From: Pseudorhodoferax aquiterrae
Lineage (GTDB): Bacteria > Pseudomonadota > Gammaproteobacteria > Burkholderiales > Burkholderiaceae_C
Direction: 5' to 3'
Assembly: GCF_014652235.1 (NCBI RefSeq)
Contig: NZ_BMYK01000007.1
Span: 1-64,000, forward strand
Length of the DNA stretch: 64,000 bases
The notes beneath the pieces are model-generated. The model saw only the letters and a list, made by a program, of their open reading frames with translations, made no database searches and was not told the origin of the DNA. Each line of letters opens with the position of its first letter. Within the stretch, counting starts at the first letter, position 1. The translations under genes were made by a program, and so were the position numbers. This document shows, piece after piece, positions 1 through 64,000 of the stretch.

Positions 1-17
1 AAGTACCCACCAAAGAA

Positions 18-48
18 AATGCCAGTCAGCGCTTAACTGACTGGCATT
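18..48 (-). terminator. Rho-independent terminator after the lipoprotein gene
   Basis: Two perfect 12-base arms (AATGCCAGTCAG and its complement) enclose a 7-base loop. Read on the minus strand the stem is followed by a T-rich tract, TTTTCTTT. It lies about 45 bases past the stop codon at 93, so it probably ends the transcript of the minus-strand lipoprotein gene and perhaps of the whole operon behind it. Confidence 0.85.
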
Positions 49-92
49 GGGCCGGTGGCCCCCTTGCGGTGCGCGGCGCCTGCCGCCGAATG

Positions 93-2183
93 TCACTGCA
101 GCTTGAACAGCGCGGCCTTCTTGCTCACCTCGATCTGCTTGGGGCTGCGCGCCCACAGCTCCAGCATGTTGGCCGTGGTGCCGACGGCGTAGCGGCCCTG
201 GCCGCTGGCATCGCAGTGCTTGTCCGCCGAGGTCTGCGCAGAGCAGTAGATGATGGTTTTGCGCGCCGTGCTGGCCACGCCCGCAGTGTCATTGAAGCGT
301 GCGCCGTTCTGGCCCGCGGTGGTGCTGCCGAATGGCGCACGGCCCAGGATGCCGATGGAGGTCGGTGCCAGCGCTCCCGACGGGACGGTCCAGGCATCGC
401 CGCCGGCGTCGGTGTCGATGTAGGCCACCTCGGGGGTGTCGAACAGCGCGTAGCCGTTGGCCTGTGACTGCGCGACGAGCTCGGTGCGCAACGTGGGCGT
501 CAGCTCCGCGAACACGCGGCCGGTGCGGATCTCTCCGATGGTCTCGGCCCGGCGCACCGTGCGGTAGTACTGCACGACGTTGGGCACGCTGCTGTCCGCA
601 TGGAAGAACTCGATGGTCCAGACGCCGTTGTTGCCCAGCGCGGCGATCTGCGCCTCGGTGTACTGCGGCGTGGTGTAGACCAGGTTCTCCTTGTCCTGCG
701 GATTGCCGGCCAGTGCGGTGTCGCGGTAGGCGCCGGCCAGCCGCAGCACGGGCGAGCCGGTGGGCGTGACGCCGTCCGGTGCGATCGTGAGGTAGGACAG
801 TCCGGGCTGCGGCAGCATGGTCAGCGTCAAGCCGAGCGGCGAGGTCACCATCACCTTGCTGAAGATGGACACGCCATTGGCGGTACGGTTGTCGACCTGG
901 ATGTTGTAGCCCGTGGTGTAGTAGCTGAATGCCGGCGTGTTGAGCAGGTCGCGGTCTTCCGAGAAAGGCCGGATCGTCACCGGGTAGGTGTTGCTGTTGC
1001 CCACCAGGCGCAGCGTGCCGTCGGCATCGGCATGCGCGGCGAGCAGGTCGAAGTCCTGGTTGCCGACCGTGTCGACCCACTTGTAGCTGATGACCATGTC
1101 GCCGTTGGCGCGGAAAAACTCCACCTCGCCGGGCGTCCACTGCAGGCCCGTGGCGCCGTAGCGGAACAGGCTCGCGAAGGCGCCGCCGTTGTTGGCGTTG
1201 CGGCCCACGCCGACCTTGTTGGAGAGGAAGGTGGCCGGGTCGCTGTTCTGGAACAGCCCACGGCAGACCGCGGCCTTCACGTTGCTGGCAGTGCCGATGG
1301 CGCTGGTCGTGTCGCTGGTCGCGCTGTCGACCCGCTGCGTGAGCGGCAGCGCGTAGCAGTCGTTCAGCCGCTTGAAGAGGTCGGCCACCCTGGACGGCGC
1401 GGGTACTGGCGCCAGCGCCGCCACGACGGCGCTGGAGACCGTCGGGAGCGTCGCGTCGCTGCTGCTGAACTTCAGTGGTTCGGGCTGCGCGCCCGCGTCC
1501 GTCGGGACGGTCTTGACCGTCACCTCGATGTTGGCGGCCGTGCCGCTGGGCTGCACGGTCACCGAGATGCTGTCGAGCAGCTTGTCCTGCCCGGTGCCGT
1601 CGGCCGTGAGTGCACCGGCGATGGGGTCGATCGTGAGGCCCAGCGCGGTGAGCAGCGGCTGCAGCGCGGCCAGCAGCGCGCTGGACTGGGCCTGCAGTGC
1701 AGCTGCCGTGACCGACTGGGGCGCGGCGGCCAGCTTGGAGGGATCGCCGTTGGGCGCCAGCCGCGCGGCGATGATGGTCGTCAGCGGCGTGACGTTGGCA
1801 CGTGTGTCGCCCGTGGCCGCCGTGGCGCTGTAGAGCATCTGGTCGTCCCTGGCCGCGCGCAGCACGAGCGGCCGTGCTGCGGTGGGCGCCAGCGTGCAGC
1901 TGAAGCTGCCGTCGGCGGCGGTGGTGGTCTCGCAGACGCTTGCGCCGCTGGCATCGGTCACCTGCAGCGCCGCACCGGCGAACGGTGCCCCGGTGGCGGC
2001 CGTGCCGGTCAGCGTCGTGGCGACCGGTGCAGGCGGTTCGGGTTCCGGCTCCGGATCGTCGCCGCTTCCACCGCCGCCGCAGGCGACCAGCGCCGCTGCT
2101 GCGCCGAGGCTGGTCAAGGCCCAGCGCAGGCGGCCGGGGAAGGGGCTGCGCTGCGCAGCTTCTCGGGATACACCGTTCGTCAT
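93..2183 (-). CDS. putative outer-membrane or periplasmic lipoprotein of unknown function
   Basis: The 696-residue product starts with a basic, hydrophobic signal peptide ending in a lipobox-like LVAC (Cys35), followed by Gly/Ser/Asp and a Pro-Glu linker. This is a common design for exported lipoproteins in Burkholderiales. Residues of about 55-115 resemble a small beta-sandwich (carboxypeptidase-regulatory-like) repeat; the remainder is Thr/Ala-rich and I recognise no catalytic motif. The start at 2183 is chosen because GAGGAG lies just upstream; the frame stays open further upstream but without a better start. It follows the Bug gene by 101 bases on the same strand, so it may be last in that operon. 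No function is assigned. Confidence 0.8.
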   Translation of the reverse strand: MTNGVSREAAQRSPFPGRLRWALTSLGAAAALVACGGGGSGDDPEPEPEPPAPVATTLTGTAATGAPFAGAALQVTDASGASVCETTTAADGSFSCTLAPTAARPLVLRAARDDQMLYSATAATGDTRANVTPLTTIIAARLAPNGDPSKLAAAPQSVTAAALQAQSSALLAALQPLLTALGLTIDPIAGALTADGTGQDKLLDSISVTVQPSGTAANIEVTVKTVPTDAGAQPEPLKFSSSDATLPTVSSAVVAALAPVPAPSRVADLFKRLNDCYALPLTQRVDSATSDTTSAIGTASNVKAAVCRGLFQNSDPATFLSNKVGVGRNANNGGAFASLFRYGATGLQWTPGEVEFFRANGDMVISYKWVDTVGNQDFDLLAAHADADGTLRLVGNSNTYPVTIRPFSEDRDLLNTPAFSYYTTGYNIQVDNRTANGVSIFSKVMVTSPLGLTLTMLPQPGLSYLTIAPDGVTPTGSPVLRLAGAYRDTALAGNPQDKENLVYTTPQYTEAQIAALGNNGVWTIEFFHADSSVPNVVQYYRTVRRAETIGEIRTGRVFAELTPTLRTELVAQSQANGYALFDTPEVAYIDTDAGGDAWTVPSGALAPTSIGILGRAPFGSTTAGQNGARFNDTAGVASTARKTIIYCSAQTSADKHCDASGQGRYAVGTTANMLELWARSPKQIEVSKKAALFKLQ

Positions 2184-2284
2184 GGTCACTCCTCCTCGCA
2201 TGGTTGTTGCAAAGCGTGAAGAAGTGTGCGCGGTGCCATCCCCCGGTCGCATCATCCAAATGAACGATGGCGAGGCGGCCGCGT

Positions 2285-3280
2285 TCAGTCCAGCGCAATG
2301 CCCTCGGACTGGATCACGGCGCCCCAGGCCGGCACCTCGGCCGCGATGCGTTTGGCGAACGCAGCCGGGTCGCGCATCGTGAGCTCGCCCTGCGCACTCA
2401 GCGCTGCCTTGGCCTTCCCATCGGTCAGCAGGCCCTGGGCCGCGCTGTTGAGCCGGGCGACGGTCTGCGGCGGCGTGCCGGCGGGAACCAGCAGGCCGAT
2501 CCAGAAGGCCACGTTGAAGTCCGGGATGCCGGCCTGCTCCATGGTCGGCACCTCGGGCAGCAGCGCGATGCGCTGCGGGGAGGTCACGGCCAGCGCCTTG
2601 AGCTTGCCGGCCTGGATGTGCGGCACGGCGGTCAGCACGTCGAAGGAGCTGTTGAGTTCGCCTGCGATGGTCGCCAGCTGCGCCTGCGCCGTGCTCTTGT
2701 AGGGCACGTGCGTGGTGTTGATCTTGGCGCGGTTGTTCAGCATCGCGTAGCTCAGGTGGGCGATGTTGCCCGCGCCCGGCGAGCCGTAGCTGATCGCGCC
2801 CGGGTTGCGGCGCGCGTACTGCACGAGGTCGGCCACGGTGGCGATGCCGTTCTTGCCGGCCCATTCGGGGTTGGCCGTGAGGATGAAGGGCGCCTCCAGC
2901 ACCATGGTCACGGGTGCGAGGTCGGCCGTCTTGTAGCTGAGCTTGCGGTAGAGCTGCGGGTTGATCGTGATGCTGCTGGAGTTGGTCAGCAGCAGCGTGT
3001 AGCCGTCGGGCGCGGCGCGCGCGGCCTCGGACACGCCGATCACGCCGTTGGCGCCGACCTTGTTCTCCACGACCACGGGCTGGCCCAGGGAGCGGCCCAG
3101 GGTGTCGGCCACCACGCGGGCCACGGTGTCGGTGAACGAGCCGGCCGGGAAGGGCACGATCATGCGGACCGGCTTGCTGGGCCAGGCGTCCTGGGCCTGG
3201 ACGGGCAGCGCGGCGGCGCAGGCCAGCGCGAGCGCCAGCTGCAGTGTGTTGCGACGGGAAGGGGGATTGGCGTGTCTCAT
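2285..3280 (-). CDS. Bug-family (TTT) solute-binding protein
   Basis: The 331-residue periplasmic protein has a Sec signal peptide (about residues 1-30, cleaved near VQAQ) and the Bug-family hallmarks WPSKPVRMIVPFPAG, a GANG loop in the first lobe, and APDGYTLLL. Family members bind carboxylates such as aromatic acids, dicarboxylates or tricarboxylates and deliver them to a TctAB membrane pair. No TctAB genes are in the window, which is usual for these orphan receptors. AGGAGA lies a few bases before the ATG. It sits 26 bases after the CoA-transferase gene, so its ligand is probably the acid that this transferase and the carboxylase process. That link is inference. Confidence 0.92.
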   Translation of the reverse strand: MRHANPPSRRNTLQLALALACAAALPVQAQDAWPSKPVRMIVPFPAGSFTDTVARVVADTLGRSLGQPVVVENKVGANGVIGVSEAARAAPDGYTLLLTNSSSITINPQLYRKLSYKTADLAPVTMVLEAPFILTANPEWAGKNGIATVADLVQYARRNPGAISYGSPGAGNIAHLSYAMLNNRAKINTTHVPYKSTAQAQLATIAGELNSSFDVLTAVPHIQAGKLKALAVTSPQRIALLPEVPTMEQAGIPDFNVAFWIGLLVPAGTPPQTVARLNSAAQGLLTDGKAKAALSAQGELTMRDPAAFAKRIAAEVPAWGAVIQSEGIALD

Positions 3281-3306
3281 CTCGGTCTCCTGGGGTTGTG
3301 GTGTCG

Positions 3307-5736
3307 TCAGGCCGCGGTGCGGCCGGTTTTGGGCCGCGCGCTGCGGCCCGTGATGGCGCGCTGTTCCAGTGCGGCCAGCTGCGCGGGCGTGAGGCCCAGC
3401 CGCTCGCCCAGCACCTGGGCCGTGTGCTCGCCCAGGGTGGGGGCGACCTGGCGGATCGGCAGCGGCCGTCCGTCCTGGCGCAACGGCGTGCTGCCGCTGA
3501 GGTAGTGGCCCACGTGTGCGCGCTCCAGCCGTTGCCAGAAGCCGCGCGCCCGCAGGTGGGGGTCGTCCATGAGGCGCGGGATGGAGCGCACGACGCCGGC
3601 GCTGACGCCGGCCTGCTGCAGTTCCTGCATGGCCGTGTCGGCGCTGCGCGTGGCGGCCCAGGCCGCCACGGCCGCGTCGAGCCGGTCCTGCTGCGCGCGC
3701 CGGCCCGGCGCCTGCAGCAGCCCGGCATCCGCCGCGAGGTCCGGCCGGCCGAGCACGCCGCACAGCGCCTGCCACTGGGCATCGGTGCGCACGCTCGCGA
3801 CGAGCCAGTCGTCCGGTCCCGCGCAGCGCCAGCAGCCGTGCGGCGCGTGCAGCGGGTGGCGGTTGCCCTGGCGCTGCGCCACCGCGCCATGGACCGACTG
3901 CTCCAGCACGAAGGGTGCGGCCATGGGCAGCATGGCCTCGACCTGCGACAGGTTCAGGAGCATGCCCTGGCCGGTGTCGCGCTGCACGCAAAGCGCCAGC
4001 AGCAAGGCCGCGCCCGCGTTGAGCCCACCCACCGGATCGCCGTAGGCGTAGGAGGTCATGGCCGGCGGCCCGTCCGGGTGGCCGGTGTGCAGCGGCAGCC
4101 CGCTTGCCTGCTCCAGCGTGCCGCCATAGGCCCGCGTGTCGCTCCAGGCATTGCCCAGGCCGAAGGCCGGCATGGAGACCATGACCAGGCGCGGGTTGAC
4201 CTTGCGCAGCGCGGCATCGTCCAGCCCGAGCTTGGGCAACACCTCGGCCGAGTAGTTCTCGACCACCGCATCGGCCTGGGCCACGAGCTGCAGCAGCAGC
4301 TGGCGGCCTTCGGGCCGCGCCAGGTCCAGCGTGATGCCGCGCTTGTTGCGGTTCATGAGGTTGAAGTTGGCATTCTTCTCGTACAGCCGCTCGCGGTAGA
4401 ACTCCTCAGTGAAGTTGGCACCGCGCCACCAGTCCGGGTAGACCGTGCTTTCGACCTTGACGACCTCGGCCCCCAGGTCGGCCGCCGTCCGCGCGGCCAG
4501 CGGGCCGGCCCAGCCCATGGTCAGGTCGACGATGGTGGTGCCTTGCAGCGGCAGGCCGTGCGCGGTGCCGGATGCGCGCACCGGCAGGTGCAGGAGCCCT
4601 GCGCCGCGGTAGTGCGCGTTGTCGGCGCCGCGTGCAGGCGCCGCGCCACCGCGCAGCGGGCCGGCCGCACCCAGGCGCAGCGGGACGATGGGGCCTTCGC
4701 AACGCGCCGCGCCTGCCGTGACGGGCACGAAGGCGTGGCGCTGGCGGTGCACGTCCTGCGCCAGCAGCTCGGCCATAGTGGGCACCAGCACCGTGGGGTG
4801 CTTGCGCGCACCCAGGTCCGCGAACCACTGCTGCGCGGTGCGGGTGCGCAGCGCGTCGCGCAGCATGGCGTCGATCTCGTCGGCGCGTGCCATGCGTTCG
4901 GCGCCGTTGGCGTAGCGCGGATCGTGCGCGAGTTCGGGCCGGCCAATGGCCTCGCACAGGGCCACCCATTGCGGCAGCGTGTGCGTGAAGATGCCGATCC
5001 AGCCCTCGGCCGTGGCGTAGATGCCGGTCGGGTGCGTGCCGCAGAAGCGGTTCACGCCCAGGCGCGGCGCGTGGCGGCCGTCCTGCACCATGCCGGCTTC
5101 CATCTCGACCGTGTGGAACACCGCCTCATGCACGCTCAGCACGTAGCGGCGGCTGCCGTGCGCGCGGCCCATCCAGGCCGCCACCGCGGCCGAAAAGGCC
5201 ATGAGACCCGCGGCGATACCGGTTTGCAGCTCGTGCGGCATGTGCGGCGGTCCCTCGACGGGGCCGCTGTTGAACACCGCGCCCGACAGCGCGCGGCAGA
5301 CGGCCTCGGAACCCGTGTAGGCGCTGTAGGGACCATCCTCGCCGAACCAGGTGAAGACGATCTCCACCGCCGGCGGCGCCGCGCCCGCGATGGGCCGCTC
5401 CAGGACCGACAGGCCCGCGTCCAGTGCGCGTGCATCGAGCACCACGTCGCAGGTCTGCGCCAGCCGCTCCAGCCAGCCGGCATCGGCGACCGGGTCGGCC
5501 GCCACGCTGCGCTTGTTGGTGTGGAGCCAGGCCCACAGCGCACTGCGCGGCTCCGATTCGCCGAGCAAGGGCGGCATGCGCTCCCAGGCGTCGCCGCCCG
5601 GCGCCTCGACCTTGACCACCTCGGCGCCGAAGTCCGCGAACAGCTTGCCCGTGTAGGCCAGCGCCGGCCCGGTGCCGATCTCCAGCACGCGCAGGCCGCG
5701 CAGCGCGAGCTGCGCCGCATCCGGCGCGCGGGCCAT
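3307..5736 (-). CDS. tandem family III (CaiB/BaiF) CoA-transferase
   Basis: The 809-residue protein holds two CaiB/BaiF units in a row, about residues 10-390 and 430-800; the usual family member has about 400. Such enzymes move CoA between carboxylates. The C-terminal unit keeps the DxxxG motif (AYGDPVGGLNAG) whose Asp forms the acyl anhydride in formyl-CoA transferase. The matching place in the N-terminal unit reads HELQTGIAAG, so Glu stands where Asp is expected. The ATG at 5736 has AGGGAGA upstream and is preferred to an ATG 15 bases earlier. The gene lies 20 bases after the carboxylase gene and probably activates the imported acid. The substrate is unknown. Confidence 0.9.
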   Translation of the reverse strand: MARAPDAAQLALRGLRVLEIGTGPALAYTGKLFADFGAEVVKVEAPGGDAWERMPPLLGESEPRSALWAWLHTNKRSVAADPVADAGWLERLAQTCDVVLDARALDAGLSVLERPIAGAAPPAVEIVFTWFGEDGPYSAYTGSEAVCRALSGAVFNSGPVEGPPHMPHELQTGIAAGLMAFSAAVAAWMGRAHGSRRYVLSVHEAVFHTVEMEAGMVQDGRHAPRLGVNRFCGTHPTGIYATAEGWIGIFTHTLPQWVALCEAIGRPELAHDPRYANGAERMARADEIDAMLRDALRTRTAQQWFADLGARKHPTVLVPTMAELLAQDVHRQRHAFVPVTAGAARCEGPIVPLRLGAAGPLRGGAAPARGADNAHYRGAGLLHLPVRASGTAHGLPLQGTTIVDLTMGWAGPLAARTAADLGAEVVKVESTVYPDWWRGANFTEEFYRERLYEKNANFNLMNRNKRGITLDLARPEGRQLLLQLVAQADAVVENYSAEVLPKLGLDDAALRKVNPRLVMVSMPAFGLGNAWSDTRAYGGTLEQASGLPLHTGHPDGPPAMTSYAYGDPVGGLNAGAALLLALCVQRDTGQGMLLNLSQVEAMLPMAAPFVLEQSVHGAVAQRQGNRHPLHAPHGCWRCAGPDDWLVASVRTDAQWQALCGVLGRPDLAADAGLLQAPGRRAQQDRLDAAVAAWAATRSADTAMQELQQAGVSAGVVRSIPRLMDDPHLRARGFWQRLERAHVGHYLSGSTPLRQDGRPLPIRQVAPTLGEHTAQVLGERLGLTPAQLAALEQRAITGRSARPKTGRTAA

Positions 5737-5756
5737 GCTGTCTCCCTGCATCGCGC

Positions 5757-8700
5757 TCACCACGCGTCCACGAAGCCGCGGCGCGCACGCTGGCCGCGCA
5801 GCGCGGCCGAGGCGATGCCCTTGGCGATCCACTGGCGAGTCTGCGCCGGGTCGATCACGGCGTCGATCTCCACGGCCGCGGCGGTCGAGATCGCATGGCC
5901 ACGCTCGTAGGCCTGGGCCACGAGGCGCTCGTACAGCGCGCGCCGCTCGGGGCCGTCCGGCACCGCCTCCAGCTCCTTCTTGAAGCCCAGCGTGATCGCG
6001 CCCTCCAGCCCCATGGGCCCGAACTCGCCCGTGGGCCAGGAGATGGTGAAGCTGGCCGAGCGGAAGCCACCCCCGGCCATGGCCATGGCGCCCAGGCCGT
6101 AGCCCTTGCGCAGCGTCACGGCCAAGAGGGCCACGCGCAGCTTGGCCGCGACCAGGAACATGCGCGAGACATGGCGCACCTGGGCTTTGGCTTCGACCTC
6201 GGGGCCGACCATGAAGCCGGGCGTGTCGATCAGCGAGACGATGGGCAGGCCGTGCGCATCGCACAACTGCATGAAGCGCGCCGCCTTGTCGGCCGCGTCG
6301 GCGTCGATGGCGCCGCCCAGGTGGTGCGGGTTGTTGGCCATGATGCCCACGGGCTGGCCTTCCACGCGCGCCAGCGCCGTGTGGATTCCGAGGCCGAAGC
6401 CGCCGCGCAGCATCAGCACGCTGCCGCTGTCGGCGATGCCCTCGATGGCGCGGCGCGTGTCGTACACGCGCAGCCGGTTCTCGGGCACGACCTGGCGCAG
6501 CCGCAGCGGGTCGGGCGCGCTCCAGTGCTGCAGCGGCCCCTGGAACATCGAGAGGTAGTGCTTGGCCGCCTGCACGGCCTGGGCTTCGTTGTCGACCAGC
6601 ACGTCGATCACGCCATTGGCGTACTGCACGGGCGCGGGCCCCACGTCCTCGGGCCGGTAGATGCCCAGGCCGCCGCCTTCGATCATGGCCGGGCCGGCCA
6701 TGCCGATGTTGGCCGAGCGGTCCGCGATGATCACGTCGCAGCAGCCCAGGAAGGCCGCGTTGCCCGCGAAGCAGCGGCCCGATACCACGCCGACCACGGG
6801 CACCTGGCCCGACAGGTCGGCAAAGGCCGCGAAAGAGGGCTGGTACAGGCCCGAGACGGAGGGAAAGTCCACGTCGCCGGGCCGCCCGCCGCCGCCTTCG
6901 GCCAGCAGCACGAGCGGCAACTCGTCGCGCAGCGCCACCTCGACGATGCGGTCGGTCTTGATGTGGTTGCGCTTGCCCTGGGTGCCGGCCAGCACGGTGG
7001 CGTCGTAGGCCATCACGGCGCTCTGCGCGCGGTCCTTGGCGACGACCGCGCCGTTGATGCTGCCGATGCCGGTGATGAGGCCGTCGGCCGGCGTGTTGGC
7101 GATCAGGTCGGCCTGGCTGCGCCGGCTGGCCTGGGCCGCGAGCGCGAGGGCGCCGTACTCGACGAAGCTGTCGGCGTCCACCAGGTCGGCGAGGTTCTCA
7201 CGCGCCGTGCGTTGGCCGCGTGCGCGCCGGCGCGCCACGGCTTCGGGGCGGGCCGCGTCGTAGAGCGGAGCGTGGCGGTCGAGCACGCGTTGCAGGTCCG
7301 GGCGGATGGCGCTGGGGTCGGTGGCCGCGCTGGCCTGCACCGTGGCGACGTCGAGTTCGGCCGGCTCCAGCAGCACGAGGATCTGGCCTTCGGTGGCCTG
7401 CGCGCCGGGCGCCAGCTGCACGGCCAGCACGCGGCCGGCGGCCTCGGCGGCGACGCTGTGCTCCATCTTCATGGCGTCGAGCACGGCCACGGTCTGGCCC
7501 GGCTGCACGAGCGTGCCCGGTGCGACGGAGACTTCGACGACACGGCCGCTCAGCGGCGCGCGCACGGCAAGCGTGCCGGCCGGCGCGGCCTGTTCGGCGT
7601 GCGCCGTGGGCTCGGCCGTGGCAGCGGTGGCCAGCCCCAGGGCTGCGTCGCGGGCGCGTTCTGCTTCGGCGATGGCGGCGGCCGTGGCCAGCAGTTCGGG
7701 CGCGATCGCTTCGAAGTGGCGCGTGTGCACGTCCTGCGCGGCGAAGTCGGGCCGCGCCACGAGCGCGCGCAGCAGGTCCAGGTTGGTCGCGATGCCGGCG
7801 ATGCGGAACTCCGCCAGGCTGCGCTGCAGCCGCCGCACGGCGTCGCTGAACCGGGGGCTCTGGCTGGTCACGATGAGCTTGGCCAGCAGCGTGTCGAAGC
7901 TGGGCGGCGGTGCGTAGCCGGCGCTGCCGTGCGTGTCCACGCGCACGTCCGGACCGGCCGGCAGCTCGAAGCGCTCGAGCCGGCCGTGCGCGGGCCGGGC
8001 CTGGCCCTGTGCGTCGCTGGCCTCGGCGTTCACGCGCACCTGGATCGCGAAGCCGCGCGGCTGCGGCGGCGCGGCCGGGTCCAGGCCCAGCGCGCGCAGG
8101 CTGCGGCCGCCGGCCAGGCCCAGCTGCAAGGCGACCAGGTCCACGCCCGTGACCTGCTCGGTCACCGTGTGCTCCACCTGCAGGCGCGGATTCGCCTCGA
8201 TGAAGACGAAGCCGGTCTGCTGGCCGGCCGCGTTCTCCTCGACCAGGAATTCGAAGGTGCCGAGGCTCTGGTACTGCACGCGCCGCGCGAGCAGCCTGGC
8301 TGCGCCGACGATGCGCTCGCGCAGCGCGGCGTCGAGCACCGGGCTGGGCGCGATCTCCACGAGTTTCTGGAAGCGCCGCTGCAGCGTGCAGTCGCGCTCG
8401 CCCAGCGCCACGACGTCCTGGCCGTCGCCGGCGATCTGCACCTCGATGTGGCGCGCGCGGGCCACCAGGCGCTCGGCGTAGAGCGCGTCCACGCCGAAGG
8501 CGCTCGCGGCCTCGGAGCGGCAGCGCGCATAGGCCTGTTCCAGGTCCTCGCGGCGGTTCACCACACGCATGCCGCGTCCGCCGCCGCCGCCCACGGCCTT
8601 GATCACGATGCCGCTGCCGCCCTGGGCGTCGAAGAAGGCGGCGATCTCCTCCAGGGAGGCGGCGCCGGCCGTGGCGGGCATGACCGGCACCTCGCAGCTG

Positions 8701-9065
8701 CGCGCCAGCGCCAGCGCGCGGCCCTTGTCGCCGAACAGCGCGAGCTGCTCCATTGTGGGGCCGACGAAGCGGATGCCGGCGTCCGCGCAGGCCTGGGCGA
8801 AGTCGGCGCGCTCGCTCAGGAAGCCGTAGCCCGGGTGCACGGCGTCGCAGCCCGTGGCGCGGGCCGCGGCCAGCATGGCATCGATGTCGATGTAGGCGGC
8901 CGGGCCGCTGGCGGCCAGCGCATGGGCCTCGTCGGCCAGCAGGCGGTGGCGCGCGGCGGCGTCGTCCTGGGCATAGACGGCCACGCTGGCGATGCCGAGG
9001 TCGCGCGCGGCACGCTGCACGCGCAGCGCAATCTCGCCGCGGTTGGCGATGAGCAGCTTGTTCAA
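5757..9065 (-). CDS. single-chain biotin-dependent acyl-CoA carboxylase
   Basis: One 1102-residue chain carries a biotin carboxylase domain (about 1-450: LLIANRGEIA, the glycine-rich ATP-grasp loop GGGGGRGM, and EANPRLQVEHTVTE), a biotin carrier segment with the biotinyl lysine at 533 in DAMKMEHS, and a carboxyltransferase domain (about 590-1102, with the paired crotonase-like halves). This is the order of single-chain long-chain-acyl-CoA carboxylases rather than split Acc or Pcc enzymes. The predicted start is TTG at 9065, preceded at good spacing by AGGAGA; no ATG fits the conserved N-terminus. It follows the thioesterase gene by 35 bases. The acyl-CoA substrate cannot be read from sequence; the neighbouring CoA-transferase suggests a catabolic role. 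Confidence 0.92.
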   Translation of the reverse strand: MNKLLIANRGEIALRVQRAARDLGIASVAVYAQDDAAARHRLLADEAHALAASGPAAYIDIDAMLAAARATGCDAVHPGYGFLSERADFAQACADAGIRFVGPTMEQLALFGDKGRALALARSCEVPVMPATAGAASLEEIAAFFDAQGGSGIVIKAVGGGGGRGMRVVNRREDLEQAYARCRSEAASAFGVDALYAERLVARARHIEVQIAGDGQDVVALGERDCTLQRRFQKLVEIAPSPVLDAALRERIVGAARLLARRVQYQSLGTFEFLVEENAAGQQTGFVFIEANPRLQVEHTVTEQVTGVDLVALQLGLAGGRSLRALGLDPAAPPQPRGFAIQVRVNAEASDAQGQARPAHGRLERFELPAGPDVRVDTHGSAGYAPPPSFDTLLAKLIVTSQSPRFSDAVRRLQRSLAEFRIAGIATNLDLLRALVARPDFAAQDVHTRHFEAIAPELLATAAAIAEAERARDAALGLATAATAEPTAHAEQAAPAGTLAVRAPLSGRVVEVSVAPGTLVQPGQTVAVLDAMKMEHSVAAEAAGRVLAVQLAPGAQATEGQILVLLEPAELDVATVQASAATDPSAIRPDLQRVLDRHAPLYDAARPEAVARRRARGQRTARENLADLVDADSFVEYGALALAAQASRRSQADLIANTPADGLITGIGSINGAVVAKDRAQSAVMAYDATVLAGTQGKRNHIKTDRIVEVALRDELPLVLLAEGGGGRPGDVDFPSVSGLYQPSFAAFADLSGQVPVVGVVSGRCFAGNAAFLGCCDVIIADRSANIGMAGPAMIEGGGLGIYRPEDVGPAPVQYANGVIDVLVDNEAQAVQAAKHYLSMFQGPLQHWSAPDPLRLRQVVPENRLRVYDTRRAIEGIADSGSVLMLRGGFGLGIHTALARVEGQPVGIMANNPHHLGGAIDADAADKAARFMQLCDAHGLPIVSLIDTPGFMVGPEVEAKAQVRHVSRMFLVAAKLRVALLAVTLRKGYGLGAMAMAGGGFRSASFTISWPTGEFGPMGLEGAITLGFKKELEAVPDGPERRALYERLVAQAYERGHAISTAAAVEIDAVIDPAQTRQWIAKGIASAALRGQRARRGFVDAW

Positions 9066-9100
9066 GAAAGTCTCCTGTGTTGTCGTGTGGAAGAGGAAGC

Positions 9101-9523
9101 TCAGGCGGCCGGGCGCGCGACCAGCTTGAAGACGGCCCGCGCGACGGCCACCACGGTGCCGGCCGCATCGACGATCTCGCCCTCGCAGAAGGCCAGCGAC
9201 TTGCCGCGCCGCGTGCAGCGGCCGACCACGGTGAGGTCGCTGCGCGCGGGTTCGTAGAAGTGGGTCGTCATGTCCACGGTGATGACGCCCAGGCGCTGCG
9301 GGTCGTGGGCGCGCGCCGCGCCGCTCAGCGTGAAGTCCAGTGCGCTCATGAGCGTGCCGCCATGGATGTCGCCGCGGCTGTTGACGAGGTCGGGCCGCAT
9401 GGCCAGCAGCGTGCGGCACTGGTCGTTGTCCATCAGGAGCGGGCGCAGGCCGATGTGTTCCATGAACGGGATCTCGAGCCCGAAGTAGCTCACCGCGTCG
9501 CGGGTGGTGGAGGGTGTGGTCAT
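9101..9523 (-). CDS. PaaI-type hotdog-fold thioesterase
   Basis: The 140-residue protein matches small hotdog thioesterases of the PaaI/YbgC-like group. It has the helix-start motif NSRGDIHGGTLMSALDF and a C-terminal strand pattern ending in ARAVFKLV. It probably hydrolyses an acyl-CoA intermediate or rescues CoA when the pathway stalls. The ATG at 9523 is chosen for homology to similar proteins; no clear ribosome-binding site precedes it. A GTG at 9562 in the same frame is possible but would start upstream of the predicted promoter. It is the first gene of the carboxylase operon. Confidence 0.85.
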   Translation of the reverse strand: MTTPSTTRDAVSYFGLEIPFMEHIGLRPLLMDNDQCRTLLAMRPDLVNSRGDIHGGTLMSALDFTLSGAARAHDPQRLGVITVDMTTHFYEPARSDLTVVGRCTRRGKSLAFCEGEIVDAAGTVVAVARAVFKLVARPAA

Positions 9524-9534
9524 GCCATCAGCAT

Positions 9535-9550
9535 TGCAGCGACCGTGCCA
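9535..9550 (-). promoter_or_regulatory. sigma-54 (-24/-12) promoter for the carboxylase operon
   Basis: Read on the minus strand the 16 bases are TGGCACG-GTCG-CTGCA, against the sigma-54 consensus TGGCACG-N4-TTGCA. That is one mismatch with exact spacing. The gene of a sigma-54 activator begins about 75 bases away on the other strand. The predicted transcript start falls next to the ATG at 9523, so the first gene may be leaderless or start further in. An imperfect palindrome at 9579-9604 (AGTGTCTGT / ACAGTGGACT) could be the activator site. Confidence 0.7.
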
Positions 9551-9626
9551 GGGCGCTGTCACCCGTGTGGCTGGCGAAAGTGTCTGTGCTGGCTACAGTG
9601 GACTGTCTTTTCCGTGTCGTGTGTGT

Positions 9627-11270
9627 ATGCCTGAAGAACAGATTTCCGCAGCCTCGCTGGGCGTGCTGGTACGGCGCCAGGGCGCCGTGGTGGCGGCGCT
9701 GGGCCTGGCGGCCGTGCCGGCCACGCAGCAGGCCCTGGCCGTGGCCCTGGCCGCGGCGGGCGACCGCACGCTGTTCGCCCTGCCCCTGCCATTGGGCCCG
9801 GGCATCGCCACCGCGCTGCGTGCGGACGGCCTGGAGGTGGTGCTGCTGCGCCCGGCCGACAGCGGCGCGACCCTCTTGGACTTCGTCGCCGCCGTGCCCT
9901 TCGCGTTCGACATCCTCGAGCAGATCCTGTCCGATCCCTACCAGGGCATCACGGTGGCGGACCACACCGGCACCATGCGCTACGTGAGCCCCGTGCACGA
10001 GAAGTTCCTGGGCCTGCCGCCGGGCGGCGGCGCGGGCAAGCCCGTGGAGCAGGTGATCCGCAACTCGCGTCTGCGCGCGGTGGTCGCGTCGGGCAAGGCC
10101 GAGATCGGCCAGCCGCTGGAATTCGGCAATGCCGTCACGCGCGTGGTGAACCGCCGGCCCGTGCGGCGCGACGGCCAGGTCATCGGCGCGGTCGGTCAGG
10201 TCATGTTCCGCGACACCGAGGCCGTGGCGCAGATGGCGGCCGAGATGCAGCAGCTGCGCACGCAGCTGGAGTTCTACCGCCGCGAGCTCGACGGACTGCG
10301 CGAGAGCCGCGGCGCCGTGGCCGAGCTCGTGGGCGACAGCCAGGCCATGCAGCGGCTGCGCGAGGAGGTGGCGGCGGTCGCTCGGCTCGACGTGCCCGTG
10401 CTCGTGCAGGGCGAGAGCGGCACGGGCAAGGAGCTCGTGGTGCGCGCCATCCATGCGCTGGGCCGGCCGGGCCAGGCCCTGGTCAGCCTGAACCTCGCGG
10501 CCGTGCCCGAAAGCCTGGTCGAGTCCGAACTCTTCGGCCACGCCGCGGGCGCCTTCACGGGCAGCGCCCGCCAGGGCCGGCCCGGCAAGTTCGAGATGGC
10601 CAACGCGGGCACGCTGTTCCTCGACGAGGTGGGCGACATCCCGATGGACGTGCAGATCAAGCTGCTGCGCGTGCTCGAGGAGCGCGTGGCCGAGCGACTG
10701 GGCAGCCATGCGGCCCGGCCCTTGAGCTTTCGGCTGGTGTCGGCCACGCACCGCGACATCGGCGCGCTGATCGACGGCGGCGCCTTTCGACACGACCTGT
10801 TCTACCGCATCAGCGGCGTGCGGCTGCAGGTGCCGCCGCTGCGCGAGCGGCTGGAGGACATCCCGGCGCTGCTCGCGCATTTCGTGCTGCAGTTCTGCCA
10901 GCGCAACGGCCGGCCCATGCCGTGCATCGATCCGGACGTGGCGGCCTGGCTCGCAGAGCAGCCCTGGCCCGGCAACCTGCGCCAGCTGCGCCACCGCATC
11001 GAGGAGGCGCTGGTGTTCTCGCCGCCCGAGCGGCTCGCGCTGGCGGCCTTCGGACGCGGCGAGGCGCTGCGCGCAGCGCCAGCACCCCAGCAACAGGCGG
11101 CCGCGCCGGCGCGCCTCAAGGACCACGAGCGCAGCGCGGCGCTGCGCACGCTGGCCGAGTGCGGCGGCAACAAGAAGCGCGCGGCCGAGCGGCTCGGCAT
11201 CTCGCGCTCCTACCTCTACAAGCTTTTGGGCGAATCCGCAGCCAGCCGCCGCTCCAGCCAGGCGCTGTAG
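9627..11270 (+). CDS. sigma-54-dependent transcriptional activator (PAS, AAA+, Fis-type HTH)
   Basis: The 547-residue regulator has a poorly conserved N-terminal segment (1-95), a PAS domain (about 100-205), a short coiled coil, the sigma-54 AAA+ domain with Walker A GESGTGKE (about 262-269) and Walker [10 protein letters not shown], and a Fis-type helix-turn-helix at the C-terminus ([20 protein letters not shown]). The sigma-54-contacting loop reads GAFTGS (about 308-313) instead of GAFTGA. It is divergent from the thioesterase-carboxylase operon and faces its -24/-12 element, so it is probably the activator. The ATG at 9627 has no clear ribosome-binding site; a GTG two codons earlier is possible. 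Its last 55 bases overlap the end of the convergent permease gene. Confidence 0.93.
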
Positions 11271-12262
11271 CGCGACAGCCCGAAGCACAGGCACCAGTAC
11301 ACCAGCGCGACGAACAGGTAGCCTTCCAGGTAGAACGGCCGCCAGGTCGGATCACCGCCCAATGCCAGGCTCAGCGCCCCGGTCAGCTCGAACAGGCCGA
11401 CGATGGTCACGAGCGAGGTGTCCTTGAGCGTGCCCACGGCGTTGTTGGTCAGCGCCGGCACCACCATGCGCAGCGCCTGCGGCAGCACGATGTGGCGCTG
11501 CACCTGCCAGCGCGAGAACCCCATGGCCCTGGCCGCGTCGACCTGGCCGCTGGGCACGGCCTGCAGGCCGCCGCGGATGATCTCGGCCAGGTAGGCCGCC
11601 ACGAACAGCGCCAGCCCGGCCAGCACGCGCAGCAGCACGTCGGGCCGCCAGCCGGCCGGCCACAGCAGCGGCAGCAGGTAGGAGGCCATGAACAGCACCG
11701 AGATCAGCGGCACACCGCGCACCAGTTCGATGGTGCCGGCCGAGAGCGCGCGCGCCGGCCACCAGGACGCGCGCCGCGCCAGGGCCAGCACCAGCGCGAG
11801 CGGGAAGGCCAGCGCCAGGCCCACGACGGCCAGGCCGATGGTCAGCGGCAGCCCGCCCCAGCGGTTGGTCGGCACGGCGGCCAGGCCCAGCGCGCCGCCG
11901 CCCATCAGCAGCACGGTCAGCGCCAGCACGGCCAGCCACAGCGGCGCCAGCCACCAGCGCCAGCTGCGCGGCCAGGCCGACAGCAAGGTGGTGCCTGACA
12001 ACAGCACCATGGCCACGGCCGGGCGCCACTGTTCCTCGAACGGGTAGCGGCCGAACAGCAGCGGCCGCCACTTCTCGGCCACCACGCCCCAGCAGGCGCC
12101 GTGCTCCAGCGCGCGGCAGGCCGCGGCATCGGGCCGGAAGATGGCCTGCAGCAGCGCCCAGTCCAGCGCATGCCAGCCGGCCCAGGCCAGCAAGGCGAGC
12201 AGCACGGCCGTGACCAGCGCGCGCGCCGGCGAGCCGAACAGTTCGGCTTTCCAGCCGGCCAT
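11216..12262 (-). CDS. aapM: general amino-acid ABC transporter permease, AapM type
   Basis: The 348-residue inner-membrane permease has the histidine/glutamine-type permease signature (ELVRGVPLISVLFMASYLLP, then SGQVDAARAMGFSRWQVQRHIVLPQALR), which is the EAA loop docking on the ATPase. The long N-terminal region with extra membrane spans is typical of AapM/BztC rather than short HisM-type permeases. The ATG at 12262 is used. A GTG at 12280 overlaps the preceding stop codon as GTGA and would add six residues, so the start is uncertain. It is the last gene of the cluster; no ATP-binding subunit follows. Confidence 0.88.
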   Translation of the reverse strand: MAGWKAELFGSPARALVTAVLLALLAWAGWHALDWALLQAIFRPDAAACRALEHGACWGVVAEKWRPLLFGRYPFEEQWRPAVAMVLLSGTTLLSAWPRSWRWWLAPLWLAVLALTVLLMGGGALGLAAVPTNRWGGLPLTIGLAVVGLALAFPLALVLALARRASWWPARALSAGTIELVRGVPLISVLFMASYLLPLLWPAGWRPDVLLRVLAGLALFVAAYLAEIIRGGLQAVPSGQVDAARAMGFSRWQVQRHIVLPQALRMVVPALTNNAVGTLKDTSLVTIVGLFELTGALSLALGGDPTWRPFYLEGYLFVALVYWCLCFGLSRYSAWLERRLAADSPKSL

Positions 12263-12276
12263 GGCGCCTGCCGCGT

Positions 12277-13263
12277 TCACCGCCAGCCCCGCAGCGCCAC
12301 GCGCGCGTTGTAGACGTTCATCGCGGCCGAGATCAGCAGCGAAAGCACGAGGTAGACCGCCATCACGATGGCGATGCACTCGAAGGCCCGGCCCGTGGAG
12401 TTCAGCGAGGTGTTGGCCACGGAGACCAGTTCGGGGTAGCCCACGGCCACGGCCAGCGAGGAATTCTTGACCAGGCTCAGCAGCTGGTTGGTCAGCGCCG
12501 GCACGATCACGCGCAGCGCCTGCGGCAGCACCACCAGGCGCAACTGCTGGCCAGCCTGCATGCCCAGGGCCTGGGCCGCGAGCTTCTGGCCGACGGCGAC
12601 CGAGCCGATGCCGGCGCGCACGATCTCGGCCACGAAGGCCGCGGTGTACAGCGCCAGGCCCAGCACGATGGTGAGGTACTCCGGGCTCAGCGCGGCGCCG
12701 CCGATCACGTTGAAGGCCGTGGGTTCGGGCCAGTCCAGCCGGCTGGGCCAGAAGGCCCCGTCCTCGCGCACGGGCCAGGGCAGCGACAGGCCGCCCTTGC
12801 TGAGCCACCAGCCCGGCAGCAGCTGCACCGGCTCGGTGGAGTCGGGCAAGAGGTGCGTGAGCGCGAAGTACAGCATCAGCAGTTGCACCAGCAGCGGCAC
12901 GTTGCGCAGCGTTTCCACATAGGCCGTGCACAGCGCACGCACGAGCAGGTGCGAGGTGAGCCGACCGATGCCCAGCAGCGTGCCCAGCACCACGGCCAGC
13001 AGCGCAGCCGGCACGGCCGCGCGCACGGTGTTGACGACGCCGGCCATGAAGGCGCGCGCGTAGCTGTCGCCCGAGTCGAAGGCCAGCCAGCCCTCGGCGA
13101 TGCCGAAGCCGGCCGGCTGCTGCAGGAAGCCGAACTGCGCGGCCAGCCAGGCCCACAGGCCGGCCACGCCGGGCACATCACGCAGCAGCCAGAGCGCACC
13201 GACCAAGGCCGCGAACACCAGCAGCGCCCACAGCGCTGCGGGCAGGCGCGCCGTCGGCGTCAT
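12277..13263 (-). CDS. aapQ: general amino-acid ABC transporter permease, AapQ type
   Basis: The 328-residue inner-membrane permease pairs with the gene that follows. It shows the family signature ETLRNVPLLVQLLMLYFAL, a periplasmic insert of about 60 residues, and the EAA loop SVAVGQKLAAQALGMQAGQQLRLVVLPQALR. Its ATG overlaps the stop of the binding-protein gene as ATGA, which indicates translational coupling. Similarity to AapQ/BztB suggests a broad L-amino-acid range, but the specificity is not shown by sequence alone. Confidence 0.9.
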   Translation of the reverse strand: MTPTARLPAALWALLVFAALVGALWLLRDVPGVAGLWAWLAAQFGFLQQPAGFGIAEGWLAFDSGDSYARAFMAGVVNTVRAAVPAALLAVVLGTLLGIGRLTSHLLVRALCTAYVETLRNVPLLVQLLMLYFALTHLLPDSTEPVQLLPGWWLSKGGLSLPWPVREDGAFWPSRLDWPEPTAFNVIGGAALSPEYLTIVLGLALYTAAFVAEIVRAGIGSVAVGQKLAAQALGMQAGQQLRLVVLPQALRVIVPALTNQLLSLVKNSSLAVAVGYPELVSVANTSLNSTGRAFECIAIVMAVYLVLSLLISAAMNVYNARVALRGWR

Positions 13264-14291
13264 TTCACCGGCATTGCGTACAGCAGACCGCCCCTGTTCC
13301 ACAGGTTGTTGACGCCGCGCGGCAGCGCCAGCGCCGACTTGGGACCGACGTTGCGCTCGAACATCTCGCCGTGGTTGCCCACGGCCTTGATCGCGTGGTA
13401 GGACCAGTCCTTGTCCAGGCCCAGCAGCTTGCCCAGGTCGTCGCCGGTGCCGATCAGGCGCTGCTGCGCCGGGTCCTTGCTGCTGGTACGCAGCTGGTCG
13501 ATGTTGGCCTGGGTGATGCCGAGTTCCTCGGCTTCGATCAGCGCATTGGGCACCCACTTGACGATGGCGAACCATTCGTCGTCGCCGCGCTTGACGGCCG
13601 GGGCCAGCGGCTCCTTGGAGATCAGGTCGGGCAGGATGAGGTAGTCGTCGGGGTTCGGGGCTTCCTTGTTGCGCAGGCCCGCCAGCGCCGAGGTGTCGGT
13701 CGTGAAGGCCTGGCAGCGGCCCGAGAAGAAGGCCTTGAACGAGGCCTCGAAGCTCTCGAACACCACGGTCTTGACCGGGATGCCCTGGGCTTTGGACCAC
13801 TCGGCCACGTTCTTCTCGTTGGTGGTACCGGCCTGGGTGCAGATGGTCGCGCCCTTGAGTTGCTTGGCGCTCGTGACCTTGATCTTTCGGGGCACCAGGA
13901 ACCCCTGGCCGTCGTAGTAGTTGATCGTCGTGAAATGGAGGCCCAGCGAAGCGTCGCGCGTGAGGTTCCAGGTGGTGTTGCGCGTGAGGATGTCGACCTC
14001 GCCGGCCTGCAGCGCCGCGAAGCGCTGCTGCGAGTTCAACGGCACGAATTCGGCCTTCTTCGGATCGCCCAGCACGGCGGCGGCAATGGCGCGGCAGGTG
14101 TCCACGTCCAGGCCCGACCAGTTGCCCTGGGTGTCGGGCGCCGAGAAGCCGGCCACGCCGTTGGTCACGCCGCACTTGACGGTGCCGCGCGCCTTCACGG
14201 CGTCCAGCGTCTTGCCGGCCTGGGCGGTGGTGGAGGCCAGGGCCAGCAGCAGAGCGCCGGCGGCCAGGGCCACGGAGTGGATCTTGCGCAT
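13260..14291 (-). CDS. aapJ: general amino-acid ABC transporter binding protein, AapJ type
   Basis: The 343-residue periplasmic protein has a Sec signal peptide (1-25, cleaved after AQA) and the polar-amino-acid binding fold: TLDAVKARGTVKCGVTNGVAGFS, LDVDTCRAIAAAVLGD, and DILTRNTTWNLTRD. The WNLTRD block and the C-terminal VGNHGEMFERNVGP are features I associate with AapJ/BztA, which bind many L-amino acids. GAGGAAT precedes the ATG. It heads a three-gene cluster with the two permease genes. It is preceded on the same strand by a toxin-antitoxin pair, with a GC-rich hairpin between. Confidence 0.92.
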   Translation of the reverse strand: MRKIHSVALAAGALLLALASTTAQAGKTLDAVKARGTVKCGVTNGVAGFSAPDTQGNWSGLDVDTCRAIAAAVLGDPKKAEFVPLNSQQRFAALQAGEVDILTRNTTWNLTRDASLGLHFTTINYYDGQGFLVPRKIKVTSAKQLKGATICTQAGTTNEKNVAEWSKAQGIPVKTVVFESFEASFKAFFSGRCQAFTTDTSALAGLRNKEAPNPDDYLILPDLISKEPLAPAVKRGDDEWFAIVKWVPNALIEAEELGITQANIDQLRTSSKDPAQQRLIGTGDDLGKLLGLDKDWSYHAIKAVGNHGEMFERNVGPKSALALPRGVNNLWNRGGLLYAMPVK

Positions 14292-14317
14292 GAGTCGATT
14301 CCTCGTCGGATGGAAGG

Positions 14318-14337
14318 GGCCGGCGACGCCGCCGGCC
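14318..14337 (-). terminator. GC-rich hairpin between toxin gene and aapJ
   Basis: GGCCGGCG and its exact complement enclose a 4-base loop. It lies after the PIN toxin stop codon and before aapJ. There is no T-tract, so it may be a weak terminator or only a structured spacer. Confidence 0.4.
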
Positions 14338-14358
14338 GGTGGCGGGGCAGTTTACGTG

Positions 14359-14844
14359 TCAGCGCCGCAGCAGGTTCACAAGCGGGCGGCCGGCGCGGTC
14401 GCGGTAGACGTCGAAGTCGGCATCGATGGACAGGATGTGGCGCAGCTTCAGCCGCGCGGCGGCCTCGGCGACCGACGCATCGGCCAGGTCGAAGGGCAGG
14501 TCGGCGAAACGCTCGGACAGGCGCAGCACCTCGGTCAGCGAACCCTCGGCCGCGCGGTCCAGCGCGATCGCGCCGCGCTGCGCCCAGCGCAGGAAGTCCA
14601 GCGCAGCGTCGTTGTGGATGCGGCGCGCCAGCAGCGCGCAGACCTCGGTGGCCACGCACCAGGTGGTGACCAGGCTGGCGGCCGGGTTGGCCCGCAGCCA
14701 GCTGCGCACCGGCGCGTGCCAGCGGTCGGTGCCGTTGAACAACGCGATCAGCGGTCCGCTGTCCACGAGCACGCTGCCGGCATGGGCAAGCCAGGGCGCG
14801 GAGGGCTCGCGTACGGCGAGCGCCGGGGTCTTGCGCGCAACCAT
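14359..14844 (-). CDS. PIN-domain ribonuclease toxin (VapC-like)
   Basis: The 161-residue protein has the PIN acidic residues in order: VLVDSGPLIALFN (first Asp), TEVCALL (Glu), DLADASVAEAA (Asp) and LSIDADFD (last Asp). These bind the metal of VapC-type endoribonucleases, which cut RNA, often a single tRNA. It follows the ribbon-helix-helix gene by 7 bases and is probably the toxin of a type II pair. The ATG at 14844 has no strong ribosome-binding site, so its translation is likely coupled to the antitoxin. The N-terminus (about 25 residues before the first strand) is longer than usual for VapC, and a later start cannot be ruled out. Confidence 0.87.
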   Translation of the reverse strand: MVARKTPALAVREPSAPWLAHAGSVLVDSGPLIALFNGTDRWHAPVRSWLRANPAASLVTTWCVATEVCALLARRIHNDAALDFLRWAQRGAIALDRAAEGSLTEVLRLSERFADLPFDLADASVAEAAARLKLRHILSIDADFDVYRDRAGRPLVNLLRR

Positions 14845-14851
14845 GCGCGTG

Positions 14852-15115
14852 CTAGCCGCCACGCCGCGCGTGGCGTGCGGCCCAGGCATCGGCCGCCCGC
14901 TGCTTGCGGCCCTGGGCGAGGTCGGCCGGGCCCTGGTGCCGGCCGAACAGGTCTTCGCCCATGGCATAGGCCGAGCGCGGCGCCTCGGCCTCCGGTTGCG
15001 CCAGGTAGCTTTGCAGCGCCGCGCGCACGACATCGCTGGTGCTGCGGCCGGTGCTGGCGGCGCGCTGGCGCAGACGCTCCTCCAGTGTGGCTTCGAGCTT
15101 GATCGTGACGGTCAT
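14852..15115 (-). CDS. ribbon-helix-helix antitoxin
   Basis: The 87-residue protein begins TVTIKLEATLEERLRQRAASTGRSTSDVVRAALQSYL, a ribbon-helix-helix (Arc/CopG-like) DNA-binding unit in residues 1-45. A charged tail of about 40 residues follows and probably wraps the toxin. It is placed immediately before the PIN gene, as in VapBC-type systems. Such antitoxins repress their own promoter, and an inverted repeat overlapping a good sigma-70 promoter sits just upstream. Confidence 0.88.
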   Translation of the reverse strand: MTVTIKLEATLEERLRQRAASTGRSTSDVVRAALQSYLAQPEAEAPRSAYAMGEDLFGRHQGPADLAQGRKQRAADAWAARHARRGG

Positions 15116-15131
15116 GGTGGGCGGTTGGTGT

Positions 15132-15173
15132 CTTCGTAATACCGATCGTATTTTCGAAGTGATCGCCTGTCAA
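15132..15173 (-). promoter_or_regulatory. sigma-70 promoter and operator of the toxin-antitoxin pair
   Basis: On the minus strand TTGACA (15168-15173) is followed after 17 bases by TACGAT (15145-15150), and the predicted start leaves a leader of about 23 bases. The -10 region lies inside nested inverted repeats: CTTCG/CGAAG at 15132-15159 around AATAC/GTATT at 15139-15153. This fits autorepression by the ribbon-helix-helix antitoxin. The patch is much richer in A and T than its surroundings and also separates the pair from the divergent IclR gene. Confidence 0.7.
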
Positions 15174-15198
15174 CGGACGGCGTCCGTATGATGGCCCG

Positions 15199-16023
15199 AT
15201 GCCCCGGCCAAGGCCTGCTGCCTCGTCCCCGTCCTCGCGGCGCCGCACGCGCGAGTCGGGCGTGTTCGTGCGCGACACCCCGGGCGTGCGGTCGCTGGAA
15301 CGCGGCCTGCAGCTGCTGCGCGCGTTCCGGCCCGGCATCACCTCGCTCAGCAACGCCGAACTCGCCGAGCGCACGGGTTTTCCGCGCGCCAGCGTGAGCC
15401 GGCTGGCGGCTACGCTGGTGTCCGAGGGCTTTCTGGACCACGAGGTGTCCACCGGTCTGTACCGGCTCGGCGCACCATTCCTGGGGCTGGGGCTGGCGGT
15501 GCGCAATGGCTCGACGGTGCTGCAGACCGCACTGCCCTTCATGCGCGAGGTGTCCGAGGGCCAGCGCATCAACGTAGGCCTGGCCCTGGCCGACGACTGC
15601 GACGTGGTCTACCTGGACTCCGTGCGCAAGAGCCACCTGGGCATCTTCCGCCACATCATCGCCGGCACCCGGCTGCCGATGGCCGAGACGGCGCTGGGCC
15701 GGGCCTGGCTGGGCGGGCAGACCCCGGCCGCGCGCCGGCAGATGCTGGACCTGCTCGCGCTGCGCTACGAAGAGCGCTGGGGCGGCATCCGGCGCGATCT
15801 GGCGACTGCGCTGGCGGCCGTGCGGCGCGACGGCTATTGCGGCTTCGACCACCGCAACGGCGTGATGGCGGTGGCGGCCCCGCTGGTGCTGCCGGGCCAC
15901 CCGGTGCATGCGCTCAACATCAGCTACCGGGCGCCGGCCGAGGACAGGCAGCGTGCGACCGAGCAGCAGTACGCCGAACTGCTGCTGCGCACGGCCGCAC
16001 GCATCCGGCGCGCGCTGGCCTGA
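15199..16023 (+). CDS. IclR-family transcriptional regulator
   Basis: The 274-residue protein has an N-terminal winged helix-turn-helix (about 30-95: VRSLERGLQLLRAF, then LAERTGFPRASVSRLAATLVSEGFL) and a C-terminal IclR effector-binding domain. IclR regulators bind small organic acids and control nearby catabolic genes. It is convergent with the CoA-transferase operon ending at 16033, with only 9 bases between. It is the nearest regulator for that operon, whose promoter holds a matching palindrome at 20375-20397. No clear ribosome-binding site is visible at the chosen ATG. Confidence 0.9.
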   Translation: MPRPRPAASSPSSRRRTRESGVFVRDTPGVRSLERGLQLLRAFRPGITSLSNAELAERTGFPRASVSRLAATLVSEGFLDHEVSTGLYRLGAPFLGLGLAVRNGSTVLQTALPFMREVSEGQRINVGLALADDCDVVYLDSVRKSHLGIFRHIIAGTRLPMAETALGRAWLGGQTPAARRQMLDLLALRYEERWGGIRRDLATALAAVRRDGYCGFDHRNGVMAVAAPLVLPGHPVHALNISYRAPAEDRQRATEQQYAELLLRTAARIRRALA

Positions 16024-16032
16024 GCGCTGCGT

Positions 16033-17247
16033 TCAGGCCGCCTTCGGCGCTGCGGCGCCAAGCGCCCCGGACGCCGCCAGCCGGGCGATCTCGGGCGCAT
16101 CCAGCCCCAGGTACTCGGCCAGCACCTCGGCCGTGTGCTCGCCGAGCCGCGGCTCGCGCACCAGCGGCAGCGGGTCGAGGCCCTCGAAGCGCAGCGGGCT
16201 GTTGTGCAGCACCACCTCGCCGAGGTCCGGGTGCTGCGCGCGCTGCAGCATGCCGCGCGCGTGCAGGTGCGGATCGGCCACGACCTCGGCCAGGTCGCGC
16301 ACGGGCGCGCAGGGGAAATGGTGGGCCTGGGCCAGGGCCTGCAGCTCGGCGCGCGTGTGGCGCTGTGTCCAGCCCTCCACCAGCGCGTCGACCTCGTCCA
16401 TGATGGCCGCGCGCGCGGGATGGTCGGCATAGCGCGCGTCGTCCGCGAGCTCGGGCCGGCCCATGGCCCGCACCAGGTTGCCCCAGTGGCCGGGCGTCAC
16501 GCACATGATGGTCACGTGGCCGTCGGCCGCGCGGTAGGCGTTGTAGGGTGCCAGCCCCAGGCCGCCATGCCGGTTGCCGGTGCGCAACGGTGCCTGCGGG
16601 TTCTCGAAGAACACCGTGAGGTTGGAGGCCATGGGCGGGTACATCGCGTCCTGCATGGCGATCTCCACGCGGCGGCCACGGCCGGTGCGCGCGCGCTCGT
16701 ACAGCGCGGTCATGATGGCCGCGTACAGGTGCGTGCCGCCCAGGAAGTCCGCGAAGGCGGGCCCGGCCTTGACGGGCGGCCGGTCGGGCCAGCCCGTCAG
16801 CGCCATGGCGCCGCTGGTGGCCTGGATCGTGAGGTCCATGGCCAGCCGGTCGCGGTCGGCGCCCCAGCTGCCGTAGCCCGAGGCGCTGGCATAGACCAGG
16901 CGGGGGTTGGCGGCCAGCAAGGCCTCGGCGCCGATGCCCAGCCTGTCCATCACGCCAGGCGCGTAGTTCTCCAGCACCACGTCGAACTGCTGCGCGAGTT
17001 CCATGAACAGGCGCCGCCCCTCGGGATGCTTGAAGTTCAGCGCGATGCCGCGCTTGTTGCCGTTGAGCATGGCCAGCGGCAAGGTGGCGGCGCGCCGCGC
17101 GCGGCCGGCCTCGCCGCCGGGCGGCTCGACCTTGACCACGGTGGCGCCGGCCATGGCCAACAGGAAGCCGCAGTAGGGGCCCTGGTAGATCTGGCCGAGG
17201 TCCAGCACCTTGAGGCCGGCCAGCGGGGCAGTCGGAGGCGTCGTCAT
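16033..17247 (-). CDS. family III (CaiB/BaiF) CoA-transferase
   Basis: The 404-residue protein has the usual single-unit length. It begins LAGLKVLDLGQIYQGPYCGFLLAMAGATVVKVEPPGGE and has NKRGIALNFKHPEGR. It keeps the DxxxG motif (AFADFLGGTHLYAA) expected to supply the catalytic Asp. It is the last gene of a four-gene operon with a DECR-like reductase, an acyl-CoA dehydrogenase and a Bug receptor, and is separated from the Bug gene by two bases. It probably loads CoA on the imported acid before dehydrogenation. The acid is unknown. Confidence 0.92.
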   Translation of the reverse strand: MTTPPTAPLAGLKVLDLGQIYQGPYCGFLLAMAGATVVKVEPPGGEAGRARRAATLPLAMLNGNKRGIALNFKHPEGRRLFMELAQQFDVVLENYAPGVMDRLGIGAEALLAANPRLVYASASGYGSWGADRDRLAMDLTIQATSGAMALTGWPDRPPVKAGPAFADFLGGTHLYAAIMTALYERARTGRGRRVEIAMQDAMYPPMASNLTVFFENPQAPLRTGNRHGGLGLAPYNAYRAADGHVTIMCVTPGHWGNLVRAMGRPELADDARYADHPARAAIMDEVDALVEGWTQRHTRAELQALAQAHHFPCAPVRDLAEVVADPHLHARGMLQRAQHPDLGEVVLHNSPLRFEGLDPLPLVREPRLGEHTAEVLAEYLGLDAPEIARLAASGALGAAAPKAA

Positions 17248-17249
17248 GG

Positions 17250-18212
17250 TCAGCCCGCCGTGATGTTGGCCTGCTTCACCACGCGCGCCGTGCGCTCGTG
17301 GTCCAGCCGCATGTAGGCCAGTGCGTCGGCCGGGCCCAGGAAGGCCGGCGGCGCGCCGCCGGTGGTGATGAAGCGCTGCACTGCGGCAGGGTCGGCCACC
17401 GCGCGTTGCGCGGCCTCGCCGAGCCGCTGCACGATCTCGGCCGGTGTGCGGCTGGGCACGAACAGCCCGGTCCAGCCCTCGATGCCGTAGCCGGGCGCCT
17501 GCTCGGCGATGGCCGGCAGGTCCGGGTAATCGGCCTGGCGCTCGGTGTTGGTCACGGCGATGGGCCGCACCTGGCCTGCGCGCAGGAACACGGCGGCGGG
17601 CGCGCGGCTGTCGAACGCGAAATCGATCCGCCCGCCGGCCAGGTCGGTGAGCGACTGCACGTTGCCGCGGTAGGGCACGTGCACGGCCTGCACGCCGGCC
17701 AGCAGGTTCAGCATCTCGCCGGCGATGTGCGTGGAGTTGCCCACGCTGCTGGAGCCGAAGCTGAGCTTGCCCGGGTTGGCCCGGCCGAAGGCGATCAGCT
17801 CGGCCAGTGTCTTGAACGGCGAGTGGGCGGGCACCAGCAGCAGAAAGCCGCCCATGGTCACGCGGCACACGGGCAGCAGGTCGCTCATGGGCGCGTAGGG
17901 CAGGTTGCGCACCACGCCCGAAATCAGGATGCTGCCGGCCGAGTACAGCTGCGTGTAGCCGTCGGGCGCGGCGCGCGCCACGGCCTGCGCGGCGATGTGG
18001 CCACCGCCGCCCGGTCGGTTGTCGACCACGACGGACTGGCCGATCCCGGCCTGCAGCCCGGGCTGCAACAGCCGGGCGGTGATGTCGACCACGCCGCCGG
18101 CCGTGGAAGGCACGAGCAGGGTGATCGGCCGGCTGGGCCAGGCTTCGGCGTGCAGGCGTACCAGCGGCAGGGCCGCCGCCGCGGTGACCAGGGCGCGTCG
18201 TCTCAATGGCAT
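17250..18212 (-). CDS. Bug-family (TTT) solute-binding protein
   Basis: The 320-residue receptor has a short signal peptide (about 1-29) and the Bug signatures WPSRPITLLVPSTAGGVVDITAR and APDGYTQLYSAGS. The second lobe carries LSFGSSSVGNSTH and VQAVHVPYRGN. AGGAGA lies before the ATG at 18212. The gene lies between the acyl-CoA dehydrogenase and CoA-transferase genes in one operon, so the receptor likely binds the acid that these enzymes degrade. It is a second Bug paralogue in the window; its ligand pocket sequence differs from the first, so a different acid is likely. Confidence 0.92.
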   Translation of the reverse strand: MPLRRRALVTAAAALPLVRLHAEAWPSRPITLLVPSTAGGVVDITARLLQPGLQAGIGQSVVVDNRPGGGGHIAAQAVARAAPDGYTQLYSAGSILISGVVRNLPYAPMSDLLPVCRVTMGGFLLLVPAHSPFKTLAELIAFGRANPGKLSFGSSSVGNSTHIAGEMLNLLAGVQAVHVPYRGNVQSLTDLAGGRIDFAFDSRAPAAVFLRAGQVRPIAVTNTERQADYPDLPAIAEQAPGYGIEGWTGLFVPSRTPAEIVQRLGEAAQRAVADPAAVQRFITTGGAPPAFLGPADALAYMRLDHERTARVVKQANITAG

Positions 18213-18275
18213 GGTTGTCTCCTGCGGTGGATCGTGCGTGCCCGGCTGCATCGGCCGGCGCATCGCGCAGCGGTG

Positions 18276-19442
18276 CTAGCGGAAGCGCGCGAGCGTGTTG
18301 CGGGCCACCACCATGCGGTGCACTTCGGTGGGGCCTTCGTAGATGCGCATGAGCCGTACGTCGTTGGCCATCTGCTGCAGCGGCAGCTCCTTGGTCATGC
18401 CCATGGCGCCGAAGGTCTGCATGGCCCGGTCGACCACCTCCCAGGCCATCTCGGTCGCGTAGGCCTTGACCATCGAGGTCTGGGTGCGCACGTCCAGGCC
18501 GCGGTCGATGCGCCAGGCGCATTCGTAGGTCATGAGCCGCGTGGCATGGATGCGCGTGGCGGCGTCGGCAATCCACCACTGGATGGCCTGGCGCTCGGAC
18601 AGCGGCAGGCCAAAGGTCTTGCGCTGCGGCGCATAGGCGCACAGCATGTCCAGCGCGCGCTGGGCCTTGCCGATGGCCCAGGCCGCCATCTGCACGCGGC
18701 GCGCGCCGAGCCGCGCCTGCATGGGCTCGAAGCCCTGGTCCAGCTGGCCGAGCAGCTGGCCCGCGGGGATGCGGCAGTCTTCGAACACCACTTCCCAGGT
18801 GGTTCCGCCGCCGATCATCGGGATCTTGCGCGCCGGGATGAAGCCCGGCGTGCCCTTGTCCACGATGAAGGCCGAGATGCCGCCGCGCGCGCCCGGTGTG
18901 CCCGAGGTGCGCGCCATCACGATGCCGAAGTCGGCGCGCTCCAGGTTGGAAATCCAGATCTTGCGGCCGTTGAGCACCCAGTGGTCGCCGTCGCGCACGG
19001 CGCGCGTGGACAGGCCCGAGGGGTCGCCGCCGGCGCCGGGCTCGGAGATCACGATGGCCGACTTCACCTCGCCACGCACATAGGGCTCCAGGTAGCGCTT
19101 TTTCTGCTCGGGCGTGGCCGTCAGCATGAGCAGGCGCAGGTTGGGCGTGTCCGGCGGCAGGTAGTAGTGCACGATGCTCTGCCCGATCTCCTCGTTGACG
19201 CCGACCATGGCGGCCACGGGCAGGTCGGCGCCGCCGATCTCCTGCGGCGCGTCCAGGCCCCACAGACCCAGTTCGCGCGAGCGGCCGTCGATGCGCGCGC
19301 TTTCCTCGGGCGACAGCGCGGTGCCGCCGCCTTCCGTCTCGCGCCGCAGCAGCGTGGGCTCCAGCGGGATCAGCTCCTCGCGCACGAAGCGGGCCACGAG
19401 GTCCTTGAGCATGCGCCACTCTTCCTTGAGCTCGAATTCCAT
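18276..19442 (-). CDS. acyl-CoA dehydrogenase
   Basis: The 388-residue flavoprotein matches the acyl-CoA dehydrogenase family in length and motifs: an N-terminal helical domain, the FAD/substrate segment AIVISEPGAGGDPSGLSTRAVRDGDHWVLNGRKIWISN, and the C-terminal block YEGPTEVHRMVVARNTLARFR. In many family members the catalytic base is a Glu in that YEGPTE region, and a Glu is present here. It oxidises an acyl-CoA at the alpha-beta bond and passes electrons to ETF. AGGAGG precedes the ATG. It follows the DECR-like gene in the operon; the pair would handle dehydrogenation and reduction of an unsaturated acyl-CoA. Confidence 0.94.
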   Translation of the reverse strand: MEFELKEEWRMLKDLVARFVREELIPLEPTLLRRETEGGGTALSPEESARIDGRSRELGLWGLDAPQEIGGADLPVAAMVGVNEEIGQSIVHYYLPPDTPNLRLLMLTATPEQKKRYLEPYVRGEVKSAIVISEPGAGGDPSGLSTRAVRDGDHWVLNGRKIWISNLERADFGIVMARTSGTPGARGGISAFIVDKGTPGFIPARKIPMIGGGTTWEVVFEDCRIPAGQLLGQLDQGFEPMQARLGARRVQMAAWAIGKAQRALDMLCAYAPQRKTFGLPLSERQAIQWWIADAATRIHATRLMTYECAWRIDRGLDVRTQTSMVKAYATEMAWEVVDRAMQTFGAMGMTKELPLQQMANDVRLMRIYEGPTEVHRMVVARNTLARFR

Positions 19443-19473
19443 GGGTGCCTCCTTCGGTGTCCGGGGTGTTGGG

Positions 19474-20313
19474 TCAGCTGCGCTGGGCGCGGTGCGCGTC
19501 CCAGTCGGCGTCGCTCCATTCGCAGAGGTCCTCGGCGCCCGAGGTGCGCAGATGGGCGCCGCCGTCGATGGCGATGGATTCGCCGTTGATGTAGGCCGCG
19601 TCGGCCGACAGCAGGAAGGCTGCGAGGCTGGTCAGCTCCTCGGGCCGGCCGCTGCGGCCCAGCGGGTTGCGCAGCCCCGGGCTGTGCCCGGCCGCGCGCG
19701 CGGCCGGCAGCAGCTGCCGCGTCGCGCCCGGCGTGGGGAAGGGGCCCGGCTCGATGGCCACGAGGCGGATGCCGCGCCCGCCCCATTCCATGGCCAGGCT
19801 GCGCGTCATCGCGAGCACGGCGGACTTGGCCATCGCCGAGGGCACGGTGAACGGCCGCCCCGTGCGCACGGAGGTCGACAGGATGCTCAGCACGCTGCCG
19901 CCGCGCCCCGCATCGATCCAGCGTCGGCCCATGCCGTGCGTGCAGTACAGCGTGCCGTGCAGCGTGGTGGCCAGGATGGCGTCCATGGCGCGGGCGGACA
20001 TCCTGTGCGTCTGGGCGATGAAGTTGGCCGCGGCGTTGTTGACCAGGGCGTCGACCGGCCCATCGCGCCAGGCCGCGTCCAGCATGGCCTCGACCGACTC
20101 GCTCTGGCGGATGTCGCAGGCCAGCACGGTCACCTGGGCGTCCGACTCCGCGCGCAGGCGCTGCGCCGTGGCCTCCAGCGCCTCGGGGCGCCGGCCGCAC
20201 AGCACCAGGGCCGCGCCCAGGCTGGCGAAGCGGGCCGCCATTGCGGCGCCCAGGCCGGTGCCGCCGCCGGTCACGAGGATGCGCTGGCCCTGGAGCAGAT
20301 CGTTGCGGTACAT
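19474..20313 (-). CDS. DECR-like short-chain reductase
   Basis: The 279-residue Rossmann protein has the nucleotide motif TGGGTGLG (residues 15-22) and NNAAANF. Its active-site stretch VPSAMAKSAVLAMTRSLAMEWGGRGIR resembles mitochondrial 2,4-dienoyl-CoA reductase, where SxxxK replaces the usual YxxxK: here Ser159 and Lys163. From memory the DECR catalytic Tyr lies 15 residues before the Lys; that place is Ser148 here. GGAAGAG precedes the ATG at 20313. It is the first gene of the operon with the acyl-CoA dehydrogenase, so an NADPH-dependent enoyl- or dienoyl-CoA reduction is the best guess. Annotation as a plain SDR is the safe alternative. Confidence 0.85.
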   Translation of the reverse strand: MYRNDLLQGQRILVTGGGTGLGAAMAARFASLGAALVLCGRRPEALEATAQRLRAESDAQVTVLACDIRQSESVEAMLDAAWRDGPVDALVNNAAANFIAQTHRMSARAMDAILATTLHGTLYCTHGMGRRWIDAGRGGSVLSILSTSVRTGRPFTVPSAMAKSAVLAMTRSLAMEWGGRGIRLVAIEPGPFPTPGATRQLLPAARAAGHSPGLRNPLGRSGRPEELTSLAAFLLSADAAYINGESIAIDGGAHLRTSGAEDLCEWSDADWDAHRAQRS

Positions 20314-20374
20314 GTGCTCTTCCGTTGCATGTGGTGCGGCCATTGTTCTGCCGATACGGGCACGGCTGCGGCTT

Positions 20375-20397
20375 CCAATTCCGGAGAACGGAATTGG
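20375..20397. promoter_or_regulatory. palindromic operator candidate upstream of the DECR-like operon
   Basis: CCAATTCCG and its exact complement flank a 5-base centre, 62 bases upstream of the start at 20313. It contains TTCC-N7-GGAA, the same half-site spacing as the palindrome next to the other IclR gene at 34089. It may be the binding site of the IclR regulator at 15199. Confidence 0.5.
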
Positions 20398-20434
20398 CCG
20401 CACGGATGCCAACCCCTGCGGCAACGCGCAACGG

Positions 20435-20483
20435 AAACAAAAAGGGCCCGGCGGCTGGTCGTCACAGACCGGCCGCCGGGCCC
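20435..20483 (-). terminator. Rho-independent terminator after phoX
   Basis: Two 17-base arms (GGGCCCGGCGGCTGGTC and a complement with one G-T pair) surround a 6-base loop at 20444-20483. On the minus strand the stem is followed by TTTTTGTTT. It lies 18 bases past the phoX stop codon. Confidence 0.9.
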
Positions 20484-20501
20484 GTGCGGGGCGTCAGGGG
20501 C

Positions 20502-22460
20502 TCAGCTGCCCAGCTTGGGCTGCAGCGGCGTGGCCGTCAGGTAGCCGACGGCGGCGCTGTGCTTGTTGTCGTAGTTGGTGTTGATCAGCGCGTCGATCTG
20601 GTTCTTCAGCGCCGTGTCCAGCGCCGGGAAGCGGTTCCACTCGTCGCCGGCGTGCTGGAAGTTGCTCATGATGTAGGTCCAGCCGTTGATCTCGTCCACC
20701 GCGTGCAGGCCGGTGGATTCGGCGCCGGCCGGGCACGACAGCAAGCGCTCCAGCGCCTTGGTGTCCACGTTGTAGGCCCACAGGAAGTTGTTCAGGTGGT
20801 TGCCGCTGTCCTCGCCGATGAACAGCGTGCGCAGCTTTTCGGAGAACTTGAGGTTGTCCGGGCTCGCGATCTTGGCCGGGTTGGCGGTGTTGCCCAGGCT
20901 GTCGGCCGCGATGTCCTCGCCCTTGAGCAGCAGGCGCGATTGCGTGGGCACCCACTCGCTGTTGATCGCGGTGCCGTCCTTGTCCTTCTGGCCCGCGGCC
21001 ATGTCGTGCGCGAGGATGCCGCCGGCGGTGATCTTGGGAAACGCCACGTTGTGGGCTTCCACATAGCCCGAGCCACCGACGACCATGGAATCCTGGATGT
21101 TGGCCAGCGCCGAGTAGGCCACCTTGTCCTTGGCGTTGGCGGTCGTGCCTTCCATCTTGGTGAAGGCCATGCTGCCGCCCTTGAGCGCCGCGTAGCGGTG
21201 CGTCTCGAGGAACGCGGCGGCCTTCTCCTGGCCGGCCTTCAGACGCACCCAGGCGGTCTTCTTGTTCAGCACGATCTTGGTGTAGCTCGCATCGCCCGGG
21301 TCGGTCGTCGTCGAGTCCATGATGTCGGTGGGCTGGATGTTGGCCACGTTCACGAGGTCCTCGATCTCCTGACTCGTGGCATGGCCCAGCTTGATCCACT
21401 GGATCTTCGCGGTCGAGGTGTCGGTCAGCTTGTCCAGGTACTTGGCCACGTACAGCGTGCCGGCGGACAGGTCGCGGGCCTTGTCGGCCACGAACATGAA
21501 GAAGCCGCCGTTGGTGGCGTCGTCGCCCATCAGCGCGGTGCGCTCGTCGGGCAGCACGTGGATCAGCTCGTGCGAGATGCGGCCCAGGCAGAAGTGCTTC
21601 TTGATCGTCGCCGTGCCATCGGCCTTGACCGTGACTTCGGGCAGGTGGCCGTAGTTGTAGGCCTTGGCACTGGTCTCGTTGCCGTAGACGTTCTTGCTGT
21701 AGGCCTTGAGCGTGGTCAGGCTCTGGCCGGCCAGGCCCTGGTTGAAGGCATCGGGCTCGTACTCTTCGCTGGACAGGTGCGTGCCCCAGGGCGACAGGCT
21801 GGCGCCACAGGTGATCCACAGGCCGTGCACCTTGGAGGTGTCCACGTTGTGGTACTTGGACAGGCTCAGGTGGCCGTTGGCCGGGTCCTGCTTGAGCGTC
21901 AGCACGGCAATCGGCGAGGGCAGCGTGCCGTAGGCGCTGGCACCGGACTGGTCGGCCGTCGTGTACTCGAACTGGACCACGGCGAACACCGTGTTGGCCG
22001 GCGCGCCCTCCACTGTCAGCAGCGAGGTGCCGTCCGGGCAGTCGGAGAAGAACTGGCGCTCCTTGCCGGCGACGCTCCTGTCGATGATGGGCTGGTTGTT
22101 GATGTCGTAGTAGCCGCCTGCGACCACGTTGGCGCCGCTGGTACTGGTCACCTGCTGGCCGGTCAGGAAGAAGGGCTGGTAGGCCAGCTGGTAGGTGGTG
22201 CTGGTGCCGTCGGCGTAGCTGACCTTGAGGCTGGAGCCCACCGTGGTGGTGGCGAGCGCGGCCGGGTTGCTGGCGGCCGGCGCGGCCATGCCCGTGAACT
22301 GGGCGGACGCGAAGCGCAGTTCGTCGTCGTCACCGCCGCCGCAGGCGGCCAGCGTGGAGGCGAGCAGGCCACCGGTGCCGAGCGGCAGCATGGGAGCGCC
22401 GGCCAGCAGCTGAAGCATGCGGCGGCGCGACGGAGCGGGAGTCGTGGGGAGGTTGGACAT
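20502..22460 (-). CDS. phoX: PhoX-family alkaline phosphatase (exported lipoprotein)
   Basis: The 652-residue protein has a twin-arginine signal (SRRRMLQLLAG) ending in AACGGG, which suggests Tat export and perhaps lipidation. The PhoX core is visible as WITCGASLSPWGTHLSSEEYEP, matching the CxGGxTPWGTWLxxEE region that holds metal ligands, and GEDSGNHLNNFLWAYN near the C-terminus. PhoX enzymes release phosphate from organic phosphates using iron and calcium. A Pho box and -10 element lie upstream and a strong terminator downstream, so the gene forms its own unit and is probably induced by phosphate starvation through PhoB. Confidence 0.9.
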   Translation of the reverse strand: MSNLPTTPAPSRRRMLQLLAGAPMLPLGTGGLLASTLAACGGGDDDELRFASAQFTGMAAPAASNPAALATTTVGSSLKVSYADGTSTTYQLAYQPFFLTGQQVTSTSGANVVAGGYYDINNQPIIDRSVAGKERQFFSDCPDGTSLLTVEGAPANTVFAVVQFEYTTADQSGASAYGTLPSPIAVLTLKQDPANGHLSLSKYHNVDTSKVHGLWITCGASLSPWGTHLSSEEYEPDAFNQGLAGQSLTTLKAYSKNVYGNETSAKAYNYGHLPEVTVKADGTATIKKHFCLGRISHELIHVLPDERTALMGDDATNGGFFMFVADKARDLSAGTLYVAKYLDKLTDTSTAKIQWIKLGHATSQEIEDLVNVANIQPTDIMDSTTTDPGDASYTKIVLNKKTAWVRLKAGQEKAAAFLETHRYAALKGGSMAFTKMEGTTANAKDKVAYSALANIQDSMVVGGSGYVEAHNVAFPKITAGGILAHDMAAGQKDKDGTAINSEWVPTQSRLLLKGEDIAADSLGNTANPAKIASPDNLKFSEKLRTLFIGEDSGNHLNNFLWAYNVDTKALERLLSCPAGAESTGLHAVDEINGWTYIMSNFQHAGDEWNRFPALDTALKNQIDALINTNYDNKHSAAVGYLTATPLQPKLGS

Positions 22461-22531
22461 CGGTCTGGGCTCCAGAAGAGCCTGTTGTTTTGGATGGGAA
22501 CGCGATGGCGGATGCCATGCTGCGCGCCGCG

Positions 22532-22565
22532 ATCCTAGGATCGACCGATGACAGTGCTGTTACAG
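22532..22565 (-). promoter_or_regulatory. Pho box and -10 element of phoX
   Basis: Read on the minus strand, 22565-22548 is CTGTAAC-AGCA-CTGTCAT: two 7-base PhoB repeats with the standard 4-base spacer, the second repeat exact. Ten bases further is TAGGAT (22537-22532), a reasonable -10 at the distance seen in PhoB-activated promoters. The -10 lies in a perfect 14-base palindrome CGATCCTAGGATCG. Confidence 0.8.
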
Positions 22566-22610
22566 CGCCGTGACGCCGGCCGGCGCGCGCGGCGCCGGCC
22601 GCAGGCGCGC

Positions 22611-24494
22611 TCAATGGTTGTCGCGCGGCACGCCGAAGGTGGCGTGGATCTTCTGGTACTTGACGGCCGGCTTGAGCACCATGCCGTCGGCCAGTTCGCC
22701 GACCACCGCGCGCTGGATCTCCTGCCAGGGCGTCTGGCTCGGCGGGAACTGGTAACCGCCCGCGGCTTCGAGCGCCGCGCGCCGCCGGGCCAGTTCCTCG
22801 TCGGACACGAGCATGTCGGCGCGGCGCTTGCGAAGGTCGATGCGCACGCGGTCGCCGGTCTTGAGCAGCGCCAGGTTGCCGCCGGTGGCCGCCTCGGGCG
22901 AGGCGTTCAGGATGGACGGCGAGCCCGAGGTGCCCGACTGCCGGCCGTCGCCGATGCAGGGCAGGGCCGTGACGCCCTTCTTGAGCAGGTAGCTCGGCGC
23001 GCGCATGTTCACCACCTCGGCCGCACCCGGGTAGCCCACGGGGCCCACACCGCGCATGAACAGCACGCTCTCGCCCGTGATCTTGAGCTTGGGGTCGTCG
23101 ATGCGTGCGTGGTAGTCCTCGGGGCCGTCGAACACCACGGCCGGGCCTTCGAAGGCCATGGGGTCCGCCGGATTCTCCAGGTAGCGCTGGCGGAACTCGG
23201 GCGTGATCACGCTGGTCTTCATGATGGCCGAGTCGAACAGGTTGCCCTTGAAGTTCAGGAAGCCGGCGTCCTTCTTGAGCGGCTTGGCGTAGGGCAGGAT
23301 GACGTCGCGGTCGGTGCTGAAACGGCCCGTGCAGTTCTCCACCAGCGTCTTGCCGTTGGCCGTGATCGCAGGCTGGATCTTGTCCTTGGCGATCAATTCG
23401 GCCACCACGGCCGGCAGGCCGCCGGCGCGGTAGTAGTCCTCGGCCAGGTACTTGCCGGCCGGCTGCAGGTTCACGAGCAGCGGCACCTTGTAGCCGTGCT
23501 TTTCCCAGTCGTCGTTGGACAGCGGCACGCCGATGTGCTTGGCGATCGCGTTCAGGTGGATGGGCGCATTGGTCGAGCCGCCGATGGCCGAGTTGATGAC
23601 GATGGCGTTCTCGAAGGCGGCCCGCGTCATGATGTCCGAGGGCTTCAGGTCCTCGCGCACCATCTCGACGATGCGCCTGCCCGTGAGGTAGGCCATCTCC
23701 TGGCGATCGCGGTAGGGCGCCGGGATGGCGGCCGCGCCCGGCAGCGTCATGCCCAGGGCCTCGGCCAGCGCGTTCATGGTCGAGGCCGTGCCCATGGTGT
23801 TGCAATGGCCTGTGGACGGTGCCGAGGAGGCCACCAGCTTCAGGAATTCCGGATAGCCGATCTCGCCGGCGGCCATGAGCTCGCGCGCCTTCCAGACGAT
23901 GGTGCCCGAACCCGTGCGCTCGCCCTGGAACCAGCCGTTCAGCATCGGGCCGCTATTGAGCGCGATGGCCGGGATGTCCACGGTGGCGGCGGCCATGAGC
24001 TGGGCCGGCGTGGTCTTGTCGCAGCCCGTGGTCAGCACGCAGCCGTCGATCGGGTAGCCGTACAGGATCTCGACCAGCGAGAGGTACTGCAGGTTGCGGT
24101 CCAGCGAAGCCGTGGGCCGCTTGCAGGTCTCCTGGATCGGATGGATGGGGAACTCGAAGGCCACGCCGCCCGCATCGCGGATGCCTTCCTTGACGCGCTC
24201 GGCCAGCACGATGTGGTGGCGGTTGCAGGGCGCGATGTCCGAGCCGGTCTGGGCGATGCCGATGATGGGCCGGCCCGATTGCAGCTCCTCGAACGACAGG
24301 CCGAAGTTCATGGTGCGCTCGATGTAGAGCGCCGTCATGTCGGCGTTGGACGGATTGTCGAACCAGGCCTGCGAGCGCAGCCGCTGCGCGGCGCGGGCCG
24401 CTTTCGGCGCCTTGCTGGCCTTCTTCGTCTTCGTGGCGTGCGCGGCCTCGGCCTTGCTCGCGGCCGTCTTCACCGTGGCGTCCTTCTTGCTCAT
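22611..24494 (-). CDS. IlvD/Edd-family sugar-acid dehydratase
   Basis: The 627-residue enzyme belongs to the dihydroxy-acid/sugar-acid dehydratases. The three cluster cysteines are at 90 (APCN), 158 ([10 protein letters not shown]) and 231 ([11 protein letters not shown]). Their spacing of 68 and 73 is the same as in L-arabinonate dehydratase, which carries a [2Fe-2S] cluster. [13 protein letters not shown] supplies the candidate catalytic Ser. The enzyme would turn an aldonate into a 2-keto-3-deoxy acid. Residues 1-40 are a Lys/Ala-rich extension absent from the paralogue at 50447. The ATG overlaps the stop of the DenD-like gene (ATGA), and AAGGGA lies upstream. The exact aldonate is not known. 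Confidence 0.92.
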
Positions 24495-25507
24495 TGCAAT
24501 CCCTTGAGAGTCTCAGCTGCGTTGGGGCCGGCCTGGCAGTCGGCGATGTACTCGCGGATGATTTCCGCAAAGTTGGTATAGGGGTGCAAGCCCAGTTTCT
24601 CGGCCCGTTTGGCGGTGCCGCCACTGGGCCAGTTGGCCACGATGCCGGCGATGCGCTCGTCGCGCTCGAAGCGCACCAGCGCGCGCACCTTGGGGCCGGC
24701 CACTTCCTCGAGCGCGGCCAGCATGTCGGCCACGCGCACGTTCAGGCCCGGCAGGTTCAGCGCGAGGCGGCCGTTCAGCTGCTCGCGCGTGGCCTCGTAG
24801 ACCTTGATGAGCCCGTCCACGGTCTGCGAGGGCGAGGACATCGGGTGCGAGACCTCCGGATCGACCGGGCAGGTGGTCGCGATGCCGGCCAGCGGCTCGC
24901 GGATGATGCCGCTGAAGAAGCCCGAGGCCGCGCCGTTGGGCCGGCCCGGCCGCACCGTGACCGTCATGAGCCGGGCCGAGCGGCCGTCCAGGTAGCCCTT
25001 GCGCGTGTAGTCGGCGATCAGGTACTCGCACATGAGCTTGTGCGTGCCGTAGGAGGTCTGCGGCGCGGGCAGCGTGTCGTCGGCCACGGTGCCGGGCCAG
25101 GCGAAGGACGGGTCGGGCCCGAACACCGCCACCGAGCTGGAGAACACGAAACGCGGCACCTTGCCGGTCTTGGCCGTGCGTGCGCGCAGCGCGTCGAGCA
25201 GCGCGCGCGTGCTGTCCAGGTTGGAGCGCAAGCCCAGTTCGAAGTCGAGCTCGCATTCGCCCGACACGGCCGAGGCCAGATGGAACACGCCGTCGAAGTC
25301 CTCGCCCTCGAACGCCGTGGTCTGCGAGAGCAGCGTGCCGGTGCGCGCCTCGACCCGCGCATCGGCGAGCAGGTCGGCCGGCGGCGGCGCGATGTCGGTC
25401 AGCACCATGCGGTCGATCGTCTGGCCGCCGAGCTGTCCGCGGGCCAGCAGTGTGCGCGCCAGGCGCGCGCCGACGAAGCCGCCGCCGCCGGTGATCAGGA
25501 GTTTCAT
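24491..25507 (-). CDS. denD: NAD-dependent epimerase/dehydratase, D-erythronate dehydrogenase (DenD)-like
   Basis: The 338-residue extended SDR has the Rossmann motif [31 protein letters not shown], a catalytic Ser region [10 protein letters not shown] and SYGTHK as YxxxK. The length and the [13 protein letters not shown] segments fit DenD-type enzymes, which oxidise D-erythronate at C2 with NAD. It lies between the GntR regulator and the dehydratase, overlapping both by four bases, so all three are translated together. In this setting it could oxidise a sugar acid other than erythronate; the symbol marks similarity only. Confidence 0.82.
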
Positions 25508-26298
25508 GTGGGTCGTCCTTGTGAGAGGGGTTGGGAAGTCTTCTTGCGCCGGCCGGCGATCACGCCGCCTTCGACCAGGCGCTGTTCGCCGTGCAGGATG
25601 TGGTCCACCGCGCAGCGCCGCGCGGTGGCGGGGTCGCGTGCCGCGATGGCGTCGACCACGGCGCGGTGCTCCAGCTGCACGGCCTGCATGAAGTCGGCGC
25701 GGCGCGCTTCGTTGCCGCGCGTGATGCGCATGCCTTCGCGCAGGTACTGTTCGAGAAAGCCCAGCAGCAGCCGGAACTGCGGGTTGCCCGTGGCCTCGCC
25801 GATCAGACGGTGAAAACCCAGATCCTCGGCCACGCCGTCGCGGCCTTCGGCCACGGCCAGGTCGATGGCCTTGAGCTGGCGGCGCATGCCGGCGATCTGG
25901 CTGCGCGTGGCGCGCTCGGCCGCCAGCGCGGCGATCTCGCCTTCGAGCACGCGGCGCACTTCGACCACATGGACCACGGCCTCCACCGAACCCAGCACGC
26001 GCGGGTCGAAGGCCAGCGGCTGGTGCGCAGGCGCCGCCGCCACGAACACGCCCGAGCCCTGGCGCGAGACCACCAGCGAGAGCGACTTGAGCTGGTGCAC
26101 GGCCTCGCGCACCACGGTGCGCGAGACGCCGTGGGTCTGGGCCAGCTGCTGTTCGGTGGGCAGGCGTTCGCCGGGCTGCAGGGCGCCGGTGGTGATCTGC
26201 CGGGCCAGGCGCTGGGCCAGGCGGTCGGACAGCCGATCCGCCTCCTGCCGCAGGGGTTGGACCGCGGGCGGGGCGGGGACGGCGAGACGGATGGGCAC
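25504..26298 (-). CDS. GntR-family (FadR subfamily) transcriptional regulator
   Basis: The product of about 264 residues has an N-terminal winged helix (LAQRLARQITTGALQPGERLPTEQQLAQTHGVSRTVVREAVHQLKS) and an all-helical FCD effector domain with the metal-binding His pattern (DLGFHRLI, LEHRAVVDAIAARD). Such proteins repress sugar-acid genes until their ligand appears. The frame has no ATG in the right place; GTG at 26298 is the best start but has no ribosome-binding site. It is the first gene of the dehydratase operon and is divergent from the sugar ABC operon, so it probably controls both. Confidence 0.88.
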   Translation of the reverse strand: MPIRLAVPAPPAVQPLRQEADRLSDRLAQRLARQITTGALQPGERLPTEQQLAQTHGVSRTVVREAVHQLKSLSLVVSRQGSGVFVAAAPAHQPLAFDPRVLGSVEAVVHVVEVRRVLEGEIAALAAERATRSQIAGMRRQLKAIDLAVAEGRDGVAEDLGFHRLIGEATGNPQFRLLLGFLEQYLREGMRITRGNEARRADFMQAVQLEHRAVVDAIAARDPATARRCAVDHILHGEQRLVEGGVIAGRRKKTSQPLSQGRPT

Positions 26299-26467
26299 GG
26301 TCGGGCGCTCGGAAAGGCGCTGTACTGTAATCGGGTCATCATACAAATTGCCGGGTTTTCGCCTACCGGATTTCCCTGATGCCAAGCCCCGGCACAGCTG
26401 CGGATACTGCGCGGGCTTCGGAGCGCCGACCAGCGCTCGTCCCCCAACCAACGACAGAGCGCAGCGC
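26299..26467. promoter_or_regulatory. divergent control region between GntR operon and sugar ABC operon
   Basis: 169 bases separate the two start codons. The part around 26321-26350 is relatively A/T-rich and contains ATCATACAAAT (26338-26348), which resembles half of a FadR-subfamily operator. I see no full palindrome and no convincing -35/-10 pair. Confidence 0.35.
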
Positions 26468-27538
<1,071 letters not shown>

Positions 27539-27568
27539 GCATTTCCAGACCAACGCAAGGAGACCGTC

Positions 27569-28903
27569 ATGAGTGAGTTCCAGGGGCGCAGGCGCAGCAT
27601 TCTCAAGGGCTCGGCCGGCGCGGCCGCCGTGGCATCCATCGGCGCCGGTGGCGTGCTGTTCTCGCCGTTCGCGCGCTCGCAGACGCTCAAGTTCACGCCC
27701 GAGAAGGGCGCCAAGCTCCGCGTGCTGCGCTGGAGCCGCTTCGTGCAGGGCGACATCGACGCCTACATGGCCAACGTCAAGAAGTTCACCGAGGCCACCG
27801 GCGTCGAGGTGCGCGTGGACAACGAGGGCTGGGAGGATGTGCGGCCCAAGGCCGCCGTGGCTGCCAACACCGGTGCCGGGCCCGACATCATCCTGTCGAC
27901 CAACGACGACGCCAACCTGTACCCGGACAAGCTGCTCGACGTGACCGACCTGGCCGAGTACCTGGGCAAGAAGTACGGCGGCTGGTACCCGGCCGTGCAG
28001 CAGTACCTGCGGCCCGACGGCAAGCGCTGGCTGGGCCTGGGCCTGGGCGCCTCGGGTTCGATGATCGTCTACCGCGAGAGCCTGGTGAAGGCCGCCGGCT
28101 TCGACAGCTTCCCCAAGGACACCGCCGGCTTCCTCAAGCTGCACCAGGCGCTCAAGGAAAAGGGAACGCCGGGCGGCTATGCGCTGGGCAACGCCACGGG
28201 CGACAGCCTGTGGACCAACTGGCTGATCTGGTCGCACGGCGGCAAGCTCGTCGACAAGAACAACAAGGTCGTGATCGACAGCCCGGAGACGCTCAAGGCG
28301 CTGGAATACGCCAAGGAGTTGTACGCCACCTTCATCCCGGGCACGCTGTCCTGGCTGGACCCGAACAACAACAAGGCCTTCCTGGACGGGCAGATCAGCG
28401 TCACCAACAACGGCATCTCGATCTACTACGCGGCCAAGAACTCGCCCGATCCCAAGATCAAGGAGATGGCGGCCGACATCAACCACGCCGCGTTCCCGAT
28501 CGGGCCGGCCGGCGTGCCGACCGAGTCGCATTTGTTCTTCAACCAGATGGTCATGAAGTACACCAAGTTCCCGAATGCGGCCAAGGAGTTCCTGCGCTTC
28601 ATGATGGAGCGCGAGCAGTTCGACGCCTGGCTGATCGGCGCGGGCGGCTACATCGGCCAGCCGCTGGCGGCCTACGAGTCCTGCGCGATCTGGACGTCCG
28701 ACCCCAAGCACACGCCGTACCGCGACTGCGTGAAGAACATGCGGCCGGCCGGTTACGAGGGCAAGCTGGGCTATGCCTCGGCCGGTGCCGGCGCCGACTT
28801 CATCGTCGCCAACATGGTGGCCGAGGCCGCCAGCGGCTCGAAGACGCCGAAGGAAGCGGCCGAACGCGCCCAGAAGCGCGCCGAGCGTTACTACAAAGTC
28901 TAG
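27569..28903 (+). CDS. sugar ABC transporter substrate-binding protein (CUT1)
   Basis: The 444-residue periplasmic protein carries a twin-arginine-like signal (GRRRSILKGSAGAAAVASIG, cleaved near ARSQ) and the extracellular solute-binding family 1 fold. It has the aromatic-rich hinge segments typical of oligosaccharide and polyol receptors (NWLIWSHGGKLVD, YATFIPGTLSWLDPNNNKAF, LFFNQMVM). AAGGAGA precedes the ATG. Its ligand is unknown; the divergent GntR/dehydratase genes suggest a sugar, sugar acid or polyol feeding an aldonate route. A GC-rich hairpin follows the stop codon. Confidence 0.92.
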   Translation: MSEFQGRRRSILKGSAGAAAVASIGAGGVLFSPFARSQTLKFTPEKGAKLRVLRWSRFVQGDIDAYMANVKKFTEATGVEVRVDNEGWEDVRPKAAVAANTGAGPDIILSTNDDANLYPDKLLDVTDLAEYLGKKYGGWYPAVQQYLRPDGKRWLGLGLGASGSMIVYRESLVKAAGFDSFPKDTAGFLKLHQALKEKGTPGGYALGNATGDSLWTNWLIWSHGGKLVDKNNKVVIDSPETLKALEYAKELYATFIPGTLSWLDPNNNKAFLDGQISVTNNGISIYYAAKNSPDPKIKEMAADINHAAFPIGPAGVPTESHLFFNQMVMKYTKFPNAAKEFLRFMMEREQFDAWLIGAGGYIGQPLAAYESCAIWTSDPKHTPYRDCVKNMRPAGYEGKLGYASAGAGADFIVANMVAEAASGSKTPKEAAERAQKRAERYYKV

Positions 28904-28918
28904 GCAACTCCCCGCGTT

Positions 28919-28944
28919 CCGGCCGGGCCTGCGTCCGGCCGGGC
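28919..28944 (+). repeat. GC-rich stem-loop after the binding-protein gene
   Basis: CCGGCCGGGC occurs twice, 6 bases apart. Because CCGGCCGG is its own complement, the copies can pair as a stem-loop. It lies in the 67-base gap before the first permease gene. Such stem-loops often protect binding-protein mRNA and lower expression of the permeases; that role is inference. Confidence 0.5.
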
Positions 28945-28970
28945 TTCCATGGCTCCTGTCTAGGGTCTGC

Positions 28971-29870
28971 ATGCTCGCCCGACTGCAAAACAGCCGCAAC
29001 GGTCTCGGCTTCCTGTTCATGCTGCCAGCGGCGGTGCTGCTGCTGCTGTTCCTGACCTATCCGCTGGGCCTGGGCACCTGGCTCGGCTTCACCGACACCA
29101 AGGTGGGCCGGCCCGGCGTCTGGATCGGCCTGGAAAACTACATCTACCTCTGGAACGACGCGGTCACGCGGCTGGCCCTGTTCAACACCCTGTTCTACAC
29201 GGTGGTGGCCAGCGTCCTGAAGTTCGGCCTGGGCCTGTGGCTGGCGCTGCTGCTGAACAAGCACATCCGCTTCAAGACCTTCTTCCGCGCCGTCATCCTC
29301 CTGCCCTACATCGTGCCGACCGTGCTGTCGGCCATCGCGTTCTGGTGGATCTACGACTCGCAGTTCTCCATCATCAGCTGGGCGCTCGTGAAGATGGGGC
29401 TGATCGACCACTACATCGACTTCCTGGGCAACGAGTGGAACGCGCGCATCGCGGTCATCATCGCCAACGTCTGGCGCGGCGTGCCCTTCGTGGCCATCAC
29501 GCTGCTGGCTGGCTTGCAGACCATCTCGCCCTCGTACTACGAGGCCTCGGCCATCGACGGCGCCTCGCGCTGGCAGCAGTTCCGCCATGTCACGCTGCCG
29601 CTGCTCACGCCCATCATCGCCGTGGTCATGACCTTCTCGGTGCTGTTCACCTTCACCGACTTCCAGCTCATCTACGTGATCACGCGCGGCGGGCCGCTCA
29701 ACGCCACGCACCTGATGGCCACGCTGTCGTTCCAGCGCGCGATCTCGGGCGGCGCGCTCGGCGAGGGTGCGGCGATCGCCATCGCCATGGTGCCGTTCCT
29801 GCTGGCCTGCGTGCTGTTCAGCTTCTTCGGTTTGCAACGCCGCGCCTGGCAACAAGGAGGGAAGGACTGA
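28971..29870 (+). CDS. sugar ABC transporter permease (MalF/UgpA type)
   Basis: The 299-residue inner-membrane protein has about six membrane segments and the binding-protein-dependent permease loop YYEASAIDGASRWQQFRHVTLPLLTPII, which contacts the ATPase. The N-terminal LFMLPAAVLLLLFLTYPLGLGTWLGFTD is the usual MalF/UgpA opening. It pairs with the permease gene whose start overlaps its stop (TGATG). The ATG at 28971 has only a weak upstream AGGG. Confidence 0.93.
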   Translation: MLARLQNSRNGLGFLFMLPAAVLLLLFLTYPLGLGTWLGFTDTKVGRPGVWIGLENYIYLWNDAVTRLALFNTLFYTVVASVLKFGLGLWLALLLNKHIRFKTFFRAVILLPYIVPTVLSAIAFWWIYDSQFSIISWALVKMGLIDHYIDFLGNEWNARIAVIIANVWRGVPFVAITLLAGLQTISPSYYEASAIDGASRWQQFRHVTLPLLTPIIAVVMTFSVLFTFTDFQLIYVITRGGPLNATHLMATLSFQRAISGGALGEGAAIAIAMVPFLLACVLFSFFGLQRRAWQQGGKD

Positions 29871-30748
29871 TGGCCGCCAGCAACGCCGATGTCGACACGG
29901 TCGGCATGTCCTACCTGGACTCGATCCCGCGCAAGGCGGTGACGGTCTACCTGCCGCTGCTGGTCTTTCTGATCGTGCTGCTGTTCCCGTTCTACTGGAT
30001 GGTGATCACCTCGATCAAGCCCGATGCGGAGCTGCTCTCGCGCGAGGGCAACCCGTTCTGGGTGGTCAAGCCCACGCTCGTGCACTTCCACAAGCTGCTG
30101 TTCGAGACCACCTACCCGCAGTGGCTGTGGAACACGGTGCTGGTCTCGGTGGTGTCCACCTTCGTGTCGCTGGTGGCGTCGGTGCTGGCGGCCTATGCGA
30201 TCGAGCGGCTGCGCTTCAAGGGCTCCAAGCATGTGGGCCTGTCGATCTTCCTGGCCTACATGGTGCCGCCGTCCATTTTGTTCATCCCGCTGGCCAACGT
30301 GGTGTTCAACCTCGGCCTGTTCGACACGCGGCTGGCGCTGATCCTGACCTACCCGACCTTCCTGATCCCGTTCTGCACCTGGCTGCTCATGGGCTACTTC
30401 CGTTCCATCCCCATGGAACTGGAGGAGTGCGCGCTGATCGACGGCGCCTCGCGCTGGCAGATCCTCGTCAAGGTGGTGCTGCCGCTCGCCGTGCCGGGCC
30501 TGATCTCCGCCGGCATCTTCGCGTTCACGCTGTCGTGGAACGAGTTCATCTACGCCCTGACCTTCGTCTCCTCGTCCGAGGTCAAGACCGTGCCGGTGGG
30601 CGTGGTGACCGAGCTCGTGCAGGGCGACGTCTACCAGTGGGGGCCGCTGATGGCCGGCGCTCTGCTGGGCTCGTTGCCGGTGGCCTTCATCTACTCGTTC
30701 TTCGTCGAATACTACGTGTCTGGCATGACGGGGTCGGTCAAGGAGTGA
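29870..30748 (+). CDS. sugar ABC transporter permease (MalG/UgpE type)
   Basis: The 292-residue inner-membrane partner permease has the loop MELEECALIDGASRWQILVKVVLPLAVPGL and the conserved end VTELVQGDVYQWGPLMAGALLGSLPVAFIYSFFVEYYVSGMTGSVKE. AAGGAGG lies upstream. It completes the four-gene importer and is followed at once by the inverted-repeat-bounded element at 30749; no simple terminator is seen. Confidence 0.94.
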   Translation: MAASNADVDTVGMSYLDSIPRKAVTVYLPLLVFLIVLLFPFYWMVITSIKPDAELLSREGNPFWVVKPTLVHFHKLLFETTYPQWLWNTVLVSVVSTFVSLVASVLAAYAIERLRFKGSKHVGLSIFLAYMVPPSILFIPLANVVFNLGLFDTRLALILTYPTFLIPFCTWLLMGYFRSIPMELEECALIDGASRWQILVKVVLPLAVPGLISAGIFAFTLSWNEFIYALTFVSSSEVKTVPVGVVTELVQGDVYQWGPLMAGALLGSLPVAFIYSFFVEYYVSGMTGSVKE

Positions 30749-30970
30749 GAACGTGTGAACGAACCGCTCACACCCACGCGAGGCCCCCGATGAGCACCCG
30801 TTTCCATCATGATCGTTGCGCTCGGGGCCTCGCCCTTCGGGCCGGGGCCCGCCAGGCCGCATGCGGGCGTTGCAGTCCTTGCCCGGGCACGAGCCCGGGC
30901 GGCGGCCCGCTTCTGTAGCCTGCGGCCCGCCGCACCCCGTCGTGGGCGCGATCGGTTCATTCACACGTTC
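30749..30970. repeat. 222-bp GC-rich element with 30-bp imperfect terminal inverted repeats
   Basis: The arms 30749-30778 and 30941-30970 are inverted copies with about 4 mismatches; the outermost 18 bases (starting GAACGTGTGAACGAACCG) have one. TGA is found directly outside both ends and could be a 3-base target duplication; the left TGA is the stop codon of the permease gene. The interior has further stems: an 11-base stem at CGAGGCCCC/TCGGGGCCTCG and GCCCGGGC-acga-GCCCGGGC. There is no coding potential. It may be a non-autonomous mobile element or a structured RNA tail. The rest of the gap, 30971-31112, holds only GC-rich sequence in which I see no feature. Confidence 0.55.
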
Positions 30971-31112
30971 TGAGTCAGGGCGGCGCGGCGTCCCCCGCCG
31001 ACCGCCCGTCGCTTCCCCGGGACCGCAGGGCGGCTCGTGCTCGCCCTGGCGGCGGCGCCGCCATAGACTTTCGCGCCCCTTTCGCACGGAGAGCCCCACC
31101 GCACTGTCCCGC

Positions 31113-32168
31113 ATGGCCGACGACTTCCACCGCTTGCCCCGGCTCATCTACCCGTTGCGCGTGATCGGCATGGGGCTGGGCGCGGCGGTGGCCATGGTCG
31201 TGCTGTACGAACGCGACGCTGCGCCAGCGGTCTGGGCCCTGGTCGTCTGCGGCGGCTTCGTCTGGCCGCACCTGGCCTGGTGGCTCACGCGGCGCAGCCG
31301 CAACCCGCAGCGCGCCGAGGTGCGCAACCTGCTCATCGATTCGGCCATCGCCGGCGCCTTCGTGCCGCTCATGCAGTTCAACCTGCTGCCCAGCGTGCTG
31401 CTGGTCACGCTGACCATGGTGGACAAGATCACCACCGGCATCCGCCTGCTGTGGCTGCAATCCCTGCCGGGCATGCTGGTGGCCGGCGTGCTGGCCGCCT
31501 GGTGGATGAACGCCCCCGCGATGCCCGAGAGCAGCATGCGCGTGGTGCTGGCCTGCCTGCCTATGCTGGTGATCCACACGCTGTCGGTCAGCGTGTCGAG
31601 CTACCGCCTGATCCGCCGCGTCTCGCGCCAGAACCGATTGCTCGACGAACTGGGCCGCATCGATCCGCTGACGGGGCTGTACGGCCGTGCCTACTGGGAG
31701 CAGCAGGTGCGCGAGGCGCAGCGGCGCCACGCAGAGATCGGCGAGCCAGCCTGCCTCATGATGCTGGACATCGACGGCTTCAAGCAGATCAACGATGGCC
31801 TGGGCCACACCGTGGGCGACGACGTGATCTGCACGCTGAGCCGCATCGTGCGCGACTGCGTGCGCTCCAGCGACTGCGCCGGCCGCTACGGTGGCGACGA
31901 GTTCGCGATCCTTCTGCGCGGGGCGGACATGGAGCAGGCCCAGGAGATCGCCCAGCGCATCCGCGTCGAAGCCGAGAACCACCGCTTCCGCGACCATGCG
32001 GAGCTGCGCTTCACGAGCAGCATCGGCATCGCGGCCTTGCAGAAGCACTACGCGAGCACGCGCGACTGGGTGGCCGCGGCCGACGCCGCGCTCTACCAGG
32101 CCAAGCGGGCCGGGCGCAACCGCGTCGAACTGCGGCCGCCGAGCCGGCGCGCGCCCTTGTCGGCCTGA
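31113..32168 (+). CDS. membrane diguanylate cyclase (MASE2-GGDEF)
   Basis: The 351-residue protein has an N-terminal membrane sensor (about 1-165, four to five helices) resembling MASE2 (RLIYPLRVIGMGLGA, MVDKITTGIRLLWLQSLPGM). A GGDEF domain follows from about 185: DPLTGLYGRAYWEQQ, LDIDGFKQINDGLGHTVGDDV, and the intact active site RYGGDEFAIL. RSSD, five residues before GGDEF, is a likely inhibitory c-di-GMP site. It should make c-di-GMP and influence biofilm or motility. It appears monocistronic, and no EAL or HD-GYP partner is nearby. The ATG at 31113 has no strong ribosome-binding site. Confidence 0.92.
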   Translation: MADDFHRLPRLIYPLRVIGMGLGAAVAMVVLYERDAAPAVWALVVCGGFVWPHLAWWLTRRSRNPQRAEVRNLLIDSAIAGAFVPLMQFNLLPSVLLVTLTMVDKITTGIRLLWLQSLPGMLVAGVLAAWWMNAPAMPESSMRVVLACLPMLVIHTLSVSVSSYRLIRRVSRQNRLLDELGRIDPLTGLYGRAYWEQQVREAQRRHAEIGEPACLMMLDIDGFKQINDGLGHTVGDDVICTLSRIVRDCVRSSDCAGRYGGDEFAILLRGADMEQAQEIAQRIRVEAENHRFRDHAELRFTSSIGIAALQKHYASTRDWVAAADAALYQAKRAGRNRVELRPPSRRAPLSA

Positions 32169-32319
32169 ACTGGCGGCCGCGCGGCAGCGTCTGGCCATCG
32201 CACCGGCGAGTGGAGCGCACCGATCTCCCCGGCGCAGCCCTGCGCCGAGTTTCGGTGCCCACGCCGTCTGCAGGTCAGCCGGCGCGCTGCGGTCCGGCCT
32301 TGCAACGCGCCGTGCCGGG

Positions 32320-33015
32320 TCAGACCACCGTGTCGGCCACGTCGCTGGGCACCGCGCAGTAGGCCAGCGTGTACAAGCCATGCACGGCGCCGGGAGCCGC
32401 GCCCAGTTCGGCCAGGCGGGTGGCGGACAGCGCGCTGCCGACCAGCGCGGCGAGAGCGGCCGCGTCATAGCCGCAGGCCAGCAGCACCCAGTCCGCATAC
32501 CGGTCACCTGCACCGCGCAGCTTCTGTTCGGTGGTCTGCGCGATGGCGGGCGTCTCGTGGCGCAGCAGGTGCAGGCCGGCCAGGCCGGGTTGCGCGGCCA
32601 GCTCCGGGGCCAGGGCCCGCAGCGCCTGGCGGAGCCCTTGCTCGCCGCCGGCTGCCGGGGACAGGCGCACCGTCAGCGCGTGCCCGGCCATGCTGCCGCC
32701 GCGGCTCTCCAGCACGCGGCACTGGCTGCGCACCATGTTCCGGTGCTGCGGCATCAGGCGGGTCGACCAGGGCGTCGGCGCGTTGAGCCGTGCCAGATAG
32801 GACGGCGAAGACAGCACACCGTGGTCTTCCAACTCATACAGCACGAACACGCCTTCGCCACCATCGGCGGCGCGCCAGCGCGAGGCACGCCGAAAGCCGG
32901 GGATGCCGAGCCGCTCGGGGAAATGCTCATGCGCATGCCAGTGTTCGAAGTCTGCGCGCGCGGCGGGGGCCATGTCCCACCACATGGCCAGTGCGGCCTT
33001 GCCGAGAAGGGCCAA
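32320..33015 (-). CDS. uncharacterised protein, possible dimeric alpha-beta barrel
   Basis: The 231-residue soluble protein has no signal peptide. The N-terminal stretch WWDMAPAARADFEHWHAHEHFPERLGIPGFRRASRWRA resembles EthD-like or stress-responsive alpha-beta-barrel domains, and the second half (about 115-231) may be a second copy of that fold. The predicted start is TTG at 33015 with AGGAG at good spacing, overlapping the stop of the TRAP gene. It is coupled to that TRAP receptor gene and presumably shares its pathway. I do not recognise a defined function. Confidence 0.75.
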   Translation of the reverse strand: MALLGKAALAMWWDMAPAARADFEHWHAHEHFPERLGIPGFRRASRWRAADGGEGVFVLYELEDHGVLSSPSYLARLNAPTPWSTRLMPQHRNMVRSQCRVLESRGGSMAGHALTVRLSPAAGGEQGLRQALRALAPELAAQPGLAGLHLLRHETPAIAQTTEQKLRGAGDRYADWVLLACGYDAAALAALVGSALSATRLAELGAAPGAVHGLYTLAYCAVPSDVADTVV

Positions 33016-33024
33016 GGCGTGCTC

Positions 33025-34044
33025 CTACTGGCCACCGCGCAGGCGCGCCAGCTCGGCATGGACCTCCTGCACGAGCGATTCGCCGACCTCGCGCCCGAAC
33101 TTGTCGGTCACGGCCTGCACCTTCTCGCGCAGCCGCTTGATTTCCGCCGCGCCGACCTCGTTGACCTGCATGCTCTTCCTGAGCGCATCGATCGATTCGC
33201 CCTCTTTGCGTTGCACGGCCTGGCGTTCGAACTGTCGGGCCTCGTCGGCGGCCTCGCGGATGACCTTGCGCTCGGCCTCGTTGAGGGCGTCCCAGGTCTT
33301 CCTGCCCATCATGAAGGGCATGGCGGTGTAGACATGGCGGGTCAGCGACAGGTACTTCTGCACCTCGGCGAACTTGGCCGACTCGATCACGCCGAGCGGG
33401 TTGTCCTGGCCATCGATGGCGCGCGACTCCAGCGCACCGTAGACCTCGCCGAAGGTCATGGGCACGGGGTTGGCGCCCAGCGCACTGAACAGGTCCAGGA
33501 AGATCGGCGAGCCGATCACGCGGATCTTCAGGCCCGCGATGTCCTCGGCCCGCGCGATCGGCCGCTTGCTGTTGGTCATGTGGCGGAACCCCAGGTCCCA
33601 GATGCCCAGGCCCACGATGCCGTGCGGGGCCAGATCGGCCTGCAGCTGCGTGCCGACGGGGCCGTCGGCGACCGCATAGGCCTCCTGCGGCGTGTTGAAC
33701 AGAAAGGGCAGGTCGAACAGCATGAAGCGCTTGTCCAGCGAGGCCACGATGCCGGTGGCCATGGACGTGAAGTCCAGCGTGCCGCCGCGCACGGCCGACA
33801 GGTTCTGCATGTCGCTGCCCAGCACCGCGCCGGGGAACAGGTTCACGCGCAGCTTGCCGCCGCTGCGCTGGGCCACGCTGTCGGCGAACTTCTGCGCGCC
33901 CAGCCCCAGCGGGTGGTCCTTGGCGAGACTGAAGGCGAAGCGCAGCTGGCGCTCGCGGATCTCCTGGGCCTGAAGGGCGGGGGCGGCCAGCAGCGCAGCG
34001 GTGCCGGCCACGAGGGCACGGCGGGACGGGGATGGGTGGGTCAT
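33025..34044 (-). CDS. TRAP transporter substrate-binding protein (DctP family)
   Basis: The 339-residue receptor has a signal peptide (about 1-26, with SRRALVAG; export by Sec or Tat) and DctP-family features: LRFAFSLAKDHPLGLGAQKFADSVAQRSGGKLRVNLFPGAVLG, and PIARAEDIAGLKIRVIGSPIF, where the conserved Arg binds the ligand carboxylate. GAGGAGA precedes the ATG. DctQ and DctM membrane subunits are not in the window. The divergent IclR gene and composite operator at 34089-34128 suggest ligand-controlled expression. Confidence 0.93.
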   Translation of the reverse strand: MTHPSPSRRALVAGTAALLAAPALQAQEIRERQLRFAFSLAKDHPLGLGAQKFADSVAQRSGGKLRVNLFPGAVLGSDMQNLSAVRGGTLDFTSMATGIVASLDKRFMLFDLPFLFNTPQEAYAVADGPVGTQLQADLAPHGIVGLGIWDLGFRHMTNSKRPIARAEDIAGLKIRVIGSPIFLDLFSALGANPVPMTFGEVYGALESRAIDGQDNPLGVIESAKFAEVQKYLSLTRHVYTAMPFMMGRKTWDALNEAERKVIREAADEARQFERQAVQRKEGESIDALRKSMQVNEVGAAEIKRLREKVQAVTDKFGREVGESLVQEVHAELARLRGGQ

Positions 34045-34088
34045 GGGTCTCCTCGTTCGAAAAAGCGGGCGGATCATTGCAGAATGCT

Positions 34089-34128
34089 GAACGGTTTCCA
34101 AATTTTGGAAGCCGTTCAAATTTTGAAC
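34089..34128. promoter_or_regulatory. composite IclR-type operator between the TRAP and IclR genes
   Basis: A 29-base palindrome (34089-34117; arms GAACGG and CCGTTC around TTCCAAA/TTTGGAA, one mismatch per arm) overlaps a second palindrome GTTCAAATTTTGAAC (34114-34128). It sits 45 bases from one start codon and 25 from the other. It is strikingly A/T-rich and is a strong candidate site for the adjacent IclR regulator. Confidence 0.75.
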
Positions 34129-34152
34129 ATCGCAAGTCCTTGAAAGCACAGC

Positions 34153-34989
34153 ATGAGCGGCGCCTTAGAGAAGTCCCTGGCCATCTTGGAATACCTGATC
34201 GCCCACCCCGACGGCGTGGCGCTGGCGCAGATCGCAACCGAGCTGGGCCAGCTGCGCAGCGGCTGCCACCGCAGCTTGCAGGAGCTGATCCGCTACGGCT
34301 ACGTACGCCAGCTGCCGCAGCGCGGCGACTACGCGCTGACGACCAAGATGGCCTCCATGGGGCTGAGCTTTTTGTCCAAGTCGGGCGTGGTCGACATCGC
34401 CCAGCCCGTCATCCAGCGGCTGGCCCAGACCACCGAGGAGCTGGTGCGCCTGGCCATCGTCGACGGCGAGCGGCTCACGCTGGTGGCCAAGGCCCAGGGG
34501 GCGCGCTCGGGCCTGCTGTACGACCCGGACATGGGCATCGACCTGCGGCTGTCGTGCAGCGCGGCGGGCCAGGCCTGGCTCATGACGCTGCCCGAGGACA
34601 CGGCCATCGCCTACGTCACGCGCCAGGGCATGGGCCAGCCCAAGCACTTCGGGCCCAACGCGCCGACCTCGTTCAAGGCGCTGCTCAGGCTGCTGGACGA
34701 GCACCGCAAGCGGGGCTTCAGCGTGATCGCCGAGGCCTATGCGCCCGGCATGAGCTCCATGGCTGCGCCGATCCAGCGCCGCGGCGAACCGGCCACGGGC
34801 GTGTTGGTGGTCGCGGGGCCGTCGGCGCGGCTCACGGCCTCGCGCATGCAGCAGTTCGGGCCGGCCTTGCTGGCGGCCTGCGCGGAACTGGCCGCGACCG
34901 GCCAGGCCTCCGCGCTGCTCAAGTCGGCCAACGTGGGCACCTGGGGCAACGTGCCCGAGAAGGCGGCCGGGCGCAGGCGCGCCGTCTGA
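34153..34989 (+). CDS. IclR-family transcriptional regulator
   Basis: The 278-residue protein has the IclR winged helix at its very start (LEKSLAILEYLIAHPDGVALAQIATELGQLRSGCHRSLQELIRYGYV) and the C-terminal effector domain (about 85-265: DIAQPVIQRLAQTTEELVRLAI, LSCSAAGQAWL). It is divergent from the TRAP receptor operon and next to an elaborate operator, so it very probably controls that operon and itself. No good ribosome-binding site is seen before the ATG. Confidence 0.92.
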   Translation: MSGALEKSLAILEYLIAHPDGVALAQIATELGQLRSGCHRSLQELIRYGYVRQLPQRGDYALTTKMASMGLSFLSKSGVVDIAQPVIQRLAQTTEELVRLAIVDGERLTLVAKAQGARSGLLYDPDMGIDLRLSCSAAGQAWLMTLPEDTAIAYVTRQGMGQPKHFGPNAPTSFKALLRLLDEHRKRGFSVIAEAYAPGMSSMAAPIQRRGEPATGVLVVAGPSARLTASRMQQFGPALLAACAELAATGQASALLKSANVGTWGNVPEKAAGRRRAV

Positions 34990-34992
34990 GCC

Positions 34993-35106
34993 TCAGCGCC
35001 GGTTGGTGGTCTTGTCCGCCTTGCGGCCGTCGAGGACCTGGCGGGCCAGCTTGTAGACCACGATGACGATGAAGACGGCGAACAGCAGCCAGTTGATGGG
35101 TTCCAT
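34993..35106 (-). CDS. 37-residue single-span membrane protein
   Basis: A short frame encodes MEPINWLLFAVFIVIVVYKL, then a basic tail ending DKTTNRR. This is one hydrophobic helix (residues 5-20) followed by a positively charged end, as in small inner-membrane proteins. It lies 3 bases from the convergent IclR stop and 63 bases after the cardiolipin-synthase-like gene on the same strand. No clear ribosome-binding site is visible. Function unknown; it could also be a chance frame. Confidence 0.5.
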   Translation of the reverse strand: MEPINWLLFAVFIVIVVYKLARQVLDGRKADKTTNRR

Positions 35107-35169
35107 GGGCAGGGCAGGCGGGCGGGGCCGGGAGCTTAACGCGCCAGCCCGGTCCTGCCCCCCATGGGC

Positions 35170-36546
35170 CTACAACTGGAAGGCCACTGCAAGCAGCAGC
35201 CCTTCGGCGATGTCGCGGCCCAGCCCCGGCGTCTCGGCCTGGTAGGGCCGGCCCAGCGCGCGCTGGCCCTCGATCCATTGCGCGAGCCAGCCGATCTCGG
35301 CCGCGCCGTAGAACACCACGCCGGCCTCGTGGTTGAGCAGCAGGCTGCGCAGGTCCAGGTTGATCGAGCCCGCAAGCGCCAGCTGTTCGTCGACCACCAC
35401 GGCCTTGGCGTGCGACATGGCGGGCAGCAGGTGGAACACCACGCCGGCCTCGGCCAGGTCGCGCATGGCGCGGCTGCGCGCGAAGTCCGCCAGGCGGTGG
35501 TTGGATTCGGCCGGCAGCACGATGTCCACGGCCACGCCGCGGCGCGCGGCGCGGCGCAAGGCGTCGCGCAGCGCATCGTCGGGAATGAAGTAGGGCGTGG
35601 CCGCCAGGATGCGCTGCTCGGCGCGGTAACAGGCATCGATCAGCAGCGCATGGGCCGTGTCCTCGGCCTGGTCCGGCCCGCTGGGCAGGAACTGCGCGGG
35701 CGCGCCCGGGGCCATGGGCGGAGTCGGCGCCACGGTGCGCGGCGGGGTCTGGCGCACGGCGCTCCAGTCGCGCTCGAACTGCCAGGCCGCGGCGCCTGCC
35801 ACCGGGCCTTCGATGTCGAAGGACAGGTCGGTCCAGGCCGCGATGCCGGCATCGCCCTCGAAATACTCGGCCGCCAGGTTGCGCCCGCCGCTCCACAGCC
35901 GGTGGTCGTCGGCGATGGCCAGCTTGCGGTGGTTGCGCAGGTTGCGCGGGCCGTTGTTGCGCAGGCTCAGCAGGGGTCGGAACACGGCGACCTCGCCGCC
36001 GGCGGCGCGCAGCCGGTCGAAGTGCCGGCGCGGCAGCTGCAGCGCGCCGAAGCCGTCCAGCAGCACGCGCACCTGCACGCCGGCGCGCGCGCGCTCGGCC
36101 AGGCGCTCGACCACGGCATCGCCGAAGGCGTCGCGGCCGATGATGAAGGTGCTGATGTCCAGCCGGTGCTGGGCGCCGGCGATGAGCGCCCAGAGCGCTT
36201 CGCGCGCCGCGGCGCCATCGGCATGGAAGCGCGCACGGTTGTCGCTGGGCGGCGCGAGGTCGAAACCGTCCAGCAGGTCGGCCGCCCAGTGCGTGAAGCG
36301 CGCGGGCCGGCTGCCGCGCAACCGCGGCCGGCCCAGTGGCCGCAGCTTGCGCCGGCCGAACAGCAGGAACAGCGGCAGCACCAGGTAGGGCAGCAGCGCC
36401 AGGCCCATGACCCAGGCGATGGCCGTGGTCGGCGCGCGCGGCTGGCGCCGCGCCCGGTTGGTCAGGATGTAGACGAGGACCGCCAGCGCACCGAACAGCA
36501 GGTGCTGCGAGACGCTGGGCAGCCAGGCGATCAGGGCATGCGCCAC
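35170..36546 (-). CDS. cardiolipin synthase-like phospholipase D protein
   Basis: The 458-residue protein has two N-terminal membrane helices (about 12-30 and 42-65) and two phospholipase D catalytic motifs, HRKLAIAD (first half) and HAKAVVVD (second half), each followed by a GGRN/GSIN-type loop. This matches bacterial cardiolipin synthases (ClsA-like), which join phosphatidylglycerol units, though the chain lacks a strong identifier for ClsA against ClsB or ClsC. The start is GTG at 36546, 19 bases after the MetE-like gene. It is likely cotranscribed with that gene and perhaps the 37-residue membrane protein. Confidence 0.87.
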   Translation of the reverse strand: MAHALIAWLPSVSQHLLFGALAVLVYILTNRARRQPRAPTTAIAWVMGLALLPYLVLPLFLLFGRRKLRPLGRPRLRGSRPARFTHWAADLLDGFDLAPPSDNRARFHADGAAAREALWALIAGAQHRLDISTFIIGRDAFGDAVVERLAERARAGVQVRVLLDGFGALQLPRRHFDRLRAAGGEVAVFRPLLSLRNNGPRNLRNHRKLAIADDHRLWSGGRNLAAEYFEGDAGIAAWTDLSFDIEGPVAGAAAWQFERDWSAVRQTPPRTVAPTPPMAPGAPAQFLPSGPDQAEDTAHALLIDACYRAEQRILAATPYFIPDDALRDALRRAARRGVAVDIVLPAESNHRLADFARSRAMRDLAEAGVVFHLLPAMSHAKAVVVDEQLALAGSINLDLRSLLLNHEAGVVFYGAAEIGWLAQWIEGQRALGRPYQAETPGLGRDIAEGLLLAVAFQL

Positions 36547-36565
36547 GCCTGCGCCACGACCGGGT

Positions 36566-37672
36566 TCAGCCCCACACCTCCTGGGCGGTCTCGACCACCA
36601 GGCGCAGCTTGTCGCGCTGGGCCTGCACGGCGATGTTGTTGCCGTGCACGGTGCTCGAGAAGCCGCACTGCGGGCTCAGCGCGAGCTGTTCCAAGGGCGC
36701 GTAGCGTGCGGCCTCGTCGATGCGGCGCTTCAGCATGTCCTTGCTTTCCATCTCGCCGAACTTGGTGGTCACCAGGCCCAGCACCACGGTCTTGCCCTTG
36801 GGCAGGAAGCGCAGCGGACGGAAATCGCCCGAGCGGTCGTCGTCGTACTCGAGGAAATAGGCGTCCAGGTCCATTTCCTTCAGCAGGGCTTCGGCCACGG
36901 GCTCGTAGTTGCCGGCGGCCGCGTGCGTGCTCTTGAAGTTGCCGCGGCACAGGTGCATGGCCAGCAGCATGCCGGCAGGTTTCTGGGCCACGACCTTGTT
37001 GATGAACCTGGCGTAGCGGTGCGGCAACTCGTTGGGGTCGTCGCCACGCTGGCGCGCGGCCTCGCGCATCTTCTCGTCGCACAGATAGGCCAGGTTGGTG
37101 TCGTCCATCTGGACGTAGGTGCAGCCCGCCGCGGCGAGCGAACGCAGCTCGTCGCCATAGGCCTTGGCCACGTCGTCGTAGAAGTCGGGCTCGAGTTCGG
37201 GGTAGGCCTCCTTGCTGATGCCGCCGCGCCCGCCACGGAAGTGCAGCATGGTCGGCGAGGGGATGGTCACCTTGGGCGTGTTGCCGGCGGCCACCTGGCT
37301 CTTGAGGTACTCAAAGTCGGCCAGCTGGATGTCCTTGGCGTGGCGCACCTTGTCGATCACGCGCATCACGGGCGGGGCCAGTTCCTCGCTGCCGTCGGGC
37401 TTTTGGATGGTGACCGGGATGTCGGTCTTCACCCCGCCCAGCTGCTCGAGGAAGTCGATGTGAAAGTAGGTGCGGCGGAACTCGCCGTCGGTGATGCTCT
37501 TGAGGCCCACGTCCTGCTGGAACTGCACGATCTCGGTGATGGCCCGGTCTTCGACCCGGCGCAGCTGCTCGGGCGTGATCTGGCCCTTGGCTTTCTGTTC
37601 ACGGGCCTCGAGCAGATAGGCGGGGCGCAGGAAGCTGCCGACATGGTCGTAGCGGGCGGGCAATGGGTGCAT
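36566..37672 (-). CDS. MetE C-terminal-domain-like methyltransferase (YxjG type)
   Basis: The 368-residue barrel protein matches the C-terminal half of cobalamin-independent methionine synthase. Candidate zinc ligands are visible as His and Cys in AMHLCRGN, a Glu in AYFLEYDDD and Cys in SPQCGF. It begins YDHVGSFLRPAYLLEAR, as in YxjG/YxjH-like proteins that act as separate methyltransferases. Full MetE is about twice as long, so the folate-binding N-terminal half is absent by design rather than by truncation. AGGAAA precedes the ATG. The methyl donor is unknown; methionine synthesis or homocysteine methylation is possible. Confidence 0.88.
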   Translation of the reverse strand: MHPLPARYDHVGSFLRPAYLLEAREQKAKGQITPEQLRRVEDRAITEIVQFQQDVGLKSITDGEFRRTYFHIDFLEQLGGVKTDIPVTIQKPDGSEELAPPVMRVIDKVRHAKDIQLADFEYLKSQVAAGNTPKVTIPSPTMLHFRGGRGGISKEAYPELEPDFYDDVAKAYGDELRSLAAAGCTYVQMDDTNLAYLCDEKMREAARQRGDDPNELPHRYARFINKVVAQKPAGMLLAMHLCRGNFKSTHAAAGNYEPVAEALLKEMDLDAYFLEYDDDRSGDFRPLRFLPKGKTVVLGLVTTKFGEMESKDMLKRRIDEAARYAPLEQLALSPQCGFSSTVHGNNIAVQAQRDKLRLVVETAQEVWG

Positions 37673-37789
37673 TGTTTCCTCCGTGGTGGGCGTGCATGGC
37701 GCAAGCCGGGCCTGCAGGCGGTGCTTGCGGGGAGGCGCAGTGTAGTGCGCGCCCGCCATGGCCTGGGGCGCCGTGGGTGCTTGGAGAGA

Positions 37790-38686
37790 TCAGGTGTTTT
37801 CGATGCGCCACTGCACCTGCAGCCGCAGCGTCTCGCCCGGCGCGAGCACGCGCAGGCCCGGGCGGCCGGGCAGGTGGAAGGCGTCGATGGGGTGCGTGAT
37901 CGGCTCGAAGCATAGCGCCGGCCCGTGGGCCGGCCGGTACACCAGGCAACAGGGCGCGGATGCCGCGGGGTCGGGCGTGGTCAGCGTGAGCCGCAGTCCA
38001 TGCTCGGGCCAGTCGATGCGGGCCCAGCCCTGCCAGCCGCCGTAGCCGTTGTCGATGAAGCTGCCGTGCGCGGGAATGCCGGCGTTGAGGTCCCAGTCGG
38101 CCGGCAGGTCCCGGGTGTAGCCGGTCGGGATCGGGTCGTCGCCGCTGAGCCACACGCTGTCGACGCCGGCCTGCACGACCATGGCCGGCGTGCGCGGGAA
38201 CCAGGGGTGCAGGCCCAGGCCGTGGGGCAGCGGCGCGGCGCCCAGGTGCCGTACCTCGACGCTTTGGTCCAGCCCGCCCGGCACCAGGCGGAAGTGCTGC
38301 GTGGCCGCGTAGTCGTAGGGATTGCCGCCGAAGTGCCGGGAGCGCAAGTCCATGCGCAGCTGGTCGGCCGCCGGTTGCGCGAGCGTCCAGGCCTGCAGCC
38401 AGGCGTCGCCATGGATGGGGTAGGGCTCGCCCGCTCGGTTGGGCTGCATGGGGTGCCAGTGCCCGTCCTGCGCGAAGCCGCCCTGGCCGATGCGGTTGGA
38501 CCAGGGCAGCATGGCGAACGAGGCCAGCTGGTAGAGGTCGGTGCTCTGGCCATCCCAGGGGCGCCAGAGGTCGAGCAGCCTGCCGTCCGGCCGCTGGCAG
38601 CGCCAGGCCGCGACCGCACCACCGAGCGAGGGCACGAGGCCGAGTTCCTGGCCGGCGTGGCGCAGCCAGACGGTGGTGTGGCTCAT
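37790..38686 (-). CDS. aldose 1-epimerase (mutarotase)
   Basis: The 298-residue protein has the galactose-mutarotase-like fold: MLPWSNRIGQGGF, HGDAWLQAW (catalytic His region), GLGLHPWFPR, and the Glu region CFEPITHPIDAFHLPG near the C-terminus. It interconverts alpha and beta sugars so that the anomer used by the dehydrogenase is supplied. The ATG overlaps the stop of the lactonase gene (ATGA). It therefore belongs with the lactonase and the divergent sugar dehydrogenase in a sugar-oxidation set. Confidence 0.9.
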   Translation of the reverse strand: MSHTTVWLRHAGQELGLVPSLGGAVAAWRCQRPDGRLLDLWRPWDGQSTDLYQLASFAMLPWSNRIGQGGFAQDGHWHPMQPNRAGEPYPIHGDAWLQAWTLAQPAADQLRMDLRSRHFGGNPYDYAATQHFRLVPGGLDQSVEVRHLGAAPLPHGLGLHPWFPRTPAMVVQAGVDSVWLSGDDPIPTGYTRDLPADWDLNAGIPAHGSFIDNGYGGWQGWARIDWPEHGLRLTLTTPDPAASAPCCLVYRPAHGPALCFEPITHPIDAFHLPGRPGLRVLAPGETLRLQVQWRIENT

Positions 38687-39606
38687 GTGCTGTCTCCGAA
38701 ACGATGCGCCGGCAGGCCCGGGCTGTCCAGCATGACGGCGAACAAGGCACCGGCCAGCGGCTGCGCGGCGCGGGCCGCGGCGTCCAGGCCGGTGGCGGCG
38801 CTGGTGACGAACAGCGTGCGCAGGTCGGGCCCGCCGAAGGCGCAGCTCGTGATCTGGCGGGCGGGCAGATGGATGCGGCAGAGCTCGGCCGCGCTGTCCG
38901 GGTCGTGGCAGCTCACGCAGCCGCCGCCCCAGTGCGCGATCCAGATGCGGCCGGCGGCGTCGGTGCACATGCCGTCGGGCACGCCGTCGTCGGCGGCCAG
39001 GCGCAGCCAGGGCCGGCGCCCGGCGATGCGGCCGGTGGCGGCATCGAAGTCGTAGGCCAGCACCTGGGCCTGCACCGTGTCGTTGAAGAGCATGGTGCGG
39101 CCGTCGCGCGACCAGGTCGGGCCGTTGGTCACGGCGAATCCCGCGTCGTGCCGCGTGCAGCGGCCGTCGGGGTCGAAGCGGTACAGCGCGCCCGTGGGTG
39201 CGGCGCAGTCGAAGTCCATGCTGCCGGCCCAGAAGCGGCCGTGGGCATCGCACTTGCCGTCGTTGAAGCGGTTGTGCGCGGGCTCGTCCGCGACCCGGTG
39301 CAAGGGCGTGAGCCGCCCGTCCTCGGGATCGAAGGCGAAGAAGCCGTGGCGCAGGGCCAGCAGCAGGCCGGTGCCGTCCGCGCGTTCGGCCACGGCCGAG
39401 ACCTCTTGGTCGAAGTCCCAGTGCGTGCGCGCGCCCTGTGGCCACGCCAGGCGGTGCAGCCGCCGGCCCAGGATATCGACCCACCACAGCGCCTGCGTGC
39501 GCGACGACCACAGCGCGCCTTCGCCGAGCTGGGCGCCGGCATCCCAGACGCAGTGCGGTTCGGAGAGGGGACGTGGCGCGTCGGGCATGGGAGCGTCGGC
39601 AGGCAT
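38683..39606 (-). CDS. SMP-30/gluconolactonase-family sugar lactonase
   Basis: The 307-residue beta-propeller protein has the metal-binding motifs of the SMP-30 family: LGEGALW (Glu), NRFNDGKCD (Asn), VTNGPTWS and DGVPDGMCTD (Asp). It hydrolyses an aldono-lactone to the aldonate, the second step of non-phosphorylative sugar oxidation. The start at 39606 has a weak ribosome-binding site; the ATG six codons later is possible. It is divergent from the SDR sugar dehydrogenase with 56 bases between, and coupled to the mutarotase gene. Confidence 0.9.
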   Translation of the reverse strand: MPADAPMPDAPRPLSEPHCVWDAGAQLGEGALWSSRTQALWWVDILGRRLHRLAWPQGARTHWDFDQEVSAVAERADGTGLLLALRHGFFAFDPEDGRLTPLHRVADEPAHNRFNDGKCDAHGRFWAGSMDFDCAAPTGALYRFDPDGRCTRHDAGFAVTNGPTWSRDGRTMLFNDTVQAQVLAYDFDAATGRIAGRRPWLRLAADDGVPDGMCTDAAGRIWIAHWGGGCVSCHDPDSAAELCRIHLPARQITSCAFGGPDLRTLFVTSAATGLDAAARAAQPLAGALFAVMLDSPGLPAHRFGDST

Positions 39607-39630
39607 GGGGGTGGGGGCTTGACGCGGCGG

Positions 39631-39695
39631 ATCGTATCAAGGCACATTCATATTAGAAAGAAATGATTTTTGCAATTACAGATAGCAATATGAAT
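39631..39695. promoter_or_regulatory. A/T-rich divergent control region of lactonase and sugar dehydrogenase
   Basis: This patch is far richer in A and T than its surroundings. ATTCATATT (39646-39654) and its exact complement (39687-39695) form an inverted repeat that runs into the start of the SDR gene. TTGATACGAT on the minus strand (39631-39640) resembles the repeats next to the LysR gene at 41445-41489. It is a probable regulatory site shared by both genes. Confidence 0.45.
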
Positions 39696-40481
39696 ATGTC
39701 AACTCTACCTGCCGGAGACAGCAAGGCGTCCTACCCCAGCCTGCGCGGCCGCAACTGCTTCGTGACGGGGGGCGGCAGCGGCATCGGCGCGGCCATCGTC
39801 GCGGCGCTGGCGGCCCAGGGCGCGCACGTGGCCTTCGTCGACGTGGCCGAGGCGCCCAGCCGTGCGCTGGCCGACGGCATCGCCCAGGCCGGCCAGGGCA
39901 CGGTCTGGTGGCGGCGCTGCGACGTGCGCGACATCGCCGCCCTGCAGGCGGCCATCGCCGATGCGCAGGCCGCGCTGGGCGACTTCTCCGTGCTGGTCAA
40001 CAACGTGGCCAGCGACGACCGCCACACGCTGGAGTCGGTCACGCCGGCCTACTACGACGAGCGCATCGCGATCAACGAGCGGCCGGCCTTCTTCGCGATC
40101 CAGTCCGTGGTGCCGGGCATGCGCCGGCTCGGCGCGGGCTCCATCGTCAACCTGGGCTCCACGGGCTGGCAGGGCAAGGGCACGGGCTACCCCGTCTATG
40201 CGATCGCCAAGTCCTCGGTCAACGGGCTCACGCGCGGCCTGGCGCGCACGCTGGGCGCCGACCGCATCCGCATCAACACGGTGTCCCCAGGCTGGGTCAT
40301 GACCGAGCGGCAGATCCAGCTCTGGCTCGACGCCGAGGGCGAGAAGGAACTGGCCCGCAACCAGTGCCTGCCCGACAAGCTGGCGCCGCAGGACATCGCC
40401 GCCATGGTGCTGTTCCTGGCCTCGGACGACGCGAAGATGTGCACGGCGCAGGAGTTCACGGTGGATGCAGGCTGGGTCTGA
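39663..40481 (+). CDS. SDR-family sugar 1-dehydrogenase
   Basis: The 272-residue short-chain dehydrogenase has the cofactor motif TGGGSGIG (35-42), an acidic residue after beta-2 (VDVAE) favouring NAD, NNVAS, and the active-site pair Tyr179 and Lys183 in YAIAK. Placed between a lactonase, an aldonate dehydratase operon and sugar importers, it probably oxidises an aldose such as L-arabinose or D-galactose to the lactone. The start is uncertain: ATG 39663 follows GAAAG, but ATG 39690 or 39696 is possible because the first 11 codons are A/T-rich and overlap a palindrome. It ends next to the convergent LysR gene with no gap. Confidence 0.86.
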   Translation: MIFAITDSNMNMSTLPAGDSKASYPSLRGRNCFVTGGGSGIGAAIVAALAAQGAHVAFVDVAEAPSRALADGIAQAGQGTVWWRRCDVRDIAALQAAIADAQAALGDFSVLVNNVASDDRHTLESVTPAYYDERIAINERPAFFAIQSVVPGMRRLGAGSIVNLGSTGWQGKGTGYPVYAIAKSSVNGLTRGLARTLGADRIRINTVSPGWVMTERQIQLWLDAEGEKELARNQCLPDKLAPQDIAAMVLFLASDDAKMCTAQEFTVDAGWV

Positions 40482-41429
40482 TCAGGCTTCCATGCGCTTG
40501 CCATAGGCCGAGAACGCGGCCGTGCGCAGCGCCTGCATGAGCAGCGTGGCCCCGGGCGAGAGCAGCCGGTCGCTGCGCGTGATGAGGCCGAAATCGTCCA
40601 TGTGGCAGGGCATGTCCAGCGGCAGCACGCTGACGATGCCGTGCGCCGCGTAGTAGCGCGCCACCTCGGTCGCCACCACGCAGAGCATGTCGCTTTGCTG
40701 CAGCATGCGGGTGATGAACAGGATGGCCGCGCTCTCGATCACGTTGAACGGCGGCTCCAGCCCGGCCTCCTGGAACATCAGGTCGAAGCGGTGGCGCAGC
40801 ACGCTGCCGGCCGGCGGCACGATCCAGCCGGCCTGTACCACGTCGGCGAGCGTGAGCCCGCTCGCGCCGGCCAGCGGATGGCCCGGCCGCGCCACGGCGC
40901 AGACCGGCTCGCCCGTCACGGGCTCGTAGCGCAGATTGGTCTTGTCCTCGCCCGCGAAGAAGCGCGCCACCGCGATGTCCAGCTTGCCCTGGCGCAGCCG
41001 CTCGAGCAGCGGCGGGCTGTTCTCGATCTCCAGCACCACGCGCAGGCTGGGCTGTTCGCGCTTGACCATGGCGATGGCGGGCGGCAGCAGTGCCAGTGCG
41101 GGCGAGGTGATCGCGCCCACGGCGACCTGGCCGAAGCGCCCGGCCTTCAGCGCGCTGAGCTCCTCGTGCGCCTGGTTCAGGCTGGCCAGCGCCTGGCGCG
41201 CATGGCGGATCATGGTCTCGCCGTACCAGGTCGGGCGCATGCCGCGCGGCAGCCGCTCGAACAGCGGCACCTCCAGCACGTCTTCCAGATCCTTGAGCAG
41301 CTTGGAGGCGGCCGGCTGCGTCATGTTGAGCTGGCGCGCTGCACCGTGGATGTTGCCTTCCTCGGCCAGCGCAGAGAGCAGCAGCAGCTGGCGCGTCTTC
41401 AGCCGGGCCTGCAGAAACCAGTGCGACAT
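40482..41429 (-). CDS. LysR-family transcriptional regulator
   Basis: The 315-residue protein has the LysR helix-turn-helix at 10-65 (LKTRQLLLLSALAEEGNIHGAARQLNMTQPAASKLLKDLEDVL) and a periplasmic-binding-like effector domain (about 95-300). Sequence features such as HWFLQARLKTRQLLLL and RGMRPTWYGE are close to GbpR/GalR-type LysR proteins that control sugar uptake next to ChvE. AGGAAA precedes the ATG. It is divergent from the sugar importer operon across an A/T-rich region with direct repeats. Confidence 0.92.
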   Translation of the reverse strand: MSHWFLQARLKTRQLLLLSALAEEGNIHGAARQLNMTQPAASKLLKDLEDVLEVPLFERLPRGMRPTWYGETMIRHARQALASLNQAHEELSALKAGRFGQVAVGAITSPALALLPPAIAMVKREQPSLRVVLEIENSPPLLERLRQGKLDIAVARFFAGEDKTNLRYEPVTGEPVCAVARPGHPLAGASGLTLADVVQAGWIVPPAGSVLRHRFDLMFQEAGLEPPFNVIESAAILFITRMLQQSDMLCVVATEVARYYAAHGIVSVLPLDMPCHMDDFGLITRSDRLLSPGATLLMQALRTAAFSAYGKRMEA

Positions 41430-41444
41430 CGGGTTTTCCTGATG

Positions 41445-41489
41445 ATTGAATTGATATCGCTTTTGTCGAAAAAACGATTGGATTGATAC
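41445..41489. promoter_or_regulatory. direct repeats in the LysR-importer control region
   Basis: ATTGAATTGATAT (41445-41457) and ATTGGATTGATAC (41477-41489) are two near-identical 13-base repeats 32 bases apart, in an A/T-rich stretch between divergent genes. They fit recognition and activation sites of a LysR regulator. Confidence 0.5.
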
Positions 41490-41585
41490 ATTTTTCATTC
41501 TTACACTGGCGCCCGGCCTCGGCAAGTCGCGTTCTGCATAGCAAGACGCGGATACCGCCTCACCAAACCCGCAGGAGACAACGCC

Positions 41586-42551
41586 ATGCAACAGAACCGC
41601 AGAGACCTCATTGCCGCCGCCGCGGCACTCGCCCTTGCCAGCGCCCTGCCGGGCCAGGCCTTCGCGCAGAAGAAGATCGTGCTGGGCTTCAGCCAGGTGG
41701 GGGCCGAAAGCGAATGGCGCACGGCCAACACCGAATCCATCAAGAGCGCGGCCAAGGACGCCGGCATCGAACTGAAGTTCTCCGACGCCCAGCAAAAGCA
41801 GGAGAACCAGATCAAGGCCATCCGTGCTTTCATCGCGCAGAAGGTCGACGTGATCGCGTTCTCGCCCGTCGTCGAATCGGGTTGGGACAACGTGCTGCGC
41901 GAGGCCAAGGCCGCCAAGATCCCGGTGGTCCTGACCGACCGCGCCGTCAACGCCAAGGACACCTCGCTCTACGTGAGCTTCATGGGTTCGGATTTCGTCG
42001 AAGAGGGCCGCAAGGCCGGCCGCTGGCTGGTCGAGAAGATGAAGGGCCAGAGCGGCGAGGTGCGCATCGTCGAGCTGCAGGGCACGGTGGGCTCGGCCCC
42101 GGCGATCGACCGCAAGAAGGGCTTCGAGGAAATCATCAAGGCCGACCCCAAGTTCAAGATCGTGCGCAGCCAGACCGGCGACTTCACGCGGGCCAAGGGC
42201 AAGGAGGTCATGGAGGCCTTCCTGAAGGCCGAGGGCAAGGGCATCAACGTGCTCTACGCGCACAACGACGACATGGCCATCGGCGCGATCCAGGCCATCG
42301 AGGAGGCCGGCCTCAAGCCCGCCAAGGACATCGTGATCATCTCCATCGACGCCGTGAAGGGCGCGTTCGAGGCCATGATCGCCGGCAAGCTCAACGTCTC
42401 GGTCGAGTGCAGCCCGCTGCTGGGCCCGCAGCTCATGACGGCGGTCAAGGACATCGTGGCCGGCAAGACCATCCCCAAGCGCATCGAGACCGTGGAGAGC
42501 ATCTTCCCGATGGAGACCGCCGCGGCCGAGTTCCCCAAGCGGAAATACTAG
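41586..42551 (+). CDS. ytfQ: sugar ABC transporter binding protein (YtfQ type)
   Basis: The 321-residue periplasmic protein has a signal peptide (1-27, cleaved after AFA) and the ribose-type binding fold: VLGFSQVGAESEWRTANTESIKSAA, VDVIAFSPVVESGWDNVL, and YAHNDDMAIGAIQAIEEAG. The opening matches YtfQ, which binds galactofuranose-like sugars in E. coli. GGAGA precedes the ATG. Its expected partners YtfR, YtfT and YjfF lie 4 kb downstream, beyond a complete second importer. Confidence 0.9.
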   Translation: MQQNRRDLIAAAAALALASALPGQAFAQKKIVLGFSQVGAESEWRTANTESIKSAAKDAGIELKFSDAQQKQENQIKAIRAFIAQKVDVIAFSPVVESGWDNVLREAKAAKIPVVLTDRAVNAKDTSLYVSFMGSDFVEEGRKAGRWLVEKMKGQSGEVRIVELQGTVGSAPAIDRKKGFEEIIKADPKFKIVRSQTGDFTRAKGKEVMEAFLKAEGKGINVLYAHNDDMAIGAIQAIEEAGLKPAKDIVIISIDAVKGAFEAMIAGKLNVSVECSPLLGPQLMTAVKDIVAGKTIPKRIETVESIFPMETAAAEFPKRKY

Positions 42552-42592
42552 GCTCGCCCCCAGTCTTCGCGCACTTCGTGTCGCTTCGCCAA

Positions 42593-42640
42593 CCCCCTGC
42601 CGGGGGCAACACCAGCGGCCCGGCAGAGCCGGCTCCGCGG
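42593..42640 (+). repeat. two-hairpin intergenic repeat, copy A
   Basis: CCCCC-tgcc-GGGGG (42593-42606) is followed by CCAGCGG, then CCGGC-AGA-GCCGG (42620-42632), then TCCGCGG. A second copy on the other strand lies at 58134-58182, with the same loops but a changed and still paired second stem. It occupies most of the 146-base gap between the two binding-protein genes. It has the look of a repeat I associate with comamonads. Confidence 0.6.
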
Positions 42641-42697
42641 TGTTTCCCGCACTGACACGCCCCATTGCCAAGGTTTCGCCAAAAAGGACAACACAAC

Positions 42698-43762
42698 ATG
42701 CGACGCACATTCCTGAAGACCCTGGCGGCCGCTGCCGCCGTGCTGGCCATCGCGCCCTGGGCGCAGGCCCAGGACAAGGGCATGGTGGGCATCTCCATGC
42801 CCACCAAGTCCTCGGCCCGCTGGATCGACGACGGCAACAACATGGTCAAGGTGCTCAAGGAGCGCGGCTACAAGACCGACCTGCAGTACGCCGACGACGA
42901 CATCCCCAACCAGCTGGCGCAGATCGAGAACATGGTGACCAAGGGCGCCAAGGTGCTCGTGATCGCCTCCATCGACGGCACCACCTTGTCCAAGGCCTTG
43001 CAGAACGCGGCCGACAAGGGCGTCAAGGTGATCGCCTACGACCGGCTCATCAAGGGCTCCAAGAACGTCGACTACTACGCCACCTTCGACAACTTCCAGG
43101 TCGGCGTTCTGCAGGCCATGTCCATCGTCGATGCGCTGGGCCTCAAGCAGGGCAAGGGCCCGTTCAACATCGAGCTGTTCGGCGGCTCGCCCGACGACAA
43201 CAACGCCTTCTTCTTCTACGACGGCGCGATGTCGGTCTTGAAGCCCTACATCGACAGCGGCAAGCTCGTGGTGCGCAGCAAACAGACGGGCATGGACAAG
43301 GTGGGCACGCTGCGCTGGGACGGCGCGGTGGCGCAGGCGCGCATGGACAACCTGCTGTCGGCCTTCTACGGCAACGCCAAGGTCGATGCCGTGCTCTCGC
43401 CCTACGACGGCCTGTCCATCGGCATCCTGTCCTCGCTCAAGGGCGTGGGCTATTGCACCAAGCAGACCCCGTGCCCCGTCGTGAGCGGGCAGGACGCCGA
43501 GGTGCAGTCCGTCAAGTCCATCCTGCGCGGCGAGCAGACCTCCACCATCTTCAAGGACACGCGCGAGCTGGCCAAGGTCGCGGCCAACATGGTGGACGCC
43601 GTGGTCTCGGGCAAGACGCCCGAGGTCAACGACACCAAGACCTACAACAACGGCGTGAAGGTCGTGCCCTCCTACCTGCTCAAGCCCGTCACGGTGGACA
43701 AGAGCAACTGGGAGCCCGTGCTGGTCGGCAGCGGCTACTACAAGGCCTCGCAGATCAAGTAA
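42698..43762 (+). CDS. chvE: multiple-sugar-binding periplasmic receptor (ChvE type)
   Basis: The 354-residue receptor has a signal peptide (1-24, cleaved after AQA) and the ChvE/XylF-like pattern [55 protein letters not shown], and a pair of Cys (YCTKQTPC). ChvE-type proteins bind L-arabinose, D-galactose, D-xylose and related aldoses. AAGGA lies upstream. It is followed by gguA and gguB and forms a complete importer with them. Confidence 0.92.
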
Positions 43763-43778
43763 GCGGGCAGGGGCTGGC

Positions 43779-45322
<1,544 letters not shown>

Positions 45323-45326
<4 letters not shown>

Positions 45327-46542
45327 CAGAAGAGACATTGCCCACGCGCGCCGCCCCCGTCGTGCCATCGCCCTCCATGGGCAGCTTCCTGCGCCACAAC
45401 GTCCGTGAATACGGCATGTTGCTGAGCCTGGTGGCCATCATGGTGTTCTTCCAGGTCGTGACGGACGGCACGCTGATGCAGCCGCTCAACCTGACCAACC
45501 TGGTGCTGCAGAACAGCTACATCGTGATCATGGCGCTGGGCATGCTGCTCGTGATCGTGGCCGGCCACATCGATTTGTCGGTGGGCTCGGTCTGCGGCTT
45601 CGTCGGCGCGCTGGCCGCGGTGCTCATGGTGCAGCACGACTGGCCCGTGCTGCCGGCCACGCTGGCCTGCCTGGCCTGCGGCGCCGCGATCGGCGCGGCG
45701 CAGGGCTGGTTCGTGGCGTATGCGCGGATTCCGTCCTTCATCGTCACGCTGGCCGGCATGCTGGTGTTCAAGGGCCTGGCGCTGGCGGTGCTGGCCGGGC
45801 AGTCGGTGGGGCCGTTTCCGGAGGTGTTCCAGGGCCTGAGCAGCGGCTTCATCCCCGACCCGCTCGCCGCGCCGCCCACGCCGGGCCAGCAGAGCCTGCG
45901 CCTGTTCACGCTGCTGCTGGGCATGGGTGCTGCGCTGCTGTTCGCGTGGACCGGCTGGCGTGCACGCCAGCGCCAGCGCGCGCACGGCATCACGAGCGAG
46001 CCTGCGGGCTTCTTCGTGGCGAAGACACTGGTGTTCGCCGCGATCCTGATCGGCTTCGCGTGGCTGCTGGCCTCGTACCGCGGCCTGCCCAACGTGCTGG
46101 TGGTGATGGCGCTGTTGATCCTGCTGTTCGATTTCGTCACGCGGCGCAGCACCATCGGCCGGCGCATCTATGCGCTGGGCGGCAACGAGAAGGCCGCGCG
46201 GCTGTCGGGCATCGACACGCGGCGCCTGTCGTTCCTGACCTTCGTGAACATGGGCGTGCTGGCCGCGCTGGCCGGGCTGGTGTTCGCAGCGCGGCTCAAC
46301 ACCGCCACGCCCAAGGCCGGGCTGGGCTTCGAGCTCGACGTGATCGCGGCCTGCTTCATCGGCGGCGCCTCGGCCTCGGGCGGCGTCGGCAAGGTCATGG
46401 GCGCGGTGATCGGCGCGTTCATCATGGGCGTGATGAACAACGGCATGTCCATCCTGGGCATCGGCATCGACTACCAGCAGGTCATCAAGGGGCTGGTGCT
46501 GCTGGCAGCGGTGTTCATCGACGTTTACCACAAGAACAAGGC

Positions 46543-46546
<4 letters not shown>
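45323..46546 (+). CDS. gguB: sugar ABC transporter permease (GguB type)
   Basis: The 407-residue inner-membrane protein has about ten membrane helices and the CUT2 signatures [39 protein letters not shown] and [19 protein letters not shown]. The length of about 400 with a large central loop matches GguB/XylH rather than the shorter RbsC. Its start overlaps gguA (ATGA) and its stop overlaps the next ATPase gene (ATGA), so two importers are translationally chained. Confidence 0.94.
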
Positions 46547-48057
<1,511 letters not shown>

Positions 48058-48098
48058 CCGACCCTTTTTGCGAGCGCTTGGGGGTGGACCGCGCCGAC

Positions 48099-48204
48099 GG
48101 TGTACTCCACTCCGCGAATGTCCCCCGGCCTTGCCCGCCTTGCCGGCCTGGGGCCGGCAAGGCGGGCAAGTCCTCCTCCTTGATTTCGCTGCGTGGAGCA
48201 CACC
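48099..48204 (-). ncRNA. structured element, unit 1 (candidate RNA motif)
   Basis: Outer arms GGTGTACTCCAC/GTGGAGCACACC enclose, on the plus strand, CCGCGAATGTCCCCCG (48112-48127), an 18-base-pair hairpin with a 3-base loop (48131-48169) and CTCCTCCTTGATTTCGCTGC (48173-48192). The single outer mismatch becomes a G-U pair only on the minus strand, which suggests that strand is the RNA. There the element reads GCAGCGAAATCAAGGAGGAG before the hairpin and CGGGGGACATTCGCGG after it. The same strands occur in unit 2 with different stems. Confidence 0.5.
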
Positions 48205-48223
48205 ATCGTCGTGGTCTGGCAGC

Positions 48224-48253
48224 GTCGCGTCGCACGCCGCCGCACGACGCGAC
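48224..48253. repeat. hairpin between the two structured units
   Basis: GTCGCGTCG and its exact complement enclose 12 bases. It lies midway between units 1 and 2. Together with them it fills most of the 340 bases between ytfR and ytfT; the outer parts, 48058-48098 and 48363-48397, hold nothing I recognise. Confidence 0.6.
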
Positions 48254-48267
48254 GTGCCCCGGGTCGA

Positions 48268-48362
48268 GGGTACTGGGTGGCCCCTGCAGCGAAATCAAGG
48301 AGGAGCCTGGGCCGCCTGCGGCCCTGGCGGGGGACATTCGCGGAAGGGGCCACCCGGTGCCC
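48268..48362 (+). ncRNA. structured element, unit 2 (candidate RNA motif)
   Basis: This is an inverted second copy with the same architecture. The outer arms are 18 bases (48268-48285 and 48345-48362; two non-Watson-Crick positions, both G-U on the plus strand), then GCAGCGAAATCAAGGAGGAG (48286-48305), a hairpin GGGCCGC-CT-GCGGCCC (48309-48324), and CGGGGGACATTCGCGG (48328-48343). The conserved strands are identical to unit 1, while both stems differ in sequence and length but remain paired. GCGAA and TTCGC in the conserved strands can also pair with each other. Confidence 0.5.
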
Positions 48363-48397
48363 TCGGCCCGCGCACCACACCTGCGCAGGGCCCGCAC

Positions 48398-49435
48398 ATG
48401 AGCGCGCCCTCCGCAATCTCAAACCGCTGGATGCAGCACCGCCTGCTCTGGCCCCTGGTGACGCTGGCCATCCTGCTCGCCGTCAACGCCGCCTTCAACC
48501 CCGGCTTCCTGCGCATCGAATGGCGCGAGGGCCACCTCTACGGCAGCCTGATCGACATCCTGAACCGCGCGGCGCCGCTGATCCTGGTCTCGCTGGGCAT
48601 GACACTGGTGATCGCCACGCGCGGCATCGACATCTCGGTGGGCGCCGTGGTGGCCATCAGCGCAGCCGTGGCAGCGTGGACCATCGGCGGCAACGTGGAC
48701 GGCACGGCGCGCTTCGGCCTGCCGCTGGCCATCGTGGCCGCGCTGGGCGTGGCGCTGGTCTGTGGGTTGTGGAACGGCGTGCTCGTGGCCGGTGTGGGCA
48801 TGCAGCCCATCATCGCCACGCTGATCCTGATGGTGGCCGGCCGCGGCATCGCGCAACTCATCACCGACGGGCAGATCCTCACGGTCTACCACAAGCCCTT
48901 CTTCTTCCTGGGCGGCGGCTACCTGCTGGGCCTGCCGTTCTCGGTGTTCGTGGTGGCTGCGGTGTTCGGCGCGCTGTACCTGGCGGCCACGCGCACCGCA
49001 CTGGGCCTGTTCATGCAGTCGGTCGGCATCAATCCAACGGCCGCGCGCGTGGCAGGCGTGCAGACGCGGCGGCTGGTGCTGGGCACCTACGCGGTCTGCG
49101 GCCTGTGCGCAGGGCTGGCCGGGCTGCTCATCAGCTCCAACATCAAGAGCGCCGATGCCAACAACGCCGGCCAATTGCTGGAACTGGACGCCATCCTGGC
49201 CGTGACGCTGGGCGGCACGCTGCTGACGGGCGGGCGCTTCAGCCTGGTGGGCAGCGTGATCGGCGCCCTGATCATCCAGACGCTGACCTACGCCATCTAC
49301 TCGCTGGGCGTGCCGCCCGAGATCAACCTCGTGGTCAAGGCCGTCGTGGTGTTCGCCGTGATGCTGCTGCAATCGGCCGAGTTCCGCACCACGCTGCGCG
49401 TGCTGGCCGTGCGGCCCGCGGGAGGCCTGCGATGA
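48398..49435 (+). CDS. ytfT: sugar ABC transporter permease (YtfT type)
   Basis: The 345-residue CUT2 permease has about nine membrane helices and TRGIDISVGAVVAISAAVAAWTIG, MQPIIATLILMVAGRGIAQLITDGQ and SVGINPTAARVAGVQTRR, as in YtfT. The ribosome-binding site is poor (CAGGG at 9 bases). It starts 35 bases after structured unit 2, so its expression may depend on that element. Its stop overlaps yjfF by four bases. Confidence 0.92.
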   Translation: MSAPSAISNRWMQHRLLWPLVTLAILLAVNAAFNPGFLRIEWREGHLYGSLIDILNRAAPLILVSLGMTLVIATRGIDISVGAVVAISAAVAAWTIGGNVDGTARFGLPLAIVAALGVALVCGLWNGVLVAGVGMQPIIATLILMVAGRGIAQLITDGQILTVYHKPFFFLGGGYLLGLPFSVFVVAAVFGALYLAATRTALGLFMQSVGINPTAARVAGVQTRRLVLGTYAVCGLCAGLAGLLISSNIKSADANNAGQLLELDAILAVTLGGTLLTGGRFSLVGSVIGALIIQTLTYAIYSLGVPPEINLVVKAVVVFAVMLLQSAEFRTTLRVLAVRPAGGLR

Positions 49436-50439
49436 GCAGCGTGCCCGCGCCGCCCCTGGTGGCCGCCGCGCAGGCGCCGCGGTTGGACCCCAAGTACCTG
49501 CCGCTGGCCGCCACCATCTCGCTGTTCGTGGCCGTGGCCACGCTGGGCGGGCTGCGCTACGACGGCTTCTTCTCGGCCCAGGTGTTTCTGAACCTGCTGA
49601 TCGACAACGCCTTCGTGCTGGTGGTGGCGATCGGCATGAGCTTCGTGATCCTGACCGGGGGCATCGACCTCTCGGTGGGCTCGGTCATCGCGCTGACCAC
49701 CATGGTCTCGGCGTTGCTGGTCGAGCGGCATGGCTGGAGCCCCGCGGCCACGATCCCGCTGGTGCTCGTGATGGGCACGCTGTTCGGCGGCTTCATGGGC
49801 CTCTTGATCGAGCGCTTTCGGCTGCAGCCCTTCATCGTCACGCTGGCCGGCATGTTCCTCGCGCGCGGGCTGTGCTATCTCATCAGCATCGACTCGATCA
49901 GCATCACGAGCGAGGCGTACTCGGACCTGGCGCAGATCCGCATCCCGCTGCCGGGCGAGACCTCCTTGTCGCTCTCGGCGGTGATCGCGCTGGTGGTGCT
50001 GGCGCTGGCGATCTACATCGCGCACTGGACGCCGTTCGGCCGCACGGTCTACGCCATCGGCGGCAACGAGCAGTCGGCGCGGCTCATGGGCCTGCCCGTG
50101 CGGCGCACGCTGGTGGGCGTGTACGCCCTGTCGGGCCTGTGCTCGGCGCTGGCCGGCGTGCTGTTCACCTTCTACATGCTGTCGGGCTACGGCCTGCACG
50201 CGCTGGGGCTGGAGCTCGACGCGATCGCCGCGGTCGTGATCGGCGGCACGCTGCTGTCGGGCGGCGTGGGCTACCTGGCCGGCACGCTGTTCGGCGTGCT
50301 GATGCTCGGGATCATCCAGACGCTGATTTCCTTCGACGGCACGCTGAGCTCGTGGTGGACGCGCATCGTCGTGGGCGCGCTGCTGTTCGTGTTCTGTCTG
50401 CTGCAGCGCTTCATCACGGCGCGCAGCCCCCACCGGTGA
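49432..50439 (+). CDS. yjfF: sugar ABC transporter permease (YjfF type)
   Basis: The 335-residue partner of YtfT has [54 protein letters not shown] and VYAIGGNEQSARLMGLPV, the pattern of YjfF. The two permeases form a heterodimer in the YtfQRT-YjfF importer. The gene is 7 bases ahead of the aldonate dehydratase gene, which links uptake with catabolism in one operon. Confidence 0.93.
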   Translation: MSSVPAPPLVAAAQAPRLDPKYLPLAATISLFVAVATLGGLRYDGFFSAQVFLNLLIDNAFVLVVAIGMSFVILTGGIDLSVGSVIALTTMVSALLVERHGWSPAATIPLVLVMGTLFGGFMGLLIERFRLQPFIVTLAGMFLARGLCYLISIDSISITSEAYSDLAQIRIPLPGETSLSLSAVIALVVLALAIYIAHWTPFGRTVYAIGGNEQSARLMGLPVRRTLVGVYALSGLCSALAGVLFTFYMLSGYGLHALGLELDAIAAVVIGGTLLSGGVGYLAGTLFGVLMLGIIQTLISFDGTLSSWWTRIVVGALLFVFCLLQRFITARSPHR

Positions 50440-50446
50440 GATCTCC

Positions 50447-52183
50447 ATGACCAAGAAACTGCGCTCCAGCGAATGGTTCGGCACGGCCGACAAGAACGGC
50501 TTCATGTACCGCAGCTGGATGAAGAACCAAGGCATCCCCGACCACGAGTTCGACGGCCGGCCCATCGTGGGCATCTGCAACACCTGGTCGGAGCTGACGC
50601 CGTGCAACGCGCACTTCCGCAAGATCGCCGAGCATGTCAAGCGCGGCATCTCGGAGGCGGGCGGCTTTCCGGTGGAGTTCCCGGTGTTCTCCAACGGCGA
50701 ATCCAACCTGCGGCCCACCGCCATGCTCACGCGCAACCTGGCCAGCATGGACGTGGAGGAGGCCATCCGCGGCAACCCCATCGACGCGGTGGTGCTCTTG
50801 ACCGGCTGCGACAAGACCACGCCCGCGCTGCTGATGGGCGCGGCCAGCTGCGACATCCCGGCCATCGTGGTCACGGGCGGGCCCATGCTGAACGGCAAGC
50901 TGGAGGGCCGCAACATCGGCTCCGGCACGGCCGTGTGGCAGCTGCACGAGTCGCTGAAGGCCGGCGAGATCAACCTGCACCAGTTCCTGGCGGCCGAAGG
51001 CGGCATGAGCCGCTCGGCCGGCACCTGCAACACCATGGGCACGGCGTCCACCATGGCCTGCATGGCCGAGGCGCTGGGCACCTCGCTGCCGCACAACGCA
51101 GCGATCCCGGCGGTGGATGCGCGGCGCTACGTGCTGGCGCAGATGTCGGGCGCGCGTGCCGTGGCGATGGCGCGCGAGGGGCTCAGCCTGTCCAAGATCC
51201 TCACGCGCCAGGCCTTCGAGAATGCGATCCGCGTGAACGCGGCCATCGGCGGCTCGACCAACGCCGTGATCCATCTGAAGGCCATCGCCGGCCGCATCGG
51301 CGTGCCGCTGGAGCTGGAGGACTGGACACGCATCGGCGCCGGCACGCCCACGCTGGTCGACCTGATGCCCTCGGGCCGCTTCCTGATGGAGGAGTTCTAC
51401 TACGCGGGCGGCCTGCCGGCCGTGCTGCGCCGCCTGGGCGAACACGGCCTGCTGCCGCATCCCGAGGCGCTGACCGTCAACGGCCAGACCCTGTGGGACA
51501 ACGTGAAGGATGCGCCCAGCTACGACGACGAGGTGATCCGCCCGCTCGCCAAGCCGCTGCTGCCCGACGGCGGCATGCGCATCCTGCGCGGCAACCTGGC
51601 GCCGCGTGGCGCCGTGCTCAAGCCCTCGGCCGCCACGCCGGCGCTGCTGCAGCACCGCGGCCGCGCCGTGGTGTTCGAGAACCTGGAGCACTACAAGGCG
51701 CGCATCGTCGACGAGTCGCTGGAGGTGGACGCCGATTCGGTGCTGGTGCTCAAGAACTGCGGCCCGCGCGGCTACCCCGGCATGGCCGAGGTCGGCAACA
51801 TGGGCCTGCCGCCCAAGCTCTTGCGCCAAGGCATCAAGGACATGGTGCGCATCTCGGACGCGCGCATGAGCGGCACGGCCTATGGTACGGTCGTGCTGCA
51901 CGTGGCGCCCGAAGCGGGCGCGGGCGGCCCGCTGCTGGCCGTGGAAGACGGCGACTGGATCGAGCTGGACTGCGCGGGCGGCCGGCTGCACCTGGACATC
52001 TCCGACGAAGAACTGGCACGCCGCCTGGCCGATCGCGCCGCGCAGGCCGCGCGCGAGGCCCCGCCTGCGCGCGGCGGCTACGCCGGGCTCTACGTGCAAC
52101 ACGTGCTGCAGGCCGACGAGGGCTGCGACTTCGACTTCCTGGTCGGCTGCCGCGGCGCCGACGTGCCACGCCATTCACATTGA
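50447..52183 (+). CDS. L-arabinonate dehydratase-like IlvD/Edd enzyme
   Basis: The 578-residue enzyme matches L-arabinonate dehydratase closely from the start (SSEWFGTADKNGFMYRSWMKNQGIPDHEFDG). Cluster cysteines are at 53 (TPCN), 121 (TGCDKTT) and 194 ([11 protein letters not shown]). They are offset by exactly six from Cys59, 127 and 200 of the Rhizobium enzyme as I remember it, and SDARMSGTAYGT carries the catalytic Ser near 474. It would convert L-arabonate (or D-fuconate or D-galactonate) to the 2-keto-3-deoxy acid. It is followed after 7 bases by the next pathway enzyme. Confidence 0.92.
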   Translation: MTKKLRSSEWFGTADKNGFMYRSWMKNQGIPDHEFDGRPIVGICNTWSELTPCNAHFRKIAEHVKRGISEAGGFPVEFPVFSNGESNLRPTAMLTRNLASMDVEEAIRGNPIDAVVLLTGCDKTTPALLMGAASCDIPAIVVTGGPMLNGKLEGRNIGSGTAVWQLHESLKAGEINLHQFLAAEGGMSRSAGTCNTMGTASTMACMAEALGTSLPHNAAIPAVDARRYVLAQMSGARAVAMAREGLSLSKILTRQAFENAIRVNAAIGGSTNAVIHLKAIAGRIGVPLELEDWTRIGAGTPTLVDLMPSGRFLMEEFYYAGGLPAVLRRLGEHGLLPHPEALTVNGQTLWDNVKDAPSYDDEVIRPLAKPLLPDGGMRILRGNLAPRGAVLKPSAATPALLQHRGRAVVFENLEHYKARIVDESLEVDADSVLVLKNCGPRGYPGMAEVGNMGLPPKLLRQGIKDMVRISDARMSGTAYGTVVLHVAPEAGAGGPLLAVEDGDWIELDCAGGRLHLDISDEELARRLADRAAQAAREAPPARGGYAGLYVQHVLQADEGCDFDFLVGCRGADVPRHSH

Positions 52184-52190
52184 GGAAACC

Positions 52191-53107
52191 ATGACCGCAC
52201 CACGCTACCAAGGCGTCTTCCCCGTCGTTCCCACCACCTTCCACGAGGACGGCAGCCTGGACCTGGCCAGCCAGAAGCGCTGCGTCGACTTCATGATCGA
52301 CGCAGGCTCGCACGGCCTGGCGATCCTGGCCAACTTCTCCGAGCAGTTCCTGATCGCCGACGAGGAGCGCGAGCTGCTCACGCGCACCGTGCTCGAGCAT
52401 GTGGCCGGCCGCGTGCCCGTGGTCGTGACGACGACGCACTTCTCCACCAAGGTCTGCGCCGAGCGCATCCGCCGCGCGCAGGACATGGGCGCGGCCATGG
52501 TCATGGTCATGCCGCCCTACCATGGCGCCACCTTCCGCGTGGGCGAGGCGCAGATCCACGGCTTCTACGCCGCGCTGTCGGACGCGATCGACATTCCCAT
52601 CATGGTGCAGGATGCGCCGGCCGCCGGCACGCCCATGTCGGCGGCCTTTCTCGCGCGCATGGCGCAAGAGATCGAGCACCTGAGCTACTTCAAGATCGAG
52701 ACGGCCGGCGCGGCCAGCAAGCTGCGCGAGCTGATCCGCCTGGGCGGTGAGGCCATCGAAGGGCCCTGGGACGGCGAGGAGGCCATCACGCTGATCCCCG
52801 ACCTGGATGCCGGCGCCACCGGCGCGATGACGGGCGGTGGCTACCCCGACGGCATCCGGCAGATCATGGACCCGTACACGGCCGGCAACCGCGAAGAGGC
52901 GGTGGCGCAGTACACGCGCTGGCTGCCGCTGATCAACTACGAGAACCGCCAGGCCGGCTTCCTCGCGGCCAAGGCGCTGATGCAAGAGGGCGGCGTGATC
53001 GCCTGCGACGCCCCGCGCGCGCCCTGGCCGGCCATGCACCCGCAGGTGCGCAAGGGCCTGCTCGAGACGGCCCGGCGGCTCGATCCACTGGTGCTGCGCT
53101 GGGGGCG

Positions 53108-53111
<4 letters not shown>
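52191..53111 (+). CDS. DHDPS-family 2-keto-3-deoxy-L-arabonate dehydratase
   Basis: The 306-residue TIM barrel of the dihydrodipicolinate synthase family has the Schiff-base lysine at 168 in SYFKIETAG. The usual active-site Tyr, 28 residues before it, is Gln140 (IMVQDAPAAGT), and the GTTGE loop reads NFSEQ. This fits L-2-keto-3-deoxyarabonate dehydratase, which dehydrates rather than cleaves, giving 2-oxoglutarate semialdehyde. GAGGAAA overlaps the preceding stop. An aldolase role is possible but less likely. It is the last gene of the sugar operon and overlaps the convergent livF end by four bases. Confidence 0.85.
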
Positions 53112-53826
<715 letters not shown>

Positions 53827-53827
<1 letters not shown>

Positions 53828-54588
53828 CAGGCGGGTGCTCCGGCCGGTTCTTCGGTGCCCAGGTAGACGGCCTGCACCTGCGGATTGCCGCGGATCGCGT
53901 CCACATCGCCCGACAGCAGGACCTTGCCGTAGACCAGCACCGAGATGCGGTCGGCCAGCGCGAACACGGCCTTCATGTCGTGCTCGATCAGGAGGATGGC
54001 CATGTCGCGCTGGAGCTGGCGGATCAGTTCGGTCATGCGTTCGGAGTCTTCGGGGCCCATGCCGGCCATGGGCTCGTCGAGCAGCAGCAGCTTGGGGTTG
54101 GCGGCCAGGGCCAGCGCCACGTCGAGCTTGCGCTGGGCGCCGTGGGGCAGGGTGCCGGCCACGCGGTGCTGGTCCGCGGCGAGGCCCACGCGCTCGGCCA
54201 GCGACTGGGCCGTCTCCGCCAGCGGGCGCTCGTGGCGCCGGTCGTGCAGCAGGCCGAAGCTGGAGCCCGCATGGGCCTGGGCTGCCAGCAGCAGGTTGTC
54301 GCGCACGGTGGCCTCGCGGAAGATGCTCGTGATCTGGAAGCAGCGCGACAGGCCGGCGCGCACGCGCGCGTGCATGGGCAGGCGCGTGAGGTCCTGGCCG
54401 TCGAGCAGCACGCGGCCCGCGTCGGGCGGCATCAGGCCCGAGACCAGGTTCACGAGCGTGGACTTGCCGGCGCCGTTGGGGCCGATCAGTGCATGGATCT
54501 CGCCGGGCTGCACCGTGAAGGAGACATGGTCCGTGGCCAGCAGTGCGCCGAAGCGTTTGACGAGTCCTTCGACCTGGAAGAAGCTCAT
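53827..54588 (-). CDS. livG: branched-chain-type ABC transporter ATP-binding protein (LivG)
   Basis: The 253-residue ATPase has Walker A GPNGAGKST, RCFQITSIFREATVRDNLLLAAQ, and Walker B LLLLDEPMAGMGPEDSERM. The signature is unusual: LPHGAQRKLDVALAL in place of LSxGxQR, with His for the Ser/Gly, but His/Tyr variants are common in LivG. AGGAGG lies upstream. The ATG overlaps the livM stop by four bases. Confidence 0.92.
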
Positions 54589-55553
54589 GGCAAGACCTCC
54601 TGCAGCGGCGTGCTCCGGGCAGGACGCCGCTCCAGCACGCTGGCCAGCCCCTTGGGCGCCAGGAACACGATGGCGATCAGCAGCACGCCCAGCGGCAGGT
54701 GCCAGTACTCGGTGTGCAGCTTGACCAGCTCTTCGAGCCCGATCCAGACCGCGGCGCCCACCGGTCCGCCCCAGCGCCGGCCCACGCCGCCGATGACGAC
54801 CATCACGACCAGCGTGGCCGATTGCGTCCAGTGCATGAGCTGCGGACTCACGAAGCTGTTGTGCGAGACCAGCAGCGCACCGGCCAGGCCGGCCAGCGCG
54901 CCTGCCATGGCGAAGGCCGCCAGCCGCAGCCGGAACACCGCAAAGCCCATGGCCTGCATGCGCGTCTCGTTGTCGCGGATGCCCATCAAGGCATGGCCGA
55001 AGCGCGAGACGGTGGCCCGGTTGAGCAAGGCCATCGCGGCCGCGAACAGCAGCAGCACGACCCAGTAGAAGGTGGGTTCGTGCGCGCTGTCCAGGCCCAG
55101 GCCGAACTGCGGCCGCTCCATGAGGTTGTAGCCGTCGTCGCCACCGTAGGCGCGCAGCGCCACCGCGACGAAGTACAGCATCTGCGCGAAGGCCAGCGTG
55201 ATCATGATGAAGTACACGCCACGCGTGCGCAGCGCCACCAGCCCGATCAGCGCGGCCATGCCGCCCGCCACCGCCATCGCGGCCGGCCACAGCAGCCAGG
55301 CCGAGGTCTGGCCGGCATCGGCCAGCGCCACCAGCGTGTAGGCGCCCACGCCCACGAAGCCCATGTGGCCCAGCGCCACGAGGCCGCCGTAGCCCAGGAT
55401 GAAATTCAGGCTGGCCGCGGCCAGCGCGAAGACGAGCGCACGGCGCACGAAGTTGATGTAGTAGTCCAGCCCCAGCAGCGGGGCCAGCAGCGGAAAGGCC
55501 GCGAGCAGGGCGAACACGGCCCAGGGCAGCCAGCGGGACAGCGAGGAACGCAT
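54585..55553 (-). CDS. livM: branched-chain-type ABC transporter permease (LivM)
   Basis: The 322-residue inner-membrane protein has eight to nine helices and the LivM pattern AASLNFILGYGGLVALGHMGFVGVGAYT, YFIMITLAFAQMLYF and GIRDNETRMQAMGF (coupling helix). It lies 7 bases after livH and overlaps livG. The family imports branched-chain amino acids, amides or aromatic acids; specificity is set by the receptor. Confidence 0.93.
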   Translation of the reverse strand: MRSSLSRWLPWAVFALLAAFPLLAPLLGLDYYINFVRRALVFALAAASLNFILGYGGLVALGHMGFVGVGAYTLVALADAGQTSAWLLWPAAMAVAGGMAALIGLVALRTRGVYFIMITLAFAQMLYFVAVALRAYGGDDGYNLMERPQFGLGLDSAHEPTFYWVVLLLFAAAMALLNRATVSRFGHALMGIRDNETRMQAMGFAVFRLRLAAFAMAGALAGLAGALLVSHNSFVSPQLMHWTQSATLVVMVVIGGVGRRWGGPVGAAVWIGLEELVKLHTEYWHLPLGVLLIAIVFLAPKGLASVLERRPARSTPLQEVLP

Positions 55554-55560
55554 GGGATGG

Positions 55561-56481
55561 TCAGCCGCGGGCGGGGAACAGGCCGGTGGGTTTGAAGGCC
55601 AGCACGCCGGCCATCAGCGCATAGGTGGCCAGGCCCGCGACCAGCGGCGCGAGGTCGGACACCAGCGTGGGCGGCAGCACGCTGCGCAGCGCCATGGGCA
55701 CGAAGGCGCGGCCGATGGTGTCGACCAGGCCGACCAGCATGGCCGCCACGAAGGCGCCGCGCACCGAGCCGATGCCACCGATGACCAGCACCACGAGCGA
55801 GGGGATCAGGATCTCCTCGCCCATGCCCACCTGCACGGCCGTGAGGGGCCCCATCAGCGCGCCGGCCAGGGCCGCGAGCGCCGCGCCGAGCAGGAACACG
55901 AGCGAGAACACGCGGTCCACGCGCACGCCCATCCACTCGGCCATGGCGCGGTTGGAGGCGCCGGCGCGCACCAGCATGCCCACGCGCGTGTGGTTGACGA
56001 GCCCGTACAGGGCCAGCGCCACGAGCACGCCGGCCGCCAGGATCACGAAGCGGTAGGCCGGGTAGGGCAGGCCGGGGATCAGCTCCACCGGGCCGGCCAG
56101 CGCGGCCGGCGCCGAGGCCATGATGGGCGAGGGACCCCAGGCCATCTTCACGAGGTCGTCGGCGATCAGGATGATGCCGAAGGTGGCCAGCACCTGCGAC
56201 AGATGGTCGCGCCCGTAGAGCCGGCGCACCAGCAGGGCCTCCAGCGCCAGCGCGACCAGCACCACCGCGGCCAGCGCCGCGAGCAGCGCGCCGACGAAGG
56301 AGCCGGTCTGCGTGTGCACGCTGGCGGCCACGTAGGCCCCGCCCATGAACAGCGAGCCGTGCGCCAGGTTCATGACGTCCATGATGCCGAACACCAGCGT
56401 GAGCCCGGCGGCCAGCAGGAACAGCATCAGGCCGTAGCCGATGCCGTTGAGCATCTGTTCGATGAAGAGGGTGGCCGTCAC
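55561..56481 (-). CDS. livH: branched-chain-type ABC transporter permease (LivH)
   Basis: The 306-residue inner-membrane protein opens LFIEQMLNGIGYGLMLFLLAAGLTLVFGIMDVMNLAHGSLFMGGAYV, the standard LivH start, and has GASNRAMAEWMGVRVDRVFSLVF as the coupling helix. The start is GTG at 56481, overlapping the receptor stop as GTGA. It pairs with LivM. Confidence 0.93.
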   Translation of the reverse strand: MTATLFIEQMLNGIGYGLMLFLLAAGLTLVFGIMDVMNLAHGSLFMGGAYVAASVHTQTGSFVGALLAALAAVVLVALALEALLVRRLYGRDHLSQVLATFGIILIADDLVKMAWGPSPIMASAPAALAGPVELIPGLPYPAYRFVILAAGVLVALALYGLVNHTRVGMLVRAGASNRAMAEWMGVRVDRVFSLVFLLGAALAALAGALMGPLTAVQVGMGEEILIPSLVVLVIGGIGSVRGAFVAAMLVGLVDTIGRAFVPMALRSVLPPTLVSDLAPLVAGLATYALMAGVLAFKPTGLFPARG

Positions 56482-57668
56482 TTCATTTTGCAGAGTTGGT
56501 GGTAGGCGTCCTGGTAGCCCTTGAGCGGCGTGGACAGCGTCTTGTTCGTGATGTTGCCTTCCGGGTCCTTGCCGATCACGCGCAGGTAGTAGTCCTGGAT
56601 CGGGAAGTTGTTGTTGCCGTACTTGAACGGCCCGCGGATGGAGGCGAAGTTGGCGGCCTTGAGCGCCTTCAGCACGGCGGCGCGGTCCTTCACATTGCCC
56701 TTCACGTCGCGCACGGCGGCGTCCATGGCGAGGATGGCGTCGTAGGCCTGGGCGGCGTAGAAGGTGGGGTAGCGCTTGTAAGCCTTGCGGAACTCGGCGA
56801 CGAACTTCTGGTTGGCCGCGTTCGGCACGTCGTGCGAGTACTGCGACGTGGAGAACAGGCCCAGCATGGGCTCGCCCACGGCAGCGATGGTGTCCTCGTC
56901 GGCCGAGGCCGGGCCGGTGACGAGCTGGATGTCGCGCGACAGGCCGGCCGCCACGAACTGCTTGATGAAGTTGATGCCCATGGCGCCGGGCAGGAAGAAG
57001 TACACGGCCTGGGGCTTGGCCGCGCGGATCTGCGCCAGTTCGGCCGCGTAGTCGAGCTGGCCGACCTTGGTGTAGACCTCGGCCACCACCTCGCCCTTGT
57101 ACAAGCGCTTGTAGCCGGTCAGGTGGTCGCGTCCGGCCGGGTAGTTGGGCGCGACGATGAAGGAGGTCTTCAGGCCCTTGTCGGTGGCCCACTGGCCGGC
57201 CGCTTCGTCCCAGGTGTCGTTCTGGTAGCTCTGGCCGAAGAAGTAGGGGTTGCACTGCGCGCCGGCGTACTGGCTGGGGCCCGGGTTGCTCGTGATGAAG
57301 GGCACCTTGGCCGCGAACAGCGCCGGGCCCACGGCCAGCGCCACGTTGGACGGCGTGGGGCCGGTGAAGAAGTCGATCTTGTCACGCTGGAGGAATCGGT
57401 CCACGACCTGCTTGGCCTGGTCGGGGCTGCCGGCCGTGTCGGCCTGCAGGAACTCGGCCGGGTAGCCGCCGAGCTTGCCATCCAGCAGCTTGATGGCCAG
57501 GTTGATGGCGTCGCGCGTCTCGGCGCCGCCGGCCGCGAAGGGGCCGGAGATGTCCAGCGCCAGGCCGACCTTGATGGGGTCGGCGGCCAGGGCAGCGTTG
57601 CCGGCCAGCGTCAGCGCCACAAGGGCGCCGGCGTGGCGCGGATGGAAAAAGCTCTTCGATGCGGGCAT
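56478..57668 (-). CDS. branched-chain-type ABC transporter binding protein
   Basis: The 396-residue periplasmic receptor has a signal peptide (about 1-29, cleaved after ALA) and the LivJ-like fold: IKVGLALDISGPFAAGGAETRDAINLAIKLLDGKLGGYPAE, DFFTGPTPSNVALAVGPALFAAKVPFITSNPGPSQ, and YNPAGRDHLTGY-like contacts. GGAG precedes the ATG. It is 23 bases after the ferredoxin gene, so the importer is probably cotranscribed with the dioxygenase and brings in its aromatic substrate. The ligand itself is not identified. Confidence 0.92.
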   Translation of the reverse strand: MPASKSFFHPRHAGALVALTLAGNAALAADPIKVGLALDISGPFAAGGAETRDAINLAIKLLDGKLGGYPAEFLQADTAGSPDQAKQVVDRFLQRDKIDFFTGPTPSNVALAVGPALFAAKVPFITSNPGPSQYAGAQCNPYFFGQSYQNDTWDEAAGQWATDKGLKTSFIVAPNYPAGRDHLTGYKRLYKGEVVAEVYTKVGQLDYAAELAQIRAAKPQAVYFFLPGAMGINFIKQFVAAGLSRDIQLVTGPASADEDTIAAVGEPMLGLFSTSQYSHDVPNAANQKFVAEFRKAYKRYPTFYAAQAYDAILAMDAAVRDVKGNVKDRAAVLKALKAANFASIRGPFKYGNNNFPIQDYYLRVIGKDPEGNITNKTLSTPLKGYQDAYHQLCKMK

Positions 57669-57691
57669 GGACACTCCGTGGGATGGACAGA

Positions 57692-58036
57692 TCAGGGGAG
57701 CAGCGGCGTGGCGACCTCGACGCGGCCGTCGCGCACGCGGACCGGATAGCTGCGCACGTCCTCGGTCACCGGGCCGCCGCAGGCTGCACCGGTGCAGATG
57801 TCGAACAGGCCCTGGTGCAGCGGGCATTCGATGCGGCCGTCTTCGACGTAGCCGTCGGACAGCCGGGCGTTGCCATGCGTGCACAGGTCGTGCAGCGCAT
57901 GCAGCGACTCCCCTTGCCGGAACATAGCAATCGGCATGCCACCGGCCACGACGGGCCAGACCGCGCCGTCGGGGAAGTCGTCGGGCGCGCCCACGTCGGT
58001 CCAGGTCGCGGGTTGGAGGACGGTGGTGGTGCTCAT
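57692..58036 (-). CDS. Rieske [2Fe-2S] ferredoxin
   Basis: The 114-residue protein carries the Rieske cluster motifs CTHGNA (Cys, His) and CPLHQGLFD (Cys, His), spaced as in ferredoxins of aromatic dioxygenases such as AndAb or NagAb. It passes electrons to the oxygenase alpha subunit. The start at 58036 gives the normal length; an upstream in-frame start would add 29 unlikely residues. It is separated from the beta-subunit gene by 190 bases holding a hairpin repeat. The reductase that feeds it is not in the window. Confidence 0.9.
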   Translation of the reverse strand: MSTTTVLQPATWTDVGAPDDFPDGAVWPVVAGGMPIAMFRQGESLHALHDLCTHGNARLSDGYVEDGRIECPLHQGLFDICTGAACGGPVTEDVRSYPVRVRDGRVEVATPLLP

Positions 58037-58133
58037 GTCAAATGTCCATGGCGCTGACGCGCCACCAGCGGTCCACGCAGCCGGCTCGCAAGCCAATGGT
58101 CCAAAGGCCGCGGAGCAGGCCATGCGGGCAGAC

Positions 58134-58182
58134 GCCGCGGAACGGGCTCTGCCCGGCCGCTGGCGGCGCCCCCTTGAGGGGG
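58134..58182 (-). repeat. two-hairpin intergenic repeat, copy B
   Basis: On the minus strand CCCCC/GGGGG (58169-58182) is followed by CCAGCGG, CGGGC-AGA-GCCCG (58143-58155) and TCCGCGG. Compared with copy A at 42593 the second stem has changed on both sides and still pairs. Next to it, 58189-58213 forms GAACTTCT/AGAAGTTC. It lies in the gap between ferredoxin and beta-subunit genes. Confidence 0.6.
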
Positions 58183-58226
58183 GATGGAACTTCTACACGC
58201 AGTGAGAAGTTCAAACGGGGGTGTTT

Positions 58227-58748
58227 TCATATCGGGGTGGCGAGGAGGGTGATGACGCGCGAGGTGTCGTAGACGACCCGGCGCTGGGCGTAGCGCCAGC
58301 CGGCCGGCGTGCGCACGATGCGGTCCAGGTAGCGGCCGGCCTGGTAGACGAAGCTCTCGCCGTTGGTGCGGGTCTGGACGACGACGTAGCTCGATTCGGC
58401 CTGCACGCTGCCGTCGCCGTGCGGGGCGAGTACCAGACCGCTGGTCATGTGGCGGCAGCTGTGGTCCTCGTAGATGCTGGCGTGGCGCAGCGAGACCACG
58501 CGGTCGCGCAGCATGCGCTGGTTGGTGCAGTGGATGAGGCCGATGGGCAGGCCCAGGTCGGCGTTCTCCCGGGGCACGATCTCGTAGAGGCAGTCCTCGG
58601 TGAACAGCGTGGTCCATTCCTCCAGGCGGTCGTTGTCCAGCGCGGCGCAGTAGCGCTCGTTCAGCTGGTGGATCTCGAACCAGAGCAGCAGGCTGTCGAG
58701 CGATGGGGTGGTGGCGGTGGTGGTGCGTTCTGCCAGCGTCGTCGTCAT
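58227..58748 (-). CDS. aromatic-ring dioxygenase beta subunit
   Basis: The 173-residue protein has the NTF2-like fold of ring-hydroxylating dioxygenase small subunits: LLWFEIHQLNERYCAALDNDRLEEWTTLFTEDCLYEIVPRENAD and TSGLVLAPHGDGSVQAESSYVVVQTRTNGES. It stabilises the alpha subunit and has no cofactor. The stop of the alpha gene lies one base before its start codon, so the pair is made together. Confidence 0.92.
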   Translation of the reverse strand: MTTTLAERTTTATTPSLDSLLLWFEIHQLNERYCAALDNDRLEEWTTLFTEDCLYEIVPRENADLGLPIGLIHCTNQRMLRDRVVSLRHASIYEDHSCRHMTSGLVLAPHGDGSVQAESSYVVVQTRTNGESFVYQAGRYLDRIVRTPAGWRYAQRRVVYDTSRVITLLATPI

Positions 58749-58749
58749 C

Positions 58750-60036
58750 TCAATACCCCATGAGCTGTTGGTAGCCGGTCCAGAACTTGCGGATCAGGTT
58801 CTCGGTGACCATGGTGTCCTCGCGCGTGGGGTCGGAGCGGCCCAGCTCGATGACCGAGGTGGCGTCGGCATCGCGGGCCGTGCCGCGCTGCACCAGCTCG
58901 GTGGCCTCGGTGTCTTCCATGGAGATGTAGCCGGCCGGGCCGACCAGGTTGGCCTGCTTGATGCGCAGCGCGCGCAGCTCTGGCGTGTCGTCGGCGTAGC
59001 CGAAGAAGTGGAAGACCAGCTCGAATTCGCCGGGCCCCTTGGGCAGCACCTGGCGCGCCACCAGCGTGTTGTGGATCTGCTGCAGCACGAGCTGCGGGAA
59101 GATGGTCTGGATGTGGTTGGTGCAGTCTTCCTCGAATTCCGAGACGAAGCCCAGCACCGAGTCGTCCTCGAGGTGGAAGCCCTCGTCCATGGAGCGGATG
59201 GCCTGCTGCTTGTAGGCCGTGGCGGTGTCGCTCTCGTCGGCCTTGGTGGCCGTGATGATGCTGTGCAGGCCGTGCCGCGCGTCGGCGATGGAGCGCGCCT
59301 TCATGCCCACGCGGAAGATGTTGAAGGTGGTGTGGAACAGGTGCAGCAGGCTGGCGTGGTACGGGTCCTTGACGTTCTCGTAGTAGAGCTTCCAGTTCGA
59401 GCGCGCATACTGGCGCGTGCAACCGAGGTAGACCACCGGCTTGTGCATGACGCGGTCGACCCAGGGCGCCATCTGCGGGCCGATGTACTCGGCCAGGGGC
59501 GGTGCGGCGTCGCTGAAGCTGGCGAACACCAGGCCCTGGTAGCTTTCGGCGCGCAGCTGGCGCAGGCCGTGGTTCCTGGGGTCGAAGTCGGCCGGCATGC
59601 CGGGCGCGCCGTCCTTGCCGCGGCGGAACGGCACACCCTGCAGGTTGCCGCGCGCGTCGAAGCTCCACTGGTGGTAGACGCAGGTGTGCGTCCTCGCGTT
59701 GCCTCGCGCATGGCGGCAGACCATGGCGCCGCGGTGCGCACAGCGGTTGACCCAGGCGGCCACGCCGCCGTCGTCCAGGCGCGTGACGACGACCGGGGTG
59801 TCGCCCACGAACGTGCTCTTGTAGTCGCCGGCATGGGGGATCTCCGCGTCCAGCGCGACGAAGCTCCAGGTCGGGCCGCGGTAGATGCGTTCCTGCTCGC
59901 GCTCGAACACCTGCTGCGAACTGAACACGGCGTAGGGCACGCGCGAGCCATCGGGCTGCGGAAAGTGCACCAGGGCGGCCGCCTCGGCCGTGGCTTTGAT
60001 CGATTTCAGTGCACTGATGTCGACGGGATGGTTCAT
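58750..60036 (-). CDS. aromatic-ring dioxygenase alpha subunit (anthranilate/salicylate type)
   Basis: The 428-residue oxygenase has the Rieske motifs CAHRGAMVCRH and CVYHQW (about 100-130) and the mononuclear iron site NWKLYYENVKDPYHASLLHLF, with the bridging Asp and two His. Length, CAHRGA and the three-gene order alpha-beta-ferredoxin beside an AraC-type regulator recall the AndAcAdAb anthranilate dioxygenase and the related OhbAB and salicylate hydroxylases. It would add oxygen to an ortho-substituted benzoate. The exact substrate is not readable from sequence. AGGA precedes the ATG at about 10 bases. Confidence 0.88.
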   Translation of the reverse strand: MNHPVDISALKSIKATAEAAALVHFPQPDGSRVPYAVFSSQQVFEREQERIYRGPTWSFVALDAEIPHAGDYKSTFVGDTPVVVTRLDDGGVAAWVNRCAHRGAMVCRHARGNARTHTCVYHQWSFDARGNLQGVPFRRGKDGAPGMPADFDPRNHGLRQLRAESYQGLVFASFSDAAPPLAEYIGPQMAPWVDRVMHKPVVYLGCTRQYARSNWKLYYENVKDPYHASLLHLFHTTFNIFRVGMKARSIADARHGLHSIITATKADESDTATAYKQQAIRSMDEGFHLEDDSVLGFVSEFEEDCTNHIQTIFPQLVLQQIHNTLVARQVLPKGPGEFELVFHFFGYADDTPELRALRIKQANLVGPAGYISMEDTEATELVQRGTARDADATSVIELGRSDPTREDTMVTENLIRKFWTGYQQLMGY

Positions 60037-60114
60037 GCGGGGGTCCTGTGGCGGTGCGCCGCACGGTGGCAGCGCGTGGAAGCCATTCTTCGAAGACCGG
60101 GGGGCGTCTGGCGA

Positions 60115-60158
60115 TCCGCTTCGCGCAGGGGCGGGCGGCGCCTGTCCGCTTTGCGCAG
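60115..60158. promoter_or_regulatory. direct repeats in the dioxygenase/AraC control region
   Basis: TCCGCTTCGCGCAG (60115-60128) and TCCGCTTTGCGCAG (60145-60158) differ at one base and start 30 bases apart, about three helical turns. They lie between the divergent dioxygenase and AraC genes, as expected for tandem sites of an AraC/XylS activator. Confidence 0.5.
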
Positions 60159-60207
60159 CGATCTGCGGCCACCGCGTGCTGGCGCGCTTCTTGCGCCAGA
60201 CCACGCC

Positions 60208-61206
60208 GTGTTGACCAGCCAGACATCCCGTCCAGCCGCCTGCGCCGTGTTCGAGCCCGCGCTGCTGCGCGCGCGCCGCCTGTTCGAGTCCGAGGACCTG
60301 GAGGACACGCGCACGCGCATCTCGCGCGTGATGCAGCCCCACGGCCTGCAACCCATCGCGCGGCCGCGCGGCGGCCGGGCCCACATGGACTACCTCAACG
60401 TGGGCGGCATCGGCATCGGCACCATCGCCTTCGGCGAGGCCATGCGCGTGGACGTGGCGCACGTGGAGGACTACCACCTGCTGATGTTCTGCCTGCGCGG
60501 CCAGGCCGACACGCTGGTGGGCGGCCAGGCCCTGCAGACGCGCGGCCTGCAGGGCATGGCCTGCGCGCCGGGCGAGCGCTTCGTGGCCGCGCTGTCGGCC
60601 GATGCCGAGCAGCTGGTGCTGCGGCTGGACCGCCGCATGCTGGAGGCGCACGCGGGCCGCGCGATCCGCTTCGACGCCGCGTTCGATCTGCGCCGGCCGG
60701 CCTTGCAGGCCTGGCTGCAGCAACTGCAGCTGCTGCTCAATGCCGAGCCCATGCTGGCGGCCGTGCAGGCGCACCCGCTGGTGGCGCTGGAGATGGAGCG
60801 CCTGCTGGTGCAGCTGCTGCTGGCCGGCCAGCCCTGGGAGGAAGTGCCGACCGCGCCCGTCGTGCGGCCGGGGCAGGGCGGCCGCGCCTGCGTGCGCCGA
60901 GCCGAGGCCTACATGCGCGAGCACGCCGACGCGCCGCTGCGCATGGGCGACATCGCCGAGGCCGCCGGCGTGTCCGTGCGCACGCTGCAGGACGCCTTCC
61001 AGCGCGAGCGCGCCTGCACGCCCATGGCGTACCTCCGCGCGCTGCGGCTCGACGTGGCGCACCGCCGGCTGCGCGAACCGCAGGCCGGCACCACGGTGGC
61101 CACGGTGGCGCTGGACTGCGGCTTCACGCACCTGGGCCGCTTCGCCCAGGCCTATGCGCAGCGCTTCGGCGAGGCGCCCTCGGCCACGCTGCGCCAGCGG
61201 GCTTGA
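60208..61206 (+). CDS. AraC/XylS-family transcriptional regulator
   Basis: The product of about 332 residues has an N-terminal AraC-binding-like sensor domain (about 30-205) and a C-terminal double helix-turn-helix (about 230-332: MGDIAEAAGVSVRTLQDAFQRERACTPMAYLRALRLDVAHRRL, then VATVALDCGFTHLGRFAQAYAQRFGEAPSATLRQ). It is divergent from the dioxygenase operon and probably activates it with the aromatic substrate. The start is unclear: GTG 60208 or TTG 60211, both without a ribosome-binding site. Confidence 0.88.
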   Translation: MLTSQTSRPAACAVFEPALLRARRLFESEDLEDTRTRISRVMQPHGLQPIARPRGGRAHMDYLNVGGIGIGTIAFGEAMRVDVAHVEDYHLLMFCLRGQADTLVGGQALQTRGLQGMACAPGERFVAALSADAEQLVLRLDRRMLEAHAGRAIRFDAAFDLRRPALQAWLQQLQLLLNAEPMLAAVQAHPLVALEMERLLVQLLLAGQPWEEVPTAPVVRPGQGGRACVRRAEAYMREHADAPLRMGDIAEAAGVSVRTLQDAFQRERACTPMAYLRALRLDVAHRRLREPQAGTTVATVALDCGFTHLGRFAQAYAQRFGEAPSATLRQRA

Positions 61207-61215
61207 GACCGCGGC

Positions 61216-61947
61216 TCAGGGCGCGGTGGCGATGCGGCGCAGGGCCTGCGCGTCGAGGATGGCGATGCGCTTGTAGCTGAGCTCGATCACGCCTTGCGCG
61301 ACCAGGCGCCCCAGTTCCTTGTTGATGGTCTGGCGTGACAGCGTGAGCATGGAGGCCAGGTCGTTCTGCGACAGCCGCACGCGCAGGTCCAGCCCACCCT
61401 CGTCCTGCTGGGCACCGTAGAGTTCCGCCAGACTCAGCAGCGTGGCCGCCACGCGGCCGGGCACGGGCGCCAGCATCTGGTTCTGCAACAGCGCGATGCT
61501 CTGGCGCTGGCGCCGCAGGCCCAGCCGGGCCACGCCGCGCCACAGCACGGGCTCGGCGTCGAGCACGGCGACCACGGCGTCGCAGGGCAGGTGCACGATG
61601 ACCGAGTCCTCGTGGGCGTGGTAGTCGTAGGGCAGCGGCACGTCCTCGAGCAGGCGCACCAGCGGTGCCACCTGGCCGGGACCCAGCAAGGCATTGACGT
61701 ACTTGCGGCCGTGCCGGCTGCTGCTGCTGATCTCCAGGCAGCCCGAAACCACGGCCATCAGCTCGCGCCGGAGCGGATCCTGCGACAGCAGCTGCGTGCG
61801 CCGCGTGTAGCGCTCCAGCCGCGCCGAGCGCATGAGCTCGTCCAGCCGCTGGTCCGGCCAGCTGCTGAACAGTTCGATCAGACGCAGCCCGCGCGCGATC
61901 AGCGCGCGGCTGTCGGTGGCTTCGTCGGGGATGGGCAAGGGGGGCAT
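61216..61947 (-). CDS. Crp/Fnr-family transcriptional regulator
   Basis: The 243-residue protein has a cyclic-nucleotide-binding-like domain (about 22-140) without FNR-type cysteines and without a clear cAMP phosphate cassette. A winged helix follows (about 160-235: RVRLSQNDLASMLTLSRQTINKELGRLVAQGVI). GGGAGA lies upstream; a GTG one codon earlier is also possible. It is divergent from the porin gene, with a perfect palindrome between them, so it probably controls the porin and itself. The ligand is unknown. Confidence 0.9.
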   Translation of the reverse strand: MPPLPIPDEATDSRALIARGLRLIELFSSWPDQRLDELMRSARLERYTRRTQLLSQDPLRRELMAVVSGCLEISSSSRHGRKYVNALLGPGQVAPLVRLLEDVPLPYDYHAHEDSVIVHLPCDAVVAVLDAEPVLWRGVARLGLRRQRQSIALLQNQMLAPVPGRVAATLLSLAELYGAQQDEGGLDLRVRLSQNDLASMLTLSRQTINKELGRLVAQGVIELSYKRIAILDAQALRRIATAP

Positions 61948-61977
61948 CACAGGGTTCTCCCGGGCGCGATGTTCGCA

Positions 61978-62001
61978 AATCTGTCAATGCGTTGACAGAT
62001 T
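61978..62001. promoter_or_regulatory. perfect palindrome operator overlapping the porin -35
   Basis: AATCTGTCAA and its exact complement TTGACAGATT are separated by TGCG. The second arm contains TTGACA, a consensus -35, followed after 18 bases by TTCTAT as a possible -10 for the porin. The form, two 10-base arms with a 4-base centre, suits a Crp/Fnr-type dimer. Confidence 0.7.
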
Positions 62002-62057
62002 CGTTCGGCGGGCATTTCTATCGTTGGGCGCACTACAGACCAACGGAGACAAGACGG

Positions 62058-63113
62058 ATGAACAAGACAGCCGGCGCGGTGATCGCGCTCGCGGCGTGGG
62101 GCGGTGCCTGGGCGCAGGGCAACGTGGCGATCTACGGCACGGTCGATCTGGCGCTGACGCGGGCCACTTCGGGCGGTGCCGCGACCACGGGCCTCAAGGA
62201 GGGCGGCCACACCGCATCGCGCATTGGTTTTCGCGGCACCGAGGACCTGGGCGGCGGCCTCGATGCGCACTTCCTGCTGGAGGCCGGTTACGACCCCGAG
62301 ACCGGCGCCGGCACGCTGCCCGGCCCGGGCCTGGCGTTCTCGCGCCAGGCCTTCGTGGGCATCTCCGGCCCCTGGGGCCAGATCGACGCGGGCCGCATGT
62401 ACACGCCGATGTTCTACACGTTGTTCCGGGCCGATCCCTACGGCGTGAACGCCGTGTTCTCGCCGCTGAACCTGGTGTCGGTCACCGATGCGCAGCCCGG
62501 CATCAGCCCCTTCGCGGCGCGCGCCAGCGGCATGCTGCGCTACCGCACACCAGCCAGCAGCCCCTTCCTCGCGGACATCGCCTATGCACCCAGCAAGGCA
62601 TCGGAGCCGAGCCGGCGCAGCGGCGAGTTCAAGGGCGCCACCTTCGGCTGGTCGGCCAAGCCCTGGTATGTGGCCTATGGCTTTCAGCGTGCGCGCTCCG
62701 GCAGCGGGGCGGCACCGGTGGCCGTGCCGGCGGTGACGACCTACCACGCGCTCAGCGCGAGCTACCAGTTGGCCGATCTGACGCTCTACGCCCATGCCAT
62801 GCGCACCACGGTCCGCCATGCGGCGGCGCCCGATGCACGCCTGCTGAGCCTGGGAGCCTCCTACCCCGTGACGCCGTTCTCCAGCCTCGTCCTCGAAGCC
62901 GCCCAGCGCAAGCTCAGCGGCAGCGAGCGCGCGCAGCTGGCCTGGACGCTGGGCTACGACCACCACCTGAGCAAGCGCACGGCGCTGTACGCGCGCTGGC
63001 TGGGGCTGGCCAACCGCGGCGGCGCCTCGGCCACGCTGGCCGGCGTGCCCGTCGTGGCCGACAGCGGCAACGGCGTGCGCGTGCTGGCCGCCGGCATCCG
63101 CCACAACTTCTGA
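62058..63113 (+). CDS. Gram-negative general porin
   Basis: The 351-residue outer-membrane protein has a signal peptide (1-19, cleaved after WAQ), the opening NVAIYGTVDLALTRA, SRIGFRGTEDLGGGLDAHFLLEAGYDPETGAG and a final Phe (GIRHNF), the recognition signal for barrel assembly. This is the trimeric 16-strand porin type of Burkholderiales (Omp32-like). GGAGA precedes the ATG at about 9 bases. It is controlled by the divergent Crp/Fnr-type gene by position and may admit the acids handled by neighbouring pathways. Confidence 0.93.
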   Translation: MNKTAGAVIALAAWGGAWAQGNVAIYGTVDLALTRATSGGAATTGLKEGGHTASRIGFRGTEDLGGGLDAHFLLEAGYDPETGAGTLPGPGLAFSRQAFVGISGPWGQIDAGRMYTPMFYTLFRADPYGVNAVFSPLNLVSVTDAQPGISPFAARASGMLRYRTPASSPFLADIAYAPSKASEPSRRSGEFKGATFGWSAKPWYVAYGFQRARSGSGAAPVAVPAVTTYHALSASYQLADLTLYAHAMRTTVRHAAAPDARLLSLGASYPVTPFSSLVLEAAQRKLSGSERAQLAWTLGYDHHLSKRTALYARWLGLANRGGASATLAGVPVVADSGNGVRVLAAGIRHNF

Positions 63114-63128
63114 ACCGGAGCCCATCGC

Positions 63129-64000
63129 ATGGACCTCTTCGCATCCCAGGACGCCGGGCTGTCCGCCCTGTTCGCACCGCGTTCGATCGCGGTGGTCGGC
63201 GCCTCGACCAGCGCGCAGAAGATCGGCGGCATCCCCATCGACTACCAGCGCCGCTTCGGCTTCGACGGCGCCGTGTACCCCGTCAACCCGCATGCCGAGC
63301 GCATCCAGGAGCTGCCGGCCTGGCCCAGCGTGCAGGCCATCGGCCGGCCGGTGGACCTGGCCATCCTGGCCGTGCCCGCGCCGCTCGTGGACAGTGCCTT
63401 CGACGACGCCGTGCAGGCCGGTGCCAAGGGCGTGGTGCTGTTCTCCTCGGGCTTCGCCGAGGTCGGCGCCGAGGGCGCGGCGGCGCAGGCCCGCCTGGGT
63501 GCCAGGGCGCGCGCGGCCGGCGTGCGGCTGATCGGGCCGAACTGCCTGGGCTTCATGAACGTGGCGCGCCATGTGTACGCCACCTTCTCACCGGCGCCCA
63601 ACGTGGGCCGCGTGCAGCCCGGCCGCATCGGGCTGGTCAGCCAGTCGGGTGCGTTCGGCGCCTACGCCTATGCGATGGCGCGCGCGCGCGGCGTCGGCCT
63701 GTCGCTGTGGGCCACCACCGGCAACGAGGCCGACGTGCAGCTGGCCGACTGCCTGGCCTGGCTCGCGCAGGACCCGGGCACCGACGTGATCATGGGCTAC
63801 ATCGAGGGCTGCCGCGACGGCCCGCGGCTGCGCGCCGCGCTGGCGCTGGCGCAGGCGGCGGGCAAGCCGGTGGTCATGGTCAAGGTCGGCAGCACCGCGC
63901 TCGGCGCACAGGCCGCGGCCTCGCACACGGCCGCGCTGGCCGGCGACGACGCCGTCTACGACGCGGTGTTCCGCCGCTATGGCGTGTTGCGCGCCCGCAC
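63129..64000 (+). CDS. ADP-forming acyl-CoA synthetase, partial (5' part)
   Basis: The frame is open to the window edge (290 codons). It starts with a CoA-binding domain (LFAPRSIAVVGASTSAQKIGG), then YPVNP, GPNCLGFMN and VSQSGAFGAYAYA, and reaches SHTAALAGDDAVYDA, which holds the His that is phosphorylated in ADP-forming acetate-CoA ligases. Full proteins have about 700 residues with an ATP-grasp domain beyond the edge. GGAG precedes the ATG. It follows the porin by 15 bases and may be cotranscribed with it, suggesting a pathway that takes up and activates an organic acid. Confidence 0.9.
   Translation, partial: MDLFASQDAGLSALFAPRSIAVVGASTSAQKIGGIPIDYQRRFGFDGAVYPVNPHAERIQELPAWPSVQAIGRPVDLAILAVPAPLVDSAFDDAVQAGAKGVVLFSSGFAEVGAEGAAAQARLGARARAAGVRLIGPNCLGFMNVARHVYATFSPAPNVGRVQPGRIGLVSQSGAFGAYAYAMARARGVGLSLWATTGNEADVQLADCLAWLAQDPGTDVIMGYIEGCRDGPRLRAALALAQAAGKPVVMVKVGSTALGAQAAASHTAALAGDDAVYDAVFRRYGVLRAR

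What the first reader, a model, noticed from the sequence alone, without database searches (positions are those of the whole stretch)
48099..48362. Two inverted copies of a structured element with identical loop strands and covarying stems between ytfR and ytfT
Units 48099-48204 and 48268-48362 share one architecture: outer stem, 20-base strand GCAGCGAAATCAAGGAGGAG, 3-base linker, inner hairpin, 3-base linker, 16-base strand CGGGGGACATTCGCGG, one A, outer stem. The two single strands are identical in both copies. The outer stems (12 against 18 bp) and inner stems (18 against 7 bp) differ completely yet pair. All non-Watson-Crick positions in the outer stems are G-U pairs on one strand, the one carrying AAGGAGG. 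Conserved loops with covarying helices are the signature of a structured RNA (or a hairpin DNA recognised by a protein). I do not recognise the motif. The AAGGAGG core looks like a Shine-Dalgarno sequence, so ribosome binding or its masking is possible.
Basis: partly seen in the sequence, partly recalled or inferred. Interest (0 to 1): 0.8.

Follow-up and report, generated by a model that had tools for sequence, protein, structure and literature searches.

The report
Paired hairpin repeat between operon genes
The stretch is one copy of a scattered, probably mobile DNA repeat made of two outward-facing hairpins with a shared, unusually structured core; it sits between genes in many relatives of this bacterium, and in some genera inside operons in one fixed direction.

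Summary
The two units are one copy of a dispersed element found in 6 of 6 genomes of the genus (88 units), in at least 183 of 399 family genomes and, outside the family, in 11 genomes of two other families. Each unit is a roughly 26-bp outer stem, a conserved purine-rich core and a variable inner hairpin; 28 of 35 pairs show compensatory change. Outer stems hold 761 G·U against 45 A·C cells, so each unit is selected as a fold of its own purine strand, whichever way it is transcribed. Close pairs point outward (73 of 73). In this genus 31 of 31 typed pair sequences (15 sites) lie between co-directional genes in one orientation; Variovorax genomes nearly agree, one other genome (G109) shows no rule. 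A frame open through the element may explain the direction (moderate support). No Rfam family reaches its threshold. Closest published: REP/BIME repeats and the Betaproteobacterial repeat element BRE, whose sequence I could not see. Best reading: a BIME-like mobile hairpin pair tolerated as an intercistronic spacer. Its mobilising enzyme, and any RNA role, are unproven.

The parts
48083..48218 (-). Unit A (upstream module, antisense to ytfR/ytfT): whole model match; outer stem, core, 19-bp inner hairpin
   Evidence: cmsearch 85.4 bits, E 1.1e-14; fold z -11.2; typed as the upstream type
48173..48192 (-). Unit A conserved core strand 1 (GCAGCGAAATCAAGGAGGAG)
   Evidence: conserved columns
48112..48127 (-). 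Unit A conserved core strand 2 (CGGGGGACATTCGCGG)
   Evidence: conserved columns
48219..48259 (.). 41-base spacer between the two outward units; holds a 10-bp inverted repeat 48223-48232/48245-48254
   Evidence: spacers of 40-45 bases in 43 of 73 pairs elsewhere
48260..48372 (+). Unit B (downstream module, sense to ytfT): whole model match; outer stem 48260-48285 with 48345-48370
   Evidence: cmsearch 100.1 bits, E 6.4e-18; fold z -7.0
48286..48305 (+). Unit B conserved core strand 1
48305..48328 (+). Unit B inner hairpin (variable in length and sequence among relatives)
48328..48343 (+). Unit B conserved core strand 2
48054..48401 (+). Frame open through the whole element: ATG overlaps the ytfR stop (ATGA), its stop overlaps the ytfT start (ATGA); 115 codons; translation not shown
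   Evidence: sequence; the frame is part of ORF 46830-48401
46550..48057 (+). ytfR-like sugar ABC transporter ATPase, upstream gene (start approximate)
   Evidence: two ABC_tran stretches in the frame 46000-48054
48398..49435 (+). ytfT-like permease, downstream gene
   Evidence: BPD_transp_2, E 2.2e-41

Best explanation
One copy of a dispersed, BIME-like element of Comamonadaceae and some relatives. Two hairpin modules, types A and B, point outward around a short spacer. Each module is selected as a fold of its own purine strand (shown by G-U against A-C counts and compensatory change). The inferred reason is that this strand is recognised by a protein, most likely the unknown enzyme that copies or moves the element through single-stranded DNA; independence from transcript strand fits that better than an mRNA role. 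Copies sit mostly in tandem or convergent gene gaps, often shortly after a stop codon. In this genus and in the Variovorax genomes read, copies between co-directional genes lie with A upstream and B downstream (shown). Proposed reason: in that direction a reading frame tends to stay open through the element, so ribosomes can cross and the next cistron stays coupled (inferred, moderate support).
For: Covariation in 28 of 35 pairs, score 0.676 against 0.204 in shuffles. G-U 761 against A-C 45; type A alone 190 against 9, type B 200 against 8. 73 of 73 close pairs outward. Many copies per genome, 7 to 80 in ten genomes, alike within a genome. Site without the element in G001, where ytfR and ytfT overlap as TGATG; same site filled in G000, G002, G003, G005. 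Patchy presence outside the family. Orientation 31 of 31 pair sequences at 15 sites in the genus. Frame open A to B in 15 of 15 sites and 19 of 20 Variovorax tandem pairs, against 13 of 15 and 11 of 20 B to A and 66% and 60% in shuffles. The rule-less genome G109 is rarely open in either direction (3 and 4 of 15); G174, with a bias, is open 4 of 6 against 1 of 6.
Against: No mobilising enzyme found: the REP-type transposase is in 374 of 399 family genomes, and no unit lies within about 1.5 kb of seven such genes. No target duplication shown. G109 shows no orientation rule. Flipping the element in silico keeps a bridging frame in 19 of 25 instead of 22 of 25, and 9 instead of 11 of 14. Inner-hairpin lengths in Variovorax change in steps of 2, not 3. 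Convergent against tandem difference is small (4 of 7 against 19 of 20, p 0.04; stop counts p 0.09). Copies are related, so counts are not independent. No expression data.
Confidence: 0.5

Rival explanations
1. A structured RNA family: each unit is transcribed from its own purine strand and acts as an RNA, the pair being two divergent RNA genes or RNA leaders.
For: Strand-specific covariation with G-U pairs, tandem G-A and a swapping purine pair fit a folded RNA. Both units of a pair point outward, as divergent transcripts would. The BRE repeat of Bordetella lies in a region giving small RNAs (PMC3110155, section read).
Against: No sigma-70-like promoter or intrinsic terminator in 47900-48600 (other promoter types not covered). 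Copy number varies widely between related genomes. No Rfam match. No RNA data.
Confidence: 0.2
2. REP/REPIN system moved by the family's single-copy RAYT transposase.
For: Paired inverted hairpins; intergenic; a RAYT-like protein in 374 of 399 family genomes, 77.4 bits to NCBIfam REP_Tyr_transpos, just below its cut-off of 80.
Against: No unit near seven RAYT genes. 6 of the 20 listed RAYT-less genomes still hold units. Units of about 95-135 bases with a 26-bp stem and internal core are unlike 20-40 base REPs. No GTAG/CGTC tag was sought systematically.
Confidence: 0.2
3. A binding site for a host protein (chromosome structure or mRNA decay), as proposed for REP/BIME in enterobacteria, kept for that use.
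For: Conserved at the same site in four species of the genus; gene-end position.
Against: Absent from 216 of 399 family genomes at the sensitivity used; the strand bias is not expected for a duplex site.
Confidence: 0.15
4. A cis-regulatory leader of the downstream gene (riboswitch or Shine-Dalgarno masking).
For: Unit B is sense and ends 26 bases before the ytfT start.
Against: Found at unrelated operons and at convergent gene ends; the A unit is antisense.
Confidence: 0.05

Closest known systems
REP / BIME / REPIN repeats with RAYT (tyrosine transposase)
   Same: Dispersed, intergenic, inverted pairs of hairpins recognised as folds; avoid divergent gaps; a RAYT-like gene is present in most of these genomes.
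   Different: Units are about 95-135 bases with a long outer stem and a conserved internal core; copy number 7-80 in ten genomes, not hundreds; not seen beside RAYT; orientation follows transcription in some genera. REP features are recalled, partly from abstracts.
Betaproteobacterial repeat element BRE (Hot et al. 2011, PMC3110155)
   Same: Dispersed GC-rich repeat, mostly intergenic, in Comamonadaceae genera that also carry this element (Rhodoferax, Polaromonas, Acidovorax); suggested mobility (section read).
   Different: BRE is 75-91 bp, often in direct tandem arrays, described from Bordetella; here pairs are inverted. Sequence is only in a figure or supplement that I could not see, so identity is open.
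MIRU of mycobacteria (recalled)
   Same: Insert between coupled cistrons, orientation matched to transcription, frame bridging stop and start.
   Different: Direct-repeat units without paired hairpins; here the frame is not conserved across genera.
Integron attC sites (recalled)
   Same: Recombination site recognised as a folded strand, variable stems, near stop codons.
   Different: Conserved part here is internal, not terminal boxes; no integrase array seen.

Membership tests
REP/REPIN with RAYT | Dispersed inverted hairpin pairs in intergenic DNA | tested here: met
REP/REPIN with RAYT | Copies flank the RAYT gene | tested here: not met
   no unit at E up to 1 in stretches around seven distinct RAYT genes, about 1.1-1.7 kb each side
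REP/REPIN with RAYT | RAYT gene in the genome | tested here: inconclusive
   374 of 399 family genomes have it, with or without units; 6 of 20 listed genomes without it hold units
REP/REPIN with RAYT | Short palindrome with a GTAG or CGTC tag | not tested
   length differs (units 93-137 bases); tags not sought
BRE (PMC3110155) | Sequence similarity to the Bordetella repeat | not testable with these tools
BRE (PMC3110155) | Direct tandem arrays with few bases between repeats | tested here: not met
   73 of 73 close pairs are inverted; one locus, L222, has two direct units about 400 bases apart
Rfam structured RNA | Match at a family's gathering score | tested here: not met
   0 matches in the window; only sub-threshold matches at 48040-48420
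MIRU-like coupled insert | Frame overlapping upstream stop and downstream start | tested here: inconclusive
   met in the window; bridging in 22 of 25 genus and 11 of 14 Variovorax cases, but 19 and 9 after flipping
Intrinsic terminator | Hairpin followed by a T run | tested here: not met
   0 found at 47900-48600
IS200/IS605-type or other transposon end | Copies enclosing a transposase gene | tested here: inconclusive
   three longer outward intervals read by eye hold no transposase I recognised (L164, L160; L289); no IS library

The most novel reading that the evidence does not exclude
A new class of bacterial mobile element: two end modules, each recognised as a folded single strand through a non-canonical purine core (A.G to G.A swap, a helix that switches between Watson-Crick and tandem G.A), spreading through operons in the one direction in which ribosomes can read across it, so that insertion separates cistrons without breaking translational coupling.
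Probability: 0.25. Interest if true: 0.8.

Novelty: new variant of a known kind. Interest (0 to 1): 0.6.

Why it matters
Dispersed inverted hairpin repeats are usually explained as REP-type elements moved by RAYT. Here the conserved part is an internal, non-canonically paired core, and in whole genera the direction of the copies follows transcription. If confirmed, it offers a test of how a nucleic-acid fold is recognised by an unknown enzyme and of how inserts inside operons are tolerated. The covariance model also gives a way to annotate a common, unlabelled feature of Comamonadaceae genomes.

Tried and rejected
Rfam, phage records (none), plasmids (3 Variovorax megaplasmids, no genes listed there) and viral contigs (1 contig) gave no identity. 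Literature: and six core strings (0 papers). Promoter or terminator: none. A conserved hairpin in the spacer: weak, mean z -0.52 over 64 spacers. PF01797 missing from G140, G380 and G245 looked like evidence against RAYT but was misleading: a protein search found a homologue in all three. Transposase inside longer outward intervals: none recognised by eye. A universally conserved peptide: rejected, frames and lengths are not conserved in Variovorax.

Orientation counts dropped or weakened: singles in tandem gaps looked neutral (sense 8, antisense 9). Split by type by eye the Variovorax singles followed the rule, with L164 (Xylophilus) an exception. In other genera my by-eye typing gave about 14 tandem pairs with A upstream and 4-5 with B upstream, several untypable. 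My first gene caller made false 'divergent' calls, the window among them (3 of 28, 4 of 32), so one search is preferred. In one search two-type clustering failed in G178 (0 of 4 pairs with two types) and G322 (1 of 3), which I do not count; G140 (5 of 5 units in fixed orientation, p 0.1) could not be matched to A or B. The diverged sixth pair of the window's genome (L292) escaped the pattern. The Variovorax tandem list includes L159 and L206, which one search had called divergent and I judged tandem; 2 of its 22 and 1 of the 8 convergent loci were not matched by the script.

Full report
What is there. Between ytfR (ends 48057) and ytfT (starts 48398) lie two inverted units with identical core strands. 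Both fold better than shuffles. The outer stem is 26 pairs in unit B and 22 pairs with two interruptions in unit A, and GCGAA pairs with TTCGC inside the supposedly single strands. The flanking genes are an ABC ATPase and a permease on the same strand.

Family. The core pattern gives five inverted pairs 113-114 bases apart in the window's genome; a sixth, diverged pair appears with a covariance model. In an alignment of 37 units 28 of 35 pairs have changes on both sides, 91.2% of cells pair against 66.6% in shuffles, and the covariation score is 0.676 against 0.204. Model R1 finds 88 units in 6 of 6 genomes of the genus. It finds at least one unit in 183 of 399 family genomes and 81 of 141 genera (strict filters, nine candidates per genome, so a lower bound). 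Of 399 order genomes 18 have a match, 7 in the family and 11 in two other families (9 in one genus of f13, 2 in f21). Ten genomes searched more fully hold 7 to 80 units. Two contigs of Pseudorhodoferax sp. Leaf265 have the same lengths as contigs of the same-genus genome G002, so the window is probably Pseudorhodoferax; by the same sign G258 is a Variovorax (inference).

Anatomy. In 341 distinct units, collected with a pattern that fixes parts of the core, the helix next to the core reads GCGAA/TTCGC (198 with A behind it), GCGAAG/TGAGC with a tandem G·A (91), GCGGC/GCCGC (36), and rarer forms. In 150 units found by the model without that pattern, columns 34/100 read A-T 133, G-C 10, C-G 6; columns 31/103 read C-G 140, T-A 8; the purine pair 42/94 reads A·G 128, G·A 18, A·A 4. 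Outer stems hold 761 G·U and 45 A·C cells; type A alone 190 and 9, type B 200 and 8. So the purine strand is the selected strand in both types.

Arrangement. In 119 loci I kept 201 units: 73 close pairs, all outward, spacer 40-45 bases in 43, and 55 single units. A crude gene caller put 106 elements in tandem 51, convergent 28, divergent 6 and unclear 21 contexts, against 194, 55 and 67 for all gaps of 60 bases or more in the same loci, element gaps included. Distances to the nearest gene end were often 20-60 bases. Pairs usually join two different types: 31 of 31 in Pseudorhodoferax, 10 of 10 in G258, 16 of 17 in G109. In Pseudorhodoferax 31 of 31 distinct pair sequences, from the loci fetched, lie between co-directional genes with type A antisense and upstream, type B sense and downstream. 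They fall into 15 sites. Pfam supports the direction of flanking genes at eight loci tested, including the window (one protein was in a wrong frame and was replaced). With independent typing and gene calls, counting units in tandem gaps (the two units of a pair are not independent): G258 15 of 16 (20 loci of 80 units read), G388 9 of 9, G174 12 of 14. G109 shows no rule: A 8 antisense and 6 sense, B 8 sense and 7 antisense.

Mobility and age. In G258 the copies printed are alike including outer stems, and in many of them the likeness ends near CGCCCTGAAC. Species G001 has ytfR and ytfT overlapping as TGATG without the element; G000, G002, G003 and G005 have it at this place; the listed rows show no full ytfR-ytfT match in G004. 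G000 and G005 carry solo remnants in which the outer halves of A and B are joined, at sites where other species have the pair.

Why one direction. In the window a frame starts at an ATG overlapping the ytfR stop, crosses both units and ends at a stop overlapping the ytfT start. At least one frame is open A to B at 15 of 15 Pseudorhodoferax sites and in 19 of 20 Variovorax tandem pairs; B to A in 13 of 15 and 11 of 20; shuffles give 66% and 60%. Convergent Variovorax copies are open A to B in 4 of 7 (Fisher p 0.04; stop counts p 0.09). G174 is open in 4 of 6 against 1 of 6, and G109, without the rule, in 3 and 4 of 15. Against this, flipping the element in place keeps a bridging frame in 19 instead of 22 of 25 Pseudorhodoferax and 9 instead of 11 of 14 Variovorax cases, and the copies are related. 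Read-through is therefore a moderate inference.

What moves it. A REP-type tyrosine transposase homologue is present in 374 of 399 family genomes, too common to correlate with units; the one of the window's genome scores 77.4 bits against a cut-off of 80 for NCBIfam REP_Tyr_transpos. Six of the 20 listed genomes without it hold units. No unit was found around seven such genes. No other candidate was found.

Known things. No Rfam family reaches its threshold. No paper in the library holds the core strings, and the searches listed no description of it other than, possibly, BRE. Of PMC3110155 I saw passages, the outline and the whole section on BRE. In PMC3733652, PMC12306157, PMC2817692 and PMC2267715 I only searched for taxon names. 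MIRU, attC and most REP features are recalled. BRE may or may not be the same family: its arrays are direct, these pairs inverted, and I could not tell whether Bordetella was among the order genomes searched.

Verdict. The finding is confirmed and widened: a BIME-like, probably mobile paired hairpin element, new in its anatomy and in its direction relative to transcription. Its enzyme and any RNA function are unproven.

Noticed in passing
L291:1137-1826 (G000:C3): A REP-type tyrosine transposase homologue is nearly universal in the family: 374 of 399 genomes, mostly one match each.
   Followed up: partly
L293:1400-1600 and L294:1400-1560: Solo remnants: outer half of unit A joined to outer half of unit B, at sites where other species of the genus have the pair.
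   Followed up: partly
L249-L268 (G109): A third core version, GCGGC/GCCGC, dominates in one genome, and some copies (e.g. L256, L268) are followed by short direct duplications of the unit's outer end.
   Followed up: no
G071, G457 and seven more genomes of f13; G581, G640 of f21: The element is present in two families outside the window's own, in f13 only in one genus, which suggests horizontal transfer.
   Followed up: no
L226:5465-5574: One unit lies at the end of a contig that is filed as viral in IMG/VR.
   Followed up: no
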